A DNA stretch of 54,139 nucleotides from Basidiobolus heterosporus B8920 (taxonomy: Eukaryota > Basidiobolomycota > Basidiobolomycetes > Basidiobolales > Basidiobolaceae). Position numbers and translations under genes: made by a program. This document shows positions 1 through 54,139 of this stretch, in pieces. The notes under the pieces were generated by a model, which saw nothing but the letters and a program-made list of their open reading frames with translations, was not told where the DNA came from and did not search any database. Within the stretch, counting starts at the first letter, position 1. Each line of letters opens with the position of its first letter. The DNA is taken from contig JNET01034168.1 of assembly GCA_000697455.1 (NCBI GenBank), positions 1 through 54,139 of the forward strand. Reading direction: 5' to 3'.

Positions 1-504
1 TTTTTTTTTCAATCTTGGTACATGCATACTATATGTAGATCAGGGGTAAATTTCAATCGCAAGCGCATTTATCAAATCACAACCAATCATCTTCATATTT
101 TTACAGTGGCTGGCTGCGCCATCCATCCATATGTTGTGAAAATTTCAAAGCATTTGATTGGCTAGATCAAAAGGTATGAGCGTTCGAAGTTATATAGCAT
201 ATACACAAAATTGATGGTATAAATTCCAATTTTTGTATCTTTCCCATCTTTCTTCTTCCATAACTCGCCCAATACTTAACCATTTGCAATGTTCTTTATG
301 CCATTTTGAAGCTAGAAATCTGGACTAGTATATATATTGGGTACAGTATGGTTGGCTGGTGGTCTCTTGAGTGCGCGACGTTCGAAACTGTATCATACCA
401 GATTTTTACTAATAAAGCAATATGTTTAAGCAATTATTCTTGTAATATACTGAAATAAGACCTGATATTATGTAGTGTTATGAAGTACTGCTTCATCACT
501 ACAA
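1..504. other. Non-repeat-like AT-rich stretch, no gene seen
   Basis: No reading frame or match to any repeat elsewhere in the window was recognised here. It differs from the rest in keeping about ten CpG dinucleotides in its first 460 bases (for example the GTGCGCGACGTTCGAAAC stretch near 372), whereas transposon sequence nearby has almost none. This may be less methylated host DNA or a young insertion. No promoter or RNA gene could be supported. Confidence 0.4.
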
Positions 505-625
505 CGTAGAGTTTACTGAGAAGATGAATGAGTAATGGCATAGTGCTGTTAGATATCCACTAACTTGTTGGAAAAAAGATGTAACTACTTGTGCATTGAT
601 AGAATGGTAGATACTGTAGTGTTGA
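505..625 (+). pseudogene. Fragment of the CACTA companion protein, C-terminal part
   Basis: Read on the plus strand, this fragment gives residues matching the minus-strand companion frame at about 5340-5460. Both contain a WHSAV.YP motif followed by W(K)K...TTC.LIE and W.IL. Here the frame has stops at the codons before WHSAV and after IEW. It is a short broken copy with no start. It directly precedes sequence shared with repeat R, so the companion gene and R may have been neighbours in a larger ancestral element. Similarity was seen by eye only. Confidence 0.6.
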
Positions 626-727
626 AATTGGATTTTGTACACATACAAATACTTCAGGCTATTTTCACCAGTATTGAGACTTAACATAATGCTACTACCA
701 TGATAATTGCATATATTTCAAACACAA
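626..727. repeat. Truncated left part of repeat R
   Basis: The words GGCTATTTTCACC, TTAACATA and ATAATTGCA.ATATTTCAAA occur in the same order at 16325-16425 and 50041-50145. The similarity stops exactly where CACTA copy A begins at 728, so copy A probably inserted into this R copy. The rest of this R copy was not found on the far side of copy A. Confidence 0.6.
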
Positions 728-748
728 CCCCTATTAAAATTAATTCCG

Positions 749-764
749 TCAGATCCGGATCTGA
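749..764. promoter_or_regulatory. Subterminal perfect 16-bp palindrome of CACTA copy A
   Basis: TCAGATCCGGATCTGA is its own reverse complement and sits 21 bp inside the element end. A second imperfect unit (TCTGATCTGGATCTGA) follows immediately. In copy C the same place reads TCAGATCTGGATCTGA, one base off the palindrome. It is a candidate binding site for a transposition protein, but this is inference from position and symmetry. Confidence 0.45.
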
Positions 765-1404
765 TCTGGATCTGATTTGTGTGATCCCACAATAGAATTG
801 TTAGGTCACTGGCTAGTTGTTAATTATTAGGTGAGCTGCTGGTTTTTTGATGGTTTTATGGTGGTGTTCACGTGGTATTTATCCAGCAGCCATATATCTA
901 TTAATTTTTATCCTGGTACCATCCCATCACATTTATATAGCAGTATTCTTGCATTATGCACTCAAATATTTTTATTTATTTAGTATTCCACTGCTCCACC
1001 TTTCTCCCACCAACTATTCCGATCATAATGAGTGTCAAAAAATACTAAATATTAGCTCTTGCTTGCCTCTAGATATGCACAAATTTGATTTAACAGGCAA
1101 AATTCAACCACATCTACATACTTCCCTTCCATACACACATTGGCAAAATTACTATACATGCTGTATCTTTTATAACCCATGCACTTTGCTAGTAAATGGT
1201 ACCTTGTGCTGGTGGAAGCCATGATGAGTTGTTGTACTTGCACAAACACTCACTGTGTATTCATCCAAAATATGCCTCTTGATATTTAAATATTGGTTTG
1301 GTTACTATATTGCTTAATATGACTGGGAAATACTATACCATGTCCAAAGCTAAACAGCTGGATGTTCTCCCAAGTTATTCCTGCAAGATATTGTTGAATT
1401 CTCC

Positions 1405-3790
1405 CTAAAGTATAATTACAATAAAGTTAGTTTGGTGCAATTTACACAGAAATATGAATTCAGAATTAGGGGTTGTCCATGGATTTAGTGTGGTCAGTTG
1501 AGCTCTTCCAACCACCCAAGAAAGCCCATGGATGCAACAATATGGTACTCCGCCTGCTTTGCCTCTCCTTAGTATTTGATCCTTGCTCCATTTTGTAGTA
1601 TCTATCACCAATGTTGCTGTAACATTCTTGATGAGGTTAACATATGGTAGAACTGCCAATTTTGTCTGATTCACAATCTCTCCGCATATGCGTTCCATTG
1701 GAAACTCCCGGAAAGTGTAACATGGTCCAATTACCTCCAAACATTGTGCCAGGTGTAATAATGAGTGGACAGAATAGTGGCATAAATTGATTTGGCCAGG
1801 AATGTGTCTGTAGTAGAGCCTCTCAAATCCTATCACAAACTCCTCACAAAGATGATGAATATGGCATAAATCAGCAACTGGTAGCTTGTGTCTTAGATAG
1901 ATGCCGGTAATATCTACAAGTAGCTCCCAATGCTTCCAGTAGATATTTGGTAAAAATCTCATCAAAATACCGCTGGAATAATTACATATCCAATACTTCC
2001 AATTCATACAATTAAATAACTTTATGCTGGTGTGGATATTCATTACCCTATGAGAAATTGCAAAAGTTGTAATTTCACCTTTTTTTGCTGGTTTTTAGCA
2101 GGTATTCCGCTATTAACTTGCTGGTGTTACACCCAAAATCAAGGATTTTCATTTTCTGCTGGTATTTTGCTGGTATTGGGACCCACAAGGTTGCAAATCT
2201 GCTGGTGTCTTGCTGGTACTCTCATGGTCCATTTTTCATAGGGTTGGTGTGCAGGTAAAATATGATGGTGTGTGGATATCATCTAGTATTTTGCCAATTA
2301 CTGGGAACTTCTCTGGTATTTCAAATATGCCATTAAGGTTCAGCTTGCCACTTTATAACTTGGTTATCAATATAGGTATATTATTGAAAAGTAAGTGCAT
2401 GGCACCCAATGGGAAGCTTGCTGTCCTGCTAAGGCTCTTCAGTAGTAAGATTGCTGGCTTATGGCTAATACCTGTTTCAATTGATGGGAATGACAATTCT
2501 TCACAAACTGTTGCTAACATGTCAGATTCATCACGGTTTTTGAATGGTAAGAGTTGGTTGTTTACTGTTGTGTTGGGGTAATAATAATGTCAATGACTTG
2601 ATGAATATACTCCCTTCATTTCCCAGAATCTACAACTTGCCATTGCATTGTGTCCCCAGAATCCGGCCACTTTGCTCTGTACTGGTGTGTCACCTATAAA
2701 TACAATAATGTGACCTTTTACCACCTGGTTGTCTATTGATACTCCTCTGGCAAGACACCAAAACTCTTCAATCAATGGAACAAGGAAACTGTCAAGGTTT
2801 CCTGGTGATTTTGGACCTGATATTAGCGTAACAACCATGATGTTTTCACTTTTGTAGCGCTCTTTTGGTGGTAGATTTAGATTAAGTAGAATGACTGGCC
2901 AGCAGGCTTTACTCATAGTGTATTTGTTGAGTTCAAAGCCATCCAATGCCAATGCAAATGCATGATCATAGCAGCCTCTAAAAAAGCCCTAACTCTGAAG
3001 ATCTTGATAGTGGCATCCATCAAGTATATCACTTATGCCTTCACCTGGTGGGTAATGATCTCAATAGAGAATCATTGACTTATATGTATCCAATTTCATC
3101 ATGACTTTTAAGTGGGTATTATTGAGTTATAGGCTGAATATGAGCGATACTTACTAGTTGGTGAAGTAAACAACTCATGGCAGTTGCTATACTTGCAATA
3201 TGCTCATTTTTGCCAGTCAATACTACACAACTATTACAACAGCATGGTATATTCTTAGCCATTGGGTCATATGTTGCATGGGAAACCAGTGATTTCTACC
3301 TGAACCAGGTGTTTGGTAGCCAGCAATCAGCAATGATCTTGGTAGTGTCTCAAGAAATTGGCAAAAACTAGGTTACTGATATTTAATTTAATTTGCATTC
3401 TTCTATTATTGATAGGATATCTTCTATTGTTTCCTTAACATGTGGGCTAACTGAGGAGGCTAGCAGGGTGGAATATTCACTAACTTCTTCTCCACCAGTT
3501 TCTCACCAATCATATTCAACAGAGCTTACTTAATCAAGCTCTTCACATATTTTGTGAAGGTCATCATCACTGTCCATACTCATGTTATTTACGGACCGGT
3601 TATCCTCTGGGTGCTCTTCAGAGAGGGTGGAAGACAGTACATTAACCGCAAGTAAATCCATCATATGTGAATTGTTTGCCTGAGGTATAAAGTCCAATAG
3701 AGTATGGTTCAAGTTATTACTTGGTGGTAATCTAGCGGTGCTTTTCCAGTTAACTTCTGGTTTTTTAGACAACTACCGTGACTTTGTTGG
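1405..3790 (-). pseudogene. Tnp2-type (Transposase_21 plus DUF4218) transposase, copy A
   Basis: This is the transposase of the CACTA (En/Spm) superfamily, which cuts and pastes the element in the nucleus. Three frames of the same gene remain. The N-terminal acidic region (3530-3772) contains SMDSDDDLHKICEELD. The Tnp2 core (2590-2952) has DGFELNKYTMSKACWPV, LPPKERYKSENIMVV, SGPKSPG and FIGDTPVQSKVAGFWGHNA. The DUF4218-like end (1405-2043) has SVHSLLHLAQCLEVIGPC and REFPMERICGEI. The first catalytic Asp (DGF) and the Asp of GDTP are still present. Stops and frameshifts between these blocks and the MITE at 2046-2243 destroy the gene. Family assignment is by motif recognition and is fairly secure. 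Confidence 0.75.
2046..2243. mobile_element. 198-bp MITE of the CACTA-like family
   Basis: It starts CCCTATGAGAAATTG and ends with the reverse complement of CCCTATGAAAAATGG. Copy C lacks it: its sequence runs from GGTGTGGATATTCATCAG straight into GTGTGGGTAAAATATGATGG. This is an empty-site comparison inside the window. Flanking trinucleotides are TTA and TTG, suggesting a 3-bp target duplication with one mutation. The inside has no coding potential but contains six TGCTGGT motifs in direct orientation. The ends match those of copy B, so copy B's family could have mobilised it. Confidence 0.8.
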
Positions 3791-4039
3791 TATTTCCTGT
3801 GAAGTCTATGTGCCTCATTCCTCAATAGCTTTAGAGCTTTATAGGAAGTCCTCTCAAGTCAAGATTACCAATGGCTTGGGCTCTATTTCAACTTTCATAA
3901 AAAAGGCCCTACTGGTGCATGCAGTATTAGCCATCCCCAGTCACTGCCTCAGAGAAAACTGGTGCTCACTAATTGATCTTCATGGCATCACTCCCAGATG
4001 TATGTTATGTCCTACTCTGCAGACAACTTTATGCTTTCA

Positions 4040-5010
4040 CTGAGCAAAGTCAATAACTTGACTTACTTAATGGAACATTGAATGAGTTTTCAATTAGACT
4101 AAATAAAGACTTTGTTGCCTCAACTGACTATATCTTAAGCAGATTTCACCACCAGGTTGGAATTTCTGCTGAACAAACATCTGGAATAACCTGAACATTG
4201 CAGGTAGGAAGCAGAATACCTGATGTGTAACTACAAGGTAAGTTAAGTTGAAGATTGAAACTCACAAGAAAATAGCTTTATTCCTATATAAATACAGACT
4301 TAAGCTTTAACTCACCCTGGGAAGATCCTGGCTTATGTGAAGACACTGTTATCATGTGGTAGAGAAAGGAGATAACTCTGTGGAGAGATGGCAATAATTG
4401 TCATCTGAGACTGCTTGAGATGTATATGAATGCCATGACAAAGTGTCCAAATAATCACATGCAGTTAGCAATAGCCAGCCTACAAAAGTAATGAATAAGA
4501 TTATCCATGTGTACCTAGTAGCCTCAATTGTAAAAGAAGATTAGGAACCAAGTTACATTGGTATTGGCATGCTAGTCACAGAGCTTATTGACATAATTCC
4601 CAAGTCTCTAACACTTCTGACATCACAGTGAGATGCGGGCTATACCATCAGTACTGGAGTCATTGTATGTTGGAGGAAAACAACTTACAGAATAAGTTCA
4701 TTGGATCTAGAGGGATAAAGATTTTGCACCATCAATCTCCTACAAAGAAAAAATCATGCTTGTGGTTAACAAGATTGAATCCTTGGTGAACAACTTGAAT
4801 GCATTGGTGAAGGAATCCCTCAATAAGATTAGCTTGTTAGCCTTTTAAATTGCCTGCCAAGTCAACTTTCAAGCCTTTCTATGTAGACAGAGTTAAAATG
4901 ATAAGTTTGTATAGCTAAAGCAGATTAAGCAACCTGGCAGCTGTGACTTGTGCAACCTGCTCATATAGGAGCCTGCTGCTAGATTAAGCATTGTTGGAGC
5001 AATCCTGGGC
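4040..5010 (+). pseudogene. Ty1/copia gag debris
   Basis: The best part, about 4750-4860, reads LVVNKIESLVNNLNALVKES, corresponding to the copia gag block LINRIEFMAEQLE of 21205-21245. The rest (about 4040-4700) has many stops and only scattered gag-like words and is assigned by position. No LTR or primer site was recognised. It lies between CACTA copies A and B and may have helped remove the right end of A. Confidence 0.4.
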
Positions 5011-5315
5011 ACTCCACCATCCCTATGAGAAATTACGGTCAGAATACCAGCAGAAAATTGACAAATTTTTTTCCAGATCGGTGATCAGTGCAAAAACACT
5101 GTCATAAAATCGGCAAGCTACAAATTTCTCACCAGGAAAAATCCAGCTGTCAATGACTACCTTGGAGGAGCTTATTTAATTCCGTTATGTGATTGGTCAG
5201 TTACTGCTGTGTTGATCCACTGCCATAAGCTAAAAATTTCTCTACATTTATCAAGCAAATAAATTTTTTTTCTCATCAATTTTTAGTTGCATTTCTATGT
5301 TCACTTTCCCCAGAG

Positions 5316-7000
5316 CAAAAATTGTGTTGTCACATATGTTGTACTGTGCAACTATCTCAAAAAGTATCCATCATTCTATCAATAAACAAGTGGTTATACC
5401 TTTCTTCCATAGAGTTCATGGATATCCAACAGCACTATGCCACTTTTTATTCAGCTTCTCAATAAATTCTATGTCCTGTGCTACCTCCATTGTGAGTCCA
5501 GTTATCTTCCAGAGAAAAGTCTCATATACCTCTGTAACTAGCATTCCGGACTTTTCCTGGAAATATGAGGTGATTGCATCCCAGTACTTATTGCACTTGG
5601 AAAACTGAACTGGCTTTAAGAATCTGAATCTGGGAGCTACTTCTTTTACTTGTACTATTGTTGTCTGTATCACAATGCTTTCCATAGTCTGGCTTTGTGA
5701 CCAGGAGCTCCTAGGTGAAGCCACCTGCCTAGTAGATTTTGCCTGGGCTTTGCCCTGGCTCCTTGTATGTTGTGAGGTGATTGGCATTGGGTATATCTGA
5801 AGTGGGGACAAAGGAGTTGTGTCTACACTTGGTCTGAGTGAGGTAGAACTTGGGAAATCAGGTTTATTAAGGGTACTAGGTGTTCTTAATTTCCTACCTT
5901 CTAGCAGATTTTCCATGGGAGTTCTGCAAATACTGCTTGAAGCCTGGTCCTTAGGATTCTCCACAAATTCAGACATTTCTTTGCCAGTAGGAACCTGTGG
6001 CTTTGCTTCCGCCTTCCTCTTTGTCCATTGATAACCCCTTACATTTTTCATTTATGTAATGAAACAATCTATGGTTGCCCAGATTCCACTGGCTTGCTGA
6101 AAACCAGGATAAGCAACATGAAACCAATCAATTACCATCTGAGTGATGGCAGGTCTCTGTTCTCTCCAACTCTGTTGAAAATCAATGTAGTTTCTTGTAA
6201 TATTACACATTGTCTCTTGGATATTTATCCACTCAGTCTCTCTGTAATCAACATACTCTTGGATATTCAAGGTCTTTTGATTTATTAGTTTCCCAACAAG
6301 GCTTTGGCTTTCATTTGTCCAAGCTATTTCATGCTGCTGTAGAGGCTTAATTAGCGGGTTCTTGTTTTGCTCAGCACAACTTTGTTGAGTAACTTTGGAT
6401 GGTAGATGTGGTAATGGTTGATAACTGGTCAGAAATTCAACAAATGGTGCCATTCTATTCTCTAGTGCTCATGTTCAGTGGTCATATTCATTGAACTGGA
6501 CATCAATTGCATTCAGGCTGCTATTATACTCCTTGTTATTGGAATCCATATGCTTCAATGCATCATTGATATTCCTGATAGCTGCTTGCATTGCCTAACT
6601 ATTCTTCTCAATAAGTAATAAGCACGGATTACTTGTAGAGGTAGTGGTATCTACATAGAATATATTTTTGTCTAATTACTGTGAAAATATATCTTCTAGA
6701 TGCTGATTGACTGATAGAACTGCTTCATCTTGACAAGCTTTTGGCAAGTGAATTTCTCTATCTTTCCCCTTATCTGATATTTTACGTGTCTCTTCCTCTG
6801 GCATATGCACTATTGTAAAGGCTGTATCATGGATAGGGAATTGCAACCTGGAGGTCTTGTCACCTTTCTTCAATAGCTCTTTTCCATTGCCCTCACCCTC
6901 TGGCTGATCTTTCTTTCTTGCAGGTGTAGGGTGAGGTGATGGTGACTGTTTACTGCATTTCTTGCATTTGCATGGTATTGGTCATATGCAGGGTAACATA
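5316..7000 (-). pseudogene. Companion protein of the CACTA-like element (about 530 codons)
   Basis: One minus-strand frame runs from an ATG near 7000 to about 5416. It has only six or seven in-frame stops (one just after the start, then near 6676, 6597, 6475, 6469 and 6052), and recognisable residues continue to 5316. The N-terminus has CKCKKC and a Pro/Ser/Lys-rich tail (SPSPHPTPARKKDQPEG). A helical, Asn-rich middle follows (MQAAIRNINDALKHMDSNNK), then a segment with WREQRP...WFH.AYPGFQ, and a C-terminal block RFRFLKPVQFSKCNKYWDAI ending in LNKKWHSAVGYP. A partial second copy lies at 505-625. I do not recognise a family. By position it could be the DNA-binding partner, analogous to TnpA of En/Spm. 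That role is inference. Confidence 0.6.
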
Positions 7001-7009
7001 TCCTAGCCA

Positions 7010-7023
7010 GCAATGTACATTGC
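7010..7023. promoter_or_regulatory. 14-bp perfect palindrome in the divergent promoter region of copy B
   Basis: GCAATGTACATTGC is self-complementary and lies just upstream of the companion start, in the gap (about 7001-7253) between the two divergent genes. A site in this place could serve a shared regulator. Chance palindromes of this length are possible, so confidence is low. Confidence 0.3.
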
Positions 7024-7253
7024 TTTGTTCCTATATGCTCAATAAAATGCGTATGACTTGCAAATATGATCTGATATCAATATATAGATAAGACAGCTCT
7101 AAGACTGTCTCAGCTTTGTGACACTCTACACATCATCAATATACACCACAACAATGAGGCAAGAGTGTCCTTTTCTTCAACACAAGCATTGAAGTGCACT
7201 GAAGTGTCAAATAGTGGGCAACAAAGAAGCCTTGTTACTATTGCCATAAACTA

Positions 7254-9470
7254 TTGAGTCACAAGAGGTGTAGACTACATAGGAAATACCAACAAAGTCA
7301 TGGCAGTTGTCAAAAAGAACCAGAGGTTAACAGGAAAAGTACCTCTAGATTACCACCAAGTAACAACTTGAACTGTACTTTACTGGACTTTATCCCTCAG
7401 GCAAACAACTCCCATATCATGGATTTACTCAAGGTTAATATACTCTCCTCCACCCTCTCTGGAGGGTACACTGAGGATAATTGGTCCATAAATAACATTA
7501 GTATGGATAGTGATGATGATCTTCACATAATATGTGAAGTGCTTGACCAAGTAAGCTCTGTGGAACAAGATTGATCAGAAGCTGGTGGAGAGGAAGTTGG
7601 TGAATATTCCATTTTGCTAGCCTCAGTTAGTCCATATGTTAAGGAAACATTAGAAGATGCCTATTAGTAATAGAAGAATGGAAAATTAAATCAAATATCT
7701 GTAACCTAGTTTTTTGCCAATTTCTAGAGACACTACCAAGATCATTGCAGATTGCTGGCTACCAAACACCTGGTTCAGGTGGAAATTACTGGTTTCCCAT
7801 GCAACATATGACCCAATGGTTGAAAATATTCCATTCTGTAGCAATAGTTGTGTTGCATTGACTGGCAAAAATAAGCAAAATCCCAAGTGTAGCAACTGCT
7901 ATGAGTTGTTTACTTCACCAACTGGTAAGGAGCACATATATTCAGCCTACATACCAATGATACCTTGCTAAAAAGTCATGATGAAATTGGGTAGATATAG
8001 GTCAAGGATTCTCTATTGCGATTGTTGCCAGCCATGCAAAGGCTTAGGTGATATACTTGATGGATACCATTATCAAGATCTTCTGAGTAAGGGCTATTTT
8101 AGAGGCTGCTATGATCATGCATTTGCATTGGCATTGGATGGCTTTGCACTCAACAAATACACTATGAGTAAAGCCTGTTGGTCAGTTATTCTACTTGACC
8201 TATATCTACCACCAAAAGAGCACTACAAAAATGAGAACATCATGGTTGTTTTGCTAATATCAGGTCCAAAATCATTAGGAAACCTGGCGGGTTTCCTTGT
8301 TCCATTGATTGAAGAGTTTTGGTTGCATGCCAGAGAAGTATCAATAGATAACCAGGTGGCAAAAGGTCACATCATTGTATGTATAGGCAACACACAAGTG
8401 CAGAGCAAAGTAGCCAGATTCTAAGAACATAATGCAATGGCATGTTGAAGATTCTGCAAATTGAAGGTAGTATATTGGGCAGGTCACTCACATTGATATT
8501 ATCCTAATGCAACAGTAAACAGCCAACTCATACCATTCAAAAATCATGAAGAATCTGACATGTTGGCAACAGTTTGTGAAGAATTGTTGTTCCCATCAAT
8601 TGAAACAGGTATTAGCCATAAGCCAGCAATTTTACTACTGAAGAGCCTTAGCTGAACAGCAAGCTTCCCATTGGGTGTCATGCACTTACTTTTCAATAGC
8701 ATACCTATGCTGATGACCTAGTAATATAGTGACATGCTGAACCTTCATGGAGCACTTGAAGTACCAGAGAAGCTCACAGTAATCAGCAAAATACTAGATA
8801 ATTTCTGCACACCATCATATTTACCTGCACACCAGTGAATATCCATACCAGCATAAAGTTATATAAATGTAAGGATTTGTAGTATTGGATATGTAATTAT
8901 TCCAGCACTATTTTGGAGGGATTTTTACCAAATATCTACTGGAAGCATTGGGAGTTATTAGTGAATATTACCAACATCTATCTAAGACACAAGCTAAAAG
9001 TAGCTGATTTACACCACATTCATTGTCTTTGTGAGGAGTTTGTGACAGGATTTATAAGCTCTACTACAGACAAATTCCTGGCCAAATCAATTTATATTGC
9101 CATTCTGTCCACTCATTGCTACACTTAGCACATATTTAGAGGTATTTGGATCATGTTACACTTTCAGGAGTTTCCCATGGAATGCCTATATGAAGAGATT
9201 GTAAATCAGGCAAAATTGGTAGCTCTACCATATGCCAACCTCATCAAGAATGTTACAGCAATACTGGTGATAGATACCACTAAATGGAAAATCAATCAAA
9301 CACCAAGGAGAGGAAAAGCAGCAGGAGTATCATATTCTTGCATCCATGGGCTTTCTTGGGTAGTTGGAAGAGCCCAACTAACCTTGCTAAATCCATGGAC
9401 AATCTGTAACTCTGAGGTCATATTTCTGTGTAAGTTGTACCTCACGAACTTTATTGTCATGATACTTTAG
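7254..9470 (+). pseudogene. Tnp2-type transposase, copy B
   Basis: The order of blocks is as in copy A. An acidic N-terminus (7254-7574) contains SMDSDDDLHIICEVLD. A Cys-rich part has PKCSNC and YCDCCQPC (about 7880-8040). The Tnp2 core (7978-8424) has LALDGFALNKYTMSKACWSV, LPPKEHYKNENIMVV and SGPKSLG. A DUF4218-like end (8913-9470) has FLPNIYWKHWELL and LHHIHCLCEEFVTGF. The Asp of the GDTP motif in copies A and C is Asn here (IGNTQVQSKV), so a probable active-site residue is lost. Frames change near 7690 and 8900, with further stops near 8424 and 8655. The DGF Asp is retained. Confidence 0.75.
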
Positions 9471-10239
9471 GGAGAACTCAATCATATCTTGCAGGAATAG
9501 TTTGGGAGAACATCCAGCTATTTAGCTTTGGAGGTGATATGGTATTCTTCAGCCATAGTAAACAATAGAGTAACCAAACCAATATTCATATATCAAGAGG
9601 CATATTTTGGATGAATACACAGCAAGTGTTTGTGCAAGTATAGCAACTCATCATGGTCTCCACCAGTGCTAGGTAGCATTTACTAGTAAACTGCATTTGT
9701 TATAAAAGATAAGGCATGTATAGTAATTTTGCCAATGTGCATATGGAAGGGAAGTATGTAGATGTAGTTGAGTTGTGCCTGTTGAATCAAATTTGTGCAT
9801 ATGTAGGGGTGAGCAAGAGCAAATGTTTAGTACTTCTTGACACTCATTATGAGTGGAATAATTGTCAGGAGAAAGGTGGAATAGTGGAATACTAAATCAA
9901 TCAAAATATTTGAATGCATAAAGCAGAAATACCACTATATAATGTGACAGGATGGCACCATGATAAAGAAGTTAACAGATGTAAAACTGCTGCATAAATA
10001 CTGCATGAATACCATCATAAAACCGTCAGATAGCCAGCAGCTCACCTGATATTTAACAACTAGCCAGTGTCCTGACAATCTTATGGTGGAATCACACATA
10101 TTGGATTCAGATCAAATCCAGAACTGATGAGACTAATTTTCATAGGGGCATGTGAATGGAAACTTAAAAGAAAATCTTAATAGAGAGCAACTAGAGGATG
10201 TTATAGGTCCCTATTTAGTAGTTTGTCATTTTTTTATCA

Positions 10240-10990
10240 AAAGATATACTTGGATGTTTTCTTAGGACTGCAGGTGACAAATTTCCTCCTAGTATTTTTA
10301 CAACACTGAATAAACTACAACCCATAGTACAAGACATGTATTTACTATCTTGCCTTCCTTTTTTTATGCAAGAGCATCTCTAATAACAGCTTTACATAGT
10401 ACTCTGATGTTTAAGACAAGTGAATTATTAAGGTTTAAGTTGCACCTCTGGATTGTCCTTGAAACAATGGCAGCTTCAATTACAAACCAAAGTGAAGGAA
10501 CTAATTCTTTCTAGTCCATTTGTAGAGCATCCCTTCTAGTTTCTCAAGATAACAACCATGCCTAACATCAAGTGCTTTATTTACATCTTTCTTAAGCACT
10601 ATCCTTTTGTTGCAAGGATTTCTTAGTCTTTATAGCAGCTGGTGAGTTCTGAAATCTTTTCAAGGCACTCATGGTGGAGTTTACAGTGATTGCAGCATTA
10701 GAAGCTTTTGCTCTATGATATCTCATAGGACTGATAAGATAGTATACTTCTTTGGTTAAGATGCCTACTTAGATTAAGGACTGTGGCTCATTAACTTGAC
10801 CTGGTGGATCTTATGGTTTTCTTCCCTTTCACAGAGAGTGGTGGTGGCTCCACTTTAGAGTCAGGAACATGCTTCTAATAAGATTATCAAGGTGCAAGTC
10901 AAGTTCAGCTTTTGCTAGAAACCTATAGCAATGATATGGCTCTCTCTATCAGATCCCTACACTCTACAACATCTGTCTGATCCCTATACA
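10240..10990. repeat. Repeat R, copy 1
   Basis: It shares with 16440-17095 and 50900-51600 an ordered set of words: TTTAAGC/ATGCAA, CATCTTTACAT, GTTTAAGTTGCA, GATAACAACCAT or its variants, TCAAGGCACTC near TGGTGGAGTTTACAG, and GCTTTTGCTAGAAAC followed by TGATCCCTACA near the end. On the minus strand a frame VRHGCYLEKLEGML corresponds to CYLC and CYTC blocks in the other copies. No known domain was recognised. It begins about 90 bp beyond CACTA copy B. Confidence 0.6.
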
Positions 10991-11071
10991 AAATAACAAC
11001 ACTTAGGAAGTAAGAAGCTAGACATGTGTCTCTACTAGAAGCCCAAGATCAAAATGGTTTGGTATAAGCAG

Positions 11072-11187
11072 TGTTAAAATAGCCTGATACTGCAATAATC
11101 ACTTCAGAGATAACTCCTAAGTAGTTTGAAGGACTCCAAACTTGATCATGATTCCAAGAAACATCAGAATGCTCTAGATATTGAACT
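11072..11187 (+). repeat. Copia LTR, 5' third only, plus strand
   Basis: It starts TGTTAAAATAGCCTGATACTG and follows the copia LTR consensus through GGACTCC, then TCTAGATATTGA, where it is cut by a minus-strand LTR starting at 11188. The remaining two thirds were not found in the right place. Confidence 0.6.
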
Positions 11188-11928
11188 TGATACAATAAGC
11201 TGTAGTGATCAGAAGTAACTAAGAGTGAGAATACAAGTTTGTAGATTAAACACCTTTCGTACATAGAGTGAATAGCCTGGTACTCATGAGGTAACTCTGG
11301 TGGAAAATGATTGCTTTTACCCTGTTTGGGGAACAGAATCAGATTCTGCTTGTAATAATACCCCTTGATTCTTATATTCAGCATATTAGGTTAACTTTAA
11401 GTATTTCTTAGAGTTTTTGATTGAATCTTACTTCTATCAGTATCTATCAATTACAAAAAGTTCTAGATAGGGATTTTGATAAGATACCAGCTGGGTACTC
11501 TATCAGAAATTGTGACTACTGATATGACATCATAGATTGTAAGCCACAGCTATCAAAAATCTGTATATAAACCAAGATATTTTCCACAATAATAACCAGA
11601 CAAACTTTAGTGATTTAAATATCAGCTTACCCACTAACTGCAGTAGCACTGTCTTAAGTATTGTAGCACTCAAAGTCTACCAAGTAACGCAACAGTATGA
11701 TACTGTAAATGATTGGTATTTACCATGGGAACAATTGGTGAAGATTTGAGGTTATTTGAGCAATTTTTGGTAATTGTGAGGATTTTGTTTTTGTGAGTGA
11801 GAAAGTGTTTCCAATCAACATTTAGTCCAATTGCATTTGATTTTGAGTTCTAATCAAGTATAGAATACTTAGAAGTACTTAGGGATAACTTATGAGATGA
11901 TTAGGTGAAATACTATACTATCTTAGCA
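11188..11928 (-). repeat. Copia LTR, minus strand, split by a gypsy LTR
   Basis: Reading minus, it begins near 11928 with TGCTAAGATAGTATAGTATT and ends at 11188 with the complement of TGATACAATAAGC. A purine tract (complement of CCTCTCAATGG at 11929-11939) sits just outside its start, as expected of a 3' LTR after a polypurine tract. Bases 11285-11671 are a foreign gypsy LTR. Without that insert the LTR is about 354 bp, the family length. Confidence 0.75.
11285..11671 (+). repeat. Solo Ty3/gypsy LTR inside a copia LTR
   Basis: It matches the gypsy LTRs at 25185 and 29723: AATACCCC, CAGCATATTAGGTTAACTTT, GATATGACATCATAGAT, AAGCCACAG, then ACCAGACAAACTTTAGTGAT and TTAAGTATTGTAGCA. No internal gypsy sequence adjoins it, so it is a solo LTR left by LTR-LTR recombination. 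Its edges are approximate by a few bases. Confidence 0.75.
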
Positions 11929-14280
11929 CTCCTCTCAATGGATTATTCACTATGTTTGCTATACCAAGTTGGTTTCTAAGTATCTCAAATTGTTGCTTTG
12001 GCAATGGTTTTATAAGTATGTCTGCTATCATATCTTTTGTCAGATAGTATACTAACTCAACCAACTTATTCTCTACTACTTCTCTAAAAAAAAGATGTCA
12101 AATATTTATGTGCTTAGTTCTAGTATGATTTGTAAGTTTATTAGCTAAGGAAATTCATTTGTTGTTATCTTGATAAATATAATCAGGTGTTAGACTACCA
12201 ACCATGGACTGATAGGGCATATTTTGGCCCATATTTGACTGATTTCCATCCAAAATTGATTGATTTCTGCTCAAATTGGCATTTAAATCAATTGGTGTTC
12301 TAGCTGGCTGGTAATCCTGCATATTGCAGCATCTTAGGATGTTTGAGATGTACCTAGACCAATTCAGCTTGATATTGTGCCTTGGTAAGTCCAAATTAGT
12401 CTCTATTCCAGGAAAATAGCTTAACTCTCCAAAATAATTCATCAGAAAGTGGCCGGTAGGATCAAATCTTCTCTGTCTGAGAGCTGAGGGATCCTCTGTA
12501 GCTATTGTTAGATCCACCACATAACAAGCTAGGATCAGAATACCTTTTCCAACTTACTTACCCAAGTACTATGATCTGCTCTACTTGTATGAAACTCCAA
12601 AGATTCCAAGTATGCATTTATTTTGTGATACCATGCCTTAGATGCCTGCTTGAGTTCATACAACAATCTATGAAGTTTAGAGACCATATACGGCTGTTCT
12701 GGATCAATAAGATCCCCTGGTTACTCTATATAGATAATTTCATCAAAATCACCAATCAGAAATGCTGTTTTTACATCCTTCTGAGATACATCCAGCTAAT
12801 GGATGGCTGAGAGTGCCATGACCATTCTGGTGGGGCTAAGCTCAGCCACTAGTGCAGAAGTTTCACTAAAATCTATCTCTGGAGTCTGGAAATATCCTTT
12901 TGCTACCAATCTGGCTATATGCCTCTGCATAATGCCATCAGATTGGGTTTTGACCATATAAACCCATTTGCATCCTATTGGCTTTCTCCCTGATGGTTAT
13001 GGGGTGAAAGTTCAAGTCCTGTTGCCCTTTAATGATTGGTATTCATCCATCATGGTGGTGTGCCACAATTCTGAATCTGGACTCTCCATTGCTTGATTTA
13101 GTGTCTGTGGCTCATCACAGAAGGATGCACATGCATTTACATCATTGGCTGATTTATTCCACCATTCTCTACAATTATTACATTTCCTAATTGACCTCCT
13201 AAGTGGCAATTGATTGTTGGCTGCACATGAAACTGTGGCTGGCTTCAAATCTGGCAGTTTTATGTCAGATAACACTTGATTTTGATTGATTCAATCATCA
13301 ACTTCTTCAGCTATTATCTGAGGTGAAAATAATTCTTTTTCATCAACAATAACATCCACGCCCATAATTAGCTGGGATTTTTGGCATCATAGAGTCTACA
13401 GGCCCTAGATCCATCACTGTATTCAAGAAATATGCATTTTGTACTTTTAGGATATGATTTTGACTGATTTTGGGCTGGGATTAGTTAAAGTGTATCATAG
13501 CCAAAGATGTCATGATCACATGACAGTACTGCCGTAAAAAATCTATTCTATGTATTACCCCATGCATCTTTTGTTGCCCCAGACCTTTTAGCCATTGGTC
13601 ATCCCAACCCCAAGATGTCTATCCTTGCCAAGTCCAAGTTGGTATCATATATGGTAATAACGTCATACAAGATTCCTGATTTGGAATCCAGGTTCCACAT
13701 CCAAGTTTCCAAGTCTCTATTGGGAATCTTAATGTTACGCAAAAGATCACATGGCTACACAGATTAGTCATCATGGATATAGTTTCTCCATTTAGTTTCA
13801 TATTACCTGATTGCTTATTAATTATTGTCTTGGGATTTAGCCTTAGAAAAGTACATATAGTACTATCCCCCCTTATATATTCCTCAGTCTGATAAAAACA
13901 GGTTATCAATAAACATTCCTACCGGATTCCAGTTCTTGTCCTTGCCTTGTTAGTCTACACCTAAGTCACTCCTGCCTTGCCCTGCCTGGTCTCTTCTCCT
14001 GCCTTGGTTTGTTCATAACAAAAGATCTTGAGGTTCTGCAGATCTGGTTTTTGGCCATTCCATGGTCAAATGGTGTAGTTTTATGTATTGAAATAGTAGG
14101 GCATCTATTCTCAATATAAACAGTAGTTGCTACTGATTCAGCCCAAAACCTGTACACTAACTCCTAATCTTGTAGTACTGCCCTTGTTATCTCTACTATA
14201 ATTCTATTAGTTTGTTCTGCAACTCCATTTTTCTGGGGGGTATCAGGTACAATTGCCTCTTCCTTTATTATTGACTTAGA
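11929..14280 (-). pseudogene. Ty1/copia pol remnant (integrase, RT, end of RNase H)
   Basis: Reading minus from 14280, an integrase end (QKNGVAEQTNRIIVE, then YRFWAESVATTVYIENRCP, 13966-14157) is followed by the pol linker (13619-13909). The start of reverse transcriptase follows (DEPQTLNQAMESPDSELWHT, 13012-13275), then the RT C-terminus (12155-12520: ELSYFPGIETNLDLPRHNIK, SRYISNILRCCNMQDYQPAR). The RT YVDD box reads YVVD here. The RNase H is internally deleted: RT jumps at about 12160 to HTRTKHINI and MIADILIKPLPKQQFEILR before the LTR. It is broken by many stops and truncated at 14280, where a plus-strand fragment begins. Confidence 0.75.
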
Positions 14281-14282
14281 GC

Positions 14283-15439
14283 AGAAAGTGGTAATTTATC
14301 AGAGTAGGCAGGATAAACCAGATGAATGTAAAAACAGTACTTTTAAATGGGGATTTAGAAGGGATTATCTATATGCATAAACTGGAAGGTTTTATTAATC
14401 CAAAACAGCCAGTTATATCCTGAAAACTTCTAATATTGTGTGTGGACTCAAGCAAGCACCCAGGGCATGGTACAACTAGATTGACTAGAAGAGTGCGGTA
14501 TCTATGCAAGATTTTTGAAAAAAGGTCTCCTAATCCTGGCCCTTAATATTGAAGGACTTTTAATAGCTACAGATGATAGCGCAGCTCTGAAACAGACAAA
14601 ATATGACCTTTCCAACTAATCTGAGATAAAAGAAATGGGAAATTTGGGCTACTTTCTTGAATTCAGAACAATATGGACTTAGCTGAGCAGATGTTAAGTT
14701 GATCAGAAATCACTTCAATTTGGACAGAATTGTTCAATTAAGGGCCAAACTATGCACTAGCAGTCTATGGCTAAAAGTCATAGGTATGTAATGAGTGCTG
14801 CACATCCTAATATTCTAGTGGCAGCTAGAACAGTGGGTCTATATATTTAGGTTCTAGAAACAGATCACAGAGCAGCATTATAAGGTTCAACATATACTTG
14901 AAGGAACCACCAATTCAGGCCTACAATATTCTGGATCTGCAGATGGACAAAGTTTTGTGGATTATTGGAATTTAAACTGGGGGTTAAACACCAATGATAG
15001 AAGATCTGCAACTGTATACTTGTATCTTTATGGCTGAGTGGTTATAACATCCAAGAGTAAGAAACTGCCTACCATAGCACTTTCTACCACTGAAGCTGAG
15101 TATATGGCAGCTTGTCTAGCTTCTAAAGTGGCTGTTGGTTAGAAAAACTATTCTAGGATACTAGTTTTAACCCCAAAACACCTACTTGTATTTTACAAGG
15201 AGAACAGAGTTGTGTTTCCTTAGCTGATGACTATACAGATCATGCTAGAGCTAGGCAGACTGATATTCAATATATTTCTGTTTGAGAAGCAATAGAAAAT
15301 AAGTCAACTAAGCTAGTATACTGTTCTACAGCAGATATGATAGCAGATATAACTACAGAACCATTTCTGGAGCAACAATCTGAGATACCCAGAAACCAAC
15401 TGGTTTTGCTAGCATCTTAAATAATTAGTTGAGGAGGAT
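14283..15439 (+). pseudogene. Ty1/copia RT and RNase H remnant with 3' polypurine tract
   Basis: RT words include MHKLEGFINPKQP (14376-14415) and a degraded GLKQAP..W block. RNase H words include LPTIALSTTEAEYMAACLAS near 15065-15120. The frame ends at about 15417 (QQSEIPRNQLVLLAS), followed by the purine tract GAGGAGGAT (15431-15439) and the LTR at 15440. It faces the minus fragment ending at 14280, giving a head-to-head junction of two 5'-truncated copia pieces. Confidence 0.7.
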
Positions 15440-15792
15440 TGTTGAAATAATGTGATATTGCATCTAATAATTCCATAAGTTACCTTGCAGTATATTTAAG
15501 TATTCCACACTTGATCAGGACTTTCAAAAACATCCTGATTGGCGAGATATTGATTAGCAACATTATTTTCGTCACAATTACAAAATTCTCTAAACTTCCA
15601 AAGATTGATTTAATCATCCCTAATCTTCACCAGATTGTTCCCACTGCAATTATCAATCATTTACAGCATCCACTGTTTTATCACATTGCAAACTATAAGC
15701 TCCAGGCTATTGACTCAGCTTATGACACATATCTAAAGTGCAATATATGTATTCACTCTAGTTATTTTCAATCCCTCCAATATATTGTTTCA
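15440..15792 (+). repeat. Copia 3' LTR (353 bp)
   Basis: It starts TGTTGAAATAATGTGATATTG and ends ATATTGTTTCA. It directly follows RNase H and a purine tract, so it is the 3' LTR of the 14283-15439 fragment. No matching 5' LTR for this element was identified. Confidence 0.8.
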
Positions 15793-15799
15793 AATATCT

Positions 15800-16320
15800 A
15801 GCTGTTATGGATGAATAATAGATTCCAGTTGTTAACATATCCAAGTTCCTCTCACTTTTCATTCAAAATATTGTTGTAGCATCCATCCAATGTATCCAAT
15901 GACTACAAATAGCTCAGGGTGACAGGATTATTTTAAGCAAGTCAAACTTAGCTACTAGTGCCCAAGTTTCATTGAATTAACTATTGGAATCTGGAAAATG
16001 TCTTTGCAGCCAATTTGGCTGTGTAACCTCCATACTGCCATCAGCTTCAATTTGGACCTTGTTGACTTAATTGCATCCTGTTGGCTTTCTCTTGGTTTTT
16101 GAAAAGGTCTGAATCAATGATCTCCTGTTCATTAATGATTTGTACTCATCAATCATGGCAGTATGATGCAACTCTGAATTTGAACTCTCCATTGTGGGTC
16201 ACATACCACAGAAGGCTGAGCATGCAATAACAGCATATACCAATGTATTTCATCATTCTCTAGGGTTATTATATTTCCTATTTGAGCATCCAAGTGGCCA
16301 TGGATCATTGGCTAGTATAG
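15800..16320 (-). pseudogene. Ty1/copia fragment: pol linker to start of RT
   Basis: It is similar to 12830-13250 in the same orientation: ACTAGTGCCCAAGTTTCA, CATGGCAGTATGATGCAACT with the complement of an MESSNSELHHT block, and ATCAATCATGGCAGT. The 15800-15890 part has no clear match. Many stops occur, and the fragment abuts repeat R at 16320. Confidence 0.55.
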
Positions 16321-17095
16321 TACCAAAATTGGATTTCAAACACATGCAACAACTTTGAGGCTATTTTCACTATTGACACTTAACATATTTCTAGTACTAC
16401 AACAATTGCACATATTTTGAATGCTACATTGGAAGCAGCCAGTCCTTGTAATATTACATTCCCTTCCTTCTTTAAGCAAAAGACATCTTTAAGAGACATC
16501 TTTGCTTGAAGATTCACATCTTTATATGTATACATTTAGCGTTTAGAACCATTTTGATTATTGAGGTTTAAGTTGCAATTCCTGGATTATTTTAAAACAA
16601 TAAAGACCGCAATAGCAAACCAAAGTGAAAAAACAGGTTCTATCTCCTGATCTCTATGTATAGACCATTGCTTCTGGTTCACAAAGATAACAACTATACT
16701 TGACAGTAGGTGCTTAATTTTATATATTTCCCAAGTTCTGTCCTTCTGTGGCAAGGATCTGTTAGTGTTTGTAGCTATTAGTAAAAACCTCAATCTTTTC
16801 AAGACTTTACTGGTGGAGCTTACTGTTGCTTTGACATTGAAAGCTTTACTATTAGTGTTATCTCAAAGGACTGAAAACCCAGTATATTTTTTAAGTTAAG
16901 AAACCAACTCATCTTGAGAACCATGGTTCTTTAGCTAATCCCTGACAAGCTTGAAGCATTCTTACCCTTCACAAAGAGCAGTGATGTTTCCTTTACAGAG
17001 GAAGGCTTATACTTTCTATCAGTAATGTAAAGCTGCCAGTTATATTTGGCTTTTGCTAGAAACTTGCAATAATGATACAGCTCTTGGCATAGCAA
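16320..17095. repeat. Repeat R, copy 2
   Basis: It matches 50036-51560 with about 800 bp deleted in the middle. The 5' part (16325-16450) matches 50041-50170, and 16440-17095 matches 50950-51560. A minus-strand frame at 16587-16802 is open in this copy; in the neighbouring frame the residues SCYLCEPEAMVYT match CYTCKLKGLLFT of the third copy. It is flanked on both sides by minus copia fragments, consistent with insertion into copia DNA. Confidence 0.6.
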
Positions 17096-17099
17096 TGTC

Positions 17100-17604
17100 T
17101 GGACATTTAGCGACCATCACATATATTATGCTACCTGCCATGGACTGATTGGTTGTATTTTGGTCCTTATTGAGTAATAATTGTCTAAGATTGAGCATTT
17201 GTGCTCAATCTAATATTTACTTCCATCAGTGCTCCAGCTGGCTGGCAATGCTATATATCATGGCCTCTCAGGATGTCAAAAATGTACCTACACTAATTCA
17301 GCATGATTTTATGCTCTGGTAAGTCCAATATGGTCTCAATTCCAACACAATAACTTAATTTCCCCAGATCTTTCATTTGAAAGTGGCAGGAAAGATGATG
17401 TCATGCCTGTTTGAGAGCTGTAGGACCATCTATAGCTATTATAAGATCATTCACATAATGAGCCAGAAAAAGAATATCTTTTTCAACAATCTTACATAGA
17501 TGCTGTTATATGCTGTAATTTTATGAAACCTCAATGATTCCAAGTATGTATCTATCTAGTTCAACCATGCCCTGGGTTTTTGCTTGAGAAAAAGATGGAC
17601 AAAG
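17100..17604 (-). pseudogene. Ty1/copia RT C-terminal fragment
   Basis: It matches 12180-12660 in the same orientation: the complement of a QSMVG block near 17140, a KYIS..L block near 17280, and YFLGIE-like and VDDL.IA-like blocks near 17340 and 17450. It ends within CATGCCCTGGGTTTTTGCTTGAG, the complement of the QAP.AW box. It is full of stops. Confidence 0.55.
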
Positions 17605-17900
17605 CTAAAAAGATAGAATAAGCTAATCAAATCAATGCAGACAAGTAGATATTTGTTTCAGCACTGTCAACAACCATCACTGATAAAATCAGAGACATGC
17701 TATATTGACTCAGGAGTTGTTTGGCACTTATCAAGCTAGAAAAACAGACTTAGTGACCTGAAAGCTATGCAAACTAGGAGAGTGTTTATTGGTGAAGTTC
17801 ATCCTAAATGCTATTGCAATTACGACTAGCTAGTACAATTTGGGAAAAGATGCTTGCCTCTCAATTGGGAAGCTGACTGATGCATTATATATGCCAGGAA
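17605..17900 (+). pseudogene. Ty1/copia gag end and protease fragment
   Basis: The sequence AAGCTAAAAAGATAGAATAAGC with FVSALS and a degraded DSG box (YIDSGA reads as Y, stop, L, R, S) parallels 19290-19560 and 21550-21800. It continues to a degraded D.A.C.Y... segment and stops at an LTR beginning at 17901. Confidence 0.5.
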
Positions 17901-18612
17901 TGCTGAAGTATTGCAGTATTGTACCTAATCATTCCATATGTTATTCCCAAGTATTTCCAGGCATTTTACCCCTGATCAGGACTCTAAAATGATACAATAA
18001 ACTGCAGTGATTGGAAGTGAATTGGAGTGAAAATATAAGTTGTTGCTAGACACTTATCATTTATTGGGTAAATAGTCCGGTACTTATAGTTTACCATGTA
18101 ATACAACTCTAGGACATTGTAAACAATTGATAACCACAGTGGGCACAACCTGGTGAAGATTTGGGGCATTTGGACAAGATTTGGTAATCTTGAGATATCT
18201 GTGTTTGTGAGTGGGAAAGTGCTTCTGATCAATATCTAGACCATTTGGACGTTTTCAGGGTCCTGATCAAGTGTAGAATACTTAGAAATATTTACAAATG
18301 ATTTATGACATGATTAGGTGCAATACTACACTATTTCAACATAAAAGACATCCAAATGATCAAGATATCAATCTGAAACACTTCTTCACTTACAAACTGC
18401 ATATGCTCAATATTACTATATCTTGCATGGATCACTGCAAGTCTCCACCTGATTGTCCCCAATGTGGTTATCAATCCTTTACCTTGTCCCACTCTTGTAT
18501 TACCTAGTAAACTATAGGTACCAGACTATTAACTCAACAAATCGCAAGTGTCTAAGCTACAACCTATAATTTCATTCAGATCAACTTCCAAGCACTCTGA
18601 TTGATTTTTCAT
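17901..18612 (+). repeat. Copia 5' LTR, split by a second copia LTR
   Basis: The 5' part is 17901-17989 (TGCTGAAGTATTGCAGTATTG...) and the 3' part is 18342-18612 (GACATCCAAATGATCAAGAT...). Removing the inserted minus-strand LTR and one TAAAA restores the family LTR. A primer site follows at 18613, so this is a 5' LTR. Confidence 0.8.
17990..18341 (-). repeat. Solo copia LTR nested in a copia LTR, TSD TAAAA
   Basis: It begins TGATACAATAAACTGCAG and ends CTACACTATTTCAACA, i.e. TG...CA on either strand, 352 bp. It is flanked by the exact direct repeat TAAAA (17985-17989 and 18342-18346). This is a textbook integration footprint and fixes the true ends of the LTR family. Confidence 0.92.
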
Positions 18613-18625
18613 GGTTGTGAGCCCC
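18613..18625 (+). promoter_or_regulatory. Copia primer-binding site (initiator tRNA anticodon arm type)
   Basis: GGTTGTGAGCCCC follows the LTR end directly. It is a one-base variant of GGTTATGAGCCCC at 20422, which is complementary to the GGGCUCAUAACC anticodon arm of yeast-type initiator tRNA-Met. This implies priming by a half-tRNA. Confidence 0.7.
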
Positions 18626-18639
18626 AACCCTAAAATATG

Positions 18640-20321
18640 AAGCATGTCCACTAATCTTATTACAATCATTTTTCTATTGAATGACAGGCGTAATGACAAG
18701 AACATCCATATCTGGAAGATAACAGTGCAGATGCTATCGCAGGAGAGAGACCATTGAGTAATGTGACAAGAGATGAAAAGGAGCATAAAGCTCTACTAGA
18801 AGCCATACTGGAATAATAGAAGAAGGAAATTAGAGTCTGTGATGCCATCTGCATGAATGTGAGGACTCTTTATTAAGTGTGGTGTTTGGAGTAAAGATAG
18901 CTGAGAAAGCATACAATTCTTTTGAATGGTTAGTCCTGACTAAAGCAGTATCTACCAGTATGTATCTTAGACAAAAATCTGTATGACAAAGCAGCCACCT
19001 GATGAAGATTGTGCACTTAACCAACAGGATTCAATCCTTGGCAGAATAACTTGAATGCAATGGTACAGGAGTCTTGGAAGAAGATAAGGCTGCTCACCTT
19101 CTGCACAGCCTACCTTGCAATTTTCAGAATTTTGCTATGACTAAGGAGTCAGAATCTGATGATCTCACAATCAATCATTTTACAGGAAGATTGCTGCATA
19201 AGGAAATGAGGAGATCTGATTTTAATATTAAGAAGGATGAATTGGCTTTGGCCAACTGGTGGGCCAGAGATTGCAAGCAGAAAACTCAGACAAAGCTAAG
19301 AAGATGGGGCAAGCTAATCTAGTTGATGCAGAGGAACAGTTATTTGTGTCAGTACTCCCAGCAACTACTACTGGAAAATAAGAAATGTGGTACATTGCTC
19401 CAAGAGCTTCAAAACATTTATTAAGCAAGGAAAGCTGGTTTACTGATCTCAAAATTATCCAAACCAGGAGAGTTGTTAAGGGAAATGATCATGCACTAGA
19501 TGCAATTGCTATTAGCTTTATTCAACTCAATTCAGGCAAAGTTCAGGTTCTAACAGTGGGAAATTGCTTTATGTGCCAGGAATGGCTAAAAACCTACTAC
19601 CTGTGACTAAGGTGATAGCAGGGTTACTATATTTTACATTTTTTAGCTGGGATTAACTTCTTCTGATCAGCATTGACATAAAATAGCCTTTGGGAACAAC
19701 AAAAAGAACATGTATAGACTAGAATATGCTACAATTTAGTCCAAGCAAGTTCATGTTGCAAATCAGATTAAGTTTGCTGTTAGATGTGTGATAGGAGACC
19801 AAGACAGATAGATTTACATATATGACTCAGATGGTGAGAAATTAACTAGTTTTCTCACTGAATTGCAGAATTTGTGCTGATTTAGTCTTTTCCACAGAGG
19901 TTTAGATTGAAAACATCAAAGGAGAGTGTCATGAGTTCTGAAGCAAGTGAATTCACCCAGGATTCCAAAGTTGATCCATTCAGGTGTATGAAAGCCTGTA
20001 AAAAAAGTATTTTTGGGAAGAAAAAACTACTTGATGATCCTTGCTGATGACAACCCAAGTTATGGGTGGTTGTGCTTCCACAAGAAAAAGGATGAAGTAA
20101 TCAGGACAGTCAAAGACTTGAACAATGCTCTAGTGAAGGAGACTAGACTGTTTATAAATATTTCATAAAGTGACAATAGAGGAAAAACTATTGAGGAGAC
20201 TTTGCTACCAATCATTCTGAGTCAAGAATAAAGCATCAGACAACTAAACCTTATATCTCACACCAAAATAGAGTTGCAGAATACACTAGTAGGACTACGG
20301 TGAATAGGGCAAGGCCTATTT
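18640..20321 (+). pseudogene. Ty1/copia gag, protease and partial integrase (5' element of the array)
   Basis: A gag start (NDRRNDKNIHIWKITVQMLS, 18683-18740) is followed by AW/F..LV.TKAVS block residues (18890-18960). A conserved LEEDKAAHLLHSLPCNFQNF block (19074-19135) and a gag zinc-knuckle area (about 19255-19280) come next. The protease area is at 19330-19430. The pre-integrase part VRCVIGDQDR is near 19780. The frame ends in QNRVAEYTSRTTVNRARPIL at about 20321. The LTR at 20322 cuts it inside integrase, so RT and RNase H are missing. Confidence 0.7.
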
Positions 20322-20421
20322 TGTTAAAATATTATAGTATTGCACCTAAAAATTTCTTAAGTTATTCCCAAGTATTTCTAAGTATCCAAATCACTTCTAC
20401 TAACTGCAGTTTATTGTATCA
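20322..20421 (+). repeat. Internally deleted copia LTR (100 bp)
   Basis: It starts TGTTAAAATATTATAGTATTG and ends AACTGCAGTTTATTGTATCA. The first 60 and last 40 bases match the ends of the family LTR, and about 254 bp between them are missing. Both termini and the adjoining primer site are intact. Confidence 0.85.
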
Positions 20422-20434
20422 GGTTATGAGCCCC
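20422..20434 (+). promoter_or_regulatory. Best-preserved copia primer-binding site
   Basis: GGTTATGAGCCCC begins immediately after LTR-terminal TATCA. It is complementary to GGGCUCAUAACC of the initiator tRNA-Met anticodon stem-loop, the same kind of site used by Drosophila copia, where the tRNA is cut in the anticodon loop to give a primer. Confidence 0.8.
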
Positions 20435-20665
20435 AAGTGTATGCTCTAAACTATGTCCACAAATTTTATTACCAACGTTTTTCCATTAATTGACAAGTTT
20501 TATGGGAAGAACATCCATATCTGCAAGACCAGATTGCAAATGCTATTGAAGGAGAGAGAACTGTGGAGTATTGTAACAAGAGATGAGATGAATCCTAAAA
20601 CCCCATCAGAAGCTATACAGTAATACCGGAAGAGGGAAACCAAAGCCTTTAATGCAACCTGGATA

Positions 20666-21038
20666 TCTTGTGATTTTATATGAAATACACACAGTTCTGA
20701 GTGCAGAGTCAGATTCTGCACGTAAAAATACCCCTGTAGCCCAATTTACAGCTTATTTGGTTTACTTAAAGTATCTCTTAATTTTTTGATTAGATGTTAT
20801 ATCTATCAGTTCCAATCAGTTTTCAAACTATTCTATATGTGGCTTTTAATAGGATATCAGCTGACTACTATATCATGATCCATGATTAGTAATATGACAT
20901 CAATGATCTTAAGCCACAGTTGTCAAAATTTGGGATAAATACCAAGTGATTGTCCTCAATAAAGACCAGACAAGTGCTATTGATTTAAATTCTAACTTAT
21001 CCACTAATGTCAATAACACTCTCTTTAGTAATATAACA
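20666..21038 (+). repeat. Solo gypsy LTR inside copia gag
   Basis: It matches the gypsy LTRs at 25185 and 29723, with AAAAATACCCCTGTAG, GCTTATTTGGTTTACTT, AATATGACATCAATGATC, CAATAAAGACCAGACAAG and terminal TAATATAACA. Copia gag residues on either side join to the family sequence. The flanks GGATA and CATGA may be a worn target duplication. Confidence 0.8.
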
Positions 21039-22631
21039 CATGAATATCAAGGACATTTGATTAACTCAGGTGTATGGAGGAAAGGCAGCCTGGAAAGCAT
21101 GAAATTCTTTAGCAAAGATATTCAAGACTAAAGCAGTTGCCAATATGACGTTTCTTAGACAAAGATTGTACACAATTAAGCAGCTATCAGATGAAAAAAT
21201 CATGCACTTAATTAACAGGATTGAATTCATGGCAGAGCAGCTTGAACGCAATGGGGCCAGAGTCTCTGAAGAAGACAAGGTTGTTAGCCTTCTGAAAAGC
21301 CTGCCACACAGATTTCAATATCTATTTATGGCTCCAGAGAAAAGATCTAATGATTTTACAATGGATTATGTCACATGGGTATTACTACATGATCAAATGA
21401 GAAAATCTAATTCTCAGATTATAAAAATTGATTTGGCTTAAATAAGCATAGAAAAAGGCTCTTTGAGAGCTGCCCACACTAGAAAGCAAGAAACCTGGTG
21501 TATGCCACTATTGCAAGAAGCCTGTCCATTGGGCAAGAGATTGCCAGAAGAAAAAGACAGAGAAGGCTAAAAAATTGAACAAGCTGGATAACTTAATGCA
21601 GAGGAACATTCATGTGTGTCAGCATGCTCAGCAACTGCTATAGATGAACCAGAAACATGATACATTGATTCAAGAGTCTCACAACTCATATCAAGTAAGA
21701 AAAACTTGTTTACTGATCTCAAGACTATCCAAACTAGGAGTGCTTTTATTGAAATGAGTAGTCACTAGATGCAGCTGTTATAAGCACTATTCAGCTCAGT
21801 TTAGGATGAAATTCTTGCCCTACTATTTCAAATTGAATGAAGTACTCTAAGTGCCTGGAATAGCTAGAAGTCTACTATCTGTGAGTAAGGTAACTGCTTA
21901 AGGACTAAATTTTGCATTTAATCAGCTGAGATGCACTATCACTGAGAAGAATGGACGTAAAATAGCCACAGGAATCAAACAGAAGAATATGTTCAGGCCA
22001 CAGTGAATTGTAATTGAATCTGAGAAAGCAAATATTGCAAAAACATATCAAATAAGCTGTCTGATGTGGTGTAGGAGACTTGGACATATGGGAGAACCAA
22101 AAGGAACTCAGATCCATCTAAATCAGCCTATTGTTGGCATAAACTCCAAAATTCCAGCTGATTTAAGCTTGTGCCATAGATATCTATATGAGAATCATCA
22201 CAGCAGAGCGTTGTAAGCACTGGGGATATCAACTCCAATCAAAAACTGCAGCTAATCCACTCAGATTTATGTGGGCCTATGGAAAATGTATCTTTTGGAG
22301 GAGAGAAGTACTCCTTGACCATTATTGATGAGAAAACAAGGTAAATATGGGTATATTCCCTCAGAACAAAGTATGAAGCACTCAGTACACTGAAGCAATT
22401 CAAGAATATGGTTTAAAAAGAGACAGAACAGTCAATGAAGACCTTACAAAGTAATAATGGAGGTGAATATTGCTCAAGAGAGTTTTCTACTTTCTCCTAT
22501 AAGTCCATGATAAAGCAATAGATAACTGTACCTGATATCCTGCAACAAAATGGAATTGCAGGACTTGCTAATAGGACTAGAGTGGAGATGGCTAGGTCTA
22601 TGTTATATGATCAGGAGTTGAAGTACACAAT

Positions 22632-22985
22632 TGTAGAAATAGTGTAGTATTGCACCTAATCATTTCATAAGTTATTCCTAAGTATTTCTAAGTATTCTAC
22701 ACTTGATCAGGACTCTGAAAAACGTCCAAATGGTCTAGATATTGATCAGAAACACTTTCCCACTCACAAACACAAAATTCTCAAAATTACCAAAACTTGT
22801 CCAAATCACCCCAAATCTTCACCAGATTGTTCCCACTGTGATTATCAATCATTTACAACATCCTACTGTTGTATTACATGGTAAGCTATAAGTACAGACC
22901 ATTTACTCAATAAATGACAAATGTCTAAACTACAACTTATATTTTCACTCCAATTCACTTCCAATCACTCCAGTTTATTGTATCA
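22632..22985 (+). repeat. Solo copia LTR inside copia integrase, TSD ACAAT
   Basis: It is 354 bp, beginning TGTAGAAATAGTGTAG and ending TTATTGTATCA. The direct repeat ACAAT flanks it exactly (22627-22631 and 22986-22990). Removing the LTR and one ACAAT joins the integrase residues before and after it, as seen by comparison with the uninterrupted minus copy at 13966-14200. It contains a single CpG. Confidence 0.92.
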
Positions 22986-24746
22986 ACAATTAGGGCAGAA
23001 TAAGTAACCACTACTGTTTATATTAATAATGGGTGCCCAACAGCTTTACTGCATAATTCTACACCATTTAGAGCATGGAATGGCCAAAACAAGATCTGGA
23101 GAACCTCAGGATCTTGGGCTGCAAGGTATTTTATCTTAACCCAGCCTAAGATTGGCCAGAGTTATATTCTAGAAGTGGGAAATCCATATATCTTGGATAC
23201 AATGCTGGATCCAAGGCCTACAAACTGTGTGATACCAAAAATTACAAGCTAGTCATGAGCAGATATTTAGTTCTTGATGAAAAGTAATATTTTCAGCTTA
23301 GATCATTGAGGATGAAGTTGAGGATTCAATCAACCCAAACCAAGAGTTATCAGATGAAATTCAGTCAGGTTTGGAGCCAATTACAATCTCAGATGAAACC
23401 AATGATCATTTGCCAGTTAGGAGCTTAATTAGGTCAAGTAGCAACTCCAGAAGATGGTGGGATACATCAGCAAATGATGTAAATGCATGTGCAACCTTTT
23501 GGGATGAGCCACAGACACTAAACCAAGAAATGGAGAGTCCAGATTCAGAATTGTGGCACACTACCATAATGGATGCATGCCTAACATTGATGGACAACTG
23601 GACATGGATTCTGATGAAACCTTTAGACCCAAAACTAATTTTAACACTTTCAGAATAGTTCAGCCACACTAACCTGTCCACAGGCTTGATATACATCAGA
23701 ATGATGTAAACACAGCATTTCTAAATGGACATTTAGAAGAAATGAATCATATTGAGCAACCAGAGGGCTTTATTGATCCAGGGCAGCATGATATAGTCTG
23801 CAAACCTCATGAGCTGTTGTATGGGCTCAAGCAAGCACTCAAGGCATGGCATAATAAGATAGACACAAAATTGGAACCAATGGAGTTCCTGAAAAGTACA
23901 GCAGATTACATTATCTATATAAGATTGTTGAAAAAGGGAGTTCTGATCCTGGCTCTTGATGTAGATGATGGTATAACTGCTAGAGATGATTTCTCAGCCC
24001 TCAAACAGACACATTTGGTCTTTCCAGCCACTTTCAGATGAAAAATATGAGAAATTTAAGCTATTTTCTTCAAATATAGATCAATTCAGATTTACCAAGG
24101 CAAAAAATCATGCTGAATCAATCTAAGTATATCTCAGATATCTCAACACACTATAATATCCAGGATTGCAAGACAGTTGGAACAGTCAGCCAATATCTTC
24201 AGGAACAAAGATCAGAACACAGAACAGCACTAAAAAGGATCTTAAGATACCTGAAGCAAATTGTGGATCTTAGTCTACAAAACTCAGGAACTCCTGATTG
24301 ACTAATTTCAGCGGGCAACAGTAATTCAGACTGGGGGAGAAACATTGATGATAGAAGATCAACCAATGAATACTCATTTCTTTAAATGGGAGCGGCTATA
24401 ACATGCAATAGTAAGAAACAACCCACTGTAGTACTTTCTACTACTGAAGCTTGGTACATGGCAGCTTGTCAAGCTTCTAAAGAAGCTATTTGGTCAAGAA
24501 AACTGTTCTCAGACACTGGTTTTAGCTCAAAAACACTTACTTATATCAATAAAGATAATCAGAGTTGTATTTCCTTAGCTAGAAACCCGTTAAAACATGC
24601 CAGAACTAAGCACATTGATAATCAACATGATTTTGTTAGAGAAGCATTAGTGATATACTTACAAAGCCATTGCTAAAGCAACCACTTGAGATATTTAGCA
24701 ACCAACTTGGCTTAGCAAGCATCTTAAATTATTAGATGAGACAGAG

Positions 24747-25101
24747 TATTGAAATAGTGTAGTATTGCGCATAATAATTTCATAGGTTATTTCTATGTAT
24801 TCCTATGTATCCTACTCTTGACTCGGACTCTGAAAAATACCCAAATGGACTGGATAGTGATCAGAAATACTTTCCCATGCACTAACATAAAATCATTAAA
24901 ATTACCAAAATTTGTCCAAATCACCCCAAATCTTCAAGATATTGGTTCAAATGTGCTTACCAATTGTTTACAACATCCTACTGTCTTATTACACAGGAAG
25001 TATTCACTACCATACCATTTACTCATTACATGACAAGTGTCTAACCAACAACTTATATTTTCACTCCAATTCACTTCTAATAACTCCAGCTTATTGTATA
25101 C
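24747..25101 (+). repeat. Copia LTR between two internal regions
   Basis: It starts TATTGAAATAGTGTAGTATTG (first TG mutated to TA) and ends near CAGCTTATTGTATAC. It follows the RNase H end of the element to its left (3' LTR). Gag C-terminal sequence of another element follows directly, with no primer site or gag N-terminus. It either served as a shared LTR of a tandem pair or marks a deletion joining two elements. Confidence 0.8.
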
Positions 25102-25184
25102 TGGAGCATGAATTGGCTCTAATAACACTGAAACTAGCTTATTCAATGGCTATAAACACTGGGAAGCAAGAAACCAAGTATACA
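25102..25184 (+). pseudogene. Copia gag C-terminal fragment, left of the gypsy insertion
   Basis: The residues ELALITLKLAYSM and NTGKQETK match IDLA...AAHTRKQETW at 21430-21500. The frame is cut by the gypsy 5' LTR at 25185 and continues at 30106 with YHSCSILGYQAKDCKNKH, the remainder of the zinc knuckle. Confidence 0.7.
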
Positions 25185-25566
25185 TGTTGTAACTTCAGTA
25201 GAAAATAGTTGTTTTTACACAGTTTTGAGTGGAAAATCAGATTTTACATGTAAAAATACCCCTATAGTCCAATTTGCAGCTTATTTGGTTAATTTTGAGT
25301 GTTTCTTGCAATTATTGATTTGATCTTATTTATATCAGTTTCTATCAGTTTCCAGAATATTCTATTTGTGGCTTTTGATAAGGTACCAGCTGACTATTAT
25401 ATCAGGAATTATGTTAGTAATATGACATCATAGATCTTAAGCCATAGTTATCAAGAATTAGTATAAATACCAAGCTATTTTCCTCAATAAAGACCAGACA
25501 AGTTTTAGTGACTCAAATACTAACATATCCACTACTCTCAATAACTCTTCCTTAAGTATTATAACA
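25185..25566 (+). repeat. Gypsy 5' LTR
   Basis: It is 382 bp, beginning TGTTGTAACTTCAG and ending TATTATAACA. It contains a possible TATA-like TATAAATACC about 120 bp before its end, followed by CAATAAAGACC, which resembles a polyadenylation signal. Confidence 0.9.
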
Positions 25567-25567
25567 C

Positions 25568-25577
25568 TGGTAGCAGC
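25568..25577 (+). promoter_or_regulatory. Gypsy primer-binding site, initiator tRNA-Met 3' end
   Basis: TGGTAGCAGC begins two bases past the LTR. TGGTAGCAG is complementary to the CUGCUACCA 3' end typical of eukaryotic initiator tRNA-Met. This is the ordinary full-tRNA mode and contrasts with the copia family next to it. Confidence 0.75.
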
Positions 25578-25612
25578 AAATCATCACCCTCTGTACCTCT
25601 GCCAAGCCCAAG

Positions 25613-26985
25613 ATGCCTCACGAAGAAACTACCAACTGGAACTCTACCATGCAAAGACTTCTGCAACAGCAAAATGATATTCTACAGTATTTAGCTACTC
25701 AGCATGCCATGAATCAGCAAGATGTGAAGACAACTGACTCTGGAAGCAGCTCTCTATAGGGGCATGTTAGTATTTACCATGGAAGAAAAGATGAGAACTT
25801 AGGATCCTGGCTATTTCAGATGGAAGAAGCTTTCCTTGCCAAAGGAGTGCCTGACTCAAGAAAGGTGTATAATGTCTCCACCTACCTTGGATCTGCAGCT
25901 TTACAGTGGTACCAGAACAGAAAAAGAAGTGCAGAGATGCATCAAGCCTCTCCTATTAGCACTTGGGAAGAATTTGTCTCAGCTATTAAGGAAGTATTCC
26001 AGCCCCTGAACCGGCAGCCTATACTAAGAACAAAACTCTGAATGTTGAAGCAAACAGAATCTGTCCAGGAGTATGTCTATGAATTCAGAAATTTGATGGG
26101 CCAAATTGAACACATGCATGAGCTTGACCAAATCCAGCACTTTGTTGAAGGTTTAAAAGCCCAAACTAGAGCTAAAGTGAACTACAAAGCACCATCCACC
26201 ATTGAAGAAGCTATAAGAATTGCAATAAACTATGACAGTGCCATGTATGGAGTAGGAAGATATCCAATTGAACCAAGAAGAACCTTCAGAAGCACAGACC
26301 CAAGCACTTCACAAGTTGTGCCCATGGAACTAGGATTTATACAGAAAGTACCCTTCAAAGATGATTGCAAAAGGCTTGGACTTTGTTTCATTTGCCATAT
26401 TGCCAGATACTATAAGACCTGCCCTCAGTCATTGCCCCAGAAGATACTGGCCACCACTAAGCAGTCTTCCAAAGAGGACTCCCAAGAATATTTTACGTCC
26501 AACTCAGCTGACAACTTCATGCTTTCTCTTGGTGAAGGAGCTAATTCATTGTTCTATCTTGATGCGACATTGAATGAGCATCCACTTAGAGTAATGATAG
26601 ACTCTGGGGCCTCTAATGACTGTATCTCAAGCAGAATTCTACACCAGATTGGAGTTACAACTGAGCCAACACCTGCCAGTAGCCTTACCATTGCAGATGG
26701 GAAACAGTAAACCATTGACAAAATAACAGACTATATGAGGCTGAAGATTAATAATTATGAAGAGGAACTCTGTGCCTATGTATTCCCTGATTCAAACTTT
26801 GATCTTATATTGGGACAATCTTGGCTTATGAGAAGAGACCCTATAATCTCATGGAGAAACAAAGAAATGGCTCTGGAGAAAGATGGCAAGACTTATCACC
26901 TAAAACCGTCCAAGATGTACTTGAATGCCATGCCTGAAAGCCCAAATGAAAGCATGTCTGTTACAAAGACCCAATTGGCAAGAAC
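25613..26985 (+). pseudogene. Gypsy gag and protease
   Basis: An ATG at 25613 opens a frame (MPHEETTNWNSTMQRLL). Three in-frame stops interrupt it, near 25757, at 26039 and at 26708. The capsid-like part has SWLFQMEEAFLAKGVPDSRK and TWEEFVSAIKEVFQP (Retrotrans_gag type), then SVQEYVYEFRNLMGQ. The nucleocapsid knuckle is damaged: CFICHIARYYKTC lacks the residues present in the minus copy (CFIWHMKGHTARYC). The aspartic protease active site DSGAS (Asp codon near 26600) is intact. A frameshift near 26980 leads to the pol frame. Confidence 0.85.
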
Positions 26986-29669
26986 CTTGAAGCAAATGTT
27001 GAAATGTACCTTATGGCCACTATTATGGAAGAAGACCAAGAATCAAGTAACTCAGATATCCTTATGATAGTCAAGGAGTATAAAGATGTGTTTTCTGAAT
27101 CTCTGACTCAGCTCCCACCAGAGAGAGATGTTCACCATGCCATTGATCCTAGAGACAGCCTATCTGTAAGCAGGACACCCTATAGAATGAGTCCATTGGA
27201 GTTAGAAGAGCTCAGAAAGCAGCTTGATGAGTTATTACAACAAGGCTTTATAAGACGCAGCAAATAACCATGGGGAGCACCTGTACTCTTTGTGAAGAAG
27301 AAAGATGGTACCTTGAGATTGTGCATTGACTACAGAGCATTGAATTCTGTCGCTGTGAAGAACAAGTATTCTATACCCAGGATTGATGAGATGCTAGACC
27401 AACTGAATGGAGCCAGATTCTTTACAAAGTTAGACCTCAGATCAGGCTACAACCAGATCAGGATTAAGCCAGAAGACATTCCCAAGACAGCATTTAGAAC
27501 CAAATACGGACACTTTGAGTATTTGGTGATGAGTTTTGGACTTACTAATGCTCATGCAACCTTCCAGACACTGATGGAGACTGTTTTTAAGGAGCTACTG
27601 GACCACTGTGTTGTTTTCTACCTGGATGATATCTTAGTCTATAAAAAACCAAAGAAGACCACTTGACCCATTTAAGAACTGTGCTGGAGTTACTCAGGCA
27701 GAATTAAATGTATGCTAAACTCTCAAAGTGTGAATTTATGAAAGACCCTGTGGAGTATTTAGGCCATATTGTGACTGCAGGAGGAGTGAAGGTAAACACT
27801 AAGAAAGTCCAAGTCATAAAGGAGTGGAAACAACCTCAAAACATCAAGGAACTAAGATCATTCCTAGGACTAGCCTCTTACTACAGAAGATTTGTGAAGT
27901 TCCTTGCTACCATTGCTGCCCCTTTAACTGACCTACTGAAGAAAGAATCTGTACATCAATGGACCCCAAGCTGTGAAGTAGCATTTCAGACTCTGAAGGA
28001 AGAATTAGCCCAATTGCCTGAACTTGAGCAACCAGACTTCAGTAAGCCATTCTTCCTCACCACTGATGCCACAGACTTTGCCATTGGAGGAGTACTTAGC
28101 CAGATTCATGACTCTTTGGAGTTTCCTGTAGCCTTTGAGTCCAGAAAGTTAAACTCAGCAGAAGCAAGTTATCCAGTTCATGAGAAGGAGTTACTAGCAA
28201 TTGTACATTGTCTTAAGGTCTGGATATGCTATATTGAAGGAGTGTAGTGCACTGTATGGACTGACCATGCCTCACTCTAGTACTTCCAAACTCAGAAGGT
28301 TCCCAGTAGAAGAATGGGACATTAGTTTGAGTATATTCAGCAGTATGACCTAGAGATATGCTACACCCCAGGAAAGAACAATGTTGTTGCTGATGCCTTG
28401 TCAAGAAACCCAATGCTGCTCAATCAAATGGAGGAAACAGACTGGCCTATGCTAGTGTCAGAATATCTGAAGGAAAATAAGATAACTACTCCCTGTGATG
28501 AATGTACTAAGATTCTAGTCAAGGAAGAAGCTAAGAGCTTTGTGCTGAATGATGAAGCACTGTTTAGGATTGTTGATGGTACTCCTATCCCATTCTGCCC
28601 CTTTGTCAGTAGACTGGACCTAGTTTGCAAGTTACATCATGGCTATGGACACTTGGGAATTGAAGGAACTTATGATCTGTTGAAAACTAAAGCATAATGG
28701 CCCAATCTAAAACTTGATGTTGAGAAAATTGTGAAAACACGCCCCAACTGCCAGCTGAACATGGAGCAACCAAGGAGGCTTGCTGAACTATTTCCTTTGG
28801 AGCCTGTAGCATCTTTTGACAGATGGGGAATAGACTTTATTGGCAGGCTGCCTACATCAAAGAAAGGAAACAGATGGATCCTTGTTGCCATTGATCATGG
28901 CACTAAATGGCCTGTTGCTAGAGCTGTACCTGTTGCTACTGAAGAGATTGTTGCTAATTTCAATTACCATGAGATCCTGTTACAGTTTGGCTACCCTGTT
29001 GAAATACTGTCTGATAGAAGTGCTAGCTTCATGGCCAAAACTTTAGAGAAGTACTTAGAACTACAAAAGATTAAGCATCTGAGAACATCTGCTTATCATT
29101 CCAGAACTAATGGTGTAACTGAAAGATTTGGTTGTCTACTAGGCAAGATGCTAACTAAGTACACTAATGGCCAACTGCCTAAGTGGGATGAATACTTGGA
29201 TCAGGCCCTCTTTGCTTACAGAATCAGGAACCACATTGCCACAAAGAAATCACCATTCTACCTAGTTTATGGAAGTCAGCCTAGAATACCTGGAGATACT
29301 ACTCAGCCTAAGCTTTCTGACCCACTTGAAGATGAACTCAGTCTGAACCAGGAGAAAAGATTTACAAAGCTGAACAAGGCCATAGATGAAGCCAAGCAGA
29401 TCCTTATGCATCAAGCTGACAAGATGAAAGAGAGATATGATGAAGGAGTTAAGGCAGAAACTCTGAATGCTGGCAACTTTGTTCTATTAAGAAACAACAC
29501 CAAGAAGAAGTTTGAGCCACTTTGGGTTAGACCTTACAAGATTATTAGGGCATGTCCATTAGAAACCTATCAGCTTATGGAGAAGAATGGAACCATTAAG
29601 GAGGATTTAGTGTATAGGGATAGACTTAAGCTAGCAAAAGTGGATGATGCAAGTTCTAGAAAGCTTTGA
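26986..29669 (+). pseudogene. Gypsy pol: reverse transcriptase, RNase H, integrase
   Basis: RT (27090-27900) has [48 protein letters not shown] and the intact catalytic box YLDD. A frameshift lies in the A-rich run near 27650. RNase H (28030-28247) has LTTDATDFAIGGVLSQ and PVHEKELLAIVHCLK. Integrase follows: the HHCC finger (HHGYGHLG, then RPNC) has one Cys replaced by Arg, while the DD35E triad is intact (GIDFIG, LSDRSASFM, GVTERF) with 35 residues between the second Asp and the Glu. In-frame stops occur at about 27268, 27705, 28246, 28276, 28327 and 28695. One of these matches a Gln codon turned to TAG (ASL-stop-YFQTQ). Confidence 0.9.
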
Positions 29670-29711
29670 TACTCAAAGAAACAGATTGTTGGAGAACCAA
29701 CAATGAATTAA

Positions 29712-29722
29712 GTGTGGGGGAA
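29712..29722 (+). promoter_or_regulatory. Gypsy polypurine tract
   Basis: GTGTGGGGGAA directly precedes the 3' LTR. Its position and purine content are as expected for the plus-strand primer. Confidence 0.8.
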
Positions 29723-30105
29723 TGTTGTAATTTCAGTAAAAAATAGCTGTTCTAACACAGTTTTGAGCACAGAAAAAGATTCTACATGTAAAAATACCCC
29801 TATAGTTTGATTTTCAGCTTATTTGGTTAATTGTGAGTGTTTCTAGCAATTATTGATTTGATCTTAATTATATCACTTTCTATCAGTTTCCAGAATATTC
29901 TATTTGTGGCTTTTGATAAGATATCAGCTGACTACTATATCAGGAATTATGATTAGTAATATGACATCATAGATCTTAAGCCACAGTTATCAAGAATTAG
30001 TATAAACACCAAGCTATTTTCATCAATAAAGACCTGACAAGTTTTAGTGATTCAAATACTAGCTTATTCACTACTCTCAATAACACTTTCTTAATTATTA
30101 TAACA
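29723..30105 (+). repeat. Gypsy 3' LTR
   Basis: It begins TGTTGTAATTTCAG and ends ATTATTATAACA, 383 bp. It differs from the 5' LTR mostly by transitions scattered along its length. Confidence 0.9.
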
Positions 30106-32464
30106 TACCACAGCTGCAGCATACTAGGCTATCAGGCAAAAGATTGCAAGAACAAACATTGAGTCAATGCTAAAAAGATGGAACAAGCTATTCAGGTCAA
30201 TACAGAAGAATGTTGACTTGTGTCAGCACTCTGAGCAATTGTCACAGACAAGTTAGAAACCTGGTATATTGATTCCAGAGCTCTCCACAACTACAAAGTA
30301 ATAAAAGCTGCCTTCTAGACCATCCAAACTAGCAGAGTCCTTGTGATACATGATTATGCACAAGATGCAATTGCTAATGGAACTGGCCAGCTGATTTAGG
30401 ATAAGATTTTGGGTCTACTGGTGCAAGATTTACTGAAGCACTCATGGCTCTAAGAGTTGGAGTGCTAATTGTTGGCAGACCAAGTGGCTGTTGCTCTTTA
30501 TATTCAGAAAAGGTACCCAATAACTTTGCAACATAATTTTACATCATTTGAAGCATTGATTGACCAGAAAAAAGATCTCGAGCAACTTAAGACCTTTGGC
30601 AGAAATGCATTCCAGGTGATCCCAGCACAAAATTAGTCAAGATTAGAACCTAAAGTGAAAATGCATATTTGTTGTATACAGTTATGGATCTAAGGCCTAT
30701 AGACTCTATGAAAGCAAAGAGTAGCAGCTAAACAATAGTAGGTATGTTGTTTTTGATCAAAAGGAAATATTTTCACCTCAGATCATTGTGAATGAAATTG
30801 ATGCTCAGATCCATGCAAATCAAGAATTGTGAGGCAAAACTTGGCCAGGTTTGGAGCCAGCCACAGTTGTAAATATAGTTATCAGTCAATTGCTACTTAG
30901 GATATCAATCAGCAAACACAATAGCTCTCAAGTGTGGTGGAATTCATTAGCCAGCAATGATTCTCCTGAAGCCTCTGATGATAAGCTGCAGACACTAAAT
31001 TATGCAATGAAGAGTGCAGATACAGAAATATTCACACAAATATGATTAATGAATACCAATCATTATGTACAACAGCATCTAGATGTTGGCACTTTTACCA
31101 TCAGGGAATAAGCCAATAGGATGCAACCAACTACATGAGGCAAAATTCAAGCTGATGGCATTATGGAGATGTACAAAGCCATATTGGCTGCAAAAGGTTA
31201 TTACCAGACTTAAGAATTAGATTAAAATGAAGCTTTTGTCCTAGTACTATAATTGACTCCATCAAAATAATAACATTTTCAGCCATCTATAAGCTTGATA
31301 TATATCAAACAGATACAAAACATCATTCTTAAGTGGCAATTCAGATGATATTTGTTATAAGGAGATATCTGAGGGTTTTATTGATTGAAAACAGCCGGAT
31401 GTGGTCTACAAGTGTTGAGAAACATGGTATGGATTCAAGTAAACACCCTGGGAGTGATACAACAAGAAAAATACATACTTTGAACCAATTGGGATTCCAG
31501 GAAAATACTGCTGATCATGGTAGTTATGCAAAAACCTTGAAGTATGTTTTTTTGATCAGATCTTTTTATGTGGATGATCTTATATGAGCTGGAGAAATTC
31601 TTAGAGCTCTCAGATAGATGAAATCAGACTGTTCCTGCAAACCTTAGATTGGAAATATTAGAAATTCATGACATTTTCTAAGAATTGAGATTAACTTGGA
31701 CCAACCCAGGAAAAATCATGTTGATTCAGTCCAAGTACAACTCAGATATCCTTGGCTGACATGATAGGCAGGAAGCCAAGCCAGCTGGAATTTCAATGGA
31801 TGTGATGTAAAATTAAACAGATATCTCTTAATTTCTGACAAAAACCCGTTAAGTAAGGACCAAAATAGGCCTTATCAGTCTAAAGTTGGTAGTCAAATAT
31901 ATGTGACTGCTCTTCAAATACTTGAAGGAAACCTCAGATCTGGGACTAAAATACTCAAGAACTTCTGATGGACAGGATTTTATGGACAAATGTGTTTAGA
32001 TTGTTGGACAAACATGAATAATAAAGGATCTTCTACTGTATACTTGTTTCTTGAAGCAGGTGAGGTTATAACATGGAATAATCAGAAACTGCCCACCATG
32101 GAACTTTCTACCATTGATGCTAAGTTTATGGCAGCTTATCAAGCTTCCAAAGAGGCTATTTTTTAGGATATGTGTTATAGAATGCTGGTGTTATCTCAGA
32201 AACACCTACTTATATTTAGAGCAATAACATGTGTTATATTTCCTTAGCTAGATATCCTACTAATCATGTTAGAACTAAGCATATAGTTATTCAACATCAT
32301 TTTGTTAGAGAAGCAGTAGGGAGTAAGCCAATTAAGTTGGTATACTGTCTTACAATAGATATGATAGCAGATATATGTTTAAAACCAATACAATAGCAGC
32401 TATTGGGCATTCTTAGAAATATATTTTGCCCAGCAGGCATCTTGAGTAATTAATCAAGATGAAG
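30106..32464 (+). pseudogene. Copia internal region right of the gypsy insertion
   Basis: It resumes the gag zinc knuckle (ILGYQAKDCKNKH), then protease (CQH.EQL..ETWYIDSRAL, about 30220-30280). A damaged integrase C-terminal part and linker (about 30470-30860) follow. The start of RT (LQTLNYAMKSADTEIFTQ, 30980-31040) comes next. The RT body has an intact YVDD (31570-31580, SFYVDDLI). RNase H (about 32080-32150: LPTMELSTIDAKFMAAYQAS) follows, then VRTKHIVIQHHFVREAV (about 32265-32315). The 3' LTR follows at 32465. Stops are frequent. Confidence 0.75.
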
Positions 32465-32827
32465 TGTTGAAATATTGTAGTGCTACACTAGATCATTTCA
32501 TAAGTTATTTGCAAGTACTTTTAAATATTATACACTTTACAAGAACCCTGAGGAACATGTGAATGGTCTTGGAATTGATCATAAACACTTCCTACTAACA
32601 AACACCCAATAAGCTAAATTCTCAAAATTACCAAAACTTGTTCAAATCACCTAAAATGTTTGCTGGATTTTTCCCACAATGACTATCAGTTATTTACAAC
32701 ATTCTACAGTTTTGTTACATGATGAGCTATAAAAACCTGATTGCGTATGCAATAAATGATGAATGTATAAACCATAACCTGTATTTTCATACCAGTGCAC
32801 TTCCAATGACTCCTATTTATTAGAGCA
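32465..32827 (+). repeat. Copia 3' LTR (363 bp)
   Basis: It starts TGTTGAAATATTGTAGTGC and ends TTTATTAGAGCA, matching the family along its length with small indels. It closes the copia element that hosts the gypsy insertion. Confidence 0.8.
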
Positions 32828-32844
32828 TAAATACTGCTGCTAAA

Positions 32845-33238
32845 ATGATAACACCAAAGAAAGTATTCTTGAGAGTGGTAATAAGTTAGTCATTGAATCA
32901 CCAATATCTGTCTGACCTTTATGGTAGAAATTTGCACAAAGCTACAGGAAATTTGCAATGCTCTTTGATATCTATAGCCCAAGCACTATAGCATCATGCA
33001 ACCAATTGCGATTCCTTGCACTGTATGTGAAGCTACACTTTTCAAAACACACAAATAGAACTTTATCGTAACTGATAGAAATACAGGCAAAGTATTGATG
33101 CTTAGAAATACTTGAAGTTGACCAGATACACCAAACTTGGAACAAACCATTATCTTGAACAGCTGGATCAGATTATGCAAATAAAGCTGTGTCAGAGCAA
33201 CCATCCTTCCCTTCATCTATTAATCATTAAAGTTACAA
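32845..33238 (-). repeat. Highly diverged solo gypsy LTR
   Basis: The left part (AAAGAAAGTATTCTTGAGAG, ATTGAATCACCAATATCTGT, ACCTTTATGGTAGAAAT) aligns with the complement of the gypsy LTR end. The right edge ATTAAAGTTACAACATG aligns with the complement of the LTR start. The middle is poorly conserved, so the call is tentative. Confidence 0.5.
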
Positions 33239-33840
33239 CATGTCAGAACTGATGTAATGCACTTTATCTCAGCACTAGGTTGTTCTCACAATGACCAGGA
33301 AGAGCTTTTACACACACAAGATCAAAATATAGACTTGTTACAGGAAAGAGAACATTGGAGAGTAGTTGTTTAAGTTGGGAAAGAGTATAATACCTCAGCA
33401 GAAACCTTGCTAAAATACCTGAAGGGAGTGTTAGACTCTTGATAACTATTCAGATGAGTCTAACAACCTTGGATTAACACATGACTATACAAAAAAGATA
33501 GCTCAATGTGATCATATTGTATAGAAAATACATTGTGTACTAAAGCTATAGCTAGTGGGTTGTCCTTTAAACAGAATGCAGCATCAATAGGCACCTAATA
33601 GAGAAAGAATATGCAAATTTAATCTACATGGTTGAATCCTTGGCAGATTAGCTTAAATTCACTAAAACAGAAGAGTCAGAAGTGGACAAGGTTATGGAAT
33701 CTGAATAGCATGTACATATATTTTGGAATTAAGTTATGTGTTGGGAGCCAAAATCTGATGATCCTACAATCGGTTAAATTAGCAGGACACTGCTGCATGA
33801 GGATATGAGCAATTGCTAGATAATGAGAGTTGATCCAACA
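33239..33840 (+). pseudogene. Scrambled copia gag and RNase H pieces
   Basis: A gag word LLQEREHWRVVV (about 33333-33370) is followed by a piece resembling LKYLKGVLDS of the RT/RNase H border (33405-33445). Gag again follows: ANLIYMVESLAD, then SEVDKVMES and KSDDPTIG, LLHEDMSN (33610-33830). The order is not that of a single element, so rearrangement or nested loss has occurred. Confidence 0.5.
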
Positions 33841-34199
33841 TCAACAGACATTCAAGAACAAAAATCAAAGTTGCATCATTGTTAGTTGAGTATAAGTTGT
33901 TGAGCTAAAGCAATGGCAACCACCATATATACTAATATCAGATGTTTAGTAAGTTGCCTGCATGGTTAAAGACTATTAATGCTAAATCAATGCTCAAAAG
34001 CATGTAAACTTCATATAGTCATTCACATGCATCATCAGGTGTACCAAACTGAATCAAAACTCTTACATATGCTTCAATGTTCCATGTTCTTGATGAAGAT
34101 ACTTTCTCACATCAATTTCTAAAGTATGAACTTCTGAGTCAGTTAAGCAGTCCTTTCACTTATAAATATGGCATTAAAGGATTTAGTTTCCCCCTTGTA
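33841..34199. other. Unassigned 360-base stretch
   Basis: No open frame, known repeat or RNA gene was recognised. It is AT-rich, with a few gag-like words at its left edge only. Confidence 0.4.
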
Positions 34200-34520
34200 C
34201 TATTGCTACATGACTTTGGATGGTGATTCTTGTTGAAATTATTTGGGGAGAATTATTGGTCTGGCCAGGAATTGAACCTGGGACCTCCTTAACTCTAGCA
34301 AGGTGCTCTAACCATTGAGCTACCAGTCCTTATATGCAATGCCTATATTACTAGGGGACCTTAACCTAGTCTGTATTTGTATGGTACTTTGGCATGTCAG
34401 CTATACAAGCAACTGATTGGTCTTAGACTTTGCGTTCAGATGCAGTCACCATACTCCATATTTTCCTCTTTAGGAAATGCTGCTTGTACCACAAGTCACC
34501 AGACTTTCAACATTTCTCCC
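34200..34520 (-). repeat. Repeat S with tRNA-like domain, minus copy
   Basis: The minus strand matches 51999-52287 (plus) in order: AAAGTCTGGTGACTTGTG, CAAGCAGCATTTCCT, CAATCAGTTGCTTGTATAGC, ATGCCAAAG, ATATAAGGAC, the tRNA-like core, then TCTCCCCAA. It lies within minus-strand copia gag, which it interrupts near 34520. Both copies can also be read as a similar peptide before the tRNA part (LVVQAAFP and LVAQAPFP), which may be chance conservation. Confidence 0.65.
34257..34329 (-). tRNA. tRNA-like cloverleaf (pseudo-tRNA or SINE head)
   Basis: The minus strand folds as a 73-nt class I tRNA. The acceptor is GGACTGG/CCAGACC with one mismatch, the D stem GCTC/GAGC, and the anticodon stem CCTTG/TAAGG (one G-T) with loop CTAGAGT. 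The variable arm has five bases (AGGTC) and the T arm is CCAGG-TTCAATT-CCTGG. Box A (TAGCTCAATGG) and box B (GGTTCAATTCC) fit the RNA polymerase III consensus. The apparent anticodon AGA would read Ser, but serine tRNAs have a long variable arm, so this is probably not a working serine tRNA. A degraded copy in a shared flank (52184-52256) favours a tRNA-derived repeat. Confidence 0.7.
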
Positions 34521-34646
34521 TACTTCTCATGTCCTGTTATAATACTCCAGAGACTTCTCTTCTGCAATAGCACTTGTATGATGACCTTCCAGATGTGGAA
34601 GTTTTTCAATAAAAGTTGTCAGTTGATGGAAAAACAATGGTCATAA
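34520..34646 (-). pseudogene. Copia gag N-terminal fragment
   Basis: Reading minus, KNFHIWKVIIQVLLQKRSLW and SIITGHEK match FYGKNIHICKTRLQMLLKER of 20500. The frame is then interrupted by repeat S. It belongs downstream of the LTR remnant at 34681-34795. Confidence 0.7.
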
Positions 34647-34680
34647 GATTTGTGGTTATATTGTAGAATGTTAGGTTGAG

Positions 34681-34795
34681 CCCAATAATTTGTTACAATG
34701 AACTGGAGTGATTGAATGTAAATTGGATGGGGATATATTTTGTAGTTTAGACACTTGCCATTCATTGAGTAAATTGTCTAGTACTTATAAGTTAC
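34681..34795 (-). repeat. Copia LTR, 3' third, minus strand
   Basis: The complement of GAACTGGAGTGATTGAA, then TAGACACTTGCCATTCATTGAG and GTACTTATAAGTTACCAT, matches the last 115 bases of the copia LTR. It is joined on one side to RT and on the other to gag, again placing one LTR remnant between two internal regions. Confidence 0.7.
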
Positions 34796-35911
34796 CATAT
34801 CATCCAAAATTGAGTGCATTCTGCTAAATTTATATTTACATTCATAGTTATTCCAACTGATTTGCAATCCTGCATATTAAAGCGTATTTTGATATCTGAG
34901 ATGTTCTTGGACTGATTCAGCACAATTTTTGGCCTAAGTAAGTCTAAATTGCTCTCAATTTCAAGTATACAACTTATTTTTCCCATGTATTTCTTCTTGA
35001 AGTAACTGGATAAGATTAAATTTGTCTGCCAAGAGCTGATGGATCCTCTGTAACCACTATGACATTGCCTACATACAGGATCTGTACCCTTTTTCAAAAA
35101 CATTACCTGAATACCATACTAAGTTATGCCTTTGGAAGCCAAGATCACTCCTAATCTGTATTCAGCTTGTTGTGCTAAGCTCTAGAGTTTTACATGAGCC
35201 CATGTAACAATAAACAAAGCTTACATCCCATTTAGGGCTGTACTGATTCAAACCCACTCTCTCATTGACCCTTAAAAATGCTTGCTCCTAAATCTCCATA
35301 TAAAAGTGTTATTCTTACACTGAGCTAATGTACATCATGTCTATGAATGGCTGGGAGAACCTGGAGTGTACCATTGTAGTTAAATTTAACTTCAGGTGAG
35401 ACAGGATCAGTTAAATCATTTACTGGAGTCTGGAAGTATTGTTTGCCATCATTCTAGCTTATGGCTTGTTCATAGTGTCATCAGCATATATCTGACCTTT
35501 TAAGCCTATTTGTATCTTATTAGGTTTCTCTCTGAATATAATGATGCAAAGTACATGTTTTGATGTCTACTACTGATTGGCAATCTTTCCTGATGGCAGC
35601 CACAATTATGAACCTGGACTTTACATTACATCATTGGCTATAAGTTGCTAATTATTCAAGGCTGAGTATTCATTTACATCATTGGTGATATACTTGACCA
35701 TTCTCTGGGATTATCACATCTTGTATTTATTATATAAAATGTCTCATCACCAAATATCATTAGGATTGGCAGGTTTGGTACACAGCCATTCTGTGACTCA
35801 GAGGGCATTGAATGATTTAGTACAGTTATTAGGTATTAACTGTTGATATCAATAACAGTAGCCACTGATTCAACCCAGAACTTGTACACCAGTTCAAAAT
35901 TTTGTTGCATG
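34796..35911 (-). pseudogene. Copia RT and integrase end, minus strand
   Basis: The RT C-terminal block at 34792-35103 has SCILEIESNLDLLRPKIVLN and SKNISDIKIRFNMQDCKSVG. Earlier RT and linker pieces spread over 35110-35800 with stops. An integrase piece at 35820-35911 reads NFELVYKFWVESVATV. The integrase is cut by the gypsy element at 35912, and its other half reappears at 39341-39464. Confidence 0.7.
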
Positions 35912-36294
35912 TGCTATGATACTTAAGAAAGTGTTATTCAAAATAGTGGATAAGCTAGTGTTTGAATCACTAAAACTACTTGGTCTTTATTGTGGAAAAT
36001 AGCTTGGTATTTATATTAATTTCTGATAACTGCAACTTAAGATGTATGATGTAAGATTAATGATCATAGTTCCTGAGGTAGTAGTCAGATGAGATATTAT
36101 CAAAAGCCATAATAGCACTTTTGAGAAACTGATAGAAACCAATAGAAATAAGATTAAATCAATAAATGTGGCAAATACTTAAAGTAAACCAAGTAAGCTG
36201 AAAATTGAAATATAGGGGTATTTTTACATGTACGTGCTGATCTGAAACTCAAAACTGTGTAGATACAACTGTTCTCTACCAAAATTACAATTCT
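35912..36294 (-). repeat. Gypsy 3' LTR, minus strand
   Basis: It begins TGCTATGATACTTAAGAAAG and ends near AAATTACAAT, the complement of the plus-strand gypsy LTR, with AGGGGTATTTTTACATG at 36208-36224. Confidence 0.85.
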
Positions 36295-38060
36295 CTGACA
36301 AACATAATTCATTGTTAATTTTCCAATACTCTGTCTCTTTGAATACCAGAGCTTGCTTTTCTACTTTGGCTAATATCAGACCATATCTCTACACTGGATC
36401 TTCCTCAATGGTTCCATTCCTTGCCAAATGATAATAAGACACTAATGAATGTGCTCTAATAATCTTACTAGGGCTGACAAGGAGTGGTTCAAACTTCTTA
36501 TCAGTGTTGTTTCTTAGTAGAATATAGTTTTGAGAATTCAAACTTCTGCCTTAACTCCTTCATCATGTCTTCTTTTGGTCTTGTCAGCTTGTTGCAAAAT
36601 ATTCTGCATTGCTCCATCCCTGTCCTTCTTTAGCTTTGTGAACCTTTTCTCCTGGTTTAGCCTGAAGTGATCTTTAGGTGGGTCAGAGAGCTTGCCTGAG
36701 TAATTTCTCCAGGTACTCTAAGCTGATATCCATAAGCTAAGTAGAATGGTAACTTCTCTGTAGCAATATTATTCTTGTTTCTGCAAGGAAAGAGGGCTGG
36801 ATCCAAGTGCTCATCCCATTTAGACAGTTGCCTGTTAGTATACTTGGTTAGCACCTAACCAAATCTTTCAGTTATACCATTGATTCTTGGATGAGAGGTA
36901 GATGTTCTAAGATGCTTAATCTTTTATAGCTCTAAATACTTCCCCAAAGTCTTGGCCATGAAACTAGCACCTCTATCAAACAGCATTCCTACTGCACAGC
37001 AGGTAGGATTTCAAAGTTTCTCAACATCTACTTTTAGATTGGGCCATCATGTCTAAGTTTTCACCAAATGGTTAGTTCATTCAATTCCTGCGTGTTCACA
37101 GCTATGCTGTAACTTGTCAGCTAGGTCTAGTCTACTGAGAAAGGGGCCAAATGGGATAGGAGTAGCATCAAAAATCCTCATGAGTGTTTCCTCATTCAGA
37201 ACACTGTTCTTAGCCTCTTCTTGACCACATTTTCAGTAAACTCATCAGTAATGGCACTGCACTTTCCCAGGGTGTAGTATATCCTTAGGTCATGATGCTG
37301 AGAATGCTCAAATATTCTCTCATTTGTCTACTTGACACCTTCTGAGTTTGGAAGTATAGGAGTAAGGCATGGTCAGTCCTTACAGTGCACTCCACTCCCT
37401 CAGTATGGCATCACCAGACCTTAAGACAATAGCCAATCGCTGGTAGCTTCTTTTTATGAACTGGATAATTGGCATCTGCTGGGTTTAACTTTCCAGACTC
37501 AAAGGCTACAGGAAACTCTACAGAGTCATAAATCTCACCAATTACTCCTGCTATGGCAAAGTCTGTGGCATCAGTCATGTGTAGTCTAGGTTCACTACAA
37601 ACTGGTTGCTTAAGTTCTGCTAATTTAGCCAAATCTTTCTTCAGCATCTGAAATGCTACTTTGCAGCTTAGCAACAATTGATGTACAGATTATTTCTTCA
37701 GCTAGTTACTTAACAGGGCAGCATGGCAGCACAAGACTTCACAAATGTTCCATAGTACAAGGCTAGTCCTAGGAATGATTTTAGCTCCTTAATAGTCCAG
37801 GGTTGTTGCCACTTGTTTATAACTCAGTTGTAGCCTGATCTGAGGTCTGACTTTGTGATAAATCTGGCTCCATTTAGCTTGCCTAGCTTCTCATCAATCC
37901 TGAGGAATGGATGCTTGTTCTTCACAGTAACAGAATTCAGTGCTCTGCAGTCAATTAACAGTCTTAAGGTACCATCATTCTTCCTTACAAATAGTACAGA
38001 TGCTTCCCATGACAATGCACTGGGTCAAATAAATCCTTTTATAATAACTCATCAGGCTGC
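36295..38060 (-). pseudogene. Gypsy RT, RNase H and integrase, minus strand
   Basis: RT at 37824-38015 has [20 protein letters not shown] and [12 protein letters not shown]. RNase H is at 37411-37677 (MTDATDFAIAGVIG, VHKKKLPAIGYCLKVW). Integrase is at 36657-37000 (QLSKWDEHLDPALFPCRNKN). The catalytic YxDD part of RT is missing because RT is deleted after SGYN. Stops and shifts are abundant. Confidence 0.8.
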
Positions 38061-39271
38061 TTTATAACTTCTTCCAATTCTAATGAGCTCATTTTGTAGG
38101 ATGTCATGCCTACAGGTAGGCTGTCTCCAGTAGGAATAGCCTTGTCAACATCTCTTTCTGGTGGAAGCTAAGTCAGGGATTCAGGAAACACATTATTATA
38201 ACCCTTTACTGGCTTATAAATATCAAAATCACTGAGGTTCTGATCTTATTCCATATATGAGGCCACAAGGTTAAATTTTACATTCTGCTTCAGATTTCTT
38301 GCAAATTAGCTTTTGTTAACTGATATGCTTTCATTTTGGCTGTCAGTTACCTCTTAGAAAGACTGATAAGAAGTAGCCCATGTCTTCTGGGAGAATGTCT
38401 GGGGGCAGTTCTTACAGTATCTGGCAGTATGGCCTTTCATGTGCCATATGAAACAAAGTCCAAACTTCTTGCAATGTTCTTTAGTAGATAGACTCTGTAT
38501 TGTTCCTAACTGCATGGGCACCACTTGGTAGGTACATTGTTCTAGGCTTCTCTAGGCTACTTTAGGTTGAAAAGGATATCCTCCTATTCCATACATGGCA
38601 TTGTCATAATTTACTACACCTCTAATGGCTTCTGCAATTGCAGTTAGTGCTCTATAGTTCGCTTTAGCTCTAATTTTGGTCTGCAATCCCTCAACAAAGT
38701 GCTGGACTTGCTCAAGCTTGTGCCTGTGTTCTGCTTGACCTATCATACTTCTGAGTTGATAGACATACTCCTGTACAGATTCTTTTTTCTTCAGCACTCA
38801 GAGTTTCTTACTTAGTAGAGTCTGCTGGTTTGATGGCTGGAATGCTTCCTTGATAACTGAGATAAGTTCTTCTCATGTGCTGATGGATGAGGCTTGATGC
38901 ATATCTGCATTTCCTTGGCTTTTCTGGTACCACTCCAAAGCTGCAGATTCAAGGTATGAAGAGAGATTATGCACTTTTCTTGAGCTAGGAGCTCTCTTAG
39001 CAAAGAATGCTTCTGACAACTGAAGTAGCCAGTATCTTGAATTTTCATCTTGTTGGCTATAGAAAACACCAACATGCACCTGTATAGAGCTGCTTTCAGA
39101 ATCAGTGGTCTGTGCTACCTGCTAATTGAAGACATTCTGAGTAGCTAAGTGATGTAAAAGGTCATTTTGCTGCTGTAGTAGTCTTTACAAGGCTGAGTTC
39201 CAGCTGGTAAATTTTGCTTTAGACATCTTGAGCTTGGCAGAGGTATAGAGGGGGAATACTTTTTTCTACCA
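38061..39271 (-). pseudogene. Gypsy gag and nucleocapsid, minus strand
   Basis: The capsid-like frames at 38873-39079 (FYSQQDENSRYWLLQLSEAF) and 38552-38797 (SVQEYVYQLRSMIGQ) match the plus element. The zinc knuckle near 38420-38460 (CFIWHMKGHTARYC) keeps more of the CX2CX4HX4C pattern than the plus copy, although the second Cys is Trp. The start codon region is near 39226. Confidence 0.8.
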
Positions 39272-39340
39272 ATGTCATAATACATAGGAAAGTGCTATTG
39301 AGAGTAGTGGATAAGCTAGTGTTTTAAGTATAGTCATGTA

Positions 39341-39464
39341 TACCTTATTTTATCAGCAATAAAGGGCATAGAATCCTCATTTCTTACCAAAGATACAATC
39401 CTGATGGGCCAATATAAATCTCAACAAATCAGCTATAGTTATTGAGTGGGTTTGAATACTGCAG
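39341..39464 (-). pseudogene. Copia integrase fragment, minus strand
   Basis: The minus strand here aligns with 22255-22345 (the [15 protein letters not shown] region), for example CCCATCAGGATTGTATCTTTGG against CCTATGGAAAATGTATCTTTTGG. It is the part of integrase upstream of the gypsy insertion. Confidence 0.6.
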
Positions 39465-39818
39465 TGTTGACAATATAGTAGTGCACTCCATCATTCTTTA
39501 AGCTATTTCTAAGTACTCCTAAGTACTCAATACATCATTAGGACTCAAAAAGCTTGTCTAAGTGCTCCAGATGTTGATCAGAAACACTTTCCCTCTGAAA
39601 AAAACAGAATTCTCAAAATCACCAAAACCTATTTAAATCACCTCGTATCTCAACCATATTGTTCCAAATAAGATTAGAAATCATTTACAACATTAATAAG
39701 TTGCATTACATGGCAAATTACAAGTACCAGAGTATTTATCCAATAAGTGACAAGTGTCCAAATTACAACTTGTATTTTCATGGCAACTCACTATTAATTG
39801 CTCCAGTTTACAGTATGA
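39465..39818 (+). repeat. Solo copia LTR in a minus-strand copia element
   Basis: It is 354 bp, beginning TGTTGACAATATAGTAGTG and ending CAGTTTACAGTATGA. The flanks TGCAG and TGTGG may be a target duplication with two transitions. The same minus copia element lies on both sides (protease to the right, integrase to the left). Confidence 0.75.
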
Positions 39819-41225
39819 TGTGGCACTCAAAAAGCTCTCCTGTCATATTTTTCTGATAGACATTAATGGTAGGGACTTAAATCAGTTGGAGTTTTGAAAT
39901 TCATGCTTAAAACACAAAGAGCTTTCATCACCGGAGTAATTTTTTGTGCTTCTATATGTCCAAGTCACTTAAGTCATGACTGACAGCTTACTTGATGTGA
40001 TTTTGCAACATTTGCTTGCTTCAATTTAATTACAAGGCATTCTATTCTGTGCTTGTTCTTCTTATTGATCTCAATGGTGATTTCAAGGCCATTCTGATCA
40101 AATATAGTGCATCCAAGCTGATTTAGCACAAAATATAGCCCCTGAGCTGGTGTCTTACTTGCTGATAATAAATTTCTAGTATTCCTGGAAAATATATTAT
40201 TCAGGTCTATTTTGCAATAGTAGAACCAGAATTCTGTCCTAAATCAAGCTGAACAGTGCCAATGGTAACTGTATCTAGTGCATAATCATTATCCATAGAC
40301 ACTCTCCTAGTTCAAATAATCTTGATATTAGTAAGTTAGTTTCTCTTCCATGTTAGATACTTTGAAGCTTCTAAACCAATGTACCATGTTTCCAAGTTAT
40401 CTGTTGCAGTTGCTGAGAGCACTGACACAAGCAGCCATTTCTCTACATCAACCTGATTACTTTGTTCTAACATCTTGGCTTTGTCTGACATTTTCTTATT
40501 GAAACCTCTTGCTCAATGGCCTGGCTCATTGCAATAGTTTTGACACCTGGTTTCTTGCTTCCTGAGTATTTGTAGCTCACAATGGGCCTTTTTCAGTGCC
40601 TATTAGAGTCAACTGCTCATCCATAATCTGACTTATATATCTTGTCACTTCCTATTGCTATAAGCTTTCTATGCAAAATTCATTGCAAGCTTATTAGACC
40701 TTGAGACAAGAGCTGAATCCAGGTTCTGAATCTTGTTGACAAGCTATTCAGAAGGCTAACACTCTTGTCTTCTGAGAAACTCCTGCCCTCAATACATTGC
40801 AGCTGTTATGCCAGGGAATTTATCATGTTGATTAATTGTATAATGTCTCATCTAGTAGTTGCATAATGGTGTAAATTACTACAAAGAAACTTGCTACCAA
40901 CCATGGCTTCAATATTAAAAGCATCTTATTGGCCATTTGTTTAGTCAGAAATAGCATTTCATGGAGTTCCATGTATTCTGAGCTATCTTTCCTGCATACA
41001 CCTCAGTTAATTAAAAAATCCTTACACTAATGCATATGATATTGAAGGCTTTAGTTTACCTCTTCTGATATTCCTGTATAGCTTATGGTAGTGGTTTAAC
41101 CTCCTTCTCATCACCTGTTACAATGCTCCCAAGACATCTCTCCTGCAACAGCATTTGCAGTCTGATCTTCCAGATGTGAAAGTTCTTGCCATAAAAGTTG
41201 TCAAATGATGGAAAACAGCCTATCA
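39819..41225 (-). pseudogene. Copia gag and protease, minus strand
   Basis: Reading from 41225: a gag N-terminus (FYGKNFHIWKIRLQMLLQER near 41100-41210), then RKIRRGKLKAFNIICIS near 41050. A knuckle region lies near 40520-40560 (CQNYCNEPGH). The protease region (about 40230-40420) has ETWYIGLEASKYL, where the DSG of the active site is lost, and TRRVSMDNDYALDTVTIGTV. The region beside the solo LTR (39830-40200) corresponds to the pre-integrase segment. Confidence 0.7.
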
Positions 41226-41558
41226 GTCTAAGGTTGATAGTCTAATGATCATGATGATTGCAAAACAGTCTGATATTGTAAGGGCAGTTGGAGCTGTAAT
41301 CCAATATGTCCAGGGCTCAGGACTGAAACAGCACTAAAAAGAATGTTCAGCTCCCTGAAGAGAACTCTAGAACTGGGCCTACAGTACTTGGGAGCTCCAA
41401 GATACCTACTGGTGTGTGAACAGACAAAAGAACTGCAGTACCTTAGCTAGGAACTCTAACAATTATGCTACAACTAAGCACATTGACATTTGTCAGCACT
41501 TTTTAGAGAAGCAAGTAAATCAGTTAGATTTGTTGGCATGCTATCCTAGTAAGGATGT
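41226..41558 (+). pseudogene. Copia RT end and RNase H, plus strand
   Basis: ILRAVGAV-like and LKR.FSSLKRTLELGLQY-like blocks (41280-41390) are followed by TKHIDICQHFLEKQV (about 41476-41515) and VGMLS.KD, all matching the RNase H end at 24560-24640. It faces the minus gag at 41225. Confidence 0.6.
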
Positions 41559-41911
41559 TGTTGAGATAGTGTAGTAATGCACCTAATCACTTCATAGGCT
41601 ATTCCTAAGCATTTCTAAGTATTCTACACTTCAGCAGGACTTTGAATAACATCTAAATGGCTTAAGTGCTGATCAGAAACACTTACATACTCAAAAACCC
41701 AAAATTCTCAAAATCACTAAAACTTACTTAAATCATCCCAAATCTTCACCAGATTATTACCACTGTGATAATCAATCTTTACAATGTCCTACTGACTTAG
41801 TTCATTGTAAACTATAAGTACCACACTTTTACTCAACAAGTGTCAAGTGCCTAAACTTCAACTTACAGTTTCACTGTAATTAGCTGCTAATCACTTCAGT
41901 TTATTGTGTGA
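41559..41911 (+). repeat. Solo copia LTR inside RNase H
   Basis: It is 353 bp, beginning TGTTGAGATAGTGTAGTAATG and ending TTATTGTGTGA. RNase H resumes after it with IIADVPTKPFPK, so the LTR interrupts the KDMIAD.MTKPLPK block. The flanks GATGT and CATAT each differ by one base from GATAT, consistent with a worn target duplication. Confidence 0.8.
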
Positions 41912-42249
41912 CATATTATAGCAGATGTACCTACAAAACCATTCCCAAAGTAGCCAATTAGGCTATAAAGGTTTAGAAAGAAGCTAAAGCACCTCCCAAG
42001 GCCATAAAAAAATATCAAATGTAGGATACTACAGCCTCCAAGGCCACCTGTGCCAGCAAGCAAGGGCATTTTCTACTCCCAACAAAGGTTTGGAAAAGTA
42101 TTCATGGCCAAAACAGTTATCAGACACTCTTCCCACCAGCATTGATAACATAATCATGATTGCCAAACTAGCCATCTCATTCCAAATACCAAACCAATTG
42201 TTACCACTCAAATTACTTCTTATATGGTGCATATGACTTTTGAATATCA
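41912..42249 (+). pseudogene. End of RNase H, then unassigned sequence
   Basis: Only 41912-41960 is clear copia (ADVPTKPFPK). The remainder, up to 42249, contains a short minus-strand open frame without recognisable features and no repeat match within the window. Confidence 0.4.
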
Positions 42250-42830
42250 TGGTGAACTTCCAGCCCTAACCTGTTAACTTCATTAATACAAATTCCATAA
42301 TTTGCTATAAATATCTTCACTTTAATCAACTTTATATCACTTACACTTACCTTATTGGGCTGTGAGCCCTAAGCCAATATGCTACAGCATGTTAGCCAAC
42401 ATCTTCATCAACATTTCTCACTATTTGGTAAGTTTAATAGAATAAGCTTGTAAGTCTTTGTATTTTGTTGGCTAGTTTGAAACAGCATTGAAGTAGCTCC
42501 AGAAGCCATACAGGGATATTAAACTCCACCATGCCATCAACATGAGTATTGAGAACATGTTAGCAAGTCTGATATATTCAGGGTAGGCAGCCTAGAAAAC
42601 AGTGACGTGGTTAAGAAAATATACCTGAATGAACCTACACCCCAGATATCTCTAAGATAAATCTTACACAATCAGGCAGCTCTCCAACAGAGAGATGATG
42701 CATTTAGTCAAATGAATTAAACTTGTAGCTGTAGAGCTTAATCACTGGGAGCATGTGTCTAGGCAGGGTATACTGATGTTAGCTATTTGAAGAACTTGTG
42801 GAGATATTTTAGGAGCTCATTGTTTCTCTG
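42250..42830 (+). pseudogene. Copia LTR end, primer site and gag remnant
   Basis: 42250-42357 resembles the last part of a copia LTR. GGCTGTGAGCCCT at 42358-42370 corresponds to the primer site GGTTATGAGCCCC. Gag remnants include PRYL.DKSYTIRQLSNREMM (about 42630-42700), matching LRQRLYTIKQLSDEKIM at 21155-21205. The decline in similarity suggests an older or sister subfamily. Confidence 0.6.
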
Positions 42831-42976
42831 GTGTAAGGATTTGCTAACCTTGGGACAAAGTGTTCAATAGAAAGATTGGTTCATGCTAATCAGGGCTGAT
42901 AGGCATTGAGCATGAAGGATCTGGATAGAAAATACTTAATAATGAGCTGCAAGTAGTTAGGAAACTAAGAATCATA

Positions 42977-43325
42977 TGCTGTGAGATTCTGGGAGTTATT
43001 GGAAGTGATTTGGAGAATTAGAAGAATATGTGGCTTTCACTTGTAGATTTATTGAATGTAAAGTTGACATTTATACTTTTTGTTAAGAAGTAAACAAAGC
43101 AACATGTAAAATATACTAAGGATGGTCCCAGGAACATGTGTGTAAAGTTTGGGGTTGTTTGGACATATTTGAGAAAGTGAAGTATTCTGGGTACTTCTAA
43201 GTTAGTGAAAATATTCAAAGTAAAACCTAAGTGTGAGTTTTGGGTGAGAGGAAGTTGCCAAGTAAATATAATGAGGGTGAGATCAAGTATGAATAATCAG
43301 GTGCTAAATTATGTGAATTTCAACA
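42977..43325 (-). repeat. LTR of a second copia subfamily
   Basis: Read minus, it starts TGTTGAAATTCACATAATTT and ends with the complement of TGCTGTGAGATTCTGGG, 349 bp. Landmarks of the copia LTR recur in order but with much divergence: ACTTGATC, CAACCCCAAACTTTACAC, ATGTTCC, AATCACTTCCAATAACTCC. A sister family is more likely than a decayed copy because both ends are crisp. Confidence 0.55.
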
Positions 43326-43372
43326 CCTTATGTGTAAGTACAAATGTAAAACCTATGCTATGTGTTAGTACC

Positions 43373-43650
43373 TTTTAACTAAAAATTGAGACATAAGCTT
43401 TATTCAGAATATTTCTAAGCAACCCAGCCTTGATTGGAGTAATCCAGTTTCCCAAGCTGATTGAAGTGCCCCAAACTTTGCAAACATGTTCTGGGGGCCT
43501 TCCTTTGGCATGTTCTGAATTCTGCCTTATTTTCTTCATGACCAAGGGTATAAAAGCTAGCATACTTCCTATCAATAAGGTAAGCACATCCAAGTTCAAA
43601 GTCAGCTCAACTGGCTGTATATAGATATTGCTTTTGAGAGCACTTAGCAT
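43373..43650 (+). repeat. Partial LTR of the second copia subfamily
   Basis: GTGCCCCAAACTTTGCAAACATG, TTCTGGGGGCCTTCC and GGCATGTTCTGAATT parallel 43085-43175 read on the opposite strand. It starts near AAAACCTATG and has no clear end. The 91-residue minus frame here is probably not a gene. Confidence 0.4.
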
Positions 43651-43789
43651 TTGACTAACACATTAGAGCAAATAAGTGTCTGGTGCATTTAGGAAAGGCA
43701 TTTGTTGCCCTACCTTACAGCTAAGCTGGTTGAATAGAATAATGCAACATAAGATTGCAGTTTTGATTAATGAAATAGCATTACATCTA

Positions 43790-45760
43790 CTATATCCTTT
43801 ATCATGGTTGCAACTTTTCACTCTTAGTAGCTAGCATTTATGCATTTTGCACTCAATCATACTCATTTGTTCATCATTTCATTATTCCACCATTCTATTG
43901 GCAATCATTCCCCTTGTGGTTGGTGTCAAAAAGTACCCAATGCTCAACATTATTCACCCTGGCATAGATGCATATTGAGTTTCATAGGAACATACCAGCA
44001 ACAACTGCATACTTCCCTCCCATGTGCAAATTTCAGAGTTATCACAACGCTGTATCTTTATATGATGTACATTTTGCATATGGATGGTACACTATGATAA
44101 TGGAAACACCAGTGGGTGGTCATATCTGTGCAAAGATTTGTGCTTACTCAGCCAAAATGGCACTCTAGAAATTTGCACATTTGCTTGGTTATTATAAGGT
44201 TTGCTAAGATGGGGTGGTACTATGCTACATCTGAAGCTACATAGTGCATGTATTGCCACATATTCCTACCAGATGTTGTTGAGCTCACTGTGGCAGAGTA
44301 CATAAGAAAGTTAGTATCAATCAGTTTACACAACCAAATGTCTTCAGAATCACAGGTTGTTCATAAATACTGTGTTGTTGGTTGAGCTCTTCCAGCTACC
44401 CAAAAGAAAATATGTATGAAAGAGTCTGGTACTCTTGCTACTTTTCTTCCCTTTAACTTTTAGTCTATGTTCCACTTGAGCATATGTACTAAAAATTTTG
44501 CTGCAATATTTTTAATTGGGTCATATTTGGTAAGATTACTGATTTTACCTGCTTCACAATCACTTCATGTAAGAGTTCCATATGAGACTTGTAGAGAGTG
44601 TAAAATTACCTTACTACCTCCAAACATTGAGTCAGGCATAGTAGGAGCAAACACAAAAATGGCAAAAATGATTCTTATAAAGAACATGTTATAGTAGAAT
44701 TTTTCTAATCCCGTCACATACTCCTGAATAAATTATGCATATGGCATAAATTACCAGTTGTTAGCATATTTTTTAGAAGGATGCTTGTAGTATCCATGTA
44801 TAACTCTTAGTGCTTCCAGCTGAGATCTAGTGAAGACATCTTCAAAGTATTGCTAGAATGAAAATATATTCAACACTTCCAATCCATACATCTAGGCAAC
44901 TTTATGCCAGTGTGGAAATTCATTTGGCATGGGTAAAATACGTTAAGAGGTAGGTATTGTGCAGCATATTGCTGAATACCAAGAACTTCTCCAGTATTTC
45001 AAATATACCATCAAGGTTCAGCTTCCTACCATAAGACTTGTTCAACAGTATGGAATATCATTGAAAAGTAAGAGCATGTTTCCCAGCGGGAAGCTTCCTG
45101 TCTAGCTAAAGCTCTTTGGTAGTAGAATTGTTGGCTTGGGGATGCATTTATAAGTTAAGGATGTGTCTATAGGTAACTTTTTATTTATCCCTGAAACAAA
45201 TGTTGCTTGTGTCTACAAATACATCCCTCTGCTTTCAGTAAGTATAATGTAGAAATCTGCTCAGTATACTAATAGAGTAGTATCATTCTGATTCAGCTTG
45301 GCACTCTAGGACTTGGTTGTAGGTACTGTGAGATTGCTAAGAAATGCAAGGTTCCCAGAGGGAAACATACCATCTAGCCTAGGCTCTGTTGTAGAAGAAT
45401 CAATGGCTTCTGGCTAATATCTGCTTAAACACATTGAAATGGCACTTTCTCACAAACTCTGGTAAACATATGAAATCTGGTATAACCTGTAAATGATGCA
45501 TGTTACTTATTAGCTGTTGTGTTATGGTAATTTTAATATGAGTAACTTGACAATTCTACTGCCTGCATATTACAGAATCTAGAATATTTCATTGTGTTCT
45601 TGGAATTCAACTATTTTATTGCTCACACATATGTCACCTACAAATATAAGTTTGTTATCATTTACTACGTGATTTTCTACTCTTGTTACTCTTACAATCA
45701 GTCAAAGCTTGACATATATGGCCTGATAGTAGCATTGAAACTGTGACTACATCATTTTTT
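43790..45760 (-). pseudogene. CACTA-like transposon copy D, very worn, minus strand
   Basis: Segments follow copies A and C in order: TTTGCACTCAATCATACTCA and TGGTGTCAAAAAGTACC (43850-43935), CATACTTCCCTCCCATGTGCA (44008-44030), GTTGAGCTCTTCCAGCTACCC (44381-44401), and ACTTTATGCCAGTGTGGAAATTCA (44898-44921). They continue with CCATCAAGGTTCAGCTT (45008-45024) and GGGAAGCTTCCTG (45090-45103). The gene is beyond reading as protein. Its ends were not identified. A stretch near 45330-45420 appears to repeat the 45010-45140 segment, suggesting an internal duplication. Confidence 0.6.
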
Positions 45761-46106
45761 TGTTGCACTCTTTTGGGGTACATTTATGCTAAATTGAATG
45801 GCTGGCCTGCAAGCTATACTCATGATGTATTGTTGAGAATAATGCTGCCTAGCACCAATGCAAGTGCAGTAGCATAACCACCACCCAGCAACCTCTTATC
45901 TAGAGTATTCTAATAGTAATGTCTATCAAAAATATTCTCTATGCCTTTTCTTGGTGATAATGATGTTCATAGAGTATTATTGAATCCAATGAATTCAATA
46001 GACTTGTTCCATTTTGAAGTGCCAGATCAGGCCAGGAAATTATTTTTCTGGAACAATGTGGCATGATTGGGCACTATCCAGCACTATAACATTACGACTT
46101 TGAAAA
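45761..46106. other. Unassigned sequence between copy D and the Harbinger-like unit
   Basis: No frame was recognised. The words AATAGACTTGTTCC and GGCACTATCCAGCAC recur near 50492 and 50810, so it contains pieces of repeat R or of a neighbouring element. Confidence 0.35.
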
Positions 46107-46295
46107 GGTAACATCTAAATAGAAAATAAAGCACAGTTACTTTACCAAAAGCAGGTAAACACCAACACTTAACTCTATTAGCTTCTACTCAAAGAGGCTT
46201 AAGTCTAAAGCTCTTAGAGGGTACTTTCTTATTTACATATACTGGCAGTGTATGAATATTCTAACTGCTTTACTAATTTTTGAATCATTTCCTTC

Positions 46296-47068
46296 TTATG
46301 ACTTTCCTCTGAATTTTCCTGCAGTGATACTTAATCTTTTTAGAAATGCAAAACTATGCCCAACTTTTACTCTAAAACATGCAAATATATCATTATAAGT
46401 CTTTTGTCTTTGAGTCAAAACTCCGGCTCTAGGTTTCTTGAACCCAGTTATGCAACCAATTCTTTTACATTCTTCTCCAATATATGCCAGATCTGCCATT
46501 GTTTACTCCCATCTCTCCAAGGGTGGAGGATTTTCAACCCAAAGTCTCTTATCATGAATGCTTCCAGGGTATGGTCCACTAAATCAAACAATGTTTTGTT
46601 CCAGGTCAGTCAGAGCTTGAAATTTCACACAGTGTGCCTTGTACTTTCCTGAGTAAAATACCCTCTGCTCCCTAATAGGCTTATTGGTTCTAACTGGAAA
46701 AGTGTCCAAGATACTCTTGATATTTGTTCTCTTAGAGAATATCCTTGGAAGAGCAGGAGATCGGCAGGTCTTAGTCTTTGAGCCCATGCTTCTTGCATTT
46801 CATCCACTACTGAAGCTAGATAATCCTCAGAAATCTCAAGCTTAGCATGAAAGCTCCTGCTACCAGTTAGCCCAGATATGGTAGAGTGATACCTTATAGG
46901 GCAGTAATTTCTATAATAGCTGAATAGTCTTGCTAACTGACTTCTTGTAGGTATAAAGGTTAAAGGATTACAGTATTTGATACATATCTCTTCCAAGATA
47001 TCAACTGGAAAGCCAGTAGTGGCAATAGGATTGATTAAGAGTAACCAGAGAGAGTGAAAGGATTCCAT
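46296..47068 (-). pseudogene. PIF/Harbinger-like (DDE_Tnp_4) transposase remnant
   Basis: The catalytic domain reads in one minus frame from about 46787 to 46296 with two stops (near 46580 and 46503). Blocks are ILDTFPVRTNKPIREQRVFY, SGKYKAHCVKFQALTD, FSGPYPGSIHDKRLW, DLAYIGEECKRIGCITGFKK, LTQRQKTYNDIFACFRVKV and GHSFAFLKRL. They match the order D.T..PI.RP..EQ..YYSGK.K.H, PGS.HD, AD.GY.G and VEH.FG.LK of the family. The first two Asp remain, but the Glu of VEH is Gly (GHSF). The upstream frame 46625-47068 probably holds the N-terminal helix-turn-helix part (LTFIPTRSQLARLFSYYRNY) but overlaps in another frame, so a frameshift lies between them. Confidence 0.7.
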
Positions 47069-47333
47069 GTGTTAGTGAATTGATCTGGCATGATACAGCC
47101 CAGATGTGAACACTTTTTCATATTTATGGTAATAAATTAGCTTCCTTATAATTTCCTTGCAGTTCATGTCATCAATGTCCTAATTGTACCAATTATGATC
47201 ATTTTGAATTGTACATTAGTGTAAATCAAAGTTTACATGATATTATGCTAAAGTTGAAGAAAACAACAGGTAATGGTATTTGATTACAGCCATGCAAGTG
47301 GAATTGAAGCAGGATGTTATCAGTTTCGCTCAA

Positions 47334-47349
47334 GTGGGATCACTCCCAC
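47334..47349. other. Hairpin GTGGGA-TCAC-TCCCAC
   Basis: A 6-bp stem with a 4-base loop lies 124 bp upstream of the plus frame at 47473. A related hairpin lies at 48802-48819. The two sequences align as direct copies (GTGGGATCACTCCCACACA and GTGAGATTACTCACACAAG). Confidence 0.4.
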
Positions 47350-47472
47350 ACACAATAACATAAATATTACAGAGTTAAACTTACAGCCTATGATATAAAT
47401 GGATGTCTGATTCAGGGTGAAACCAGATAAAGATTATTTAAGATACTGTTTATATAAATCAGGAAGGCTAAT

Positions 47473-48537
47473 ATGGAAGGAGATATTCAGTTAGCAACAA
47501 CCACTACTTTAGGACAGGATCCTTCAACTTCCAATATTTTGCAGATGAGATCTAACAAGGGAAGGTATGGTGTGGGTGGGATTGCACCCAATAATTTCAC
47601 TATGGCACAAGTATCTACAATGGACTCATATGAAAATATATGGGAACTAACAATCAATCATGCAGAGGCTGATAATGTTCAAAGCAGATAGAGATGGAAG
47701 CTTCTCTCTAGGCAGCTTTGGCAAGAGTACTATATAAAGATGCCTGCTGAATTTTGTAAAAAGATTTACAACAAAACTGCAAAAGAAACTAGAGCCAAGT
47801 TAAGAAGAAGATATTATGACTTCCGGTTTGCTTTCAAGCACTTCTGTATGCAGTACTGCTTTTACGGCCCAGAAGCATTGGTATCTGCCTCAACATTAGA
47901 AACTGAAGTAGTACTGAACACATATATGCCAATGCTTGACTCAACATTGAGGGAACTCTTGAGCAAAAGGTGTGAGTTCCAAGAGTCTTTTGAGAGTACT
48001 ATGGGAAGACTTTCCAGTGCATCCATGAGAAGAAAGGCTGCTGATTTTCAAGATTCACTTGAATTACTGGATGAAGACAAAGAAGAGTTGTGATCACAAA
48101 AAACAAAATCACAACTGTGCAAAATTAAGCAAAGATGGCATCATTTTTCTATTACTGAAACTTCTATTAGTGCAACACCTCAAAGTGCCACTCCTTCCAG
48201 AGAAAGAACTGTAGAGTAGTCTACTGTTAGGCAAGATAGAAGGGAGGCAAGTAGGCCAAAGGAAGCAAGTAGATCAAGACAAGCAAGGAGCTCACTGACT
48301 CAAAGAGATGACATAGTGACCGCTGAGGTAATTGCAAGTGAATACAAAACCAACAATGAAATTATTATGCCTAGGTGGTCATACCAACAACCACATTCTA
48401 GAAACCTACTAAGCAGAAGAACATTGTCTCACAGACAGGAAGCTAGTGAACCAATGACCGGTAAGTCAGCACAGAGAGAAAGACCTAAGCCTAGTAAACT
48501 TACTGTTGAAATAGCTCAGCATGATCATTGCAGGTGA
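47473..48537 (+). pseudogene. Unknown protein frame, 355 codons, three in-frame stops
   Basis: One reading frame runs from ATG 47473 to the stop at 48535-48537. It is interrupted by TAG at 47689, TGA at 48091 and TAG at 48217, with no shift of frame. Residues 70-120 are basic and helix-rich (LSRQLWQEYYIKMPAEFC, TRAKLRRRYYDFRFAFKHFC). Residues 150-200 are predicted helical (MLDSTLRELLSKRCEFQESF). The C-terminal third is rich in Arg, Ser, Gln and Lys. I do not recognise a family. Because it diverges from a Harbinger-like transposase, it may be the DNA-binding partner protein of that element. A recently dead host gene is also possible. Two of the stops could be single C-to-T changes from CAG or CGA. 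Confidence 0.55.
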
Positions 48538-49330
48538 TCTTGGTTCTAATTGCACACTTGCATATCTTGTTTATCACCTGAATATCAATAGCCCATTATG
48601 TTACTTTCATATATTCCTTTTTGATTAAAATAGGTTTTAATCAATACATTCAATAATAAACCATTACTAAATAAAGAATCCGATTAAACATGGCAAGGTT
48701 AAGACATAGCCAAATATTCAATTAGCCATTATTATGATTGTGCATGATTTAAAACCTATCCTACGGGTATGCAGCAAATTATACATTTTGCATACAGGAT
48801 GGTGTGAGATTACTCACACAAGATTGTGTCCAATCATAAAAGTTGCGTTCCTGCTTGCGCAAGCATGATTGCAGTGATTAATGCCCAATTGTTATCATGA
48901 TCAATATAGCAGGTCAATGGTGAACCAATAATGTCAATAGGTTAGATCCAATAATAGCCCACAATTATGATTACAAAATATTATCACTTGATTAAGTGGT
49001 AAGTGCCTATATAAATACAGTATTGTTGCACATTCAAATGTAAATGTTACCAAGGTATCACTCATCCATTACCAGTTATAGATACCGGTTCCACTGTTAG
49101 TTGGTTCAATCACACGTGATATTAAGAAAATATGTATTGTGTGTGATTGTGGTGCAATGAGGTTTTCTCATGCCTATAGGACCAGATCAAACTGATATCT
49201 TGATGGCACAATAATTTTGGTGGTGATTATCAGATTGCACCTGACAGGCTCTATAGTCCAAGATCACACCACACAATCAAACCTGGTCCAATGGAACAAG
49301 CCTATTAATTGTTAATGCAGTTGCTAAATT
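48538..49330. other. Stem-loop-rich region, CpG-bearing, no gene
   Basis: It contains a 14-bp palindrome TGCTTGCGCAAGCA (48852-48865) and the hairpin GTGTGAG-ATTA-CTCACAC (48802-48819). It also has the inverted repeat CAATCACAC (49108-49116) with GTGTGATTG (49141-49149) and related GTGTGG-type words near 49265. Several CpG sites persist. No open frame was found. It may be the terminal region of the Harbinger-like element and one or more small hairpin elements. Confidence 0.4.
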
Positions 49331-50035
49331 CAAGCTCTTCTCAGCACTGAAATGATAATTTCATGAAGGTTTTCTGCTTAACCTCTTATTTTTAGAACTC
49401 AGCCATGGCTTTTTTAGAACATCTTATAGAGTTCATTTGCCTAAGGACTTAAATGATTGCTGCAATTGAAATGGAGCTTCTTTGTTTGTCATCATGTAAC
49501 ATTTCAGTGTACTTCAATCTTGATCTTGAAGAGAAGAGCACTCCTAGCTCACAGGTTTAATATATATTGCCAATTTGCTTCATGTGACTAACATGAGGTT
49601 ATCTTATAAATGTCTTGCCAATACAGTAACATTTCAACTTTGTTTGGAAATTGTATGCATTTCAATTGACATAGACAAACAATGCAATGTTTATTGCAGG
49701 TTTGAATATGTTATCCTTCATTTAACTGATGCCATGAAAATATATGTAAACTAGGAAAAAGCAACTATCTGCTGTCCATACACCCTCAGGAAACACAGGT
49801 TAGACCTTGGGAGGGATAAGGAAAAGGGATTGTCAAAGAAGAGTGCTTAGGCTTTGGGTTTCAAGTATCAACCCTTGATACATACCCTACCACAATAAAT
49901 GTACTATGAAGACAAAACAACATCACGTATAGATACCAGATAAGATTAGGAAATATACGTACCACAATCAAGAAGAGTAATCAAAGGACCAACCTGATCC
50001 CAAGGGCATTATTCATGGAAACTGAGTGGCAGTGT
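49331..50035. other. Unassigned AT-rich sequence
   Basis: No reading frame, LTR, RNA gene or repeat match was recognised apart from weak similarity to the end of the CACTA companion fragment near 50015-50040. Confidence 0.35.
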
Positions 50036-51640
50036 AGTGTTCAAATTGAATTTCATACATTTACAACTACTTGCAGGCTATTTTCACCTGTTTTAACATA
50101 TGACATTCAACTTGTTGCTAGTGCTAAGATAATTGCAAATATTTCAAATGCAATGCAAGCAGCTGCCAGTCCATGTAGCCGTACATAATTACAGTGCTAA
50201 TGTATCCCTGTCTCTTGGCTATCCAATGGTAAGAAGTATATCTCATATAAGCCATTTTTGGCACAGTTATGAAATGAAGAAGTGTCTGATGTCTAAGTTG
50301 GAAAGCCTAAATAAGGCAACTATTGCTGATCAGAAATTGAATGCCTATAACTGTTAATCCAACCAATCAGACCACTTCAAATCTTCACCATCTTTGAAAT
50401 GGGGGCTGGGCTCTATGTCAGCCAACTTTTGGCTTTTTTAGTTAATCTTTTAGTATTTCACTGGTCATCAAAGCTGCATCACTAATAGACTTGTTCCGTT
50501 TTTTTGCCCTGAAAAGTGCCACAGCATGCCAAATAGTGCAACCTGCCAACATTTAGTGTATAATCTGAGAAGCTGCATAAATAGAGTGCCTGAAATATCT
50601 GAGGCACATTTGGCCAGTTAACCTCCTGATTTCACATTTGTAGGCTGTATGGCTGCACCATTTCCCATGTTAACAACTACAGAGCCCAGTTTTTAAAATA
50701 AAAACAAAGCATATATGCAGGAGTATGTAAAGGGATCTTGGCATCCTATTTCCATACTTAAGGTCTCTATGGTTTGTATTTGTCAGCCTCTACAATGTTG
50801 CATGCTCTGGCACTATCCAGCACAATCCAAGGGAACAAGTCTTATGATTAGTCATTCTATGATTAGCATATGCCCTTAACCATTTTCTGGGGGCTTGAAT
50901 GATAAATCTCTTCCTAAATCCTCCACAACTCTGGATAAACTGTACCTTACAGCAAAAGACATATTGTTGCTACCTTTCCTTCCTTCTTTAAGCAAAAGAT
51001 ATCTTTACTTAAAGATTCATAGCTTTATTAAAGTATTTAGTGTTTACAACAAGTTTAATTACTGAGGGCTAAAGTTGCAACTTCTGGATTGGTATTAATA
51101 CAAGGAAGACTGTGTTTGCCAGCCAAAGTGTAAGAATAGGTTCTATTTTCTGAATTTTCTGTAAAGAGCAACCCTTTGAGTTTACAAGTGTAACAATCAT
51201 ACTTCATAGTATATGCTTTGTCTTAAATATCTCCCATATTGTGCCCTTGTGGGATAAAGATCTGTTAGTCTTTGTAGTTATTGGTAAAAGCTGCAATCTT
51301 TTCAAGACATGGCTGGTGGAGCTTACAGTTGTTTGACATTAGAAGCTTTAGTACTGCTTCAAGTCAAAGGACTGAGAAGCCAGTATATTTATTTAGTTAA
51401 GATGCCAGCTTATGTTGGGGACTATAGCACTTTAGCTTATCTCTCACAAGCCTGCGGCTTTATTACCCTTCACAAAGAGTGGTGGTATTTCCTGTCTAGA
51501 GAAAGGCTTATGCATTCTATCAGTTTTTAGATCTGCCAGTTATGTTCAGCTTTTGCTGGAAACTTGTAGTAGGGATGCTGCTCTCACTATCTGATCCCTA
51601 CACCTCAAAACAGTAGTACTACCTAGGTAGACACTTCAGC
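50036..51640. repeat. Repeat R, copy 3 (longest)
   Basis: It matches 16320-17095 at both ends and holds about 800 bp more in the middle. On the minus strand, around 51110-51210, a frame reads KAYTMKYDCYTCKLKGLLFT, aligning with the CYLC frame of copy 2. The CxxC pair suggests a zinc-binding segment of an unrecognised transposon protein. The end near TTTGCTGGAAACTTGTAG...TGATCCCTACAC is shared with copy 1. Confidence 0.6.
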
Positions 51641-51998
51641 CTCTGTTAGTAATCAATGTTTATCACTTGTTGAGAAGACGACATGCCATGAAAACAACCT
51701 TTAAAAATATCATCAACATCTTAAGAAATGTGGATTCTAACAACTGGAAGTACACAAGCAGGTTAAACTCAAGTAACATCTAGTTCAATGGCTGTGGCCA
51801 TCTAATATACACAAAACCCTTGCTAGAAGCTAACAAATCAAATGACCTAGAAGATCCAAGTACACACTGTAGTCTAGTAATGTGGCATTTATAGCAAAGA
51901 ATCTTCAAGATAGAGCTGCTATACATAATACAGCACTGTTATTAGCTGTGCCAACAAAGCATTGGCTGCAACTGTAAAGATAGCAGTAGAGGGTATAC
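51641..51998. other. Unassigned stretch between repeats R and S
   Basis: No frame or repeat similarity was recognised. It is AT-rich with ordinary composition. Confidence 0.35.
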
Positions 51999-52287
51999 TA
52001 TGCTGAGAGTCTCTTGGCTTGTAGCACAAGCACCATTTCCTCATGAAGAAAATATAGAGCATGGTTATTGTATGCAAATGCAAAGTCTAACACCAATCAA
52101 TTGCTTGTATGGCTGATATGCCAAAGCACCATATACAGAAAGACTCAGTTAAGGTTCCCTAGCAATATAAGCATAGCATATAAGGACCCAAAACTCAGTG
52201 GATTGAGCACTCTGCTAGAGTAAGTGAGGCCCCAGGAACAAGTCCTTGCCAGATTAGTATATCTCCCCAAGCAACTTCAGCACACTG
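51999..52287 (+). repeat. Repeat S with tRNA-like domain, plus copy
   Basis: It aligns with the minus strand of 34200-34520 over its whole length, including the flank after the tRNA-like part (TCTCCCCAAGCAACTTCAG). It ends where CACTA copy C starts. Confidence 0.65.
52184..52256 (+). tRNA. Degraded tRNA-like copy in repeat S
   Basis: The D arm (ACTC/GAGC), the anticodon loop CTAGAGT and the T arm (CCAGG, loop, CCTTG) are recognisable. The acceptor stem and box B (GGAACAAGTCC) are mutated. It is the plus-strand counterpart of 34257-34329 and is not a working tRNA. Confidence 0.6.
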
Positions 52288-54139
52288 TCCTCATGGAAAT
52301 TAATTTCGTCAGATCTGGATCTGATCTGGATCTGATTTGTGTGATCCCGCCATAAAATTGTTAGGTCACCGGCTAGTTATTAATTATTAGGTGATCTGCT
52401 GGTCTTTTGATGGTTTTATGACAGTATTCATGTTGTATTTATCCAGCAGCTGTACATCTATTAATTTCATTATTACGGTGCCATCCCATCACATTTATCT
52501 AGTGGTATTCCTGCGTCATGCATTCAAATATTTTTATTTACTTAGTATTCCACTCATAATGAGTGTCAAAAAATACTAAATATTTGCTCTTGCTCACCTC
52601 TACATATGCACAAATTTGATTCAACAGGCACAATTCAACTACATCTATATACTTCCCTTCCATACGCACATTGGCAAAATTACTATACATGCTGTATCTT
52701 TTATAACACATTCACTTTGCTAGTAAATGGTACCTTGTGCTGGTGGAAACCATGATGAGTTGTTGTACTTGCACAAACACTTGCTGTATACTCAGCCAAA
52801 ATATGCCACTTGATATTTGAATATCGGTTTGGTTACTATGTTGCTTACTATGACTGGAAAATACTATACCACATCCAAAGGTAAACACCTAGATGTTCTC
52901 CCAAGTGATTCCTGCAAGATATTGTTTAATTCTCCCTAAAGTATAATGAAAATAAAGTTAGTATGGTGCAATTTACACAGAAATATGGCCTCAGAGTTAG
53001 GGGTTGTCCATGGATTTAGTGCAGTCAGTCAAGCTCTTCCAACCACCCAAGAAAGCCCATGGATGCAACCATATGATACTCCTGCTGCTTTTCCTCTCCT
53101 TGGTATTTGGTCCATGCTCCATTTGGTAGTATCTATCGCCAATTTTGCTGTAGCATTCTTGATGAGGTTGGCATATCGTAGAACTGCCAATTTTGCCTGA
53201 TTCAGAATTTCTCCACATATGTGTTCCATGGGAAACTCCCAGAAAGTGTAACATGGTCCAATTACCGCCAAACATTGTGCCAAGTGTAGTAATGAGTGGA
53301 CAGAATAGCGGCATAAATTGATTTGGCCAGGAATGTGTCTGTAGTAGAGCTTCTCAAATCCTGTCACAAACTCCTCACAAAGACAATGAATATGGTGTAA
53401 ATCAGCAACCGTTAGCTTGTGTCTTAGATAGATGTCGGTAATATCTACAAAGAACTCCCAATCCTTCCAGTAGATATTTGGCAGAAATGTCTTCAAAATA
53501 CCGCTAGAATAATTACATATCCAATACTTCCAATCCTGACATTTAAATAACTTTATGCTGGTGTGGATATTCATCAGTGTGGGTAAAATATGATGGTGTG
53601 CAGATATCACCTAGTACTTTGCCAATTACTGGGAACTTCTCTGGTATTTCAAATGTACCATTAAGGTTCAGCTTGCCACTATATAACTTGGTCATCAATA
53701 TAGGTATATTATTGAAAAGTAAGTGCATGGCACCCAATGGGAAGCTTGCTGTCCAGCTAAGGCTCTTCAGTAGTAAGATTGCTGGCTTATGGCTAATGCC
53801 TGTTTCAATTGAAGGGAATGACGATTCTTCACAAACTGTTGCCAACATGTCAGATTCATCACGGTTTTTGAATGGTATGAGTTGGTTGTTTACTGTTGTG
53901 TTAGGGTAATAATAATGTGAATGACCTGATGAATATACTCCCTTCATTTTGCGGAATCTACAACATGCCATTGCATTGTGTCCCCAGAATCTGGCTACTT
54001 TGCTCTGCACTGGTGTGTCACCTATACATACAATGATGTGACCTTTTACCACCTGGTTGTCTATTGATACTCCTCTGGCAAGACACCAAAACTCTTCAAT
54101 CAATGGAACAAGGAAGCTGTCAAGGTTTCCTGGTGATTT
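52288..54139 (-). mobile_element. CACTA-like transposon copy C, cut by the window end
   Basis: The left end reads CCTCATGGAAATTAATTTC then GTCAGATC, matching the ends of copies A and B. It continues past base 54139. It lacks the MITE found in copy A, giving the empty site. It adjoins repeat S directly. Confidence 0.75.
52935..54139 (-). pseudogene. Tnp2-type transposase, copy C (best preserved, partial)
   Basis: The Tnp2 core (53543-54103) is open for 186 codons and keeps IGDTPVQSKVARFWGHNA and the Cys-containing MACCRFRKMKG. The DUF4218-like part (53029-53610) is open for 193 codons, with FLPNIYWKDWEFF, SVHSLLHLAQCLAVIGPC and FWEFPMEHICGEI, followed by a few more codons after one stop to about 52935. 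The two long frames are offset near 53577. Either a frameshift or a short intron could explain this, but only copy C has a GT in the place a donor would need. The N-terminus lies outside the window. Confidence 0.75.

Follow-up and report, generated by a model that had tools for sequence, protein, structure and literature searches.

A probable CMC/EnSpm (CACTA-like) transposon with CCCTATGA ends, a divergent companion gene and a matching MITE in a fungal genome

The window considered here, a stretch of 54,139 nucleotides from the assembly of Basidiobolus heterosporus B8920, contains a decayed repeat element in which a transposase gene (plus strand) and another gene (minus strand), referred to as the companion, face away from each other (Table 1). 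Two further incomplete copies, a distant relative and a miniature element (MITE) with matching ends are located in the same window. The host assembly also encodes an Hsp70 protein with mitochondrial Stress-70 as best PDB match and contains six Fungal_trans matches, while none occurred in 14 prokaryote controls; both observations are in keeping with a fungal host.

Table 1. Positions of the element, its parts and related sequences in the window.
Feature	Position	Strand	Remarks
Whole element	5021..10147	.	5127 bp, decayed; borders from aligned copy ends
Left terminal inverted repeat	5021..5045	+	CCCTATGAGAAATT.CGGTCAGAAT; from copy alignments
Right terminal inverted repeat	10123..10147	-	Starts CCCTATGAAAATTA; continuation GTCAGA, like left end, in several relatives
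Subterminal inverted near-copy of left end	5123..5136	-	CCTGGTGAGAAATT
Companion gene frame	5416..7038	-	About 540 codons; ORFs 5416-6051 and 6052-6453 plus interrupted upstream part
Transposase gene region	7158..9893	+	Open stretches in several copies; limits are those of the open stretches
Transposase_21 (tnp2) match, PF02992	8122..8325	+	First acidic DDE residue in ALDGF
Transposase 3' part	9153..9470	+	EFPME stretch with putative last acidic residue
Second copy	729..3808	-	3' 56% of element, without companion, split by MITE
Third copy	52289..54139	-	Right part, runs off contig end
Distant relative	43781..49826	-	Two pieces (43781-45137, 49476-49826), about 66% identity
MITE with ends matching the element's	2046..2243	+	198 bp; six internal TGCTGGT direct repeats

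The borders, originally proposed in a first-pass annotation of the window, agree with the aligned ends of many copies. Counted as distinct places including the window's own, 19 left and 12 right ends with differing flanks coincide with them to within four bases, while some alignments (on contigs C3, C120, C130 and one on C413) end 21–52 bases before the right end. The relatives are mostly 74–87% identical in the genome alignment; among the five most similar left ends (C136, C208, C264, C323 and C232; 93–97%), four belong to copies that run off contig ends. CCCTATGA is present at both borders in inverted orientation. Its count is not above chance (four in the window vs. 1.87 expected, with four reached in 9 of 100 shuffles); support for the ends comes from the copies. 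Searching the 8.1-Mb assembly with the 20-base left end, allowing up to three mismatches, yielded 19 occurrences and none for the reversed control; CCCTATGARAAATTG, a pattern by which MITEs are caught too, also occurred 19 times, again with none in the control. The subterminal near-copy of the left end is by itself not above chance either (10 found vs. 8.34 expected), and AAATTTCTCACTAGG is exact at this site in seven of the 12 other copies listed and one letter off in three more. A chance pairing of the two ends is rejected, as many copies have the same borders.

The claim that three copies in the window share the end sequence is sustained by alignment but not by exact letters, as the right ends of the second and third copies, the sole ends these have kept, are mutated to CCCTATTA and CCTCATGG, respectively. 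A clean target duplication, expected to be 3 bp long, was not found at the element itself, the only copy seen at full length with both ends: its left flank reads CAT and its right flank GCA, with CAT found again only at an outward offset of one base. The expectation was borne out for the MITE, which gave 20 match rows across the genome and in the window sits inside the second element copy. Nineteen MITE places were examined for duplications, and after exclusion of one without a left end (L094), 11 of the remaining 18 proved to have exact 3-bp duplications and three more had one mismatch, compared with a chance expectation estimated at less than one. TGCTGGT, the repeat unit of the MITE, is also found once close to the left end of the element. 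The element is genuine and appears to be a copy, now dead, of a repetitive transposon of the cut-and-paste type, and the MITE, judging by the shared ends on which its assignment is based, would have been mobilized in trans by this element or by a sister element.

Matches to Transposase_21 were detected in nine genomic places, eight of them above the Pfam curated cut-off, and in none of 14 control genomes, with scores of 35.9 bits for the piece in the window and 63.1 bits (E 2.7e-17) for a piece on C419. The suggested Tnp2 plus DUF4218 architecture was confirmed for its first part only: DUF4218 (PF13960) was found neither in the genome profile search, a weak negative as the controls stayed silent too, nor in four ORF pieces searched at E-values up to 10. 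In the window, the transposase region is broken by stops and frame changes and lacks the second acidic residue. On visual inspection, the C419 pieces show the D-D-C(2)C-H(3)H-E pattern of CMC/EnSpm transposases, with the two D residues in MDGF and CIGDTP, followed by CCRFC, HSLLH and the E in FPMER. Relatives among 5.8 billion proteins comprise an environmental sequence, P0001, that covers the transposase 3' part with 61% identity and has all motifs except the first D, which falls outside it, as well as P0003 and P0004 for the tnp2 core. When stops were compared across copies, no stop-depleted frame emerged at either the 5' or the 3' part of the transposase. The frames in this comparison are anchored on the window copy, and we ascribe the result to the frame changes there. 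The CMC/EnSpm superfamily is characterized by a D-D-E set in which C(2)C and H(3-4)H motifs follow the second D and precede the E, and by target duplications of 2 to 5 bp, 3 bp in EnSpm. The former were recognized by eye and the latter have their counterpart on the MITE, and, from sequence features, the element very probably belongs to this superfamily.

The companion frame (minus phase 1) was an ancestral coding frame. Stops make up 1.4–1.7% of its codons (65/3918 and 26/1930 with duplicated stretches counted once; 76/4934 and 39/2775 with duplicates left in) vs. 3.0–10.7% in the five other frames, and the strand opposite each gene has open stretches as well, the longest of 152 codons. Codon-position substitution rates across copies did not give a clear coding signal, and the copies are therefore taken to have drifted after insertion; since an excess of synonymous changes among them was not found, it is the depletion of stops that speaks for constraint on the companion. 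At the protein level, the companion has 34 matches in the genome. Together with stop depletion, collinear two-gene copies in six other contigs (C208, C400, C3, C102 with two, C421 and C419, where the companion is truncated by the contig end) support the proposed divergent layout. Linkage of the two genes is nevertheless not universal, as transposases with most or all of the companion missing occur in the second copy of the window and on C306. The companion protein appears basic near its N-terminus by eye. It has no Pfam match above cut-off (best E 0.026), its single relative among the 5.8 billion proteins is P0002, which is itself a fragment (128 aa, from a contig of 2 kb), and an AlphaFold model of a companion piece (five aligned pieces) was too poor for use (mean pLDDT 40.3).

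Taken together, we assign a probability of roughly 85% to the reading that the locus is a dead CMC/EnSpm (CACTA-like) cut-and-paste transposon with a divergent companion and a matching MITE in a fungal host. The initial description as a two-gene, divergent, CACTA-like element with CCCTATGA ends that is repeated in the genome holds. The DDE transposase would cut at these ends and insert with a 3-bp stagger, and the promoters of both genes would lie in the divergent start region at about 7040-7160. The companion may serve in a helper or end-binding role, as TnpA (ORF2) does in En/Spm, and we consider the chances of its being such a TnpA-like helper to be even. Rather less probably, it is a passenger that was fixed early in the element family, either a gene captured from the host or one with an accessory function such as anti-silencing. 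The lack of a Pfam match over cut-off and the single fragmentary relative are in accordance with this, as is the description of passengers such as TET/JBP and alpha-kinase in fungal DNA transposons (PMC12730594), whereas the companion has kept its position in the C3 copy at about 74% identity and a second ORF is described as usual in CACTA elements (PMC4158355).

With regard to known systems, plant CACTA elements including En/Spm resemble the element in combining a tnp2 transposase with a second protein and in their 3-bp duplications (PMC4158355; PMC2613891). They differ in their CACTA ends, and En/Spm is described as forming its two products from alternatively spliced transcripts (PMC2613891) instead of divergent genes. 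By a strict definition of CACTA elements, ends would read CACTA or CAC/CA..TG while those found here start CCCTATGA; the second ORF (TnpA/ORF2) would have its equivalent in the stop-depleted minus-strand frame. Among fungal elements, CNIRT6 from Cryptococcus neoformans is of the CACTA type but about 7.5 kb long with ends starting CACTG (PMC12810828), and the EnSpm elements of Pucciniales share 3-bp duplications and a CMC-type transposase but are reported with CAC..GTG instead of CCC..GGG ends (Kojima, 2025; PMC12730594). The CMC-related fungal Plavaka A/B elements, with duplications of 2–3 bp, are given with TGT..ACA or CATCA..TGATG ends (PMC12730594), which differ from those found here; the Plavaka profile PF18759 had no match in the genome in a search in which the controls were silent too.

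Closer precedents are Sly and the animal TRC elements. Sly is a divergent two-gene CMC element of the ascomycetes Neurospora and Chaetomium, and Sly1-1 is described with a C(2)C and H(3)H-containing CMC transposase and a second gene without assigned function; its Ch. globosum homologues are neighbouring genes with divergent transcription (PMC4592977). Membership in this lineage of Neurospora crassa and Chaetomium globosum, for which transposase and companion would have to be homologous to NCU09969 and NCU09968, appears improbable from the published description despite the similar motifs and layout, with Sly1-1 measuring 11.5 kb vs. 5.1 kb here. We regard it as similarly improbable that the element is a fungal counterpart of SmTRC1 and its animal relatives rather than a plant/fungal EnSpm element. 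CCC ends are published for these animal relatives of CACTA, which have Transposase_21 and, in Tribolium, an end CCCTAGTAG resembling CCCTATGA; for its fungal relatives, that paper leaves the ends undefined (PMC1636069). The tnp2 core of C419 furthermore has a match to DUF1258 (PF06869) below cut-off (E 1.4e-6, 28.4 bits vs. 33.1). TRC elements reside in animal hosts and combine CCC ends with 2-bp duplications (PMC1636069), whereas here CCC ends go along with 3 bp on the MITE. An artefact of unrelated remnants joined by chance and nesting has a negligible probability, since the nested, decayed repeats in the window stand against borders and internal order common to many copies, which refute it.

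CCC ends and back-to-back genes hold up, each having been described before in related elements. The suggestion that they define an undescribed subfamily is weakened by these separate publications (PMC1636069; PMC4592977), while their combination and the particular family remained unmatched. Among the literature matches listed, only Sly and SmTRC1 emerged as precedents, none combined CCC ends, 3-bp duplications and a divergent companion in a fungus, and those for the letters CCCTATGA with 'transposon' were unrelated by title. We tentatively consider, at somewhat less than even odds, an undescribed fungal CMC lineage with CCC..GGG ends, 3-bp duplications, a divergent and fast-evolving end-binding helper and its own MITEs that would link TRC and Sly. 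CACTA elements are often assigned by their terminal sequence. That CCC ends and 3-bp duplications come together in a tnp2 family suggests independent variation of end letters and duplication length, and the divergent second gene, shared with Sly, suggests a recurring fungal layout. For annotation, the element provides a candidate source for an otherwise unclassified MITE family.

On the sequence of its transposase, the element is a predicted member of the CMC/EnSpm superfamily. Its tnp2 core matches PF02992 at nine genomic places including that in the window, eight of the nine above the cut-off, which bears out the Tnp2 (Transposase_21) part of the first-pass annotation. In the copy on contig C419, two stop-free stretches span the tnp2 core and the 3' part of the gene, with the motifs MDGF (D), CIGDTP (D), CCRFC (C(2)C), HSLLH (H(3)H) and FPMER (E) recognized by eye. 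All of these except the first D, which falls outside the protein, are retained in P0001, an environmental relative of the transposase 3' part (61% identical). PMC12730594 and PMC4592977 give D, D, C(2)C, H(3)H and E as the motif signature by which CMC transposases are recognized. The tnp2 core also matched DUF1258, but under its cut-off. DUF4218, likewise claimed previously and presumably to be expected around the FPMER stretch, was undetected in profile searches. With this domain undetected and with ends other than CACTA, the element is not a CACTA element in the strict sense.

Features of the element and of its surroundings in the window
Feature	Position	Strand	Size or score	Remarks
Element, whole	5021-10147		5127 bp	CCCTATGA at start, inverted at end
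Companion ORFs	6453-6052; 6051-5416	-		same frame, separated by one stop
tnp2 core	8122-8325	+		PF02992 profile match
Second element copy	729-2042; 2245-3808			split by MITE
MITE	2046-2243		198 bp	first 16 bases common to usual left end of element
Ty3-type retroelement pieces	26042-29669			gag/protease and integrase-core matches, most slightly below Pfam cut-offs
tRNA gene	34257-34329	-	60.3 bits	sole Rfam match in window at gathering score
Distant relative, two pieces	43781-45137; 49476-49826		~66% identity	same orientation and order as in element

The borders of the element are real because copies with different flanks begin or end at them, and not because of the eight-letter terminal word, which by itself shows no excess over chance in the window (4 found vs. 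1.87 expected). In alignments of copies to the element, the left border is the starting point of 19 distinct places (17 exactly at base 1, one each at bases 3 and 4), and 12 places stop at the right border, 10 of them on the final base and two 2-4 bases before it; both counts include window copies, and flanking sequence differs at each of these ends. The proposed ends thus hold as borders, while their exact letters are only partly kept (11/19 left and 6/12 right ends). The left-end count is biased by six places that entered solely via end-pattern search (C81, C118, C136, C208:13580, C232, C264); among the other 12 left ends outside the window the eight letters are exact in four and carry one to three differences in eight. 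Right ends were gathered with a 2.7-kb query and are free of this bias; alignments on C3, C120, C130 and one on C413, halting 21-52 bases before the right end, were excluded from the end counts. The left 20 bases of the element occur 19 times in the genome at three or fewer mismatches, the reversed control not at all. Thirteen left ends are 74-97% alike across 300 bp, including a tighter group of five (93-97%), four of which run off contig ends; the alignment of one member of this group, C232, ceases at base 439. None of the copy stretches read holds an unbroken element. At L005 (C150:15961-16583), a copy is inserted within another copy of the same family, a case of self-nesting.

With regard to the target duplication, the MITE gave 20 rows representing 19 places (one split), including the window's own, and both ends are present in 18 of the 19. 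Identical triplets flank 11 of these 18 (AAT, ATT, TTC, TAT, ATT, GTG, TAC, TAA, ATT, TAT, TGC), and the MITE target duplication is therefore 3 bp; the flanks are one letter off in three copies (window MITE among them, TTA/TTG) and mismatched in four, and in five of the seven copies without an exact triplet (L006, L084, L087, L088, L090) one or both ends are too decayed for full alignment. The 3-bp duplication proposed earlier is thus found on the MITE but not on the full-length element, which is flanked by CAT on the left and GCA on the right; CAT recurs one base further out, a weak indication of a duplication. Among the matches, no second copy of full length retained both of its ends. The MITE carries six TGCTGGT repeats, all on the same strand and spaced 11-38 bases, an array resembling the subterminal repeats of CACTA elements; in the full element TGCTGGT occurs once, near the left end and inverted. 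The MITE may stem from a sister family. The two distant-relative pieces lie ~4.3 kb apart vs. 1.4 kb between the corresponding parts of the element, and perhaps represent a larger sister family.

Stop depletion was assessed in 68 copy alignments, with each duplicated stretch counted once and frames anchored on the window copy. Stops make up 65/3918 codons (1.7%) of the companion frame at 5416-6453 and 26/1930 (1.3%) at 6453-7038 (76/4934 and 39/2775 before duplicate removal), compared with 3.0-10.7% in the five other frames. The tnp2 core frame, serving as yardstick, has 22/1355 (1.6%) vs. 5.6-9.1% in other frames. This depletion shows that a companion frame of ~540 codons was coding in the ancestor. 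The transposase 5' and 3' parts yielded no stop-depleted frame in the same test, probably because the anchoring window copy is frame-shifted there. An excess of synonymous changes in the gene frames was not found among copies, as expected if copies decay once inserted. The companion had no Pfam match above cut-off and one relative elsewhere, which is fragmentary.

Both genes are collinear in alignments on C208, C400, C3, C102 (two copies), C421 and C419, the C3 copy being ~74% identical on the companion side, which shows that the divergent layout is old within the family. The two-gene arrangement is accordingly kept on six contigs, while some transposase copies (window 729-3808, C306) lack most or all of the companion; 34 companion pieces were counted in the genome.

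The assembly comprises 8.1 Mb in 428 contigs. Six matches to Fungal_trans, a fungal transcription-factor domain (none in 14 prokaryote control genomes), and an Hsp70 gene with mitochondrial Stress-70 as nearest PDB entry fit a fungal host. CpG observed/expected is 0.07 in the element and 0.08 across 1-54139 vs. 0.74 at the Hsp70 locus (L095), a depletion that fits strong methylation-driven or RIP-like decay.

DDE transposases of the CMC/EnSpm type excise their element at its ends and insert it via a staggered cut. Here, excision at the element ends would be followed by insertion with a 3-bp stagger, seen on the MITE and extended by us to the element. The simplest reading of the companion, to which we give about even odds, is that it corresponds to TnpA/ORF2, the second protein of En/Spm-type elements, and would act as a putative DNA-binding helper. 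The sequence of this helper varies between plant families, according to PMC2613891.

As far as the excerpted sources go, Pucciniales EnSpm elements have CAC..GTG ends and 3-bp duplications and Plavaka elements TGT or CATCA ends (PMC12730594). Animal TRC elements share CCC ends with the present element but have 2-bp duplications (PMC1636069, in part), compared with 3 bp on the MITE. Sly, a two-gene CMC element of Neurospora and Chaetomium, has divergent genes in Chaetomium (PMC4592977, in part). Ends and layout, on which an undescribed fungal subfamily had been proposed, therefore each have a published precedent, and among these elements it is only their combination that sets the present one apart.
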